Position numbers and translations under genes: made by a program. Under the pieces are notes generated by a model that had not been told where the DNA came from, did no database searches, and saw only the letters and a program-made list of their open reading frames with translations. This document shows, piece by piece, positions 1 through 35,695 of a stretch of DNA of 35,695 bases; the first letter of the stretch is position 1, and every line of letters starts with the position of its first letter. This stretch comes from a virus. The DNA is taken from IMG/VR virus record IMGVR_UViG_3300042332_001430, positions 1 to 35,695 of that record; one strand, given 5' to 3'.

Positions 1-1
1 G

Positions 2-133
2 GTGAATGGTGGGAATCTGTCATACCCACAACTGGAAGGTTACACTGACAACCGTATTCCAGAACCTAGATTCTTCTTGGTGAGAAGTTCTATACCTTTG
101 ATTTCTCAACGATACAGCGGGCACCACCCCTAA
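2..133 (+). CDS. C-terminal end of an unrecognised protein (partial)
   Basis: An open frame enters from the left edge of the window and runs 43 codons to a TAA at 131-133. The residues look like real protein (for example NRIPEPRFFLVRSS followed by RYSGHHP at the C-terminus), with a mix of charged, aromatic and proline residues rather than the low-complexity composition of a chance frame. I do not recognise the family. It is one of only three plus-strand genes in the window and converges on the minus-strand tRNA group. No strong terminator follows; the only structure before the tRNA is a 7-bp hairpin at 184-205 without a T-run. The start and most of the gene lie outside the window. Confidence 0.5.
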   Translation: MNGGNLSYPQLEGYTDNRIPEPRFFLVRSSIPLISQRYSGHHP

Positions 134-183
134 TCTATTACATTATCCCGTGAGTAACCACAAAGATTATTCTGTCACATTCT

Positions 184-205
184 TTAGGAACCCGTCGATT
201 CCTAA
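184..205. other. 7-bp hairpin between the partial gene and tRNA-Ile
   Basis: TTAGGAA at 184-190 pairs with TTCCTAA at 199-205 around an 8-nt loop. It abuts the 3' end of the tRNA-Ile gene on the minus strand and could act in processing or as a weak transcription stop. No U-run follows on either strand. Otherwise 134-205 holds nothing I can identify. Confidence 0.4.
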
Positions 206-277
206 TGGGAATACTGGGAGTTGAACCCAGACTAAGCCCTTATAAGGAGCCCGCTCTAACCATTAAGCTATACTCCC
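206..277 (-). tRNA. tRNA-Ile (anticodon UAU)
   Basis: The minus strand folds into a complete cloverleaf of 72 nt. The acceptor is GGGAGTA with TATTCCC, the D-arm is GCTT/GAGC, the anticodon loop is CTTATAA giving UAU, and the T-arm has CTGGG/CCCAG with loop TTCAACT. The discriminator is A and CCA is not encoded. It reads AUA codons, which are common in this AT-rich phage and rare in many marine Synechococcus hosts. It is the last gene of the leftward unit that starts at the promoter at 654-682. Confidence 0.95.
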
Positions 278-286
278 TAGATTAAA

Positions 287-538
287 TTAACGAACTTCGT
301 AATCTAATCTGCGTATTCGTCTCTTTGGAGTCATTGGTTCCATAATCTTTTGTTTTTCTTTTGGTTTGGTGAATCCATGAACCATTTCAATACGGCTCAT
401 GTCATCAGCTACTATAACAGGTAATCCGTTGTTGTCAAGTCGTATGTAAGCTCTATTGGGACACTTACATGATTGACCACGGTTTGGTTGAGTTACTTGC
501 AATTCAGTGTTGCAATCTTTACATCTGATTTTGTACAT
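287..538 (-). CDS. Small zinc-ribbon protein between two tRNA genes
   Basis: This 83-residue protein has a Cys-x2-Cys pair near the N-terminus (RCKDCNTEL) and a second pair CKC in QSCKCPN, a likely zinc ribbon. The tail is basic and ends in KRRIRRLDYEVR. Similar short zinc-ribbon proteins occur in other T4-like phages, but no function is known to me. The frame is open up to a GTG at 568, which would overlap the tRNA-Arg 3' end. I prefer the ATG at 538: it has an AAGG nine bases upstream, and the zinc-ribbon region begins right after it. The gene fills the space between tRNA-Arg and tRNA-Ile, so it is probably co-transcribed with both and released by tRNA processing. Confidence 0.7.
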   Translation of the reverse strand: MYKIRCKDCNTELQVTQPNRGQSCKCPNRAYIRLDNNGLPVIVADDMSRIEMVHGFTKPKEKQKIMEPMTPKRRIRRLDYEVR

Positions 539-567
539 TGGATCATACCTTAAATATTCAATTGTCA

Positions 568-641
568 CGACTCAGGAGGGACTTGAACCCCCGACCAACT
601 GCTTAGAAGGCAGATGCTCTATCCAACTGAGCTACTGAGTC
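568..641 (-). tRNA. tRNA-Arg (anticodon UCU)
   Basis: A 74-nt cloverleaf: acceptor GACTCAG/CTGAGTC, D-arm GCTC/GAGC, anticodon stem TCTGC/GCAGT with loop CTTCTAA giving UCU, and T-arm GGGGG/CCCTC with loop TTCAAGT. The discriminator is G and CCA is not encoded. It decodes AGA, frequent in AT-rich phage genes. The 5' end lies only about 6 nt from the predicted start of transcription of the promoter at 654-682, so the tRNA is the first product of that unit. Confidence 0.96.
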
Positions 642-653
642 ATTTGTGAGTTA

Positions 654-682
654 ATTGTAGCAGACTAGTCTTGGTTTGTCAA
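654..682 (-). promoter_or_regulatory. Sigma70-type early promoter for tRNA-Arg unit
   Basis: On the minus strand TTGACA (682-677), a 17-bp spacer and TACAAT (659-654). Predicted transcription start is near 647, just upstream of tRNA-Arg. It overlaps the 3' end of the gene at 665-1063. Confidence 0.8.
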
Positions 683-1063
683 GGGGCAGTCTGGAACCCA
701 TGGAGCACAGAGTCGGATTTCTCCTCCCAATGCTTGACACTCATCAGTGTAGCACACGCTGGAGTCCACCGGTTTCACTGAGTATCGTGGTGATGGTAGT
801 GTAACACGCCCATCGTCGTTTGTCAAGTCCTCATAATCTTTAATTGCTTTATCGACATCTCTCTCGATTCTTCTCTTGAGAAGCTTGTCGTCCTTTATTA
901 TATAGTCGTTTAATTGACTATTTGGAAAATACTTTCTTTGAATTTCGTCAATCAGGTCATACCAATGTATCTCATCAATCCCTGTACATTTTGTAAGTAC
1001 ACCTACTGATGATGTAAGTATTATACCAATGATTGCAAAATTTATTACCTGCTTCTTATTCAT
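665..1063 (-). CDS. Membrane-anchored small protein, candidate spanin-like
   Basis: A 132-residue protein with a hydrophobic segment at about residues 6-24 (INFAIIGIILTSSVGVL), then a charged, probably helical stretch (about 40-85) and a proline- and cysteine-containing tail with four cysteines (CYTDEC and LCAPWVPDC). One N-terminal membrane anchor followed by a periplasmic-type domain is the layout of inner-membrane spanins and of several phage envelope proteins; I see no clear lipobox (LTKC). The start is put at the ATG at 1063, because the upstream in-frame ATG at 1090 lies inside a hairpin and ahead of the expected start of the late transcript. The RlpA-like gene upstream and the C39-like peptidase nearby suggest a possible envelope or lysis group, but this is inference. 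Confidence 0.6.
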   Translation of the reverse strand: MNKKQVINFAIIGIILTSSVGVLTKCTGIDEIHWYDLIDEIQRKYFPNSQLNDYIIKDDKLLKRRIERDVDKAIKDYEDLTNDDGRVTLPSPRYSVKPVDSSVCYTDECQALGGEIRLCAPWVPDCPLTNQD

Positions 1064-1070
1064 GAGGAAG

Positions 1071-1089
1071 GGGAGATCAAGTCTCCCCA
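1071..1089 (-). terminator. GC-rich hairpin after the RlpA-like gene
   Basis: GGGGAGA and TCTCCCC form a perfect 7-bp stem with a 5-nt loop (CTTGA on the minus strand). It is followed on the minus strand by TTCCTC, so the U-run is poor. It may slow or stop transcription coming from the RlpA-like gene. A late-promoter box (1091-1098) places a transcription start inside this stem. Confidence 0.5.
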
Positions 1090-1090
1090 T

Positions 1091-1098
1091 TATTTATC
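1091..1098 (-). promoter_or_regulatory. Late promoter box GATAAATA
   Basis: One mismatch from the T4 late consensus TATAAATA, two bases past the stop codon of the RlpA-like gene. It lies about 28 nt upstream of the chosen ATG at 1063. Confidence 0.45.
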
Positions 1099-1100
1099 TG

Positions 1101-1463
1101 TTAAACTCTATAGTAACAGACACTCGCTACTCCCTGTCCAGGAGATGCAATAGTAGAGAATGCCCCGTAGGACAGGTCGAGGTCTCGTCCTCCGACATAT
1201 GGACCTCTATCATTCACTCGCACAATAACTGATCTACCATTTCGTTGATTAGTCACCCGCAACCTCGTACCAAATGGTAGCCATTTATGTGCTACTGATT
1301 TACCATATGCATTGTATCTTTCACCGTTGGCGGTGGTTTGACCGTGATATCCATCACCGATACCATAATGTGAAGCCATTGAACATCCACTGGCCGCTTC
1401 AGCTTTTTGGGGCGTAAATCCAAGAAGTGTTGAAGCAATGAGAAGTGTTGAAATAAAACGCAT
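1101..1463 (-). CDS. RlpA-like double-psi beta-barrel protein, secreted
   Basis: A 120-residue protein with a signal peptide (MRFISTLLIASTLLGFTPQ, cleavage probable after AEA near residue 23), followed by a compact RlpA-type double-psi beta-barrel. Typical elements are ASHYGIGDGYHGQTTANGER, LPFGTRLRVTN, VNDRGPYVGGRDLDLSYGA and a final CYYRV; two cysteines of the mature domain probably form a disulfide. RlpA proteins are septal lytic transglycosylases acting on peptidoglycan, so a role in cell-wall attack or lysis is likely. The frame continues upstream to 1550, but that part is cysteine-rich, not signal-like, and lies over a base-paired leader; the ATG at 1463 begins the signal peptide. No good Shine-Dalgarno is seen. 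Confidence in the fold is high, in the enzymatic activity moderate. Confidence 0.8.
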   Translation of the reverse strand: MRFISTLLIASTLLGFTPQKAEAASGCSMASHYGIGDGYHGQTTANGERYNAYGKSVAHKWLPFGTRLRVTNQRNGRSVIVRVNDRGPYVGGRDLDLSYGAFSTIASPGQGVASVCYYRV

Positions 1464-1550
1464 TAATTTGAATAGAACTCTACATCCCAATAGAAAGGGG
1501 GTACACCCAACCTCTCGGAGGGCACTTTCCTGGGCACAACATGATAACAC
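1464..1550 (-). promoter_or_regulatory. Base-paired leader of the RlpA-like gene
   Basis: On the minus strand the leader can form a stem GTGCCCA with TGGGTGT (two or more G-U pairs) enclosing the hairpin CCTC-CGA-GAGG. A further GGGT/ACCC pairing competes with it. The region is open in the frame of the gene but does not look like protein. It may be a cis-acting RNA or processing region between tRNA-Tyr and the gene. Confidence 0.3.
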
Positions 1551-1569
1551 TCAACCGCTTATAATATAA

Positions 1570-1584
1570 ATTGGTGTTACCAAT
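1570..1584 (-). terminator. Short hairpin at the 3' end of tRNA-Tyr
   Basis: ATTGGT and ACCAAT form a 6-bp stem with a 3-nt loop, followed on the minus strand by TTATATTAT. It includes the tRNA discriminator base and could define the tRNA 3' end or act as a weak terminator. Confidence 0.35.
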
Positions 1585-1665
1585 GGGCAGGGAGGGATTT
1601 GAACCCCCGTAGGCAGAGCCAGCGGATTTACAGTCCGCCTCCATTAACCACTCGGACACCTACCC
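1584..1665 (-). tRNA. tRNA-Tyr (anticodon GUA)
   Basis: An 82-nt class II tRNA with a long variable arm. Acceptor GGGTAGG with CCTGCCC (one G-U), anticodon stem GCGGA/TCCGC with loop CTGTAAA giving GUA, T-arm with loop TTCAAAT, discriminator A, CCA not encoded. Only three to four bases separate its 5' end from the structured RNA upstream, so both must come from one transcript and be cut apart. Confidence 0.95.
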
Positions 1666-1668
1666 GAA

Positions 1669-1775
1669 AAGCCTGAAACCAGTAATGCCTCCTTCTATGC
1701 TATCTGCATAACGAGTAACATATTTCCAGCAGGACTCTTGGCGGAGATGCCAAAAGGTTTACTGGCTTCAGACTT
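1669..1775 (-). ncRNA. Unidentified structured small RNA next to tRNA-Tyr
   Basis: On the minus strand 1759-1775 and 1669-1685 form a 17-bp closing helix without a mismatch (two G-U pairs); the same sequence on the plus strand would have A-C mismatches, so the RNA acts as the minus-strand product. Inside it are three hairpins: TTGGC/GCCAA with loop ATCTCC, GAGT/ACTC, and ATGC/GCAT with loop AGATA. The loop CTCC can pair with GGAG downstream (pseudoknot). A sigma70-type promoter at 1782-1810 has its predicted start at about 1775, exactly the first base of the helix. The helix is followed by four U residues and then tRNA-Tyr. I find no match to RNA families I know (tmRNA, 6S, RNase P, common riboswitches, hammerhead). 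No convincing open frame runs through it. T4 also encodes stable RNAs of unknown function within its tRNA cluster. Confidence 0.6.
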
Positions 1776-1781
1776 AAGACA

Positions 1782-1810
1782 AGCTTAACACACTCTTATT
1801 TGGTTGTCAA
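1782..1810 (-). promoter_or_regulatory. Sigma70-type promoter for the small RNA and tRNA-Tyr
   Basis: TTGACA (1810-1805), 17-bp spacer, TAAGCT (1787-1782). The -10 box is weak but keeps T1, A2 and T6. The predicted start near 1775 coincides with the first base of the structured RNA. Confidence 0.6.
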
Positions 1811-1821
1811 GGTGTTTGGGA

Positions 1822-1829
1822 TATTTATA
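1822..1829 (-). promoter_or_regulatory. Late promoter box TATAAATA
   Basis: Perfect T4-type late box on the minus strand, four bases past the stop codon of the C39-like gene. It would give a late transcript covering the structured RNA, tRNA-Tyr and possibly the RlpA-like gene. Confidence 0.6.
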
Positions 1830-1833
1830 AAAC

Positions 1834-2529
1834 TTATGGTGTCTGGAAAACCCTACCCCATCCATCGTTACCAGCAGGACACCATCTACGAGCCAGCTCA
1901 GATCGTTTGTAGATTGCTCCTTTACCATTGGTCACTGGACCAGTATAGCCATCATTGAGGCTTCCATATGGATCATTAACTACATAATCTCCATTTGGTG
2001 TCTTTCCAATCACAACTACCATGTGTCCTCCTGTCGGATTAGATAAAGACCCCCTATGAAGAATACCAATAACAACAGGTCTACCAGCGGCAAGCTCTCT
2101 ATCAAGATCAGCAAAAGTAAGGGAATAGCTGAAGCTTGACTTAATTCCATAAGACGCAAGAGCACGAGTTTGAACCAAGTGGTCTGTTGTATCTCCGATG
2201 GAGAAGACTTTTTGAACATATGCATCATCTCCTTTTGGTCCTTTTAATGTGCCTGGTTTAAAATACTCAAGACACATTGCACATGCAGAAGAGTTACAGG
2301 TTCTATTTGCGTCTCTGTAATTATCTGTCTGAGGAAACCATGGAAAATTTTCTATAGTATTTGATTTTGGTTTTTCTGGTTTTGTTCTATAGATTCTTAC
2401 CCAATTAGATGAATCATCTATTAATGGAGAATCCATTAAATCAACTTCAAGTTGCTCTACTGCAGCAACATGCTTTGGATTATTTTCATCATAGTGTTTA
2501 AAGAAATTGTGTAAATCAATTCTGGCCAT
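1834..2529 (-). CDS. C39-like cysteine peptidase
   Basis: A 231-residue protein with a papain-like C39 peptidase layout. The probable nucleophile is Cys78 in NRTCNSSACAM, the histidine is His169 in PTGGHMVVVIG, and the third member is Asp186 in VVNDPYGS. The N-terminal 60 residues are charged and of unknown role. Families of this type cut peptides or peptidoglycan cross-links; in phages they occur in tail and lysis proteins. No signal peptide is seen, so it acts in the cytoplasm, in the virion, or after holin action. Start: ATG at 2529, with GGAG seven bases upstream, rather than the ATG at 2541. It overlaps the end of the nuclease gene by 14 bases, showing one transcript. The RlpA-like protein downstream makes a wall-active role plausible. 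Confidence 0.7.
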   Translation of the reverse strand: MARIDLHNFFKHYDENNPKHVAAVEQLEVDLMDSPLIDDSSNWVRIYRTKPEKPKSNTIENFPWFPQTDNYRDANRTCNSSACAMCLEYFKPGTLKGPKGDDAYVQKVFSIGDTTDHLVQTRALASYGIKSSFSYSLTFADLDRELAAGRPVVIGILHRGSLSNPTGGHMVVVIGKTPNGDYVVNDPYGSLNDGYTGPVTNGKGAIYKRSELARRWCPAGNDGWGRVFQTP

Positions 2530-2863
2530 CTTTCTCTCCAAATAGTTTGATAAAGTACTCTGCGTCTATTACGACTAATGGTTTCTTGTGGTTCTTTTTC
2601 ATGACCACTACTGGTTCATAATCACCACAATTTGCTTTAGCTTGTTCATATGCTTCCCAGACATTTAACTTCTCAACATTTTTACATTCTATTGAGAAAG
2701 GAAATTTACTTCTAGCTGCTCTAGCCATAATTAAGTCTTCACCTCCAGCACCCATAGATCTAGATTCAATATCTTCAGGATGTATATCTAGTTCTTCTAT
2801 GAGTTGATCTCTAACCCACTTTTGTAAATTCCTACCTTTAGCTTTAGCACTCTGAGGTTTCAT
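2516..2863 (-). CDS. PDDEXK-type nuclease, Holliday-resolvase-like
   Basis: A 115-residue protein whose central part matches a small PDDEXK nuclease. An N-terminal basic helix (KAKGRNLQKWVRDQL) is followed by SRSMGAGGEDLIM, which carries the acidic residues, then FPFSIECKN with the E-x-K pair, and a final strand with KPLVVIDAEYFIKL. This arrangement is that of archaeal Holliday junction resolvase-like and VRR-NUC-like phage nucleases; T4 itself uses the unrelated gp49. It may resolve branched DNA before packaging or act in DNA turnover. It has both an early-type promoter (2912-2940) and a late-type box (2887-2894), so it can be expressed throughout infection. The gene that follows overlaps it. 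Confidence 0.75.
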   Translation of the reverse strand: MKPQSAKAKGRNLQKWVRDQLIEELDIHPEDIESRSMGAGGEDLIMARAARSKFPFSIECKNVEKLNVWEAYEQAKANCGDYEPVVVMKKNHKKPLVVIDAEYFIKLFGEKDGQN

Positions 2864-2886
2864 AATATATCTCTAATAACTTAGAA

Positions 2887-2894
2887 TATTTATC
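2887..2894 (-). promoter_or_regulatory. Late promoter box GATAAATA
   Basis: One mismatch from TATAAATA on the minus strand, 24 bases before the nuclease ATG and just downstream of the early promoter start site. Confidence 0.5.
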
Positions 2895-2914
2895 TGAACC
2901 CTGACAGAGTTATT
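2893..2914. repeat. 22-nt repeat shared with 32789-32810 (inverted)
   Basis: The minus strand here and the plus strand at 32789-32810 are identical over 22 nt, beginning with the last three bases of the -10 box (AAT) and running through AACTCTGTCAGGGTTCAGA. Both copies sit at the same position relative to a TTGACAAGACC promoter. In this copy AACCCTG within the spacer also pairs with CAGGGTT, forming a dyad around the -10 box. Confidence 0.85.
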
Positions 2915-2940
2915 GTACAGGGTTTCTTGGGTCTTGTCAA
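2912..2940 (-). promoter_or_regulatory. Sigma70-type early promoter for the nuclease gene
   Basis: TTGACA (2940-2935) extended to TTGACAAGACC, 17-bp spacer, TACAAT (2917-2912). Predicted start near 2905, leading into the PDDEXK nuclease and C39-like genes. Confidence 0.8.
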
Positions 2941-2964
2941 GCCCCCCTTCTTTCAGGGATTAAA

Positions 2965-3039
2965 CAGCTTATATGGCCAGTTAAAGGGGTCTATGACCCC
3001 TTTCCCTAGTCAGCCCAGTTTAAAGGCCATAAACCGCTG
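2965..3039. other. Nested inverted repeats in an intergenic region
   Basis: CAGC (2965-2968) pairs with GCTG (3036-3039), TATGGCC (2972-2978) with GGCCATA (3025-3031), and inside these AAAGGGGTC with GACCCCTTT forms a perfect 9-bp hairpin with a 3-nt loop (2983-3003). The 2941-3073 stretch has no convincing gene. It lies between a strong terminator and an early promoter. Its role is unknown; it could be a backup terminator or a small RNA. Confidence 0.45.
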
Positions 3040-3073
3040 TTTTTTGGGAGATTTTACTGGAAGTCCCAGACAC

Positions 3074-3097
3074 AAAAAAGGGGGCTGGATAGCCCCC
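3074..3097 (-). terminator. Strong intrinsic terminator of the 3120-4040 gene
   Basis: On the minus strand GGGGGCT-ATCC-AGCCCCC is followed by TTTTTT. It ends transcription from the basic structural gene, whose stop codon lies 23 bases upstream. Confidence 0.9.
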
Positions 3098-3119
3098 AAG
3101 CACTCAGTATTGAATTAGA

Positions 3120-4040
3120 TCACTCAGAGATGATTGACTCAATCCACTCTTCACTCATGTTTACCATGATTGCTTGTGCTGCTTCTGGAGTTGCAGCATA
3201 TCCTTCTTCTAGAAGGTGATCTAGAACTACATCATATACATCTACATCTTCACCTAGTCTTGATGCAAGTTTACCAGCACCAGAAGCTACCTTCCTAGCA
3301 ACTTTGCCGAGGAAACCTTTACCAGATTTCTTTGCAGCAGAACCTGCTGCTTGCATCTTAGCTTGAGCAGCATCACCAGCAGTTTTAGTACCAGTTACTG
3401 CTTTTTGACCTGCAGACTTAACTGCACCTTTAACCTTTTCTACTCCACGCTGAAGCTTATTAGCAGCTCTTGATGCAAGGTGGCCAACAACCTGTGAGCG
3501 AATGCCTCTACGAACAGAAGGATCCTTTGCAGCCTGCTTCATACCAATAGAGGTTCTATTGAGTGGCTTACCCTTCTTGCTTGATACTAGGCCATGCTTA
3601 GCAGCATAATCACCTGCAGCGGTGTCTACAGCCTTTCTAGCTCTAGCTACAGCCTTACCAGGAGCATCCTTAACTGCTTGAACTTGACGCTGACGGGCAG
3701 CAGATACAACAGCTTGCCTTCTAGCTTGTTGACGCATTGCAGTGCCCTGACCAGTTGTTACTGGTGCAGAACGCTTATCAGTACTGAGTTTAGTATAACC
3801 ACCACGACCTTTAGTTACAGTAGCCTCGGAGAAAATCTCATCTAAAGCTTCTTCAATATCTAATAATTCATATCCCTCTTCAATCATGGCTTCGATTGTT
3901 TCTTCAACAATCTCTTCAATCTCACCATCATAGAGATAATTGATATCCTCAAGAAGGTCTACTTCTTCAGATAATGTTTCTCTTACTTCATCATTATAAA
4001 CGGCAAAGTATGATTCGTAAAGTCTTTGAGTTTCTGTCAT
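3120..4040 (-). CDS. Late structural protein, acidic ends with basic core
   Basis: A 306-residue protein in three parts: a very acidic N-terminus (about 1-72), a long Lys/Arg/Ala-rich core resembling histone H1 (about 75-265), and an acidic C-terminal segment ending in NMSEEWIESIISE. The segments AMIEEGYELLDIEEALDEIF and DHLLEEGYAATPEAAQAIMV look like copies of one helical module, also seen in the protein at 10744-13344. From memory, cyanophages carry related proteins annotated as virion structural proteins; a DNA-binding internal or core head protein is plausible. It is expressed from a perfect late box (4072-4079) placed inside an inverted repeat that covers the start region, and there is no Shine-Dalgarno before the ATG (CTCCAATG). 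A strong terminator follows. The precise role is unknown. Confidence 0.75.
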   Translation of the reverse strand: MTETQRLYESYFAVYNDEVRETLSEEVDLLEDINYLYDGEIEEIVEETIEAMIEEGYELLDIEEALDEIFSEATVTKGRGGYTKLSTDKRSAPVTTGQGTAMRQQARRQAVVSAARQRQVQAVKDAPGKAVARARKAVDTAAGDYAAKHGLVSSKKGKPLNRTSIGMKQAAKDPSVRRGIRSQVVGHLASRAANKLQRGVEKVKGAVKSAGQKAVTGTKTAGDAAQAKMQAAGSAAKKSGKGFLGKVARKVASGAGKLASRLGEDVDVYDVVLDHLLEEGYAATPEAAQAIMVNMSEEWIESIISE

Positions 4041-4041
4041 T

Positions 4042-4087
4042 GGAGTTTTTATAAATGTTACTTTATAGTATTATTTATAAAAACTCC
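4042..4087 (-). promoter_or_regulatory. Inverted repeat that can hide the start of the 3120-4040 gene
   Basis: GGAGTTTTTATAAAT (4042-4056) is perfectly complementary to ATTTATAAAAACTCC (4073-4087), with a 16-nt loop. In RNA reading through from nrdB the stem ends one base before the ATG at 4040. A late transcript starting near 4066 begins in the loop and lacks one arm, so it cannot form the stem. Confidence 0.8.
4072..4079 (-). promoter_or_regulatory. Late promoter box TATAAATA
   Basis: Perfect T4-type late box on the minus strand, 31 bases before the ATG at 4040 and mostly within the upstream arm of the inverted repeat. Confidence 0.75.
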
Positions 4088-4095
4088 GGTATTCA

Positions 4096-5259
4096 TTACA
4101 GTTGGAATCCTGCGAAAGAATCTTTTTTCATGTCTTGTTTGATACCACCGATTACATAGCTCTCAATTTCAGTTTCCTGTGGAGCATTCTGCATCATCTT
4201 GGAATTGAGCCAATGCTCAGTCCAAGGAAGAGGATTGTTTGACATGGAGATATCAAACATTGGCTTAATACCAATTGCTTTCATCCTACGATTTGCAATA
4301 TACTCAACATATGAAGATAGGAGTTTAGCATTTAGACCAATCATGGAACCATCCTTGAACAGATACTCTGCCCATGCTTTCTCTTCATTAACTGCACGAA
4401 CATACATCTGCTTAACATTATCTTCTTCCTCAGCAATAATATCTAACATCTGAGGATCATCACCATTCTTCCAGTTTTTGATAATGTTTTGAGTGATCAC
4501 AAGATGCTGTGATTCATCACGAGCAATTAGAGAAATGATCTTTGCAGATCCTTCCATGAGTTTTAGTTCACCGAATGCAAAGCTGCAGGCAAATGAAACA
4601 TAGAAACGAATACCCTCAAGAATGTTCACATTCATAACTGCACGATAAAGCTTTCGCTTCAGTTCCTTGAGTTCAATCTGTGCAGTTGGATGATCTCCTA
4701 GTTCCCAAAGAGTTCCAGAATCCCATTGATGAGCAGATTGAATTAGTTCATCATATGCTTTAGTTACACTAGTAGCTCGTTCTAGGATCTTTTCATCATC
4801 TAGAATAGTATCAAATACTTCTGTCACATCAGAATAAACATTTTTGATGATGTAGGTATATGAACGACTATGAATCATCTCCATAGTTTCCCAAATGGTC
4901 ATGCAAGCTTCCAGTTCAGGAAGAGAACAGTATGGAATAAATGCAAGACCAGGACCACGACCCTGTACCGAATCAAGCATGATCTGATACTTCAGGTTGG
5001 AAGTAAAGATATGCTTTTGCTCAGGGCGAAGAGTTTGATAATCTGCACGATCTTTTTGGAGGGAGACCTCCTCAGGTCTCCAGAAGTATCCAAGTTGTTG
5101 TTGAGTTAGCTTTTCAAAGATAGGATACTTGTAGCTATCATATCGTTGAACTCCAAGAGGCTTACCAAAAAACATTGGTTGCTTTTTGGTATCTACATGA
5201 TTACTATTAAATACGGTCATACCTTTGATTTCACTGTTTGTATTTTTGATGAATTGCAT
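4096..5259 (-). CDS. nrdB: Ribonucleotide reductase class Ia, beta subunit
   Basis: This 387-residue protein is the radical-carrying small subunit that works with NrdA to reduce ribonucleoside diphosphates for phage DNA synthesis. The diiron ligands and radical tyrosine are visible: ELEACMTIWETMEMIHSRSY includes the E-x2-H ligands and the Tyr near residue 134, and IARDESQHLVIT carries the second E-x2-H. The ends fit the family: WRPEEVSLQKD near the N-terminus and a hydrophobic C-terminus (FAGFQL) that docks on NrdA. Start: ATG at 5259 with AAGGAG eight bases upstream; a later ATG at 5220 is too close to its AAAGG. It lies 12 bases behind nrdA, in the primase-nrdA-nrdB operon. No intron or inserted endonuclease is present. 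Confidence 0.97.
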   Translation of the reverse strand: MQFIKNTNSEIKGMTVFNSNHVDTKKQPMFFGKPLGVQRYDSYKYPIFEKLTQQQLGYFWRPEEVSLQKDRADYQTLRPEQKHIFTSNLKYQIMLDSVQGRGPGLAFIPYCSLPELEACMTIWETMEMIHSRSYTYIIKNVYSDVTEVFDTILDDEKILERATSVTKAYDELIQSAHQWDSGTLWELGDHPTAQIELKELKRKLYRAVMNVNILEGIRFYVSFACSFAFGELKLMEGSAKIISLIARDESQHLVITQNIIKNWKNGDDPQMLDIIAEEEDNVKQMYVRAVNEEKAWAEYLFKDGSMIGLNAKLLSSYVEYIANRRMKAIGIKPMFDISMSNNPLPWTEHWLNSKMMQNAPQETEIESYVIGGIKQDMKKDSFAGFQL

Positions 5260-5271
5260 GTAAATTCTCCT

Positions 5272-7569
5272 TTAGATTTTGCAGCTTTCGCAGTCGTCTT
5301 CAGCTTCTAATTGGCTGAGTAATTGAGACAATGCTTCTCCTTTGTCATCTGACTCACCATCAGACTTACTATCATATGTATTTTGATAGTAAGAAGTCTT
5401 CCATCCATACTTATAGGTCATAAGTAAATCTTGAGCCATTACGCTAACAGGTACTTCATTATCGGCATAATTTTCTGGATTATATGACCAGTTGCCACTG
5501 ATTGCCTGATCAAAGAACTTTTGCATCACAGCAACAATATTAATGTAACCAGTGTTATTAGGCATGTCCCACAGAAGCGTATAGTTCTTCTTGAGAGATT
5601 GATAACTTGGAACAATCTGTTTGAGCGGACCTTTCTTTGATTTCTTAACGGACAAGTAATCTCTAGGTGGTTCGATTCCATTTGTTTCGTTTGACACAAC
5701 GGAACTGCTCTCCGATGGCATTTGTGCGGACAATGTTGAGTGCCTGAGACCGTGAGCCAGGATGGATGTTCTAAGTGTCTCCCAATCATAGTTGAGTTCG
5801 TTAGATACGATTTCGTCTACATCTTTTTTGTAAGTATCAATTGGAAGAATTCCTTGAGAATACTTAGTGCGATTAAAGTAATCACATGCACCCTTTTCCT
5901 TGGCAAGTTCATTGGATGCTTTGATTAGATAGTATTGGAAAGCTTCAGTCAAATCGTGAACAAGTTTCCATGCCTGAGGATCTTCATATTTTGCCCCATT
6001 ACGAGCAAGGAAGTGAGCAAGACCAATATATCCAATTCCAAGTGACCGACGAGATTCAGTAGAAACTCTTGCAGCATCAACTGGATAGTTTTGATAATCA
6101 ATGAGTTCATCCAGAGCACGAACTGAAAGATCACATAGTTCTTCAAGTTCAGAGAAGTTATTCAGTTTGCCAACATTGATTGCAGAAAGAATGCATAGTG
6201 CAATTTCTCCAGCTCCATCAATATGTTCAATTGGAACTGTTGGTAGAGTAATTTCCTGGCAAAGATTTGACATATTTACTTTGTCTAGGAAAGAACTATG
6301 AGAATTGCAATGGTCGATATTCATAATATAGATACGACCCGTTTCAGCCCTTTCTTTAAGGAGATCAAGGAATAGTTCTTGAGCACTGATAGTCTTCCTT
6401 GAAACAGACTGATCTCGTTCATAACTCTCATATAGTTGATCAAAACTATCAGTTCCAAAAGCATCATACAAGCCTGGAACATCGTGAGGGGAGAAGAGTG
6501 AGATTTCTTCATTTTTGATAAATCTCTCGTAGAAGATCTTGGAGATTTGAATGGAATAATCGAGTTTGCGTACACGGTTGTCCTCAGTTCCTTTGTTGTT
6601 TTTTAGTACAATAATATCTTCTATTTCTTGGTGCCAAATAGGGAAGTGAACTGTAGCTGAACCACCACGGATGCCGTTTTGAGTGCAACACCTGACCGTC
6701 GCTTCAAATTTCTTGAGGAACGGAATAACTCCGGTATGGGCAACCTCTCCACCACGGATTTTGCTATTGATACTTCTGATTCTGCCTGCGTTGATACCGA
6801 TTCCAGCCCGCTGTGCAACATAACGGCCAATAGCCATGTCAGAGCTGAAGATAGAATTGAGAGAATCGTCAGAATCAATAAGCACACAAGAAGCAAATTG
6901 ACGAAGAGTGGTTCTAACACCAGCCATAATTGGTGTTGGAATGTTAATTCTGTGCTTGGAGATTGCGTTGTAGTATCGTTTGACATAATCAAGTCTTGTT
7001 TCTTTAGGATATTCTGCAAAGATTGTTGCAGAAATTAACATGTACATGTATTGAGGAGTTTCATAAATTTTCTTTGAACTCCTATCTTGTACTAGATACT
7101 TATCTACTACTTGGCGAAGACCAGCATAAGTAAAGATATAATCTCTTTCATGATCCATCCAGGCATTAATTTTATCCCATTCTTCCATGGAATATTTACC
7201 TAGAAGTTCTCCATCATAAATGCCTAGAGAAACACCACCAACAAGATGATCATGAACATCAGGGAATCCTACTTTCCAGTTAGCTCCAAAGACTTGTTTA
7301 TATAAACCAAAAAGAAGGAGACGAGCAGCGACATACTGATAATTTGGATTATCGAGGCTAATAAGATCACTAGCTGAGCGAATGAGAATTTCTTGAATTT
7401 CATCCGTTGTAATTCCATCGTAGAACTGAATTCCAGAATTAATTTCTACTTGAGAAGCACTCACTCCTGCAAGTCCTCCACAAGCACATTCGACCATGCT
7501 ATGAATTTTGTCTAGATCCAGAGATTCAAAAGTACCATTACGCTTTTTAACTTTAGTACCGTTACTCAT
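5272..7569 (-). CDS. nrdA: Ribonucleotide reductase class Ia, alpha subunit
   Basis: A 765-residue catalytic subunit, the same size as E. coli NrdA. The N-terminus (about 1-90) has an ATP-cone (KKRNGTFESLDLDKI), so overall activity is probably controlled by ATP/dATP. Active-site cysteines lie in QFASCVLIDSDDS, SNLCQEITLP and IALCILSAINVG; the C-terminal CESCKI supplies the redox pair that accepts electrons from thioredoxin. MPSESSSVVSNETNGIEPP is the conserved loop near the active site. The start is the ATG at 7569, which overlaps the primase stop as ATGA and follows GGAAGAAAG; a start at 7581 is less likely. It is expressed with the primase from the early promoter at 8579-8607, which ties dNTP supply to replication. 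Confidence 0.97.
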   Translation of the reverse strand: MSNGTKVKKRNGTFESLDLDKIHSMVECACGGLAGVSASQVEINSGIQFYDGITTDEIQEILIRSASDLISLDNPNYQYVAARLLLFGLYKQVFGANWKVGFPDVHDHLVGGVSLGIYDGELLGKYSMEEWDKINAWMDHERDYIFTYAGLRQVVDKYLVQDRSSKKIYETPQYMYMLISATIFAEYPKETRLDYVKRYYNAISKHRINIPTPIMAGVRTTLRQFASCVLIDSDDSLNSIFSSDMAIGRYVAQRAGIGINAGRIRSINSKIRGGEVAHTGVIPFLKKFEATVRCCTQNGIRGGSATVHFPIWHQEIEDIIVLKNNKGTEDNRVRKLDYSIQISKIFYERFIKNEEISLFSPHDVPGLYDAFGTDSFDQLYESYERDQSVSRKTISAQELFLDLLKERAETGRIYIMNIDHCNSHSSFLDKVNMSNLCQEITLPTVPIEHIDGAGEIALCILSAINVGKLNNFSELEELCDLSVRALDELIDYQNYPVDAARVSTESRRSLGIGYIGLAHFLARNGAKYEDPQAWKLVHDLTEAFQYYLIKASNELAKEKGACDYFNRTKYSQGILPIDTYKKDVDEIVSNELNYDWETLRTSILAHGLRHSTLSAQMPSESSSVVSNETNGIEPPRDYLSVKKSKKGPLKQIVPSYQSLKKNYTLLWDMPNNTGYINIVAVMQKFFDQAISGNWSYNPENYADNEVPVSVMAQDLLMTYKYGWKTSYYQNTYDSKSDGESDDKGEALSQLLSQLEAEDDCESCKI

Positions 7570-8552
7570 ACTTTCTTCCATGTAGTAAATTGAACTTTAG
7601 CTTCCAACCCGTGATAAGTATTTTCTTTAATTATTTTCTGTGGGTTGATTCCAGAAATAACCATATCATTAATATCTTTTTCTTTTATATTAGAAGGCCA
7701 TATTACAACCTTTTCCCCGGCGTCGATAAGCTTTTCGTACTTCTTAACAATTTGCAAATTTCTTGGTTCATTGTCAAGAATGAAAACTCGATCTCTGTAA
7801 ATAGACTTTTCTAGATGAACATCTGATCCACACATAGCAATCGCATTGGAAAGAAAAAGAGAGTCAAATGGACCCTCCGTGACATAGATTGTCTCATCAA
7901 AATTTACAGTATCAAGTCCAAATAGTTTAAGGTACTTATCATCCAGGATGGTAGTAATATAGCGTAGTTTTGAATTTTTGTCAAGAGCCCTTCCCTGATA
8001 TCCAAAAAGTTTTCCACTTTTGGACATGAGTGGGATGATGATTCTAGACTCTTTGATTCCAGTTTCTGTTTTTGCCCAAGCATGAAAATCCTCTGCGTAG
8101 TAGAACTTAGAAAGATATTTTTCTGGAATTTGTCTTTTGAGAAGGTATTCTTTTGCTGGGTGTGAATTATTTAGTTCTGATATCTTTTGTAGAGTAGACA
8201 ACGGTGTTTTGTTGAATACTGGTTTTTTAAATTCAATTTCAAACTTTGGTTCTTCAACAATAGTTCCTTTTCCAGTCAAGCCAGATTTATACCTCTCCAT
8301 GACATACTCATCATAGAGAGTTACATCTAAATCTTTTAGAAAATTGGCAAGTGTTCGACCAACACCACAGTTGTGGCATTTGAACACCATGTCGGCCTTT
8401 TTTGCATACAAAAAGCCCCTAGCACGGTTTTTATTTTTTGTAGAGTCACCGCAATAAGGACAACGAAAGTTATATAGATTATCTTTTTTCTTTGCGAATT
8501 TATCTAGCCTAATTGAAATGAGATTAATATACTTAGTGTCAATGTAACTCAT
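7566..8552 (-). CDS. gp61: DNA primase, T4 gp61-like
   Basis: A 328-residue primase (T4 gp61 has 342) that makes RNA primers on the lagging strand together with the gp41 helicase. The N-terminus holds a zinc-binding domain with FRCPYCGDSTK and FKCHNCGVGRTLANFL. The TOPRIM part follows, with VTEGPFDSLFLSNA carrying the catalytic glutamate, and FILDNEPRN and NIKEKDINDM the acidic metal-binding residues. It is the first gene of the primase-nrdA-nrdB operon. It overlaps the preceding gene by 4 bases and nrdA by 4 bases. Its own promoter lies inside the end of the preceding gene (8579-8607), so it is made early. Confidence 0.93.
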   Translation of the reverse strand: MSYIDTKYINLISIRLDKFAKKKDNLYNFRCPYCGDSTKNKNRARGFLYAKKADMVFKCHNCGVGRTLANFLKDLDVTLYDEYVMERYKSGLTGKGTIVEEPKFEIEFKKPVFNKTPLSTLQKISELNNSHPAKEYLLKRQIPEKYLSKFYYAEDFHAWAKTETGIKESRIIIPLMSKSGKLFGYQGRALDKNSKLRYITTILDDKYLKLFGLDTVNFDETIYVTEGPFDSLFLSNAIAMCGSDVHLEKSIYRDRVFILDNEPRNLQIVKKYEKLIDAGEKVVIWPSNIKEKDINDMVISGINPQKIIKENTYHGLEAKVQFTTWKKV

Positions 8553-8959
8553 TTTGTGGTGGTTTGCTCAGTCCTCCCATTATAGGGCATACCCATCATG
8601 TTGTCAAGGAACGGGACGACCAAGCCGACCAGTAAGACAACTGCACCAGAGATGGCCGCCACCTGCCATCTAAATTTTAACAAATCTCCAACTGTTTTTT
8701 CTACTTCTTCTACTCTTTCAAGAACATCTTTATGTTCTTCAGTATTACTTTTTTTAATATCGTGTACCATGCTAATAATAACTTCATCAGCTTTTGTTGT
8801 ATGTTCTATTCTCTCTTCATGAATCGCCAACATTTTACTGATAGTTTGACTAGTTTCACTTATCTTTTCTATGGCAGATTCAATCTTTTTCATCATTTGT
8901 TCGTAGATGCTAAGTCTTTCTTCTAGTAAAGCAATCTTAGTTTGAGTAGATTGAAACAT
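8549..8959 (-). CDS. Coiled-coil protein with one C-terminal membrane segment
   Basis: A 136-residue protein: a long heptad-like coiled coil (about 1-105, with IALLEERLSIYEQMMKKIE and VLERVEEVEKTV) followed by a basic/aromatic KFRWQ, one membrane segment (VAAISGAVVLLVGLVVPFL) and a short polar tail. Small proteins of this build are widespread in T4-like and other marine phages and have been proposed as holin-like or membrane-tethered factors; the function is not established. Start: ATG at 8959 with AAAGGA seven bases upstream and 19 bases after the preceding stop. The frame further upstream (to 9025, His/Lys-rich) overlaps the previous gene and is not believable. The early promoter of the primase operon is embedded in its last codons. 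Confidence 0.75.
   Translation of the reverse strand: MFQSTQTKIALLEERLSIYEQMMKKIESAIEKISETSQTISKMLAIHEERIEHTTKADEVIISMVHDIKKSNTEEHKDVLERVEEVEKTVGDLLKFRWQVAAISGAVVLLVGLVVPFLDNMMGMPYNGRTEQTTTK
8579..8607 (-). promoter_or_regulatory. Sigma70-type early promoter for primase-nrdA-nrdB
   Basis: TTGACA (8607-8602), 17-bp spacer, TATAAT (8584-8579), a perfect consensus pair. It is placed within the coding end of the gene at 8549-8959, with a start near 8572, about 20 nt upstream of the primase ATG. Confidence 0.85.
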
Positions 8960-8978
8960 TGGCTTCCTTTGGCGATGT

Positions 8979-9359
8979 TTATGCTTGGCCACCCCTGGAG
9001 GATGCGAATGTTGCAATTTTTTCAAATCCAGCAGAAGATGAATTAATTGTTTTAATCATTTTAACTCTATTACTAGCATTCAAGTTTCGATATAAATCAA
9101 CCAATTTATTTGCACTGTCAGGAGATACTTGAGCTTTCTCTCCGTTATCAAACATGACGAACCCTTGTTGCCCTGCTAAAGAAATTTGTTTTAGTTGATC
9201 AATTACTTTTCCACCACTTTCAAATAGTGTTTGTTCATTGACCTTCTTTCTCTTTTTTCTTTTAGAAGCAGGAATTCCTGGTGGTTCTACACTTGGAGGT
9301 AAAGATACTTCTGCACCAGTTCCTACACAATTTGCAGCAACTTCTTCATTGTAGTTCAT
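8979..9359 (-). CDS. Conserved small phage protein, basic patch
   Basis: A 126-residue protein with a proline-rich N-terminus (VSLPPSVEPPGIP), a strongly basic stretch (ASKRKKRKKVN, about 32-41) and a globular C-terminal half with LDLYRNLNASNRVKM-like helices (the actual text is LVDLYRNLNASNRVKMIKTI). It ends in a flexible SSRGGQA tail. I do not recognise a family with known function. It overlaps the preceding gene by four bases (ATGA) and is followed after 19 bases by the coiled-coil protein, so the four genes from 9718 to 8549 form one tight group. The absence of catalytic-looking motifs suggests a binding or structural role; this is inference. Confidence 0.65.
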   Translation of the reverse strand: MNYNEEVAANCVGTGAEVSLPPSVEPPGIPASKRKKRKKVNEQTLFESGGKVIDQLKQISLAGQQGFVMFDNGEKAQVSPDSANKLVDLYRNLNASNRVKMIKTINSSSAGFEKIATFASSRGGQA

Positions 9360-9718
9360 ATCTTGCTAAGTTCCTCCAAGCAGTAATTGTCAGGTTCTAT
9401 GTTAGGTATTGTATCTGATTCAATTCTATCTAAAAATAGCATAAAAGATTTTAGATATTTCCAATAATTATTTTCAATCTTAAAGAATAATATTGGAGTT
9501 GCCGCATCACCAAAAATATTATAAACAACAATTATATGATTCAACAAAAGATGAGTTTTTAAAATTCCTGTTTTATCATATCGTTTAAGTAATCTTTTGA
9601 TATACTTAAATTTTTTCAGGTCTTCAAAAAAATCATCTTTTGTCATTGCATTTGGGTTATCATAATGTTTTATTGCAAATAACAAAAAGTTATCATCATT
9701 CAACTCATTAAATCTCAT
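9356..9718 (-). CDS. Conserved T4-like phage protein of unknown function
   Basis: A 120-residue protein beginning MRFNELNDDNFLLFAIKHYD and continuing with FFEDLKKFKYIKRLLKRYDKTG and LLLNHIIVVYNIFGD. From memory, this belongs to a family of about 120 residues found in most T4-like cyanophages and other marine phages, without a known role. It looks like a single, mostly helical globular domain without membrane segments. The start at 9718 follows the Ig-like gene by six bases, so it can be translated from the late transcript that starts at 10366-10373. It overlaps the next gene by an ATGA. Confidence 0.7.
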   Translation of the reverse strand: MRFNELNDDNFLLFAIKHYDNPNAMTKDDFFEDLKKFKYIKRLLKRYDKTGILKTHLLLNHIIVVYNIFGDAATPILFFKIENNYWKYLKSFMLFLDRIESDTIPNIEPDNYCLEELSKI

Positions 9719-9724
9719 TTTTTA

Positions 9725-10333
9725 TCATGCATAAGTTAGGGTGGCTGCTGCTGAGATTACTTCTTCAGTACCACCAGCAGAAGTGATTTTCACACGGAAC
9801 TTGTGTCCATCATAGGTTGCTTTTGCAGCAGCAGTCAAAGTAAGAGTAGCAGTTGTTGTTCCAGAATATACTCCAGTATCAGTTAGGTTTGCCCAGCGAC
9901 TTGTTTGAGTAGCTGTTTGAACTTGCCACTGATAAGCAAGAGTTCCAGGTGTTCCAGTTGTTGAGGTTGTAACTGCAAATGTTCCGGTATAAGGAGTTGC
10001 TGCACCAGTTACATCAGCAGGCTGTGCTGTAATAGTAACTGCAGATGCTACATCTGCTGCAATAGTATCATCAGATTGAGTTTCATTTGCATTTGTATCT
10101 GGATCTGCAAGTGCAACTAGCTTTTCTGCTTTATGGCGAGTATTTCCTGCAGCGTCGGTATAAGTGAAATATGACCACCAACCAGGACCATCAATACCAC
10201 GCTGACGGTTTTCATTTAGTTGTGCTTCGGTTTCATCAACAAAAACAATAGTTTTTGCTTGTGATGAAGAAGCGATAGTTCTTTCAACTTTGGTCTTATT
10301 TGCGTTAGAATCAGTTCTTCCGTATAGAGACAT
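9725..10333 (-). CDS. Virion protein with C-terminal Ig-like domain
   Basis: A 202-residue late protein. The N-terminal half (1-75) contains the segment IVFVDETEAQLNENRQRGID and PGWWSYFTYTDAAGNTRHKA, which I recall as a conserved domain of cyanophage structural proteins. A Thr/Ala-rich linker leads to an Ig-like domain (about 98-201) with YQWQVQTAT, WANLTDTGVYSG and TATLTLTAAAKATYDGHKFR. Ig-like domains on phage capsids and tails bind weakly to cell-surface sugars. It probably decorates the capsid or tail. A perfect late box lies 33 bases upstream of the ATG, and GAGG before the start serves as ribosome site. A terminator stands just upstream of the late box, isolating this gene from the previous transcript. 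Confidence 0.8.
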   Translation of the reverse strand: MSLYGRTDSNANKTKVERTIASSSQAKTIVFVDETEAQLNENRQRGIDGPGWWSYFTYTDAAGNTRHKAEKLVALADPDTNANETQSDDTIAADVASAVTITAQPADVTGAATPYTGTFAVTTSTTGTPGTLAYQWQVQTATQTSRWANLTDTGVYSGTTTATLTLTAAAKATYDGHKFRVKITSAGGTEEVISAAATLTYA

Positions 10334-10365
10334 CTAAAAATCCTCTGAAATTTTTATTCTAATAA

Positions 10366-10373
10366 TATTTATA
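10366..10373 (-). promoter_or_regulatory. Late promoter box TATAAATA
   Basis: Perfect late box on the minus strand, 33 bases upstream of the ATG of the Ig-like protein. It directly follows the U-run of the terminator at 10374-10395. Confidence 0.75.
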
Positions 10374-10395
10374 AAAAATGGGGAGTCACCTCCCC
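10374..10395 (-). terminator. Intrinsic terminator with GTGA tetraloop
   Basis: On the minus strand GGGGAG-GTGA-CTCCCC followed by ATTTTTT. The stop codon TGA of the small gene at 10386-10538 lies in the loop. Confidence 0.88.
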
Positions 10396-10538
10396 AAAAG
10401 TTTTTTGATAGTATTTTTTGTAAAATCTATTATTGTATTTTCTTTAAACCTTTTTGTTTTTCCTAGATATTCAGAAAATGCAAGGAGTAAAATTAAAATT
10501 AATTCTACTCCCCAGTTCAATAATAAACATTCAATCAC
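10386..10538 (-). CDS. 50-residue membrane peptide
   Basis: A short gene starting with GTG at 10538, overlapping the stop of the preceding gene (GTGA). The product has a hydrophobic helix (WGVELILILLLAFSEYLG, about residues 9-26) followed by a basic tail (KTKRFKENTIIDFTKNTIKK). Evidence that it is real: it keeps a protein-like composition to the end, couples translationally to the gene before it, and stops exactly within the loop of the terminator hairpin. One membrane span plus a cationic tail resembles small holin-like or envelope peptides; I cannot assign a function. Confidence 0.6.
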   Translation of the reverse strand: MIECLLLNWGVELILILLLAFSEYLGKTKRFKENTIIDFTKNTIKKLLGR

Positions 10539-10708
10539 TTACAATTCTTTAGAAGTGCAGTTCGTACAGTTGCTGCGATTACATTATCAATATCATTATC
10601 AGTGGTGTTCACATAACGATCAAGTAGTTCAACTACAAGACGCTTAGTATGACAAGAATTCATTGCTGCAAGTAGTAGTGGTTTTACTACTTCTACTAAT
10701 ACTCCCAT
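10535..10708 (-). CDS. 57-residue late protein of unknown function
   Basis: A short, probably helical protein beginning MGVLVEVVKPLLLAAMNSC and ending in VRTALLKNCK. The ATG at 10708 has GGAG eight bases upstream; the in-frame ATG at 10732 lies too close to the late box at 10736-10743. No family recognised. It is followed by the membrane peptide at 10386-10538 with a GTGA overlap, so the two are made together. The pair sits between two late structural genes, which suggests a role in the virion or in lysis, but there is no direct evidence. Confidence 0.6.
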   Translation of the reverse strand: MGVLVEVVKPLLLAAMNSCHTKRLVVELLDRYVNTTDNDIDNVIAATVRTALLKNCK

Positions 10709-10735
10709 GATTTTTCTCCGAAAAGGATTCACTTC

Positions 10736-10743
10736 TATTTATT
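10736..10743 (-). promoter_or_regulatory. Late promoter box AATAAATA
   Basis: One mismatch from the late consensus, directly after the stop codon of the 866-residue gene and 28 bases before the ATG at 10708. Confidence 0.55.
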
Positions 10744-13344
10744 TTAGTCGAATCTTGAAGACATATTATCCTTTGCTTTCTGAGCAGCAGCACGACGAGC
10801 AGCTACTTTTTGTGCTGGAGACTTAGGACCGCCATACTCACCAGCTGCAGGTGGCTTTTTACCAGGAGTTTTCTTTTGTCCTCTTGGTTGAACACCCGCT
10901 CTTGAAGCTCCCATTGATTTGGAAACTAGTTTAAATGCAGCACTTGGCTCAGGTGGTCTTGGAGTTCCCTTGTCTTCTCTCCTTCTTTCATCAATTACTT
11001 CAACTTCTTCATTTCTATACGCACCAACCTTACCTGGCTTTGGGCGTTGAGGGCCATACTTGGAAGCTGTCCTTACATCATTCGCAACTTTATTTGCTGC
11101 AATATTTGCAGAAGCTCGGTTTACCATTTTATCCTTGGTTTTTTTCACATTTGCAATAGATGATTGAGTTGATTTTTGATAAGCTTCTAAATCAGCATCT
11201 TCACGCCTCATATCAATTTGCGGATTGATAATTACACCATCCTTTCTTTTTCCTTTTACATTTGCAATATTATCAGTTCTGTTAGTTTGAGTTAGACTAA
11301 CAAATTTTGATGTTGCAGTATCATCAGATGTTTTTTCAGTTAAAGTTCTCCAGTCTGCAAAAGTAAATCTTTCAATGTCAAATGAATTTTGCAATTTTTC
11401 TTCAATGATTTCACGAGCTGATGGACCAGACTCTTCTACCATTAGCATTGCTTGCTCAATGAAATAATCAAAATGCTCTTGATCAAGGGATTCAAAAATT
11501 TCTTGAACTTCATCATAATTAAATGCAATTTCAGATTCAATGAAATAGTGAGTTAGAAGTTCTTTCTCTTCCTGTCTCATCTTTTTAACAAAAGTTCCAA
11601 CTGCTCCACCTGCGGTTGCAGCAGCAGACTTGCCAGCTTTTCTAGCTTTTACTGCTTCTCCTGCAGCCGCTCCAGCAGCTCCCGCAGCCTTGACTGCAGT
11701 TCTACCTGCACTTTGAGCTGCTCTACCAGCTGCAACAGTTGCTTTTCTTCTTGCCCTAGTTGCACCTGCGGATTGCTCGGCTTCTTTGCCCTTAGCTCTA
11801 ACCGCATCATAAGTTGCTTTAACTTCTGCAGCACGCCTTGCTCCTACTTGTCTTGCTGTGTTTACTGATTGTCTAACAGATGCAATATCCTTTTCTGCTC
11901 TAGCTTTAAGTGCTCCAAGGATACCCCCTTTTGCCTTTTCTTTAGTTTGTGTTGGTGTTGATTTTGTTGCTGGCTGAGATTTCTTAGCCATTGCAACTTT
12001 AGATTGACTCTTAAGTGCAGATGTCATTCCAGATGACTTAGATGGCTCAGCATCTCTTGCAGCTTTTCTTGACTTATGCTCAGCAGAAGCACGGATTGCT
12101 GCAGATTTAGCACCACCCTTTAGTGAACCAATTGATTTGCCAGACTTGGACATTCCAGACCCACGAACCTTAGTTCCGCCTGCACCTCTTCGCCATTCAA
12201 CAAGAAACTCTTCAGATGAAATCTCATCAACAAAATCACAGAAATCATCAATGCCCATATCTTCGATTAGAAGATCAATACCATACTCATTGAGTCCTTC
12301 AGCAATTAAGTAGTCTGCTACAAACTCAATATCTTCTTGCTTGTATCCCTTTGCTTTAGGCACACCTTTTGAAGGAACACAGTTTGGCACTTCACGGCCA
12401 CCCTTTTTCTTCATTCCAACTTGAGTATATCCTGTCCAGCATGGATCCTCTTCATTTACTAATTCATATGATTCACCCATGTTTGGACGACTTGCAACAG
12501 CACGAATCTTATTTGCTCTCTTTCCTTGACCTCTTTTTTCTAGTGCATTTGCCCTAGCTTTCATTCTAGCAGCAGGAGTCATTGCAAGTTCAGGATTTTG
12601 TTTTTTTGCAAAATCTTCTGGTGGCTCACCTTCATGAGCACCAGTTGTTGATCCTTTTGATCCACCATACTTAAACTTTGATCTTCTAGGATCAGGAACA
12701 TCTTTACCTTGCTGTCTGTTACGCCAATGTGTAGCGTGTGCTTGTTGAGAAGGTGATCTTAGACCAGATGATTTACCTGTATTTGGATCAACATGTCCAC
12801 CATATCCTTTGACTTCATCAAGTTGATCATCGGAATGTCTATTTCTCCAAAGCTCAGCAACATAATCTACTGCTTCCTTTCTGGTCTTTCTAACATCATC
12901 ACCTGGCTCATATGGCTTGTCATCACCATCAGAATTCCACCAAGGATTCTTGCCATTGAATTTACGACCCTTTAGTTTAGGTCTTTTTTTCTCCTGAACT
13001 AATTCAGTTTCTTCCTTGCGAACTCCACTCTTAGCATTTAATTTTGCTTGGATTCTTTGCTTCATTTCTGGCATTGAAGCCACATTATAAAGAGCTAGGG
13101 TTGGAGCACTAAATGTTTTTCCATTGGTGTATACATTAACACCCATGTAATCTCTAACTTTCTTGTCTTCTAGAAGAGTTAGAGCATACTCAAGAGTTTG
13201 ATCAAGAAGATTTTCTCTTAGATAATCTTCTTGAGAGTTCACATCACCCGGAAAGTATGCAGAAGCAGACTCAACCATCTTTGTTGCTTTGTACATCATG
13301 TCTGGTGTAAGAGACATGAATTGAGATACAATAGATAAATCCAT
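10744..13344 (-). CDS. Large lysine/alanine-rich virion protein (866 aa)
   Basis: A multi-part protein. The N-terminus (1-110) is a globular, mostly helical domain (MDLSIVSQFMSLTPDMMYKA). Next comes a charged linker with PWWNSDGDDKPYEPGDDVR and a Gly/His-rich part, then CWTGYTQVGMKKKGGREVPN, a motif I recall from other marine phage proteins. An acidic helical module (EFVADYLIAEGLNEYGIDLL) precedes a basic, Ala/Lys-rich stretch (about 385-590) like histone H1, and a second acidic module (LLTHYFIESEIAFNYDEVQE) follows. The C-terminus is basic again. The alternation of acidic modules and basic stretches matches the protein at 3120-4040. Late boxes at 13367-13384 drive it. It is probably a virion or core head protein that binds DNA; possible cleavage by the gp21 protease is inference. 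Confidence 0.75.
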   Translation of the reverse strand: MDLSIVSQFMSLTPDMMYKATKMVESASAYFPGDVNSQEDYLRENLLDQTLEYALTLLEDKKVRDYMGVNVYTNGKTFSAPTLALYNVASMPEMKQRIQAKLNAKSGVRKEETELVQEKKRPKLKGRKFNGKNPWWNSDGDDKPYEPGDDVRKTRKEAVDYVAELWRNRHSDDQLDEVKGYGGHVDPNTGKSSGLRSPSQQAHATHWRNRQQGKDVPDPRRSKFKYGGSKGSTTGAHEGEPPEDFAKKQNPELAMTPAARMKARANALEKRGQGKRANKIRAVASRPNMGESYELVNEEDPCWTGYTQVGMKKKGGREVPNCVPSKGVPKAKGYKQEDIEFVADYLIAEGLNEYGIDLLIEDMGIDDFCDFVDEISSEEFLVEWRRGAGGTKVRGSGMSKSGKSIGSLKGGAKSAAIRASAEHKSRKAARDAEPSKSSGMTSALKSQSKVAMAKKSQPATKSTPTQTKEKAKGGILGALKARAEKDIASVRQSVNTARQVGARRAAEVKATYDAVRAKGKEAEQSAGATRARRKATVAAGRAAQSAGRTAVKAAGAAGAAAGEAVKARKAGKSAAATAGGAVGTFVKKMRQEEKELLTHYFIESEIAFNYDEVQEIFESLDQEHFDYFIEQAMLMVEESGPSAREIIEEKLQNSFDIERFTFADWRTLTEKTSDDTATSKFVSLTQTNRTDNIANVKGKRKDGVIINPQIDMRREDADLEAYQKSTQSSIANVKKTKDKMVNRASANIAANKVANDVRTASKYGPQRPKPGKVGAYRNEEVEVIDERRREDKGTPRPPEPSAAFKLVSKSMGASRAGVQPRGQKKTPGKKPPAAGEYGGPKSPAQKVAARRAAAQKAKDNMSSRFD

Positions 13345-13366
13345 ATTCTTTCTTTGAAATGAGTTC

Positions 13367-13384
13367 TATTTATTATTATTTATC
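13367..13384 (-). promoter_or_regulatory. Tandem late boxes GATAAATA and AATAAATA
   Basis: Two overlapping-range late boxes on the minus strand (13377-13384 and 13367-13374) precede the ATG at 13344. The first overlaps the stop codon of the nucleotidyltransferase gene. Confidence 0.55.
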
Positions 13385-14560
13385 TTTTCGCTTACCTTTA
13401 GTAAATGACTTAACTGGTTCCGTTGGATGCATTCGTTGTAGATATTCACGATAATCATCCGTACCAATTTCCAATGGTCCTGGGTGATAACTTAAATCTT
13501 TGACCCAGGTTCTATGAATTTTCTTTTGTTCGTCCACAAAGATAACATAATTAGAACCTCTAGTAACAATTCTTCCAGAGATACCAGTAATAGAATCAAT
13601 TACAGTCTCACCCAAGTTGTAAATATTTCCTTGATAATATTGCTCTCTAAGATTTTCAATATCTAATGATGGAGATATTTTCCATAGATCTTCTTTGAGA
13701 CTCATGGACTTACGAACTTGTGCATAGATTGCACGGCACTCTTTTTTACTAACATTACCAGGAAGTCCTTGCTTGAAGGTTTCATAATCATTTTCAAGTG
13801 CTGCTTTACGCATCATTGAACTAGTAATTCCTTCAGTTTTATCCGTATCTGGATCAGACATTCCAGCACCAACTACTTCTACTCCATAAAAGTCATACAC
13901 AGTTCCATTGTATTTCTGTGCAATTTTTTCATACTTTTGAACATTCTCATCTCCACACATAATTACTACATGATGATAACCTTCGTCGTGTAATGATGTC
14001 AAAATATCATAAATGTTATCTCCGTTTTCTGGATCATTTACAATACTCTCAGCATGATCTGGGAATATGTGTTGAAGAATGTTATACTTTGATTTGAAGT
14101 CCAATGGATTCTGCTTACTGTCAGAAGTCCTACTTGGATAAATTCTATACTCAGCTTCTAACTCTTCCGCTTGTTCTTGAACTGCATTGAGTAAATTTTC
14201 ATGTCCCAATGATGGAGGATTAAATCTACCAAAAGTAATAACTACCGCAGGACCTTCACCATGCTCAACTTGCTCTGGTGATTGGTCTGCAGTAGTTTGT
14301 GGTGTTTGGGATGGTTGTTGCTGAACATTCTGCACATCTGCTTGGGATAGTGGTCCCATGAGTGGCTGCCCAGTTTTTAATTTGCTCTTATCTTGTTTGG
14401 AGATAGAAACTAATTTTTGCCCACCGTCTTTACTTTTGGCAACAATATCTCCTTTGGCATTGGAATAGTATCCCTTCCCTACATGGACGAGACCTTTCTT
14501 TTCCGCTTCTTTTCCCGCAGGAGTTCTTGCTTCTGTTACAAATTGCCTAAAAGTTTTCAT
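13376..14560 (-). CDS. Nucleotidyltransferase with capsid-targeting-like N-terminus
   Basis: A 394-residue protein. Residues 105-260 form a nucleotidyltransferase of the NMN/cytidylyl type: TFGRFNPPSLGHENLL holds the G-x-F-x-P-x4-H motif, MCGDEN is the middle motif, and ITSSMMRKAA (about 245-254) is the ISSTxxR-type phosphate-binding motif. The last 80 residues (GISGRIVTRGSNYVIFVD and RTWVKDL) form an SH3/KOW-like domain that I recall in several cyanophage structural proteins. The N-terminus MKTFRQFVTEA closely resembles the T4 capsid-targeting sequence MKTYQEFIAEA, which directs internal proteins into the prohead and is removed by gp21. I chose the ATG at 14560 because it creates this N-terminus; the frame also has an ATG at 14569. 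Substrate unknown; NAD-related chemistry is the likeliest. Confidence 0.8.
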   Translation of the reverse strand: MKTFRQFVTEARTPAGKEAEKKGLVHVGKGYYSNAKGDIVAKSKDGGQKLVSISKQDKSKLKTGQPLMGPLSQADVQNVQQQPSQTPQTTADQSPEQVEHGEGPAVVITFGRFNPPSLGHENLLNAVQEQAEELEAEYRIYPSRTSDSKQNPLDFKSKYNILQHIFPDHAESIVNDPENGDNIYDILTSLHDEGYHHVVIMCGDENVQKYEKIAQKYNGTVYDFYGVEVVGAGMSDPDTDKTEGITSSMMRKAALENDYETFKQGLPGNVSKKECRAIYAQVRKSMSLKEDLWKISPSLDIENLREQYYQGNIYNLGETVIDSITGISGRIVTRGSNYVIFVDEQKKIHRTWVKDLSYHPGPLEIGTDDYREYLQRMHPTEPVKSFTKGKRKDK

Positions 14561-14583
14561 CAAAAACAAAAGTTCTACATCTA

Positions 14584-15054
14584 TTATTTAGGCAACTGTG
14601 TAGGTCTGATAAGCATTTTTGCTCTCATGACATTGGTAATGACTACAATAGAGTTGTAGATATTTGTAGTATTTGCTTTTAAAAATTTGAGAATAGGATC
14701 TTTATCTGGTTTGTAGAGTTTAGTATTTTTTCTCTTCATCAGATAAAAATTTATAACTGATGCTACCAACTCTTTTTGATCTGCTAGATTTTGCTTTGTC
14801 TTTGGATATGAGGTGACATAATTGGTCAGTATACTGTAAACAAAAAAGTCTTTATTTGTTGATATTACATCGAGAAAATCTGAGCACAACACAGAAAATC
14901 TTCGTGCTGCAGTGAGATAATTATCAAATCTTGTTTTGTCTGCAGGAGAGACAAAGATTGAAAGAGATTCTAATAAATTTAAACACTGTGTTACACTCTT
15001 ACTACCATTACGGAATAGATCAGATTGAATTGTGCTCAGACTAACTCCATTCAT
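14584..15054 (-). CDS. Unknown helical protein after mazG
   Basis: A 156-residue, probably all-helical protein without membrane segments, cysteine motifs or recognisable catalytic residues. It begins MNGVSLSTIQSDLFRNGSKS and has a basic middle (FYLMKRKNTKLYKPDKDP). Its start overlaps the mazG stop as TGATG, so it is the last gene of the operon gp43-uvsX-gp41-mazG. The late box CCTAAATA at 14585-14592 overlaps its stop codon and belongs to the next gene. I do not recognise a family. Confidence 0.65.
   Translation of the reverse strand: MNGVSLSTIQSDLFRNGSKSVTQCLNLLESLSIFVSPADKTRFDNYLTAARRFSVLCSDFLDVISTNKDFFVYSILTNYVTSYPKTKQNLADQKELVASVINFYLMKRKNTKLYKPDKDPILKFLKANTTNIYNSIVVITNVMRAKMLIRPTQLPK
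14585..14592 (-). promoter_or_regulatory. Possible late promoter box CCTAAATA
   Basis: The TAAATA core of the late consensus at the right distance (25 bases) before the ATG at 14560; the first two bases deviate. Weak evidence on its own. Confidence 0.35.
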
Positions 15055-15494
15055 CAGATGTCTCCTGCTTGACGATTTTCGGAACGGAATACACGGAAGG
15101 CTCCTTCTGGATACCGTGCAGTGAGTTTATCTACATTGGTTTCTAGAACTTCTTCAAGATTAGTGCCAAGAGCAATACAACCTTGAGCAATATACCACAT
15201 CACATCTCCCATTTCTTTAATCATGTGAGTGCGAGACTGATCATTGTATGGCTTACCTTGGAATGCAATTTTCTTGACAATTTCGGCAAACTCACCACCT
15301 TCTGCAGTCAATCCAATGGCAGCAGTTAGAAGTCGGTTTAGATCAACACCAACACCATTGGCATGATCTTCTGGTTCTTTGCGTTCTAGTTCATTTACTT
15401 TGTTAACAAACTCTTCTGGATTGCTTGAGTAAATGCTAGTGGTATCACCAACAAAATTCTGATATGCGTCTAGGCTGATTAGTTTTTTTGTCAT
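15054..15494 (-). CDS. mazG: MazG nucleotide pyrophosphohydrolase
   Basis: A 146-residue MazG-type all-alpha NTP pyrophosphohydrolase. The metal-binding helices are visible as LTAEGGEFAEIVKKIAFQG (the E-x3-E pattern with E-G-G-E-F) and MIKEMGDVMWYIAQGC (E-x2-D). Cellular MazG removes non-canonical dNTPs and has been linked to ppGpp levels; cyanophage MazG is a common auxiliary metabolic gene, and studied cyanophage enzymes prefer dGTP/dCTP-type substrates over ppGpp. It overlaps the gp41 gene by an ATGA and the next gene by TGATG, so it is translated with the replication genes. Here it lies between the helicase gene and an unknown gene. Confidence 0.92.
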   Translation of the reverse strand: MTKKLISLDAYQNFVGDTTSIYSSNPEEFVNKVNELERKEPEDHANGVGVDLNRLLTAAIGLTAEGGEFAEIVKKIAFQGKPYNDQSRTHMIKEMGDVMWYIAQGCIALGTNLEEVLETNVDKLTARYPEGAFRVFRSENRQAGDI

Positions 15495-16873
15495 ACTTTA
15501 AATCCGTCGAATGTTCTAGTAGGTTTTTTAGAGATTTTTTCTTCGTACTCATACTCATCATTTTGACCAGAATCAATGATGTTTTTCTGAGCACTGTCCT
15601 CAACATTATACAGCTTCATCTTGGATCTGTCAATACCCACGACGAATCTCTTGTATGCAGTGGGGTCGTTGTAACGATTTTTCAACTGCTTGACCATGAT
15701 TTGGTTCAATGACTCAAGTTCTTCAGTACTAATCAATGCAAACATAAAGTCTGCTGTAGCAGGAAGACCAAAAGATTCTGAAGTATCAGTAAGCTCAACA
15801 TCAGAGTTGCCATAACCCTGACGAGTGGTTTGTGTTGCAGTTACAATAGGAACATTACATTCTACAGCAAGACCCCTCAGCTCTTCTGCAATAGCTTTTA
15901 CATATGTGTAAGAGTTTACCAATGTTCCTTTGTATCTTGAAGATGCACAAATATTCAAGTAATCAATGAAAATCATATCTGGTTTAAATCCCTTCTTGAG
16001 TGCAAGATCATTGAGAAGAGATTTAAAATGTCCTACATGTGCAGATGCAGTTGCGTATTCTTTAATAATAAGTTTTCCTCTGGTTTTCTCTGCCAGTTTT
16101 GCTAACTTAGATTCATATGAATTTTTTGAAAGATTAGTAATATCTTGAATATTTACATTCAAGAGGTTTGCATCAATTCTTTCAGCAATCCTTTCCTCTG
16201 CCATTTCAAGTGTAATGTAGAGAACATTGCGTCCTTGCAGGAGGACGGAGCTAGCCATGTGGCACATGAATAGACTTTTCCCGACACCCGTACCAGCAAG
16301 AGCGACATTGAGAGTCTTATTAGGGAGACCACCTTTTGTAATTTTGTTGAAGAGTTCAAGGTCGAATGGGATTTTGTCTTCTTTTTTGTGGTAAAAATCA
16401 TAACGGGATTCTGAATCTGAAATATAATCGTGACCAATATGGTCATCAAATGAAACTGCAAGTGCATCGGAAAGAATTGAAGGAATAGAATCTTTACTTC
16501 TAGTCTTATCCTTTCCGTCTGCGATTTTAACTGAATCTAAAAGGGCAAGATATATTGCCCTATCTTTACACCACTTCTCAGTAGTATCTAATAACCATTG
16601 CTCATCGAACTTTTCTTCTTTGAGATCAGATACTACTTGAAGGGCACCCTGAAACATATCATCCGAGATATCCTTACGATTTTCAATTTCAATATTTAAA
16701 ACTGTTTTGGTAGGAATATCATCATAATTCATTACGAATTTATGAATCTCCTGAAAGACTATTTTCTCTGTCAGGAGATCGAAATATGTTTCCTTAATAA
16801 AAGGAATTACTTTTCGTGTGTAAGTTTCATCATAAAGTAAGTTTGAAAGAATCTTCGTTTCAATCTTATCCAT
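15491..16873 (-). CDS. gp41: Replicative DNA helicase, T4 gp41-like
   Basis: A 460-residue hexameric 5'-3' helicase of the DnaB type (T4 gp41 has 475) that unwinds the fork and partners the gp61 primase. The N-terminal helical domain (about 1-150) is followed by the RecA-like motor: Walker A in LAGTGVGKSLFMCHMAS, the glutamate in LYITLEMAEERIAERIDA, Walker B in DMIFIDYLNICAS, and VPIVTATQTTRQG as motif H3. The start is the ATG at 16873, overlapping the uvsX stop as TGATG; an additional upstream TTG is not needed. The C-terminal region is basic (KISKKPTRTFDGFKV). Confidence 0.95.
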   Translation of the reverse strand: MDKIETKILSNLLYDETYTRKVIPFIKETYFDLLTEKIVFQEIHKFVMNYDDIPTKTVLNIEIENRKDISDDMFQGALQVVSDLKEEKFDEQWLLDTTEKWCKDRAIYLALLDSVKIADGKDKTRSKDSIPSILSDALAVSFDDHIGHDYISDSESRYDFYHKKEDKIPFDLELFNKITKGGLPNKTLNVALAGTGVGKSLFMCHMASSVLLQGRNVLYITLEMAEERIAERIDANLLNVNIQDITNLSKNSYESKLAKLAEKTRGKLIIKEYATASAHVGHFKSLLNDLALKKGFKPDMIFIDYLNICASSRYKGTLVNSYTYVKAIAEELRGLAVECNVPIVTATQTTRQGYGNSDVELTDTSESFGLPATADFMFALISTEELESLNQIMVKQLKNRYNDPTAYKRFVVGIDRSKMKLYNVEDSAQKNIIDSGQNDEYEYEEKISKKPTRTFDGFKV

Positions 16874-17916
16874 CAAGCATCGTCTCCATCATCAAAAGTC
16901 TCCACAGCTCCATAACTATACTCCTTTTTGGCACATTCGTCAAGAGCTTCCATCACTTCGGGGGTGAAGAATTTTTCAGGCTCCGAAAGAATAGCCTTAG
17001 CATAATACTTGCCACCATTAATTTCATAACGACCCCCAGACTTAGTGAAAATTCCGTGCTTTTCACCCAGTTCCAGTAAGCCATAGTATTTGTCAAGTCC
17101 ACGCTCATCATAGAATAACCTTGTCTCAATTAGTGAATTTTCTTTTGTGAACCTAGACTTAAATGCTTTACATTTGATGATGTTACCTATGACTTCTGTA
17201 CCATCTTTTTCTTTTGATTTGGATAGATAGATAATTGTTGAAGCTGCATACTTTAGACCAGACCCACCACCCATTTCTTTAGTTGGCACATAAGATCCAA
17301 TTACATCATAGGTGTGATTTGTGACAATCATGGGAATGCCCGCAGTGCCCAGTTTGAGGGACAGGATTCGGAACACGGACTTGATGACCTGAGAACGGGT
17401 CATATCACGGGTCTCCTTGCCTGCAGAGGCATCCTCGATCTCCTTGGTGGTGGCAAGCATCCCCAGAGAGTCTAGCACAAACATCAGGGGTGGGCGCTCA
17501 TCCTTTTTAAGTTTCATGTACTCATCCACAACCTTGATTGATTGAGTACGAAACTCCTGAACTGTAGACACTGGAACTAGACCAACACGCTTAGCATCAA
17601 TGCCACGACTGGTCATCATATCCTTGGTAATTGCAGACTCAGTTTCAAAATAAATTACTTCTCCAGTAGGATTTTGTTGAAGGAAGTATTTAACGATTGA
17701 GAGAGCAAAGAAAGTTTTTCCAGTAGATGACTCACCAGCGAGAGCTGTAATCTTGTTGTTAGGTAGCCCCCCAAAAATACTGCCACTAAGGAGAGCATTA
17801 AAGATATAACTCCCAGTGTCAACAAAGCCCCCACAATCTCCTGCGGCGACTCCATCCTCGACGATTCCTGCATACTCATTATCCAGTTCTTTAATAACAC
17901 TATTTAAGAAACTCAT
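16873..17916 (-). CDS. uvsX: UvsX recombinase (RecA-like)
   Basis: A 347-residue strand-exchange protein (T4 UvsX has 391) for recombination-dependent replication and repair, loaded by UvsY (also in this window, 34711-35142). Walker A is GESSTGKT at residues 61-68; Walker B is in [12 protein letters not shown]; the DNA-binding loop region is around [14 protein letters not shown]. It ends in the acidic tail DDGDDA, usual for RecA-type proteins. The ATG at 17916 has GAGG upstream. A TATAAATT near 17927-17934 resembles a late box and overlaps the gp43 stop; it may add late expression. It lies between gp43 and gp41. Confidence 0.96.
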
Positions 17917-17934
17917 AGTAACCTCGGTGTAAAT

Positions 17935-20427
17935 TTATAGGAATGCTTCTAGTGTACCACGCCTTTCGGAAATCCATCCGATTGCATTTAAAACAGAATT
18001 CAGTGGTTCAAGGAAGCTCTTGGAGAATTGCATATCATGATCAATATACTTTTCTAATTTAAATTCTGTTGGTAGTGTTTGAAAATATGAAATTACATTT
18101 TCTTGAATTGGATTGGGGACTTTTAAATATACAAATTTAATCTTTTCCCCTTCCTGAATATATGGATATTTGTTTGAGATTTTTAATTTTTTAATTAGGT
18201 GATTGTATAGAATAGCACCCCTTACTTGTATTGGAGTTTTCGGTGCATACAGAGTGGAAGATCCCTTGTACTTATCTAGGTTGTTTAGACTTCTTGGGAA
18301 AGAGATATTCACAACATCTTGCTTTCTAGTTTCAAGTTTTACCTTATTGATAAAGTTGATCAATGTATCATTGTCTTTGGATAGAATAATCTCAAAGGCA
18401 GTAAACAGTTTATCACGAAAATACGATGGTGTCGAGGATCTTGCAGTCTCAAGACCCATGATCTTCATCTTAGGTTTTTCGTATCTTACTCCCTCGCTGT
18501 CCCATACATTCAACATGTAACGCTTCTTTGCAGTCCAGATTCCTGTGTCTGCAATGTTTTCACGCTTCATCTTCATCTTTTGAGAATAAGCATTTACATA
18601 CTTCGCCAGTTCTTGGTAACAACTTTCAATATAAGGTTCAAGTTCCACTTCACAGATCTTATCAAGGAAATTGACAATTTTCTCAGTAGCTTCCTCTCTT
18701 CCTTTGAATATACTTTGAACCAAAGGACCAAGATTAAGGTAGATAGAATCAGTATCTGAAGCAATAACATAATCTTCTTTCGTGGTTTTCAATACTTTAT
18801 TTAAGTACTCATTCATTTTGTTTTCAATCCAGCGAATTGAAAGCTGACCCGAAAGAGTAATAGCTTCAGCATTAGTGATTAGGAAGTACCTGAAGTATTC
18901 ATTTCCAATAGCACCATATGCAGAGTTAAGTTGAATCTTTCGTGCCATCTGAATGTTATTGCAGCGAGCAATCTCTTTCTTTAACTCAGTTGTTGGAGTC
19001 TTTTCATATTGCTGTTTTGCAGCAATCATCTTTTTTTTATAGATGGTGCGATCCTCATAAATTTTTTCCATCAATTTAGGAAGAAACCCTTGTTCATGAG
19101 TATCAAACATTGCACCATTCGCACATACAGTAAGACACTCAAGTGAACTAGTATCAATCTCTTTTCGGAGAAGTTTGTCTACATTAATTGAAGGGAAGCG
19201 TTGATTATCTAGAGTTTCTGGAGAAATATTATACTGCATAATCAAGTGTGGATACAGAGAGTTCAAGTCAAAACTCACTACCCATTTATGTTTACCAAGG
19301 ATTGGATCCTTTACATATGCACCTTCATATGCATAATCTTTCTTTTGAATGACTTTTGGGGGAACTACAACATTCGTTTTTTTGAGATAGTTAAAGATGA
19401 TATTATCCCAAGTCTTTACCTGAGAATATACATCTTCAAAATTCTCCTTTGCATCATATGCCATGGTGATGGCAAGTTCGATTAATTTCATCTTGTCGTC
19501 AAGACGATCAACAAGTTCTACATCTCGGATGTTGTAATCAATAAACTTTTGCCAATCTTTAGTGTAGAACTCTTTGAAATTCTCAAACTCAGAGTGATCT
19601 AGTTTCTTCTCACCAAGTTCTACAAAAGCAATATGATCGAGTCGATAAGATTCTTGGTTAGTATAGGTAAACTTTTTGTATAGATCAAGATAGTCTAATA
19701 CAGACAACCCAGCAATCTCATATATGATATGAGTTCTACCCATAATTACAACCTCCCTGTTAGTAACTACTGTCCAAGGAGAGATTGATTTCATATGCTT
19801 GGTTGAGAGCACACGATCCAAACGACGCATAATATAAGGAATATCATAAAGATAGACATTCCATCCAGTTACAACATCTGGAGTATCATGCACCCACCAC
19901 TCAAGAAAGTTTTGCAGCATTTCTTGTTCTGTCCAGAACACTCGATATTCTACATCAGATCGAGTGTTCTCATATTCTCTTGTTCCCCATACAATAATCT
20001 TCTTGGTATTAATATCTTTGATAGTAATACAAAGCATTTCCTCTGCAGCTGCCTGTACATTTGGAAACCCATTCTCACAAGCAACCTCAATATCCAATGA
20101 CACAATATTCATAGAAGAAATATCAAACTTGATTTCATCTTCAGGAAACTCATTGGCCATGTATTGATACAAGAATCGTTCATACCCATAAACAGTAAAA
20201 TTATCAATACCCTCATATTTTTTGAGAAACTCTTTTGCTTCTCGGGTTCGATCAAATTTTACTGGAGATACATTAAGACCATCTAGAGTTTTGTACTTAG
20301 AATCTTTGGGAGAAGGAACGAAAAGAGTTGGAGAAAATTTATCCTGATATATCTCCTTAACTCCATTGTTATACCCTCGATAATGAACAATGTCATTAAT
20401 GAGTTGAATATTAGTATAAAACCTCAT
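17935..20427 (-). CDS. gp43: DNA polymerase, family B, T4 gp43-like
   Basis: The replicative polymerase (830 residues; T4 gp43 has 898) with 3'-5' proofreading. Exonuclease motifs are MNIVSLDIEVACENGFP (Exo I), VVTGWNVYLYDIPYI (Exo II) and FIDYNIRDVELVD (Exo III). Polymerase motifs are VSFDLNSLYPHLIMQYN (A), KIQLNSAYGAIGNEYFRYF (B) and VIASDTDSIY (C). The C-terminal part is clamp-binding by analogy. It overlaps the Sm-like gene upstream by an ATGA and is followed by uvsX after 18 bases. No intein or intron is visible. It depends on the early promoter at 20818-20846 and, by analogy with T4, may be kept in check by RegA. Confidence 0.97.
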   Translation of the reverse strand: MRFYTNIQLINDIVHYRGYNNGVKEIYQDKFSPTLFVPSPKDSKYKTLDGLNVSPVKFDRTREAKEFLKKYEGIDNFTVYGYERFLYQYMANEFPEDEIKFDISSMNIVSLDIEVACENGFPNVQAAAEEMLCITIKDINTKKIIVWGTREYENTRSDVEYRVFWTEQEMLQNFLEWWVHDTPDVVTGWNVYLYDIPYIMRRLDRVLSTKHMKSISPWTVVTNREVVIMGRTHIIYEIAGLSVLDYLDLYKKFTYTNQESYRLDHIAFVELGEKKLDHSEFENFKEFYTKDWQKFIDYNIRDVELVDRLDDKMKLIELAITMAYDAKENFEDVYSQVKTWDNIIFNYLKKTNVVVPPKVIQKKDYAYEGAYVKDPILGKHKWVVSFDLNSLYPHLIMQYNISPETLDNQRFPSINVDKLLRKEIDTSSLECLTVCANGAMFDTHEQGFLPKLMEKIYEDRTIYKKKMIAAKQQYEKTPTTELKKEIARCNNIQMARKIQLNSAYGAIGNEYFRYFLITNAEAITLSGQLSIRWIENKMNEYLNKVLKTTKEDYVIASDTDSIYLNLGPLVQSIFKGREEATEKIVNFLDKICEVELEPYIESCYQELAKYVNAYSQKMKMKRENIADTGIWTAKKRYMLNVWDSEGVRYEKPKMKIMGLETARSSTPSYFRDKLFTAFEIILSKDNDTLINFINKVKLETRKQDVVNISFPRSLNNLDKYKGSSTLYAPKTPIQVRGAILYNHLIKKLKISNKYPYIQEGEKIKFVYLKVPNPIQENVISYFQTLPTEFKLEKYIDHDMQFSKSFLEPLNSVLNAIGWISERRGTLEAFL

Positions 20428-20789
20428 TTAGAAATAAGTTGAGTGTAAAGATTTAGAATTTCAGGTTTGGGTTCGATGATAGTCATAATCTTATCAGAAT
20501 TGAGAAGAATGTCTACATCATTAGTAAACGATGGGTATCTATCTAATTGAGCATAATCTGTCTGAACAACTGTAGTTTCCTTACCATCTTTAATATTTTT
20601 TTCTTCGGTTGTTTTCAGAAATACTGCATTATCTGGGGGAAAATGTTTATCTTCATCATTATAATCCCAATAAGTCAATGGATCAACTTTATATGGATTT
20701 TTCATGTACAGAGAAGGTTCTTCATCTAGTTCTTCATACTCACAGATAATGTAATCATTGTTGATCAGCTGAATCAGTTTAATATTCAT
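20424..20789 (-). CDS. Small Sm-like-fold protein upstream of gp43
   Basis: A 121-residue protein beginning MNIKLIQLINNDYIICEYEE, then LYMKNPYKVDPLTYWDY and FPPDNAVFLK; it resembles the proteins at 22963-23250 and 32848-33246, which start MNVKLIRMSSGEDLIAN and have the same order of strands followed by a helical tail. The layout recalls Sm/LSm proteins. The function is unknown, and a nucleic-acid-binding role is inferred only from the fold guess. Start: ATG at 20789 with GGAG seven bases upstream. The longer frame to 20846 would run through the promoter at 20818-20846 and is rejected. It is the first gene of the gp43 operon. Confidence 0.65.
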   Translation of the reverse strand: MNIKLIQLINNDYIICEYEELDEEPSLYMKNPYKVDPLTYWDYNDEDKHFPPDNAVFLKTTEEKNIKDGKETTVVQTDYAQLDRYPSFTNDVDILLNSDKIMTIIEPKPEILNLYTQLISK

Positions 20790-20817
20790 GGTGGGCTCCA
20801 TCGGAACATCTCTATGT

Positions 20818-20846
20818 ATGGTAGCATACCCAGGCTGGCCTGTCAA
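20818..20846 (-). promoter_or_regulatory. Sigma70-type early promoter for the gp43 operon
   Basis: TTGACA (20846-20841), 17-bp spacer, TACCAT (20823-20818). Predicted start near 20811, 22 nt before the ATG at 20789. It lies right behind the hsp20 terminator. Confidence 0.78.
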
Positions 20847-20848
20847 GT

Positions 20849-20886
20849 AAAAAGACCCAATCCCTGAAAGTTGCCAGGGTGGGTCT
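20849..20886 (-). terminator. Intrinsic terminator after hsp20
   Basis: On the minus strand AGACCCA and CCCTG pair with CAGGG and TGGGTCT (12 pairs with small internal bulge), followed by TTTTTAC. It separates hsp20 from the gp43 operon. Confidence 0.88.
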
Positions 20887-20917
20887 GTGCCGACGATATT
20901 TGGGGATTTCCCAATTC

Positions 20918-20925
20918 TATTTATT
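20918..20925 (-). promoter_or_regulatory. Late-type box AATAAATA between hsp20 and its terminator
   Basis: One mismatch from the late consensus, directly after the hsp20 stop codon. The terminator follows within 70 nt, so a late transcript from here would be a short RNA of about 65 nt unless it reads through. Confidence 0.35.
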
Positions 20926-21393
20926 TCAATCTTCTGTTAAAAGTTGTGGTTCTGATTTTACGCCAGGAATATTCCATGTAGTTTTCTTCTGATGTTCTGG
21001 AATGATTCTTTCAATATCTACAGTTAGTAGTCCATGCTCAAACCCTACAGAGGATACTCGATGTTCATCTGAGAGTTGAATCTTACGGGTGAAGGAACGC
21101 TTTGACAGACCTTTGTGTACATACTGTCTTGAAGTATCTCGTTCCTCAACTTTGCTGGCAATTGTGAGAATGTTTTGTTCTGTAAAGACTTCAATCTCTT
21201 CTGGTTTAAATCCTGAAAGAGCGACTTCAATTGTGTAGTTACTGTTGTCATGTTTGACGATGTTGTAGGGAGGATAGTTAACATTAACTGAATGATGCAT
21301 TGCATCTAGTCTGTTAAACATTTCATCCAGACCTACAGCGAGTGGAGCGTAATCGTTCCAAAATGAGTCTAGTGATTGAGTAGTGAATTTCAT
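20926..21393 (-). CDS. hsp20: Small heat-shock protein Hsp20
   Basis: A 155-residue small heat-shock chaperone. The N-terminus has the variable segment (SFWNDYAPLAVGLDEMFNR); the alpha-crystallin domain runs from about 45 to 140 with YNIVKHDNSNYTIEVALSG, QNILTIASKVEER and FTRKIQLSDEHRVSSVGFEH leading to NGLLTV-like GLLTVDIERIIP. It holds unfolding proteins during infection and occurs in most T4-like cyanophages. ATG at 21393 has AAGGAG upstream. A sigma70-type promoter is at 21453-21482, and the leader contains a hairpin with a UUCG tetraloop; a stretch CTCTC could pair with GGAGA of the ribosome site, which might make translation heat-dependent. Confidence 0.95.
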   Translation of the reverse strand: MKFTTQSLDSFWNDYAPLAVGLDEMFNRLDAMHHSVNVNYPPYNIVKHDNSNYTIEVALSGFKPEEIEVFTEQNILTIASKVEERDTSRQYVHKGLSKRSFTRKIQLSDEHRVSSVGFEHGLLTVDIERIIPEHQKKTTWNIPGVKSEPQLLTED

Positions 21394-21452
21394 TTTCTGA
21401 ATCTCCTTAGTAAGCGAGAGTTTATTAGAGACCCCGAAGGCATCTCTTCACA

Positions 21453-21482
21453 ATTATATATATACGATGGTAAATTTTTCAA
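21453..21482 (-). promoter_or_regulatory. Sigma70-type promoter for hsp20
   Basis: TTGAAA (21482-21477), 18-bp spacer, TATAAT (21458-21453). It is divergent from the late box of the plus-strand gene at 21498-21505; the dyad TTCGGA-TT-TCCGAA (21484-21497) stands between them and may be an operator. Confidence 0.55.
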
Positions 21483-21497
21483 GTTCGGATTTCCGAA

Positions 21498-21505
21498 AAT
21501 AAATA
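21498..21505 (+). promoter_or_regulatory. Late promoter box AATAAATA, plus strand
   Basis: One mismatch from the late consensus, 23 bases before the ATG at 21529. It abuts the perfect dyad at 21484-21497. Confidence 0.55.
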
Positions 21506-21528
21506 TCAATATATATGCACCAGTTACT

Positions 21529-21849
21529 ATGCTCTCTACTCAATATCGTCTGAGACTTCAATCAATTTGCGAGAAAATTATATCTAGAGAGTCAGTAGAA
21601 TTGTCAGATATGATTTGGGCAGAAAAACTTGCCAAAGCAAATAGAACTGCTGGAACTATGCTTAGACAAGCGAGAAGAAAAGCAGAAAATCCTACTATGC
21701 AAGAAGGAGATATGGATGATTTTTTAAATCAACTTGATATTGGTGGAATTGGACATGAACGAAAAGGAGTTGATGGATTCGATTCGATAGATGATATTGT
21801 AGACTTCTTTACTGGAGATAAACCAGAAGATTGGAGACAACGAGATTAA
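21529..21849 (+). CDS. Unknown small protein on the plus strand
   Basis: A 106-residue protein starting MLSTQYRLRLQSICEKIISR and ending in FFTGDKPEDWRQRD. The first two thirds are helical and basic (AKANRTAGTMLRQARRKAEN); the last third is acidic with GDMDDFLNQLDIGG. From memory, similar short proteins of unknown function occur in T4-like cyanophages. The frame is open upstream to 21376, but that part covers the hsp20 promoter, so the ATG at 21529 is chosen; it has no clear Shine-Dalgarno. A late box 23 bases upstream makes it a late gene, transcribed opposite to hsp20. It is followed by the riboswitch module on the same strand. Confidence 0.65.
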   Translation: MLSTQYRLRLQSICEKIISRESVELSDMIWAEKLAKANRTAGTMLRQARRKAENPTMQEGDMDDFLNQLDIGGIGHERKGVDGFDSIDDIVDFFTGDKPEDWRQRD

Positions 21850-21877
21850 ATTGTATCAAATGTTACAATGTTGATCC

Positions 21878-21885
21878 AATAAATA
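21878..21885 (+). promoter_or_regulatory. Late promoter box AATAAATA before the riboswitch
   Basis: One mismatch from the late consensus. A start six to seven bases downstream falls at 21891-21892, immediately before the first riboswitch helix. Confidence 0.6.
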
Positions 21886-21890
21886 AAGTT

Positions 21891-21952
21891 ATCGTTCATC
21901 CACTCATGTGGACGGAAGTAAGCCGACTTAAAAAGCCGACTGAAGGAACGCT
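21891..21952 (+). promoter_or_regulatory. Glutamine riboswitch, downstream-peptide type
   Basis: The conserved blocks of the glutamine-binding glnA/downstream-peptide RNA are present in order: CGTTCA, then a hairpin TCCAC/GTGGA with loop TCAT, then GACGGAAGTA, and finally TGAAGGAACGC. Helix P1 is CGTTC (21893-21897) with GAACG (21946-21950). The family occurs in marine cyanobacteria and cyanophages before short genes and binds L-glutamine. In this copy the P3 region contains a direct repeat AGCCGACT (21921-21928 and 21934-21941) rather than the usual short helix. A short gene with AAGGAG follows 30 nt downstream, as is usual for this motif. Confidence 0.87.
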
Positions 21953-21981
21953 CTTTAATTTAACACTTAAGGAGAACCCCT

Positions 21982-22128
21982 ATGTCACAAGCAACTTACC
22001 GTGGTGCTCATTACGACACCGAAACTCGCAAAAATCAAATCGCATCAAATTGGTTGACAGTTATTCGTCAACAAATCGAAAAGGAAGAAAGACTCAAACA
22101 AGCACAACTTGCCATGGCAATGAAATAA
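21982..22128 (+). CDS. 48-residue riboswitch-controlled DUF4278-like peptide
   Basis: A short protein MSQATYRGAHYDTETRKNQ followed by a basic amphipathic helix ending in QAQLAMAMK. The TYRGAHYD segment matches the start of DUF4278, a cyanobacterial small-protein family (from memory: TYRGVSYE). The ATG at 21982 has AAGGAG eight bases upstream. A glutamine riboswitch precedes it and a terminator follows at once, so it is a self-contained module: late promoter, riboswitch, gene, terminator. By the behaviour of this riboswitch class, its output should follow glutamine. It may link phage late gene expression to host nitrogen state; the target is unknown. Confidence 0.8.
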   Translation: MSQATYRGAHYDTETRKNQIASNWLTVIRQQIEKEERLKQAQLAMAMK

Positions 22129-22134
22129 AAAAAG

Positions 22135-22157
22135 AGGGGGCTAAATGCCCCCTTTTT
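22135..22157. terminator. Bidirectional intrinsic terminator
   Basis: AGGGGGC-TAAAT-GCCCCCT with a T-run on the plus strand and A-run upstream (a T-run on the minus strand). It ends both the riboswitch gene and the clamp-loader/regA operon. Confidence 0.92.
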
Positions 22158-22579
22158 CATTCTGGTTGTTTTTTCTTACCGATATTATATTTACTCTCTA
22201 GAGTCCATTCATGCTTATCTTTAAATGCAAGAACTTTGATTTGACTCAGAGGTGCAGCATCTGCAACTTGATCTGCATTTACAATTTTAACAAGACCCCA
22301 ATCCTGTAGTAATTGAGCAATCCTGTTCTTTCTTTGTACATCATTCTGAAAAAGATTTGCTCTCTTGCCATCAAGTGCAAATAGTTCTTTAAAATGTACG
22401 ATATAATATCTACCCTGCTTATGAAGAATATGGCAAGATTGATATAACTTTTTTTCTTTGCGTGATGCAACTCCAATACGAGTTAGAGTCTCTCGGACTT
22501 TTAAAAAGTCATCTGGTTCGTTTAGAGTGACTTCCACCATTTGATCTGGGGACCAACTCACTTCACTGTCAGCGTTCAT
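22157..22579 (-). CDS. regA: RegA translational repressor
   Basis: A 140-residue homologue of T4 RegA (122 residues), an RNA-binding protein that represses translation of early phage mRNAs by covering their start sites. Matching segments are VEVTLNEPDDFLKVRETLTRIG, SCHILHKQGRYYIVHFKELF and NRIAQLLQDWGLVKIVN. It carries about 20 extra residues at the C-terminus. ATG at 22579 has GGAGG six bases upstream; the GTG at 22591 is in frame but not needed. It is the last gene of the clamp/clamp-loader operon and overlaps gp62 by 11 bases, the same gene order as in T4. Confidence 0.93.
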   Translation of the reverse strand: MNADSEVSWSPDQMVEVTLNEPDDFLKVRETLTRIGVASRKEKKLYQSCHILHKQGRYYIVHFKELFALDGKRANLFQNDVQRKNRIAQLLQDWGLVKIVNADQVADAAPLSQIKVLAFKDKHEWTLESKYNIGKKKQPE

Positions 22580-22970
22580 GTCTTCCTCCACGGTTCAACT
22601 TAGATTTAATAAATTCAATTTGTTCTTCTGTTAGAATTTTTAAAGCTGTTTTAGCTTTATCATCACTATAGCCATAATATTGTTTAATAGATTCAAGAGA
22701 GTCAAGTTTCTCTTTCTTTATCCAAGGAGAGAAACGCTTCTTTGGTCTGATAATATTTATATAAAAATCATATTGAAGCTTTTTGTCTAAATGAGAATTT
22801 AGATTCATCTCATTAGCAATTAAAATAGTATCAAGGAATCCAGAAAAACACCTGTTGATTATGTATGGAGGATAACTACTTTCACACTCATTGGATTCAT
22901 CCATCAAATTATGTTTTGAAATATTGATGGAGTTTAAATAATCTTTAAGTTCTGTCACGAAATCACACAA
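22569..22970 (-). CDS. gp62: Clamp loader small subunit, T4 gp62-like
   Basis: A 133-residue protein between gp44 and regA, matching the position of T4 gp62 (187 residues). Identification rests on gene order plus similarity of the segments YPPYIINRCFSGFLDTILIA and IIRPKKRFSPWIKKEK, YYGYSDDKAKTALKIL. With four gp44 subunits it forms the clamp loader that opens gp45. It is shorter than T4 gp62, as is usual in cyanophages. It overlaps the Sm-like gene by eight bases and regA by 11. Confidence 0.9.
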   Translation of the reverse strand: MCDFVTELKDYLNSINISKHNLMDESNECESSYPPYIINRCFSGFLDTILIANEMNLNSHLDKKLQYDFYINIIRPKKRFSPWIKKEKLDSLESIKQYYGYSDDKAKTALKILTEEQIEFIKSKLNRGGRHER

Positions 22971-23250
22971 TAATTTTTTTGTCAGGAGTAATAATATTGC
23001 TATACATTTTAGTGTATTGGTCTACAATACCTTCATCTGCTTCAGCAATATATACCACAAACTTTCTATCTACTGCAATTTCAGTTTGTGCTTTACTAAT
23101 CATTGGAGACCACGGAGCAAATCCAAGTGTTCCTTGACCAGTAGGAACTCCAACAATTGCATTTTCGACAACAATGTAATCAGATGTTTCTTTGATTACA
23201 TTGGCAATTAGATCCTCACCAGAGGACATACGAATCAGTTTTACATTCAT
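22963..23250 (-). CDS. Small Sm-like-fold protein in the clamp-loader operon
   Basis: A 95-residue protein MNVKLIRMSSGEDLIANVIK, then SDYIVVENAIVGVP, FAPWSPMI and VVYIAEADEGIVDQYTKMYS. It has the strand order and N-terminal pattern of the proteins at 20424-20789 and 32848-33246 and resembles an Sm-like fold. Its position between gp44 and gp62 (four-base and eight-base overlaps) suggests a role near replication, but none is known to me. It is not part of the T4 operon, so it is an addition by cyanophages and relatives. Confidence 0.68.
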   Translation of the reverse strand: MNVKLIRMSSGEDLIANVIKETSDYIVVENAIVGVPTGQGTLGFAPWSPMISKAQTEIAVDRKFVVYIAEADEGIVDQYTKMYSNIITPDKKIIV

Positions 23251-24194
23251 TTGAATTTACAATCACACATCAATTCAGTAAAGCAAGCCAAAGTATTGAT
23301 CTCTTGATCTGCAACAAAGGCAGCTTGGTATTGGTATTTAGCAAAAATCAATACTGCTTGAGGGACAGAGGATGGCTCTAAGCATTCGTACATAGTATTA
23401 TATGTTTTACGAATTACTGCATTTACATCATTATCAAGATTCTCTACAACCCATTTACGAACACTTGAAAAATCTTTTTCCTTTAAAAAGCGAACAAGGT
23501 TTTTTACATTTAAATCAGATACAGATGCAAGAATACCACTATCAATTACTCCACCAGAAGAATACCGCTGGAGTTCATTCAGAATCCTACGCCAATCTGG
23601 GAAAAATTTATTGATTACTTCTGCAACAACCTTTTCATCATATTGGACATTTTCTTCCTCAAGAATAGTCCTGACACGCTGGAAGAACTCTGATGCAACT
23701 CTTGCTTTGTCCTTTCCTGTAATATTGAAATCAAAGACTGCACATCTAGATTGTAGCGGCTCGATGATCTTGTTCTTGTAGTTGCAAGTAAAGATGAATC
23801 GACAGTTGCTATGAAACGCCTCAATATTAGCCCGTAGGAGGAGCTGAACATCGTTGGTCGTGTTATCTGCCTCATCAATGATGATGACTTTGTGTTTACC
23901 AGTTGCTTGAAGTGATAGGGTCGAAGCAAAGTTTTTTGCCTGGTTCCGTACCGTGTCCAAAAATCGTCCTTCATCAGACCCGTTGATGACATATGAATCT
24001 ACTCCTAATTCAGTACATAATGCCTTTGCGATTGTAGTCTTTCCAATTCCAGGAGGACCACAGAGAAGTAGATTGGGGATTTCTCCCCCCTCTACAAAAT
24101 TTTGAAAATTAGACTTGATATTTTTAGGAAGAATACAGTCACTCACTTTTTGAGGTCTGTATTTTTCCACCCACAAGAAATCATTACGAATCAT
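23247..24194 (-). CDS. gp44: Clamp loader large subunit, T4 gp44-like AAA+
   Basis: A 315-residue AAA+ ATPase (T4 gp44 has 319). Walker A is LLLCGPPGIGKTTIAKALC, Walker B VIIIDEADNTTND, sensor 1 in FIFTCNYKNKI and the arginine finger in LQSRCAVFDF. It powers gp45 loading at primer ends. The ATG at 24194 follows gp45 by four bases. In the operon DUF3310-gp45-gp44-Sm-gp62-regA. Confidence 0.96.
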   Translation of the reverse strand: MIRNDFLWVEKYRPQKVSDCILPKNIKSNFQNFVEGGEIPNLLLCGPPGIGKTTIAKALCTELGVDSYVINGSDEGRFLDTVRNQAKNFASTLSLQATGKHKVIIIDEADNTTNDVQLLLRANIEAFHSNCRFIFTCNYKNKIIEPLQSRCAVFDFNITGKDKARVASEFFQRVRTILEEENVQYDEKVVAEVINKFFPDWRRILNELQRYSSGGVIDSGILASVSDLNVKNLVRFLKEKDFSSVRKWVVENLDNDVNAVIRKTYNTMYECLEPSSVPQAVLIFAKYQYQAAFVADQEINTLACFTELMCDCKFK

Positions 24195-24198
24195 TTAA

Positions 24199-24867
24199 TC
24201 AACCCTCAAAAGTAGAATCTGGTTCTAAAGCAATCCAATAACGAAGATTATATTTTGAACTTGTAAACTGAGAAATATTACGAGGAGAAACTACAACTTT
24301 GTATACATCAGGAATAATCTTGATGTTTTCAATCTTGAAGTTGAAAGTAAACTGCTTATCAGTTTCTCCAACTTTAGCCGAGAAATCATTTGAGGTGTCG
24401 TTGTCCTTGTTACGAACTACAAGGTTAATCTCACCATTATCACTGATAAGTGATAGATCCTTTAGCTGATAGACATTTGCAGCTTTAATGAGAGTGGAAA
24501 GAACTTCTTCACTTAGTTCAAACTCTACATTATCACCATCCATAGGAATCTGTTTATCAGATGGACTGGTAATAAGACTTGGATCTGAGAAAAAGTACTT
24601 TACCTTAGACCTTCCATTTTTAATAGTTACGAAACTATCGTTATCAAAAATAAACTCTGGATCTTTGAACAGAGAAAGCCCACCAAGAAATTCATTCAAA
24701 TCATACAGAGCGAAATTCCTTTCAAATGTTTCCGAACATGTATATTCAGCAAGAATATTCTTGACTGGGGATACTGTACGAATAAGACTGCCCTGTTTCA
24801 CTACCAGAGAAGAATTGATAGTAGAGAAGTTCTTAAGAACATTCAAAGTTTCATTAGAAATTTTCAT
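24199..24867 (-). CDS. gp45: Sliding clamp, T4 gp45-like
   Basis: A 222-residue clamp (T4 gp45 has 228). The start MKISNETLNVLKNFSTINSS and segments KNILAEYTC, FALYDLNEFLGGLSLF and YWIALEPDSTFEG match gp45. It encircles DNA as a trimer, holds gp43 on the template and in T4 also activates late transcription together with gp55 (encoded at 32218-32688) and gp33. It overlaps the DUF3310 gene by an ATGA. Confidence 0.94.
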   Translation of the reverse strand: MKISNETLNVLKNFSTINSSLVVKQGSLIRTVSPVKNILAEYTCSETFERNFALYDLNEFLGGLSLFKDPEFIFDNDSFVTIKNGRSKVKYFFSDPSLITSPSDKQIPMDGDNVEFELSEEVLSTLIKAANVYQLKDLSLISDNGEINLVVRNKDNDTSNDFSAKVGETDKQFTFNFKIENIKIIPDVYKVVVSPRNISQFTSSKYNLRYWIALEPDSTFEG

Positions 24868-25178
24868 ACTGATTTAAATTCCTGAAGACCGTTTTGTGTG
24901 CGAGAATAATGACCATCAAAGTGAAGTAGTAGCATAGCGTAGTGAATCACTTTGAGTAGATCTCGCTTATTGAGCCCATCCTTGTCTCCATAACGACTGC
25001 CATACTTGAGAATGTTGGCTTGACAGAAGGGAGCAGCAAGACCTTTGGCTGCCATCAGATCAATTGTCTGAATGTCATTGTAGCCATCTTCGTCACCGCA
25101 ATAGTGACCATGATAGGTGCTGACTACATACTCTTCAATATCTTTGAGGATCTTTTCCTCGTTGTACTTCCAATGCAT
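24864..25178 (-). CDS. DUF3310 protein
   Basis: A 104-residue protein of the DUF3310 family: STYHGHYCGDEDGYNDIQTI, then LMAAKGLAAPFCQANILKYG and RYGDKDGLNKRDLLKVIHYA. This phage family is often linked to nucleotide metabolism, but no activity is proven. The ATG at 25178 has GGAG upstream. The longer frame to 25250 would run through a terminator and the promoter at 25222-25250 and is rejected. It is the first gene of the clamp operon. Confidence 0.88.
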   Translation of the reverse strand: MHWKYNEEKILKDIEEYVVSTYHGHYCGDEDGYNDIQTIDLMAAKGLAAPFCQANILKYGSRYGDKDGLNKRDLLKVIHYAMLLLHFDGHYSRTQNGLQEFKSV

Positions 25179-25193
25179 AATTAAGTCTCCAAA

Positions 25194-25219
25194 TAAAAAA
25201 ATGGGGAGAGGAACTCCCC
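25194..25219 (-). terminator. Intrinsic terminator after the AAA+ gene
   Basis: On the minus strand GGGGAG-TTCCT-CTCCCC followed by ATTTTTTT. It ends the 25234-26346 transcript. The start site of the next promoter (about 25215) lies inside the first stem arm. Confidence 0.85.
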
Positions 25220-25221
25220 TT

Positions 25222-25250
25222 AGTATACCGCAATCAGGCGGCGGTGTCAA
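25222..25250 (-). promoter_or_regulatory. Sigma70-type early promoter for the clamp operon
   Basis: TTGACA (25250-25245), 17-bp spacer, TATACT (25227-25222). It drives DUF3310, gp45, gp44, Sm-like, gp62 and regA. The -35 lies in the last codons of the AAA+ gene. Confidence 0.82.
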
Positions 25251-26346
25251 GTACCTCTTCGGTAATCTCTAGAGTGATTTCTTCAGTAGTATCTAGATCA
25301 GAAGCATCAATGTTCTTGTAGAGATCTAGGAAAGAACTCTTGGTGTCATCATCAAAACGATTGATGCACACATTGATTGCTTTCTTGCGGTTCTTGAAGA
25401 TAGCAAATGACTGAATGATGTGAACAAGACGACGAGTAGTGATGATTTCATCCACTCCACCATCATAGAAGGTCTTACGAATGGTGTCTGCCCAGACAAT
25501 CAGTTTGTCTACAAACTCCTCGTCAACAACCTCAAAAGAATTCATCAGGTTCATGAGAATCTTTTTCTCAGTAGCCATCGAAGGATAAGGCTGCTCAAAG
25601 GTGATGGGGAAACGCTCAAGGAAAGCTTCGTTCATGACATTGGTGCCAATGAAACGACCATCATCAGAACCTTTACCTTTAGTATTTGCAGTTGCAATTA
25701 CATTGAACCCAGCAATAGGAGTTACATACTGATTGATCTTCTTGAGGAAAACACCCTTGCCTTCCAGGACAGACTGCAGACACATGATCTTGTTGCTTGC
25801 AAGGTCGATCTCATCAAGAAGGAGAACAGCACCACGCTTGAGAGCATTCACAACAGGACCGTCGTGCCATACAGTTTCCCCATCAACGAGGCGGAAGCCA
25901 CCAAGTAGGTCATCCTCATCGGTTTCAATGGTGATGTTAACACGAATCAGTTCACGCTTGAGTTGAGCACAGGCTTGCTCTACGCTGACAGTCTTGCCGT
26001 TACCAGACAGACCAGTGATGAAGACAGGATAGAACATACCAGACTTCACAATTCGCTTCACATCAGTAAAGTTACCAAACGAGACATAGTTCTTATCCTT
26101 CTGAGGAATAAAGCTAACTACTGGACTTGCAGGGGTAGCAGACATAGAATTAAAGGTTTTTTCAAGTTGTTCAGTTACGGTCAAATTCCAGACTCCACGA
26201 CTAGTTTTGTTGGGTTCAAGTGCTTTACAGATAGATGCAAGAGAAGTATCAGAGCTTGCAGCGTATTCGATTAGTTGTTGGCGAGTGACAGTCTCACCAT
26301 AAAGAACAGACAGGTTCTGAACAAGCTGATCAATCATTTGAGTCAT
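25234..26346 (-). CDS. cobS: CobS/MoxR-type AAA+ ATPase
   Basis: A 370-residue AAA+ ATPase. The N-terminus (1-75) is a helical adaptor. Walker A is TGLSGNGKT at 111-119, Walker B GAVLLLDEID at 172-181; FNVIATANTKGKG is sensor 1 and LERFPITFEQP has the arginine finger. It matches what cyanophage annotations call CobS, a subunit of cobaltochelatase (cobalamin synthesis), but the sequence alone only shows a MoxR/CbbQ-like ATPase. Such ATPases work with VWA-domain partners, and the neighbouring gene encodes just such a protein. A role in cobalamin is thus not shown here; remodelling of a protein or metal centre is equally possible. It has its own early promoter and terminator. The C-terminus is very acidic (TTEEITLEITEEVLDTAA). 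Confidence 0.85.
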   Translation of the reverse strand: MTQMIDQLVQNLSVLYGETVTRQQLIEYAASSDTSLASICKALEPNKTSRGVWNLTVTEQLEKTFNSMSATPASPVVSFIPQKDKNYVSFGNFTDVKRIVKSGMFYPVFITGLSGNGKTVSVEQACAQLKRELIRVNITIETDEDDLLGGFRLVDGETVWHDGPVVNALKRGAVLLLDEIDLASNKIMCLQSVLEGKGVFLKKINQYVTPIAGFNVIATANTKGKGSDDGRFIGTNVMNEAFLERFPITFEQPYPSMATEKKILMNLMNSFEVVDEEFVDKLIVWADTIRKTFYDGGVDEIITTRRLVHIIQSFAIFKNRKKAINVCINRFDDDTKSSFLDLYKNIDASDLDTTEEITLEITEEVLDTAA

Positions 26347-26375
26347 AATGAAGTTACCTCGTTTGGTATGAATGT

Positions 26376-26404
26376 AGTATAGGGCAAAGGGGGTGGGATG
26401 TCAA
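26376..26404 (-). promoter_or_regulatory. Sigma70-type early promoter for the AAA+ gene
   Basis: TTGACA (26404-26399), 17-bp spacer, TATACT (26381-26376). The -35 box overlaps the TGA stop codon of the metallopeptidase/VWA gene. Confidence 0.82.
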
Positions 26405-28554
26405 GCGATTTGCTCGATGAATTTTGATAAGATGATCTTATTGAAAGCTTTCTTGCTCATTTGTTTTTTAAATGTAATTCCAACATTTACAGATTGGACA
26501 ACATCGTTTTCGATAGAAGTATCATCTCCAATTTGAACAAAATACAACTCATTGTAGCCAAGAGAAGTTGATGTGAATGACTTAGTTTTAGCCCATTCAT
26601 TTGAAACATGACTCCATGAAGGATATTCATGTTTCAGATACCGAGTAAGAAAATTCTTAGCTCCATAGAAATCAATCAATCGGAATCCAACTGCATTAGA
26701 TCCAGTCACTTGTCGATAATAATCAACAAATGCTGCAGTAACACCAATGCTACCATTCTTATTGATATCCATCATAGTAATTTTATTCTTTTTATCTTGG
26801 AAACACAAAATATCATTTGATTGAGTCCAACCAGCATGAACGATATTTCGTTGCCCAGGATATGATGGACGATTGAATGAAATTGAATTTGATTCACCAT
26901 CCGTTAGAAACACGGTATTTACTTTGTCTACTTTATAAATCGTCTTAAACTTTTCAAACAAAGGAATGGATGCAAAGATAGATTCATTCAATGGAGTACT
27001 TCCCAAATCATAATGAGAATACTCATGAGTCAGATATACTCGTTGGTCTAATGCATGTGCAAGTTTCCACACATTTTGCATTTGTTTTTCCAGTTGAGCA
27101 GTATTCATCTTACTACTGAAGAAATTCACCAGAAGAAAATCATTGCTGATGTAGATTTGATTGTCTTTAATTTTTAGTTGCTTACTCCTAGACATTTGAG
27201 CATAATTCTTAGAAATATTCTTATCATTAAATGAGTATACTTCAAAAGGAATTTGAACCCTTTTGCAGAATTGAATTAGATTGAACAGTTGTTTGATTGT
27301 ACCTAAAATATTTCCTTGCATAGAACCAGACCAATCAACATGCATGATCAAACCATGTGATTTTCCTTTTGGAACTACAGTAACTCGCTTGAAGATATCA
27401 TCATTCCACTTGTACGAATACATTTTATTAGTATCCAAAATTCCTGTAGCAGCACTAGCTGAACGATTATATTCAGTTGCTCGCTTTTTCATCTCAAATT
27501 CTTTAATCAAATATGATACTGACTTTTTACATTCTTCTTTATATTTTTTGTAGGAACTTTCTGCATTCGTAAAAAGTTTACGATAATAGTCTTTTCCATT
27601 ATATGCACTGTTAGATGCTGCATCAATAACAGTTGTAAAAATATTTGGAAGATCTTCAGAAAATTCTTTCCAGGTAATTATGTGGTTATCAACTTTGATC
27701 TCTGGGGGATTTAGATAGATGTAGTTATTGCTATTCATAGAAGCGAGTTGCTTCTGATTCTTAGCCCAAGCTTCATCAGTCTTGGAAGTAAAGTCTGCTT
27801 CCTTACCAGCAGCTTTAGCATTTGATTGAGTGGCATCTGAAGGAGATTCCTCCTTTTTATCAGATTTAATCTCTTGATTAGTTTGACTCTGATTATTTGT
27901 TACCTGACTATTGCTGGAATCTTCAGATTGAGAATCAATTTGATTCATTTCTCCAACAGAATCATTATCAGAATCAACAGAAATTTGAACTTGCATTTCC
28001 ATTTCATGTTCAGTATGTTCCACAAGTTCTTTGACAATGTTCACTACATCATCAAATGTTTCTGCATTCGCAACTTTACCAATAATTACTTTTTCTTCTG
28101 GAGTGAAGTTAATAAAAATTCCTTTATTGACATTACCAAGTTTAAAATAAAGATTGATTTTATCAATAAATTTAAGTTCATTGATATCAATAGAATCAAT
28201 CTCAAAGAAATCTTTGTCATTGAGTTCTGAATATCCACGATAGAATGCACGAGCAAGGCCAGGATACTTTCGCTTCATCAGCTTCTCAATACGAGCATCC
28301 TCGACAACATTCAAATACCCTTGAGGAAGATTCAGCTCACTTCCATACAAATCTGGAGTGTAGATGGCATGACCAACTTCATGACCCACAAGAAGGTCAT
28401 ACACATCACTAGAAGTACCTTCCCAAACAGGAAGAGTTAGAACTCGGTTGTGAGTATCAAAACTGGCAGTAGGAACAGACCGATGCTCTACAGTGAGGTT
28501 TTCAGTAGCAAGAAGCTTTGCAAGAATGCTTTTGGACTGTTGGATGTCGGACAT
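26401..28554 (-). CDS. Metallopeptidase-VWA fusion protein, partner of the AAA+ gene
   Basis: A 717-residue protein of three parts. The N-terminal domain has HEVGH at 58-62 in LLVGHEVGHAIYTP and, 22 residues on, NVVEDARIEK, the usual third zinc ligand region of a gluzincin-like peptidase. Residues 190-260 form a disordered Ser/Gln/Asp/Asn-rich linker. The C-terminal half is a VWA domain with the MIDAS motif DWSGS at 407-411 and VNTVFLTDGESNS as the metal-binding loop. A MoxR-type ATPase with a VWA partner is a known pair; here the VWA protein also carries a protease domain. The general order recalls CobT of the cobaltochelatase, which has a VWA domain, but no CobN is in the window. ATG at 28554 with GAGG six bases upstream; the frame to 28575 starts before the promoter's transcript. 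Confidence 0.8.
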   Translation of the reverse strand: MSDIQQSKSILAKLLATENLTVEHRSVPTASFDTHNRVLTLPVWEGTSSDVYDLLVGHEVGHAIYTPDLYGSELNLPQGYLNVVEDARIEKLMKRKYPGLARAFYRGYSELNDKDFFEIDSIDINELKFIDKINLYFKLGNVNKGIFINFTPEEKVIIGKVANAETFDDVVNIVKELVEHTEHEMEMQVQISVDSDNDSVGEMNQIDSQSEDSSNSQVTNNQSQTNQEIKSDKKEESPSDATQSNAKAAGKEADFTSKTDEAWAKNQKQLASMNSNNYIYLNPPEIKVDNHIITWKEFSEDLPNIFTTVIDAASNSAYNGKDYYRKLFTNAESSYKKYKEECKKSVSYLIKEFEMKKRATEYNRSASAATGILDTNKMYSYKWNDDIFKRVTVVPKGKSHGLIMHVDWSGSMQGNILGTIKQLFNLIQFCKRVQIPFEVYSFNDKNISKNYAQMSRSKQLKIKDNQIYISNDFLLVNFFSSKMNTAQLEKQMQNVWKLAHALDQRVYLTHEYSHYDLGSTPLNESIFASIPLFEKFKTIYKVDKVNTVFLTDGESNSISFNRPSYPGQRNIVHAGWTQSNDILCFQDKKNKITMMDINKNGSIGVTAAFVDYYRQVTGSNAVGFRLIDFYGAKNFLTRYLKHEYPSWSHVSNEWAKTKSFTSTSLGYNELYFVQIGDDTSIENDVVQSVNVGITFKKQMSKKAFNKIILSKFIEQIA

Positions 28555-28577
28555 AGGTGCCTCAATTCGTTGCACTT

Positions 28578-28606
28578 ATACTACCAAGCCCAACCCATCT
28601 TGTCAA
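28578..28606 (-). promoter_or_regulatory. Sigma70-type early promoter for the metallopeptidase/VWA gene
   Basis: TTGACA (28606-28601), 17-bp spacer, TAGTAT (28583-28578). The -35 box is in the loop of the hairpin at 28587-28618. Confidence 0.7.
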
Positions 28607-28618
28607 TGGGTTGGGCTA
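28587..28618 (-). terminator. 12-bp hairpin after gp46 with a -35 box in its loop
   Basis: AGCCCAACCCAT and ATGGGTTGGGCT form a perfect 12-bp stem around a 7-nt loop. No U-run follows on the minus strand, so it may be a stop, an RNA-end protector or both. The loop carries TTGACA of the next promoter. Confidence 0.6.
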
Positions 28619-28628
28619 TAAGGATTAC

Positions 28629-30341
28629 TTATACTTCTTTTACCTTGCTGAAGTTCTTGACTTTTTCAAATTGAAGAACCTTTTCAAATTTATCGTGGAG
28701 GAGATCTCCTTTGTGAGATATAACAAATACATTTGTATCTTTATCAATTCCACGAATAATACGAAGAAAATCTTCTGTGCCAGCAACATCAAGTGAGGAA
28801 TCAAATACTTCGTCTAGAATTAATAGATTAGTATTTGCGGAGTTTTTTAATTTGGCAACTGCTCGCCAAGTGAACATTAGCGCCAAGTCAATTCTCATTT
28901 TCTCACCTTCTGAGAATGAAGTGTAACTAAACTCATCTCGGAATCTAGATTTGATGGTTTCTTCAAAGTTCTCATCGAGATTGAAGTTAACATAGAAGTC
29001 CATCAATTGAAGATACTTGTTGATGAGTTGATTCATCACTGGAAGATATTTTTTAATGATCTTGGATTTGATTCCAGTATCTTTCAATAAACTTGAAATA
29101 ATTTCAAAGTAAGTTTTGTTAGATTTCATTTTATCTACTTGCTTCTGGAAAGTAAGTCCTTCAGATGCAAGTGCAGTTAATTTTTGTTTCTCTGTTGCAA
29201 TGTCTTTATCCGATTCTGAAATTTTTTGAATCTCTTCTTCTAGAGTATCAATAATTTTAGAAAGTCCTTTACATTTATAGTTTTGAGATGCCATTTTGAC
29301 ATTCAAACTATTGACTTCAGTTAAAATTTTCTGAGACTTGTCAATTATTTCTTGGGACTCTTGAATTTTAAATTCAACTTCTACAATTGAAGATTCAAGT
29401 TTAGCAATCTCAGAATTGCATTTTGTTATATGTTTATCCTTCACCTCGTCTGTCAAATCTTGATGGCAAGTTGGGCAGATGTCATTTTGATCATAAAATT
29501 TTATATTAGTTTCATGATCAGTCAATTTAGTTATAAATTTTGTTCTATATTTTTCTAGTTCTTTGATGTCAATTTTTGGAAGACCTGCAAGCTCTTCTTG
29601 TTTGGCTTGAAGTTCTTGACACATTTTATCATAGGTCTCATTACATTCTTTTATTTCATTTTCATAATTTTCTATCTGAACTTTTTTATCATCTATGCTT
29701 TTTTGAGATTGATTTTTGATGTAGTCAATATGATTTTTTTGCATCTTGACCTTTTCTTTTATAAACTCAATTTCATTCTCATATGCTTTAATATTATCAT
29801 TATTTGTTTTGACTCTATCTTTGAGAATGACATTCATTGTAGAAAAGATACGAATGTCTAGAAGATCTTCAATAATTTCTCTGCGGTGTGCTGCAGGAAG
29901 TTGCATGAAAGGAACGAAAGTACTAGATCCTAAAATTACAATTTGAGTAAAAGATTTGTAATTTAGTTTTAGAATATTTTGCTCCAAGTATTTTTGTTGA
30001 TCAGATGCTGCTGCAACTTGATCCAGGAGTTTTCCGTCAATCCAAATCTCAAATATGTTTGGCTTTAGACCACGAATAATTTTGTATTCTTTTGAGCCTA
30101 TAACGAAGTCTAGCTCTACCTTACAGTCTTTTTCATTTATAGAGTTAATTAACTGGTTTTTATTGACCTTGCGAAAGGACTTGTTGAAGAGTGCAAATAC
30201 AATGGCCTCAATAACTGTACTCTTGCCAGCTCCATTAGAACCTACAATAAGTGTTGTATTTGCAGAATTTAGATCAACAATTATTGGAGTATTACCTACA
30301 GCAAGAAAATTAGAATACTTTACAGTCTTAAATAAAATCAT
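28629..30341 (-). CDS. gp46: Recombination nuclease subunit, T4 gp46-like (SbcC/Rad50)
   Basis: A 570-residue SMC-like ATPase (T4 gp46 has 560). Walker A is VGSNGAGKSTVIEAIVFALF, a long coiled coil follows with the zinc hook CPTCHQDL near the middle, and the C-terminus has the signature SFSEGEKMRIDLALMF and Walker B LLILDEVFDSSLDV. With gp47 it resects DNA ends for recombination-dependent replication and host DNA breakdown. It overlaps the DUF3110 gene by 14 bases and is the last gene of the gp55 operon. Confidence 0.96.
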   Translation of the reverse strand: MILFKTVKYSNFLAVGNTPIIVDLNSANTTLIVGSNGAGKSTVIEAIVFALFNKSFRKVNKNQLINSINEKDCKVELDFVIGSKEYKIIRGLKPNIFEIWIDGKLLDQVAAASDQQKYLEQNILKLNYKSFTQIVILGSSTFVPFMQLPAAHRREIIEDLLDIRIFSTMNVILKDRVKTNNDNIKAYENEIEFIKEKVKMQKNHIDYIKNQSQKSIDDKKVQIENYENEIKECNETYDKMCQELQAKQEELAGLPKIDIKELEKYRTKFITKLTDHETNIKFYDQNDICPTCHQDLTDEVKDKHITKCNSEIAKLESSIVEVEFKIQESQEIIDKSQKILTEVNSLNVKMASQNYKCKGLSKIIDTLEEEIQKISESDKDIATEKQKLTALASEGLTFQKQVDKMKSNKTYFEIISSLLKDTGIKSKIIKKYLPVMNQLINKYLQLMDFYVNFNLDENFEETIKSRFRDEFSYTSFSEGEKMRIDLALMFTWRAVAKLKNSANTNLLILDEVFDSSLDVAGTEDFLRIIRGIDKDTNVFVISHKGDLLHDKFEKVLQFEKVKNFSKVKEV

Positions 30342-30603
30342 AGGAAATGGTCTCAGGAGGAATTACAAAATCTTCAGGGGTGATTACACAATAATTATAA
30401 CCAAAATTTTCACATGCTGCAACAGCATCTTCTTCTTCAATTTCAATCAGTTGCATTTCTGGAAATCCATCTGCCTCTAAAAGACCAATATACCTCAGTG
30501 CATCATCTTCGTCAACAAACAACTGAAGAACCTTAGATCCATCAGAGGTTTCTACTGCATATGCACCTTCTTCTTTTTTATCTTTTAGAGTTAGTATGTA
30601 CAT
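30328..30603 (-). CDS. DUF3110 protein
   Basis: A 91-residue protein of the DUF3110 family, otherwise known from cyanobacteria and their phages: KEEGAYAVETSDGSKVLQLF, VDEDDALRYIGLLEADGFPE, and GYNYCVITPEDFVIPPET. Its function is unknown. It is placed between gp47 and gp46 with a one-base overlap to gp47 and a 14-base overlap to gp46, so it is made along with the recombination nuclease and may belong to that complex (inference). It supports a cyanobacterial host. Confidence 0.85.
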   Translation of the reverse strand: MYILTLKDKKEEGAYAVETSDGSKVLQLFVDEDDALRYIGLLEADGFPEMQLIEIEEEDAVAACENFGYNYCVITPEDFVIPPETISYDFI

Positions 30604-31649
30604 TACTGGACTTCAGATGCTTCGATGTAAATTGATTTTATGATAGATTTTAAATGAGACTTATCATAATTATCTTTCATATCTTCTATATATCTCTGCA
30701 GTGTAGTCAGGGTATCTTCATGTTCGATTTTTTCGATGTCACCGTCATCTGAAATTAATTGAGTATCTTCAATAATTTTTAGATCATGGATTCCTGTAGT
30801 GTAAAACTTTTCAATTACTTTATCGAACATGTAAAGATCAGTTTTGTTTTCAACAATTACTTTAACATAACTATCTTTATATTCAGTTAGATCTAGTTTT
30901 AGATAATCATGAACTTCATCATTGTAATAAAACTTCTTGAACATCCTGAATGGATTTCTAATGAACTTCAACTTTCTAGTATCTAGATCATACAGATGGA
31001 ATCCTCTTTCTTCATTGAAATCACTCCAAGTCATTTCATAAGGATTGCCAAGATAATGAATATTATCACTTCTTGATTTGTGATGGAAATGTCCAGAGAA
31101 TACTTGCTTGAACTTGTAGAAGATATCTCTATCTAAACCACCTTCAAAAGTATGTCCTGGATGAGCCTCAAAACCATTGATCTCAAGATGTCCCATTAGG
31201 ACTTGTGATTTTGTGTTCTTTAGATGATCCATTACCTTAGATTGATTTTCAAGATTAATCCAAGGAACCATTGTAATGGTATTTCCTAGAACATCAATAT
31301 CACAGACTTCATCGTAGATAGTAATGTTGTCATATGCATCTAGAAGTAATCTATGAGCATTTAATTTATTTGTATTTTTAAAGTAACAATCATGATTCCC
31401 AGTTAACATGTGAACTTTACAATGCTTCAGCTTGTCAAATATATTCAATTTTGACCATTCTAAACTTTGAAAATCTATAGATTTTCTATTATCAAAAGCA
31501 TCTCCAAGATGAAACACTGTTGTTATATTATTAGCTTCTAGAGTTGGAAAGAATATATTTTCATAAAACAAATTAAAATAATTATGAAATTCTTTAGAAT
31601 TTTTTCTAGCTCCGTAGTGCGTATCTGTTATAATAGCAACTAAACTCAT
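30603..31649 (-). CDS. gp47: Recombination nuclease subunit, T4 gp47-like (SbcD/Mre11)
   Basis: A 348-residue calcineurin-like nuclease (T4 gp47 has 339). The metal-binding motifs are ITDTHYGAR, HLGDAFDNRKSID, MLTGNHDCY, MGHLEINGFEAH and VFSGHFHHKSRSD. It is the catalytic partner of gp46. The ATG at 31649 overlaps the stop of the HNH gene as ATGA, with AAAGGAG in the last codons of that gene. The HNH insertion thus did not break its translation signal. Confidence 0.96.
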   Translation of the reverse strand: MSLVAIITDTHYGARKNSKEFHNYFNLFYENIFFPTLEANNITTVFHLGDAFDNRKSIDFQSLEWSKLNIFDKLKHCKVHMLTGNHDCYFKNTNKLNAHRLLLDAYDNITIYDEVCDIDVLGNTITMVPWINLENQSKVMDHLKNTKSQVLMGHLEINGFEAHPGHTFEGGLDRDIFYKFKQVFSGHFHHKSRSDNIHYLGNPYEMTWSDFNEERGFHLYDLDTRKLKFIRNPFRMFKKFYYNDEVHDYLKLDLTEYKDSYVKVIVENKTDLYMFDKVIEKFYTTGIHDLKIIEDTQLISDDGDIEKIEHEDTLTTLQRYIEDMKDNYDKSHLKSIIKSIYIEASEVQ

Positions 31650-32179
31650 AATAAACTGTCTCCTTTAGAACGATTTTGAAATCTAGTTAAAATTTGAAGA
31701 TTATCTTGATGATGCAATCCTCCTTTGGCAATCGGAATAATGTGGTCAACTTCATGAGGTATTCCAGTTTCTTCACTCAATCTACGGCATTCGGTATAAA
31801 TTTCTTTAATTTTTTCAAAGTCAGCTGTGTCACATATTTGATTTTTGATTTTTGCTCTACGATTAGAAGCACTCACACAGCTAGAAATTTTTCCCTTTTC
31901 TGTTTGAGCGTATCTTTTATTATTTTCTCTAATTGTTTCTCTTCTCCTTTCTCTGTTTTTAGCTTGTTTTTCTTTAGTTCTATAAGGAGACATCAATTCA
32001 TCATTTAAAAGTTTTGTCAGTCCTTTTTCTCTTTCACATTTAACACAACTACCATTGCTAGTATATCTTTCGGTATTGCCACATTTAACACAAGGTTTGT
32101 ATCCTTCGTATGTAACATCTCCATTTTTCTTTGCTAGTTGTCTTCTCGGAAGAGAATCTTTGGTAAATTGATTTGCCAT
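31646..32179 (-). CDS. HNH homing-type endonuclease
   Basis: A 177-residue free-standing endonuclease. The N-terminus has two CxxC pairs (PCVKCGN and GSCVKCERE), a zinc finger. A basic middle (RRRETIRENNKRYAQ) precedes the HNH domain with HEVDHIIPIAKGG, HHQDNLQIL and a final NRSKGDSLL. Such genes spread by cutting homologous sites of related phages. It lies between gp55 and gp47, has its own perfect late box (32199-32206), and reaches the gp47 ATG with a four-base overlap. A group I intron is not visible. ATG at 32179. Confidence 0.9.
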   Translation of the reverse strand: MANQFTKDSLPRRQLAKKNGDVTYEGYKPCVKCGNTERYTSNGSCVKCEREKGLTKLLNDELMSPYRTKEKQAKNRERRRETIRENNKRYAQTEKGKISSCVSASNRRAKIKNQICDTADFEKIKEIYTECRRLSEETGIPHEVDHIIPIAKGGLHHQDNLQILTRFQNRSKGDSLL

Positions 32180-32198
32180 AGCATCTAAGTGTTTATTT

Positions 32199-32206
32199 TA
32201 TTTATA
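32199..32206 (-). promoter_or_regulatory. Late promoter box TATAAATA before the HNH gene
   Basis: Perfect late box 20 bases before the ATG at 32179, between gp55 and the HNH gene. Confidence 0.7.
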
Positions 32207-32217
32207 CATTTAGATGC

Positions 32218-32688
32218 CTATCGGTTGTTACGATATTCAAGATTTTCTTTAATGCTGTTCATATCAGACATGTTGAATCCCATAATACTGTCATCAGCAG
32301 CAAATACTTCATCAAATCCAGATCTTTCTAGTAATTTGTTTTTAACTTCAAGTTGCTTCTTCTCTTTTTGAATGCGGCGAAGGAAAGCAAAGTAAATAAT
32401 TTGTGTAAAGTAAGCAAAAGGATTGGTTGATTTTTCTGGATCGAAATTATCAATGTACTGTAGACAATTTTCAATTCCGTCGCAGATCATATCATCTTTG
32501 AACATATAGTTCACAAAGTTAGGACGATACGATAAATGAGTTGCAATTTTAAGAAAACACTCTCCAATGTAATTTGGAACTCTTGGTTTGTCTCTGCCTT
32601 CTTCTTTTGATAGTTTAACTTCTTTACGATAAACCATTAAGGCATCTAAGAAGTCCTTGTTATTTACATAGTGTTCTTTTTTCTTCAT
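32218..32688 (-). CDS. gp55: Late sigma factor, T4 gp55-like
   Basis: A 156-residue protein (T4 gp55 has 185) that replaces the host sigma on RNA polymerase and recognises the late -10 box. Segments such as LDALMVYRKEVKLSKEEG, GIENCLQYIDNFDPEKSTNP and FAYFTQIIYFAFLRRIQKEK match the sigma2-like region of gp55. It explains the TATAAATA-type boxes seen through the window. Expressed from the early promoter at 32716-32744, and followed by HNH, gp47, DUF3110 and gp46. Confidence 0.94.
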   Translation of the reverse strand: MKKKEHYVNNKDFLDALMVYRKEVKLSKEEGRDKPRVPNYIGECFLKIATHLSYRPNFVNYMFKDDMICDGIENCLQYIDNFDPEKSTNPFAYFTQIIYFAFLRRIQKEKKQLEVKNKLLERSGFDEVFAADDSIMGFNMSDMNSIKENLEYRNNR

Positions 32689-32715
32689 TCAACTTAGGTT
32701 ATTTCAATTGTTTAA

Positions 32716-32744
32716 ATTCTAGCACATAGAAAGGGTCTTGTCAA
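32716..32744 (-). promoter_or_regulatory. Sigma70-type early promoter for the gp55 operon
   Basis: TTGACA (32744-32739) extended to TTGACAAGACC, 17-bp spacer, TAGAAT (32721-32716). Predicted start near 32709. Confidence 0.83.
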
Positions 32745-32773
32745 GGGGTCAGGGGGGGGGGGTTGACAAGACC
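32734..32773. repeat. 11-bp inverted repeat joining two divergent -35 boxes, with G-run
   Basis: GGTCTTGTCAA (32734-32744) and TTGACAAGACC (32763-32773) are perfect inverted copies, each carrying a -35 box. Between them is a run of 11 G residues (32752-32762). Confidence 0.9.
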
Positions 32774-32791
32774 ATGGAATGTGTGTATAAT
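32763..32791 (+). promoter_or_regulatory. Rightward consensus sigma70 promoter without a gene
   Basis: TTGACA (32763-32768), 17-bp spacer, TATAAT (32786-32791): a perfect consensus on the plus strand. Its predicted start near 32798 leads into DNA whose genes all lie on the minus strand, so its product would be antisense to the 32848-33246 gene. Confidence 0.75.
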
Positions 32792-32810
32792 AACTCTGTC
32801 AGGGTTCAGA
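32789..32810. repeat. 22-nt repeat shared with 2893-2914 (inverted)
   Basis: Identical over 22 nt to the minus strand at 2893-2914, at the same position relative to a TTGACAAGACC promoter. The spacers of the two promoters differ. Confidence 0.85.
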
Positions 32811-32814
32811 AATT

Positions 32815-32848
32815 AGGTCTTAGAGTTCTTTAGAGTACTTAGAGACCT
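32815..32848 (+). ncRNA. Hairpin at the start of the possible rightward RNA
   Basis: AGGTCT (32815-32820) pairs with AGACCT (32843-32848), continued inward by GAGT/ACTT with G-U pairs that exist only in plus-strand RNA. It lies about 17 nt after the predicted rightward start. No U-run or open frame follows. It could be the 5' part of an antisense RNA, or on the other strand a weak terminator of the uvsW operon. Confidence 0.35.
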
Positions 32849-33246
32849 TAAGAATCAATATTGAGTTTAAAAGAATTCTCTAGAATCTTTCTAGCTTCTT
32901 CAATCTTATTTTTAAATCCTAATTCCTTATCTAGTGATACTCTATTATTATCTTCTTTATTGAGGTATTTCTTTAGAGTGCTACGATAGAGAGTTAGGAT
33001 TTTACTATCTGCCTCACCAACAGTAAATACTTTATTTTTATCTATAAAGAAGATATCTTCCTTTGAGAATTTAATCCAAGGTCTCATATCTACTTTATAC
33101 ATTTCTCCTGATGGAGTCATGATAGGTTCTACAGTAATTTCAAAAGGATTCTCAATAATAAATCCATCTTGTTCATCACATGACACTACATTACCAACCA
33201 TTTCTGTTCCGTCTACTAACTTGATTATTCCATAAAATTCATTCAT
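32848..33246 (-). CDS. Sm-like-fold protein after uvsW
   Basis: A 132-residue protein: MNEFYGIIKLVDGTEMVGNV, VSCDEQDGFIIENPFEITVE, MRPWIKFSKEDIFFI, and a helical basic tail of about 45 residues. It matches the pattern of the proteins at 20424-20789 and 22963-23250, again at the end of a replication/recombination operon. Function unknown. It overlaps uvsW by eight bases. Confidence 0.68.
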   Translation of the reverse strand: MNEFYGIIKLVDGTEMVGNVVSCDEQDGFIIENPFEITVEPIMTPSGEMYKVDMRPWIKFSKEDIFFIDKNKVFTVGEADSKILTLYRSTLKKYLNKEDNNRVSLDKELGFKNKIEEARKILENSFKLNIDS

Positions 33247-34711
33247 TTTTCTGTCCTTTGAAATTTACTGGAATTATTTCATACTCAAAGTTCTCTTCTG
33301 AGTAAGTTTTAATTCTTTCTATTAAGTGATTTAAAGTATAATTCTTCTTTTCTCCTTTAGAGAAATCATCAGCAATATCAAATAGTTTTGCTTTAGATTT
33401 ATTTTCTCCTTTTCTCAATACTCTACCGATTGATTGGAGATTTCTAATTCTTGATTTACTTGGACTTGCAAAGATAATATTGTGTAAGTTACGAATATTA
33501 ATACCAGTGGAGAAAGTACCATAAGATGCAATAATAATTGCATTAGATTCTTCTTCTGTAAGTTTTCTAATTAATTCTCTTTCTTCGGTATCCACTCCAC
33601 CATAAACAAAGAACACTTTTCGATCATTGTCTATATTACTATTTATTATTTCGTGAAGTACTTTGCCATGCTTCTCTACCATAGCAAATAAAATCAGAGT
33701 GTTTCCTTCCTGATTTATTGCAAGATTTTTAATATAGTTGTTTCGTCGTTCATGACGACAAATGTAATCTATTTCTTCTTGATATGACTCAAATGGCGAA
33801 TAACCATGTTGAAGAAGAAGGATATTGATTTTGAGGTTTGAGAGATACCCCTTGTCTATCAAATTTTTGGTCTTAATAACCTTGTTAATAGGACCGAATA
33901 ACCCCTCTAAAACGAGTTGATTTGTGCTTGACCCATCCAGAGTACCTGTGAACCCAATTCTATGCTTACAATTATGCAGTTTTGTCATGATGGATATTAG
34001 AGACTTAGCTTTAAACTGATGAGCCTCATCTCCAATCACAACATCATACTTTTCAAAGAATGCTTTTGGTAATTTGTAAATTGATTGCCAAGTTGTAATG
34101 GTTACAGATTTGTTAGTTTGCTTTAATTTACCTGCATAAATTTTATGCACATCTTCTCCCCAACCATAATCTTGGAAGTCTTTTGATAACTGTTCTACAA
34201 GAGATGTAGTTGGAGTGATGATGAGAACATTTAAATTTTTATCAGTATAATATCTGACAATACAATAAATCATCAGAGACTTTCCTGATGCAGTTGGAGA
34301 TAAAAGTAACTTACGATTGTTTCTAAGTGCTTCGTAAATTGCTTTATATTGGTAGTCTCTGACCTTAAAAGGAATACCTAATGTTTTTACATAATCAACC
34401 AATCCTTCTGGAGTAATCTCTTGGTTGGAATCTTTTGGCATTCCATAAAATTTATTGTCTTCATCTAGGTATGTGTATCCTCTAGAACATAACCATTCTG
34501 CAAGATAATCATACAGCCCAACATAAATTAACCCATCATAGGGACTGAAAAGACGAATCTTTCCATCCCACATTCTGGATTTAAACTGTGGCATAAATTT
34601 AGCATTTGGAACATCAAAGGTAAAATACTCAGATAATTCAAATTTTATATGAGGTTCACATTCTACAGTCAAATAGACTTCATTTTTCTTCTTAATAATA
34701 ACATCTGCCAT
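33239..34711 (-). CDS. uvsW: DNA/RNA helicase UvsW
   Basis: A 490-residue SF2 helicase (T4 UvsW has 503) that unwinds R-loops and branched DNA and helps the switch from origin- to recombination-dependent replication. Walker A is LLSPTASGKSLMIYCIVR, motif II VVIGDEAHQFKAKS, motif III IGFTGTLDGSS and motif VI IGRVLRKGENKSKAKLFD. The N-terminal part MADVIIKKKNEVYLTVECEP is the usual start of UvsW. I place the start at 34711, where ATG overlaps the uvsY stop (TAATG) and AAGG lies upstream; the frame to 34741 is inside uvsY. Confidence 0.95.
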   Translation of the reverse strand: MADVIIKKKNEVYLTVECEPHIKFELSEYFTFDVPNAKFMPQFKSRMWDGKIRLFSPYDGLIYVGLYDYLAEWLCSRGYTYLDEDNKFYGMPKDSNQEITPEGLVDYVKTLGIPFKVRDYQYKAIYEALRNNRKLLLSPTASGKSLMIYCIVRYYTDKNLNVLIITPTTSLVEQLSKDFQDYGWGEDVHKIYAGKLKQTNKSVTITTWQSIYKLPKAFFEKYDVVIGDEAHQFKAKSLISIMTKLHNCKHRIGFTGTLDGSSTNQLVLEGLFGPINKVIKTKNLIDKGYLSNLKINILLLQHGYSPFESYQEEIDYICRHERRNNYIKNLAINQEGNTLILFAMVEKHGKVLHEIINSNIDNDRKVFFVYGGVDTEERELIRKLTEEESNAIIIASYGTFSTGINIRNLHNIIFASPSKSRIRNLQSIGRVLRKGENKSKAKLFDIADDFSKGEKKNYTLNHLIERIKTYSEENFEYEIIPVNFKGQKNE

Positions 34712-35142
34712 TAAATAGTACCTTGCATGAATTTTTGCCATTCAATGCTATTTTTAATTTGAAACCCTCTGGTGTTAATATTACTCAGAATACTTTCAAG
34801 TAAAAACATCATTTCTTTATAATAATTTAGTTTATTTAAAGCTGACTGAATTTCTTCATCTGATTCGATGTAAAGTTGTACATCTTGCTTTAAAATTTTT
34901 AAATCAAAAGGTTTTTTTACATAAACTTCTGTATCTGCTTTGCCAGTATAATACTCAAATTTTTCTCTAAGTAATTTTTTGTAATCTTGTTCTTTCTTGA
35001 TTTTAATAAGTCTTACATCAGAAAAATAATTTAAGTATTTGCTGTGCAATTGAGGAATTTTAATTGATTCATGGTCTAATAAATCTGGATCCATTATAGA
35101 ATCTTGTTTCCATTCATTTTTAATAAAGTCAATATCAATCAT
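34711..35142 (-). CDS. uvsY: Recombination mediator UvsY
   Basis: A 143-residue protein (T4 UvsY has 137) that loads UvsX onto single-stranded DNA covered with gp32. Similar segments include DIDFIKNEWKQDSIMDPDLL, SKYLNYFSDVRLIKIKKEQD and the C-terminal helices FLLESILSNINTRGFQIKN with EWQKFMQGTI. It overlaps uvsW by one base and the tail-tube-like gene by four, as in the uvsY-uvsW neighbourhood of T4. Confidence 0.92.
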   Translation of the reverse strand: MIDIDFIKNEWKQDSIMDPDLLDHESIKIPQLHSKYLNYFSDVRLIKIKKEQDYKKLLREKFEYYTGKADTEVYVKKPFDLKILKQDVQLYIESDEEIQSALNKLNYYKEMMFLLESILSNINTRGFQIKNSIEWQKFMQGTI

Positions 35143-35675
35143 AATTTCTTGTCATTAATGTCGTATATATCATATATAGTGTACTTGAAAGAGGCTGTTA
35201 CTGTAAAGTATTGGACATCTGTTGATGTGCTTTCAAAAGTAAGATCTCCAATACTTGTTGGGAAAATATCTTTAAATACAATTTTAAATTTCTTTTTAAA
35301 GTTTGAATCTAGAATAAACAATACCGCATCACTATAAGTCTTATCTTCCAAATCTTCACCAGGAAGTTCTTGAATATCTTGTGATGAATATGGATGACCT
35401 AATTTTCTAATCCAGTTATGTACGGTTACATAATTACTCATTCCTTCATCTACAATAAATCTTAAAGTTAAATCTTCAAAATTAATCTCATCACCTGGAT
35501 GTGGAATTGTATTATATCTTGTAGATTGACTTGCAACAGAGATGCTTATCCCAGGAACAGTTGCAGATTGACAAAAGAAAGATACTTTAGGATATTTAAT
35601 TAACTGAAATTGAAATCCTATTCCAGTTAAAAAATTTGAAGGACATCCTGAATTGCCTATAAAATTAGCTGACAT
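35139..35675 (-). CDS. Tail-tube-fold virion protein (gp19-like or baseplate)
   Basis: A 178-residue protein with a layout like the T4 tail tube protein gp19 (163 residues): FLTGIGFQFQLIKYPKVSFF, SATVPGISISVA, HPGDEINFEDLTLRFIVDE, NYVTVHNWIRKLG and a C-terminal part with FKDIFPTSIGDLTFE and TVTASFKYTIYDIYD. It probably belongs to the tail tube/baseplate family; from its place next to uvsY, where T4 has baseplate gene 25, it is more likely a baseplate or tube-initiator protein than the major tube. The gene seems complete; 20 bases remain upstream, AT-rich and with TAAATAA, which may be part of a late promoter cut by the window. Confidence 0.7.
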   Translation of the reverse strand: MSANFIGNSGCPSNFLTGIGFQFQLIKYPKVSFFCQSATVPGISISVASQSTRYNTIPHPGDEINFEDLTLRFIVDEGMSNYVTVHNWIRKLGHPYSSQDIQELPGEDLEDKTYSDAVLFILDSNFKKKFKIVFKDIFPTSIGDLTFESTSTDVQYFTVTASFKYTIYDIYDINDKKL

Positions 35676-35695
35676 AGTATTTTATTTTTATTTAG

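Follow-up and report, generated by a model that had tools for sequence, protein, structure and literature searches.

The window analysed here spans the 35,695 bases of an IMG/VR virus record, and its first 25 kb resemble T4-like cyanophages, with matches in 246 phage records (172 Synechococcus phages and 47 named cyanophage). Genes for tRNA-Tyr, tRNA-Arg and tRNA-Ile lie on its minus strand, where an element of 107 nt (1669–1775) is followed, 3 nt past the end of its closing helix, by tRNA-Tyr (GTA; 1584–1665, minus strand). A manA RNA (RF01745) occupies positions 1–205 of the same strand, its first base directly after the end of tRNA-Ile, and manA also fills the gap between two tRNAs in a related locus (L010) and, to within about one base, in phage S-CREM1, so placed that it looks like a member of the tRNA array rather than a 5' UTR element. 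A glnA-type glutamine riboswitch, scoring above the Rfam threshold, is found on the plus strand at 21891–21954.

The 107-nt element is a conserved structured RNA of the minus strand, and it has relatives in other loci. It takes the form of a three-hairpin junction closed by a 17-bp helix, P1 (5' strand 1759–1775, 3' strand 1669–1685), in which the two G-U pairs described in the initial annotation are present. Within the helix and on the same strand lie the hairpin P2 (1735–1756), the mini-hairpin P3 (TCC-TGCT-GGA, 1725–1734) and a hairpin of 38 nt (1684–1721), which constitutes a conserved core, scores 51.4 bits with model R1 and overlaps P1 in its outermost pairs. The minus strand folds with an energy of -45.1 kcal/mol (z -5.68) and the plus strand more weakly (-33.7, z -3.29), none of 200 shuffles being as good in either case. 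Of 30 first-order Markov sequences as long as the window, 5 also had a helix with at least 17 pairs inside 120 nt, and a helix of 19 pairs exists elsewhere in the window on the plus strand; by this control helix length alone is weak evidence, and it was rejected as such.

Upstream of the helix, on the minus strand, a -35 box TTGACA (1805–1810) is separated by 17 nt from a weak -10 box TAAGCT (1782–1787), and further upstream TATAAATA at 1829–1822, which we take to be a T4-type late promoter box, is present where it had been annotated. The pairing statistics given below were obtained for nine distinct window-type sequences and those for the promoter boxes for 11 aligned sequences, in all 11 of which both TTGACA and TATAAATA are kept. 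TAAGCT agrees with TATAAT at three of six positions, becomes a variable TAnnnT in relatives and is absent from the promoter-scan list, so that the proposed sigma70-type promoter holds for its -35 box and spacing and is weak in its -10 box. The helix was also said to be followed by four U residues; two of these are its own last two bases, and what follows it is two U's, then C, then tRNA-Tyr. With two U's only, and no terminator listed there, an intrinsic terminator after the helix was rejected, and transcription should continue into tRNA-Tyr.

The whole element together with its upstream region is common to ten other loci besides the window. In the nine distinct sequences 96.4% of the 360 cells are paired, against at most 44.7% when the alignments are slid, and double-sided changes affect five pairs (2.0 in shuffles) and eight cells (2.4 in shuffles), the number of pair types being no higher than in shuffles (10 vs 9.8). 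In this alignment P1 (three pairs, columns 7/102, 9/100 and 11/98) and P2 (two pairs) are supported by compensatory changes, P1 also showing mismatches in some relatives at columns 7, 10, 11 and 12. There is little variation in P3 or the 38-nt arm among the window-type sequences, and the stem of P3, being invariant, gives no covariation signal. As standard pairs the three inner hairpins are kept in 9/9 sequences, save for one inner pair of P2 that is broken in seven of them. Among the eight sequences folded by energy (L010 was left out), the three-hairpin form is the minimum-energy fold in two (L012 and L025) and is obtained in part only in L007, L009 and L014, and inside the helix the folds of the window, L018 and L024 differ from it. 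The window's own minimum-energy fold contains the closing helix and hairpin 1 and lacks the 38-nt hairpin, which makes the case for that hairpin a comparative one; the three hairpins initially proposed thus stand as conserved pairings and not as the minimum-energy form of the window itself.

A pseudoknot between the loop CTCC and GGAG had likewise been suggested. Of nine distinct relatives, five keep CTCC and the rest have TTTCC, CATCC or TATCC, and members of the wider family often show AAAGAC where GGAG would stand. The pseudoknot of four pairs is thus without support; the nine sequences share an unvarying UCC-GGA core. A Shine-Dalgarno decoy (AAGGAGG) was rejected for a similar reason, since many members have AAAGAC in its place. 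The neighbouring gene is not constant either: tRNA-Tyr comes next in the window, as annotated, whereas tRNA-Arg adjoins the element in L012 and L024, and in L010 the next tRNA found is a tRNA-Tyr about 410 nt further on.

A blast match to phage DSL-LC03 was the entry point to a wider family, by way of a core common to otherwise different spacers. This core is the 38-nt hairpin, composed of a covarying stem, a bulged A, 3 bp, an internal loop G/AAR, a stem YUAnGC/GCnUAG and a loop ANAYA. Pattern scans returned 19 stretches in one case, at least 119 in another and 68 with another loop base; chance accounted for 7 of the 13 stretches in one early scan and for L042, from the scan with at least 119. 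The full-length hairpin is present in 191 of the 209 IMG/VR loci fetched, some of which may be redundant (same virus population), with the loop AGATA at 118 sites, ACATA at 59 and others at 14.

In a gap-free alignment of 40 distinct 38-mers, 97.3% of cells are paired in one structure, against at most 45% when slid, and 66 cells show double changes, compared with 17.1 in shuffles. Model R1 gave 82 matches from 83 sources, a set from which many near-identical loci were left out; 80 of these score at least 26 bits and two near 18 bits. The latter (17.9 and 17.7 bits), which are probably chance matches, were retained in an alignment of 66 distinct rows, of which 95.6% is paired, with 155 double-change cells compared with 51.3 in shuffles, figures that lean towards R1 because the alignment was fitted to that model. 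The number of pairs with any double change is close to that in shuffles (6 vs 5.1 for the 40 38-mers and 7 vs 6.5 for the 66 rows) and not clearly above it because variable columns are few. Judged from these alignments, covariation in the hairpin is strong. At columns 11/27 the 66 rows have U-G in 35 and C-G in 31, constituting a strand-specific U-G pair, and in sixteen leader sites the 3-bp stem has a U-C mismatch in place of its first pair. The compensatory changes expected of homologues are found both among the window-type sequences and in the wider family, and together with the strand-specific U-G pair they support the earlier proposal that selection acts on the minus-strand RNA.

Most sites were obtained with patterns that fix many bases, so scans were run with one feature forced to differ, by which invariance was tested at four places. 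Forcing a difference at the internal-loop G or at pair 15/23 returned one stretch each, both judged to be chance; at pair 13/25 it returned ten, of which four (L228, L231, L232 and L233) are real and have the pair compensated from A-U to G-C; and at loop base 18 it returned the 68 stretches mentioned above. The chance matches in the first three of these scans are L226, L227, L229, L230 and L234–L237.

A 3-bp stem check was passed by 182 of 201 sites, giving 134 distinct contexts; L001, L016, copies from the genome search and cut-off sites (e.g. L073 and L083) were left out of this count. In 80 of the 134 contexts no more than 3 nt separate the hairpin from a tRNA 3' end, the gap being 0 nt in 55, and the tRNAs concerned are of 11 amino-acid types. 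The other contexts comprise a AAGATAGAGG type (15), a UGGGC..GUAAGUCCC leader (9), the window type (8), a marine leader (4; a label derived from isolates S-B05 and S-SSM5 and not from contig habitats) and 18 that are unclassed, the leader class being undercounted since 16 of the 19 sites failing the stem check were leaders with the U-C mismatch (the other three were chance). All 209 tRNAs within about 250 nt of a hairpin are on its strand and none is on the opposite one. In the window the hairpin lies 5' of its tRNA, unlike in the tRNA-3'-end contexts. On the sequences compared here, the conserved unit is the 38-nt hairpin, which mostly comes after the 3' ends of various tRNAs and of which the 107-nt element is a local version; the initial view of a new phage structured RNA is supported, and what had been described as a promoter-driven small RNA beside tRNA-Tyr proves to be part of a wider hairpin family.

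Of the tRNA-abutting sites, 66 have another tRNA in range downstream, and at 10 of these 3–7 nt are left between it and the hairpin, which thus fills the gap alone and is able to stand alone; spacers of about 41–48 nt between two tRNAs hold the hairpin only. Tight abutment is general in hairpin-bearing arrays, where 141 of 516 tRNA-tRNA gaps, in 78 of the hairpin loci, are of 3 nt or less.

The leaders form a second kind of carrier. The marine leader is promoter-proximal and is common in cyanophages: the S-B05 leader as query matches 427 phage records in some part, and among the 60 matches listed most cover its 3' part. The S-SSM5 leader carries no R1 match and resembles Glutamine-II at E 6e-6 and 29.4 bits, below the cut-off of 33. 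In L159 the hairpin fills a peripheral stem of a glutamine-riboswitch-like leader, the sub-threshold match (17.5 bits, E 0.1) spanning the hairpin as an insert, and the leader of L036 stands ahead of a gene for a major head protein (PHROG 1005, E 9e-50; Pfam PF03864); the proteins encoded after the leaders in S-EIVl and L159 matched no known function. A glutamine-riboswitch variant below the Rfam cut-off, common in cyanophages, was also seen soon after promoter-like sequence in L154 (1480–1533) and L030 (about 1475–1570), where a second copy of CGTTCATCC directly ahead of the start codon could pair with the same GAACG.

The absence of a known RNA family at the site, stated in the initial annotation, agrees with the Rfam searches: Rfam 15 gave no match over the hairpin at gathering cut-offs for the window and 30 loci, nor at E up to 10 for window positions 1560–1860 and one capsid-leader type. 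Some relatives hold the hairpin in a peripheral stem of a glutamine-riboswitch-type leader, but the glutamine riboswitch models (RF01704 and RF01739) have no match to the window RNA at 1669–1775, nor anywhere in 1560–1860 at E up to 10. The T4 tRNA cluster holds stable RNAs of unknown role, and the window RNA resembles them in location, as a non-tRNA RNA inside a phage tRNA cluster. The RNAs manA, wcaG and abiF (RF01745, RF01761 and RF03085) are likewise structured, of unproven role and situated in T4-like cyanophage tRNA arrays; the hairpin differs from them in having no model match (the abiF model included) and in being a 38-nt graft on several unrelated RNAs. In the available portions of two papers the RNAs reported from cyanophages are manA, wcaG, abiF and glnA (PMC9964418, PMC2864571), and the accessible part of the S-SZBM1 paper reports tRNAs without using the words non-coding RNA, ncRNA or riboswitch (PMC9146016); searches of open-licence PMC papers brought up no description of the hairpin.

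Phage tRNA arrays are usually read as stores of tRNAs, and here a conserved non-tRNA RNA part is found inside them, combining clear base-pair covariation with several unrelated carrier RNAs. It is also mostly present once: 46 of 49 match-holding records (19/20 and 27/29; E <= 0.001) have a single copy, in a set chosen for having the hairpin and consisting in many cases of fragments, and two copies each occur in DSL-LC02, G044 and G045. Fixed unpaired bases, stems free to change, changing carriers and a mostly single copy would be best explained by a docking part, and we tentatively favour, at somewhat below an even chance, the reading of the hairpin as a portable module on which a single trans-acting factor, probably a protein, docks. 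Recognition by such a factor would involve the bulged A together with the internal (G/AAR) and terminal (ANAYA) loops, and phages would attach the hairpin to RNAs that are likely to be abundant, namely tRNA arrays, a promoter-proximal leader and a capsid mRNA. Enzymes cutting tRNA ends may then free the hairpin or leave it on a trailer (tRNA punctuation), and it could act in cis on its carrier or as a decoy in trans. For the window, the minus-strand structured RNA would most likely form the 5' part of a transcript of the tRNA operon that starts from the host-type promoter near 1775, and also from the late phage promoter, and RNase P cutting at the 5' end of tRNA-Tyr would release a product some 110 nt long (about 1775 to 1666). 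What the analysis shows is the sequence and its strand, the covariation, the contexts and the copy number; transcription, the 5' end at 1775, processing, abundance and the factor are what we infer.

A stability or processing element acting in cis would also suit the 0-nt distance from the tRNA 3' end seen in 55 of the 134 contexts and the location in 5' leaders of the window, marine and capsid types; as such an element the hairpin would block exonucleases or mark a cut, protecting the leader or setting the tRNA 3' end. This is possible yet on the unlikely side, given that 46 of 49 records have one copy despite the many tRNAs per array and that 11 tRNA types are used, which argues against a general tRNA-trailer or end signal.

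A mostly single copy and unrelated contexts, the inter-tRNA spacers holding the hairpin alone and the occurrence in some hairpin-bearing arrays of abiF RNA, a separate element lying upstream of tRNAs, would all be compatible with the hairpin being a free RNA titrating away a host protein, e.g. a defence nuclease. We consider such a decoy improbable, as two exact patterns run over genome contigs found no host counterpart: the strict one had no matches, and the single match of the looser one (L238 3062–3099, in a Saprospiraceae bin) was rejected as a host copy, being a cyanophage-like leader with the hairpin on a contig that looks misbinned, probably. The hairpin may resemble some CRISPR repeats, and an anti-CRISPR repeat-mimic RNA would be like the repeat of its host. 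In a more far-reaching reading, phages may carry a portable hairpin mostly once per genome and graft it to capsid mRNA, riboswitch leaders or tRNAs to have it made in quantity, with a host factor as its target in trans; that it works instead as a small ribozyme of a new kind would be less likely. We regard this reading as rather doubtful.

The put RNA of HK022 is an antiterminator that, placed at the start of an operon, acts on RNA polymerase, and a comparable function would be conceivable in untranslated arrays and in the promoter-proximal window and marine types. We give this a very low probability. Among 21 sites flanked by 3 kb on either side, tRNAs are more numerous upstream in 8 and downstream in 7 and equally numerous in 6, and the lack of bias to the array start speaks against an antiterminator.

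Adjacency to tRNA 3' ends, internal-loop bases that were invariant where tested and mostly single copies might alternatively indicate a new self-cleaving ribozyme. Theta/HDV-like ribozymes form a nested double pseudoknot, and the covariation here supports a simple nested hairpin. The theta ribozymes of gut phages are situated beside phage tRNAs as 3' trailer elements, in a setting where 4.5% of tRNAs encode CCA (PMC10879173, in the excerpts available). They share with our hairpin the position 3' of phage tRNAs (80/134 contexts) but have an HDV-like fold, whereas the hairpin is nested, has no junction or pseudoknot, matches no Rfam ribozyme and is also embedded inside leaders, all of which leaves a theta-like ribozyme with very little probability.

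Presence in many different spacers, and the HNH genes observed near the copies in DSL-LC03 and DSL-LC02, could finally be taken to reflect a palindrome or mobile repeat of the DNA, such as a recombination site. This explanation is disfavoured and highly improbable: U-G pairs occur on one strand only, unpaired bases are conserved, the hairpin is always on the tRNA strand where tRNAs are near, and most records have one copy.

Several observations count against the preferred docking function: the hairpin is absent from the window's own minimum-energy fold, tight abutment is general in the arrays, invariance was tested at four places, sixteen leader sites carry the U-C mismatch, and many isolates lack the hairpin. 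When ten isolates were searched whole with R1, two gave matches, S-SZBM1 (63.9 bits) and S-EIVl (36.2 bits), and none was found at E <= 0.1 in S-CREM1, S-CRM01, S-PM2, S-SCSM1, S-CAM9, RN05-S, S-H68 (partial) or S-SSM5, from which it follows that the hairpin is dispensable. Five isolates with the hairpin were identified, S-SZBM1, S-EIVl, DSL-LC02, DSL-LC03 and S-B05 (28.1 bits), all with Synechococcus hosts. As S-SZBM1, which is recorded as growing on Synechococcus CB0101, offers a defined 38-nt target with mutable bases, the role of extra RNAs in phage tRNA clusters becomes testable.

Other elements were seen in these arrays. Further recurrent spacer elements, including CTTCTACTACGGGTATCTTCCGTAGAGTCGTA and TTGCG(stem)AATGCCG, occur in L022 (3496–3527, minus strand), L026 (5893–5924), L029, L096, L039 and L120; an Rfam search of L022, L023, L029 and L099 gave no match at such elements. 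An abiF RNA lies 4 nt upstream of phage tRNA genes in L078 (2874–2910), L080 (748–784), L028 (2900–2936) and L146 (6242–6278), and L028, with a cyanophage-like tRNA cluster, also has a permuted tmRNA at 5355–5684 with the tag GGNSPLQNII.
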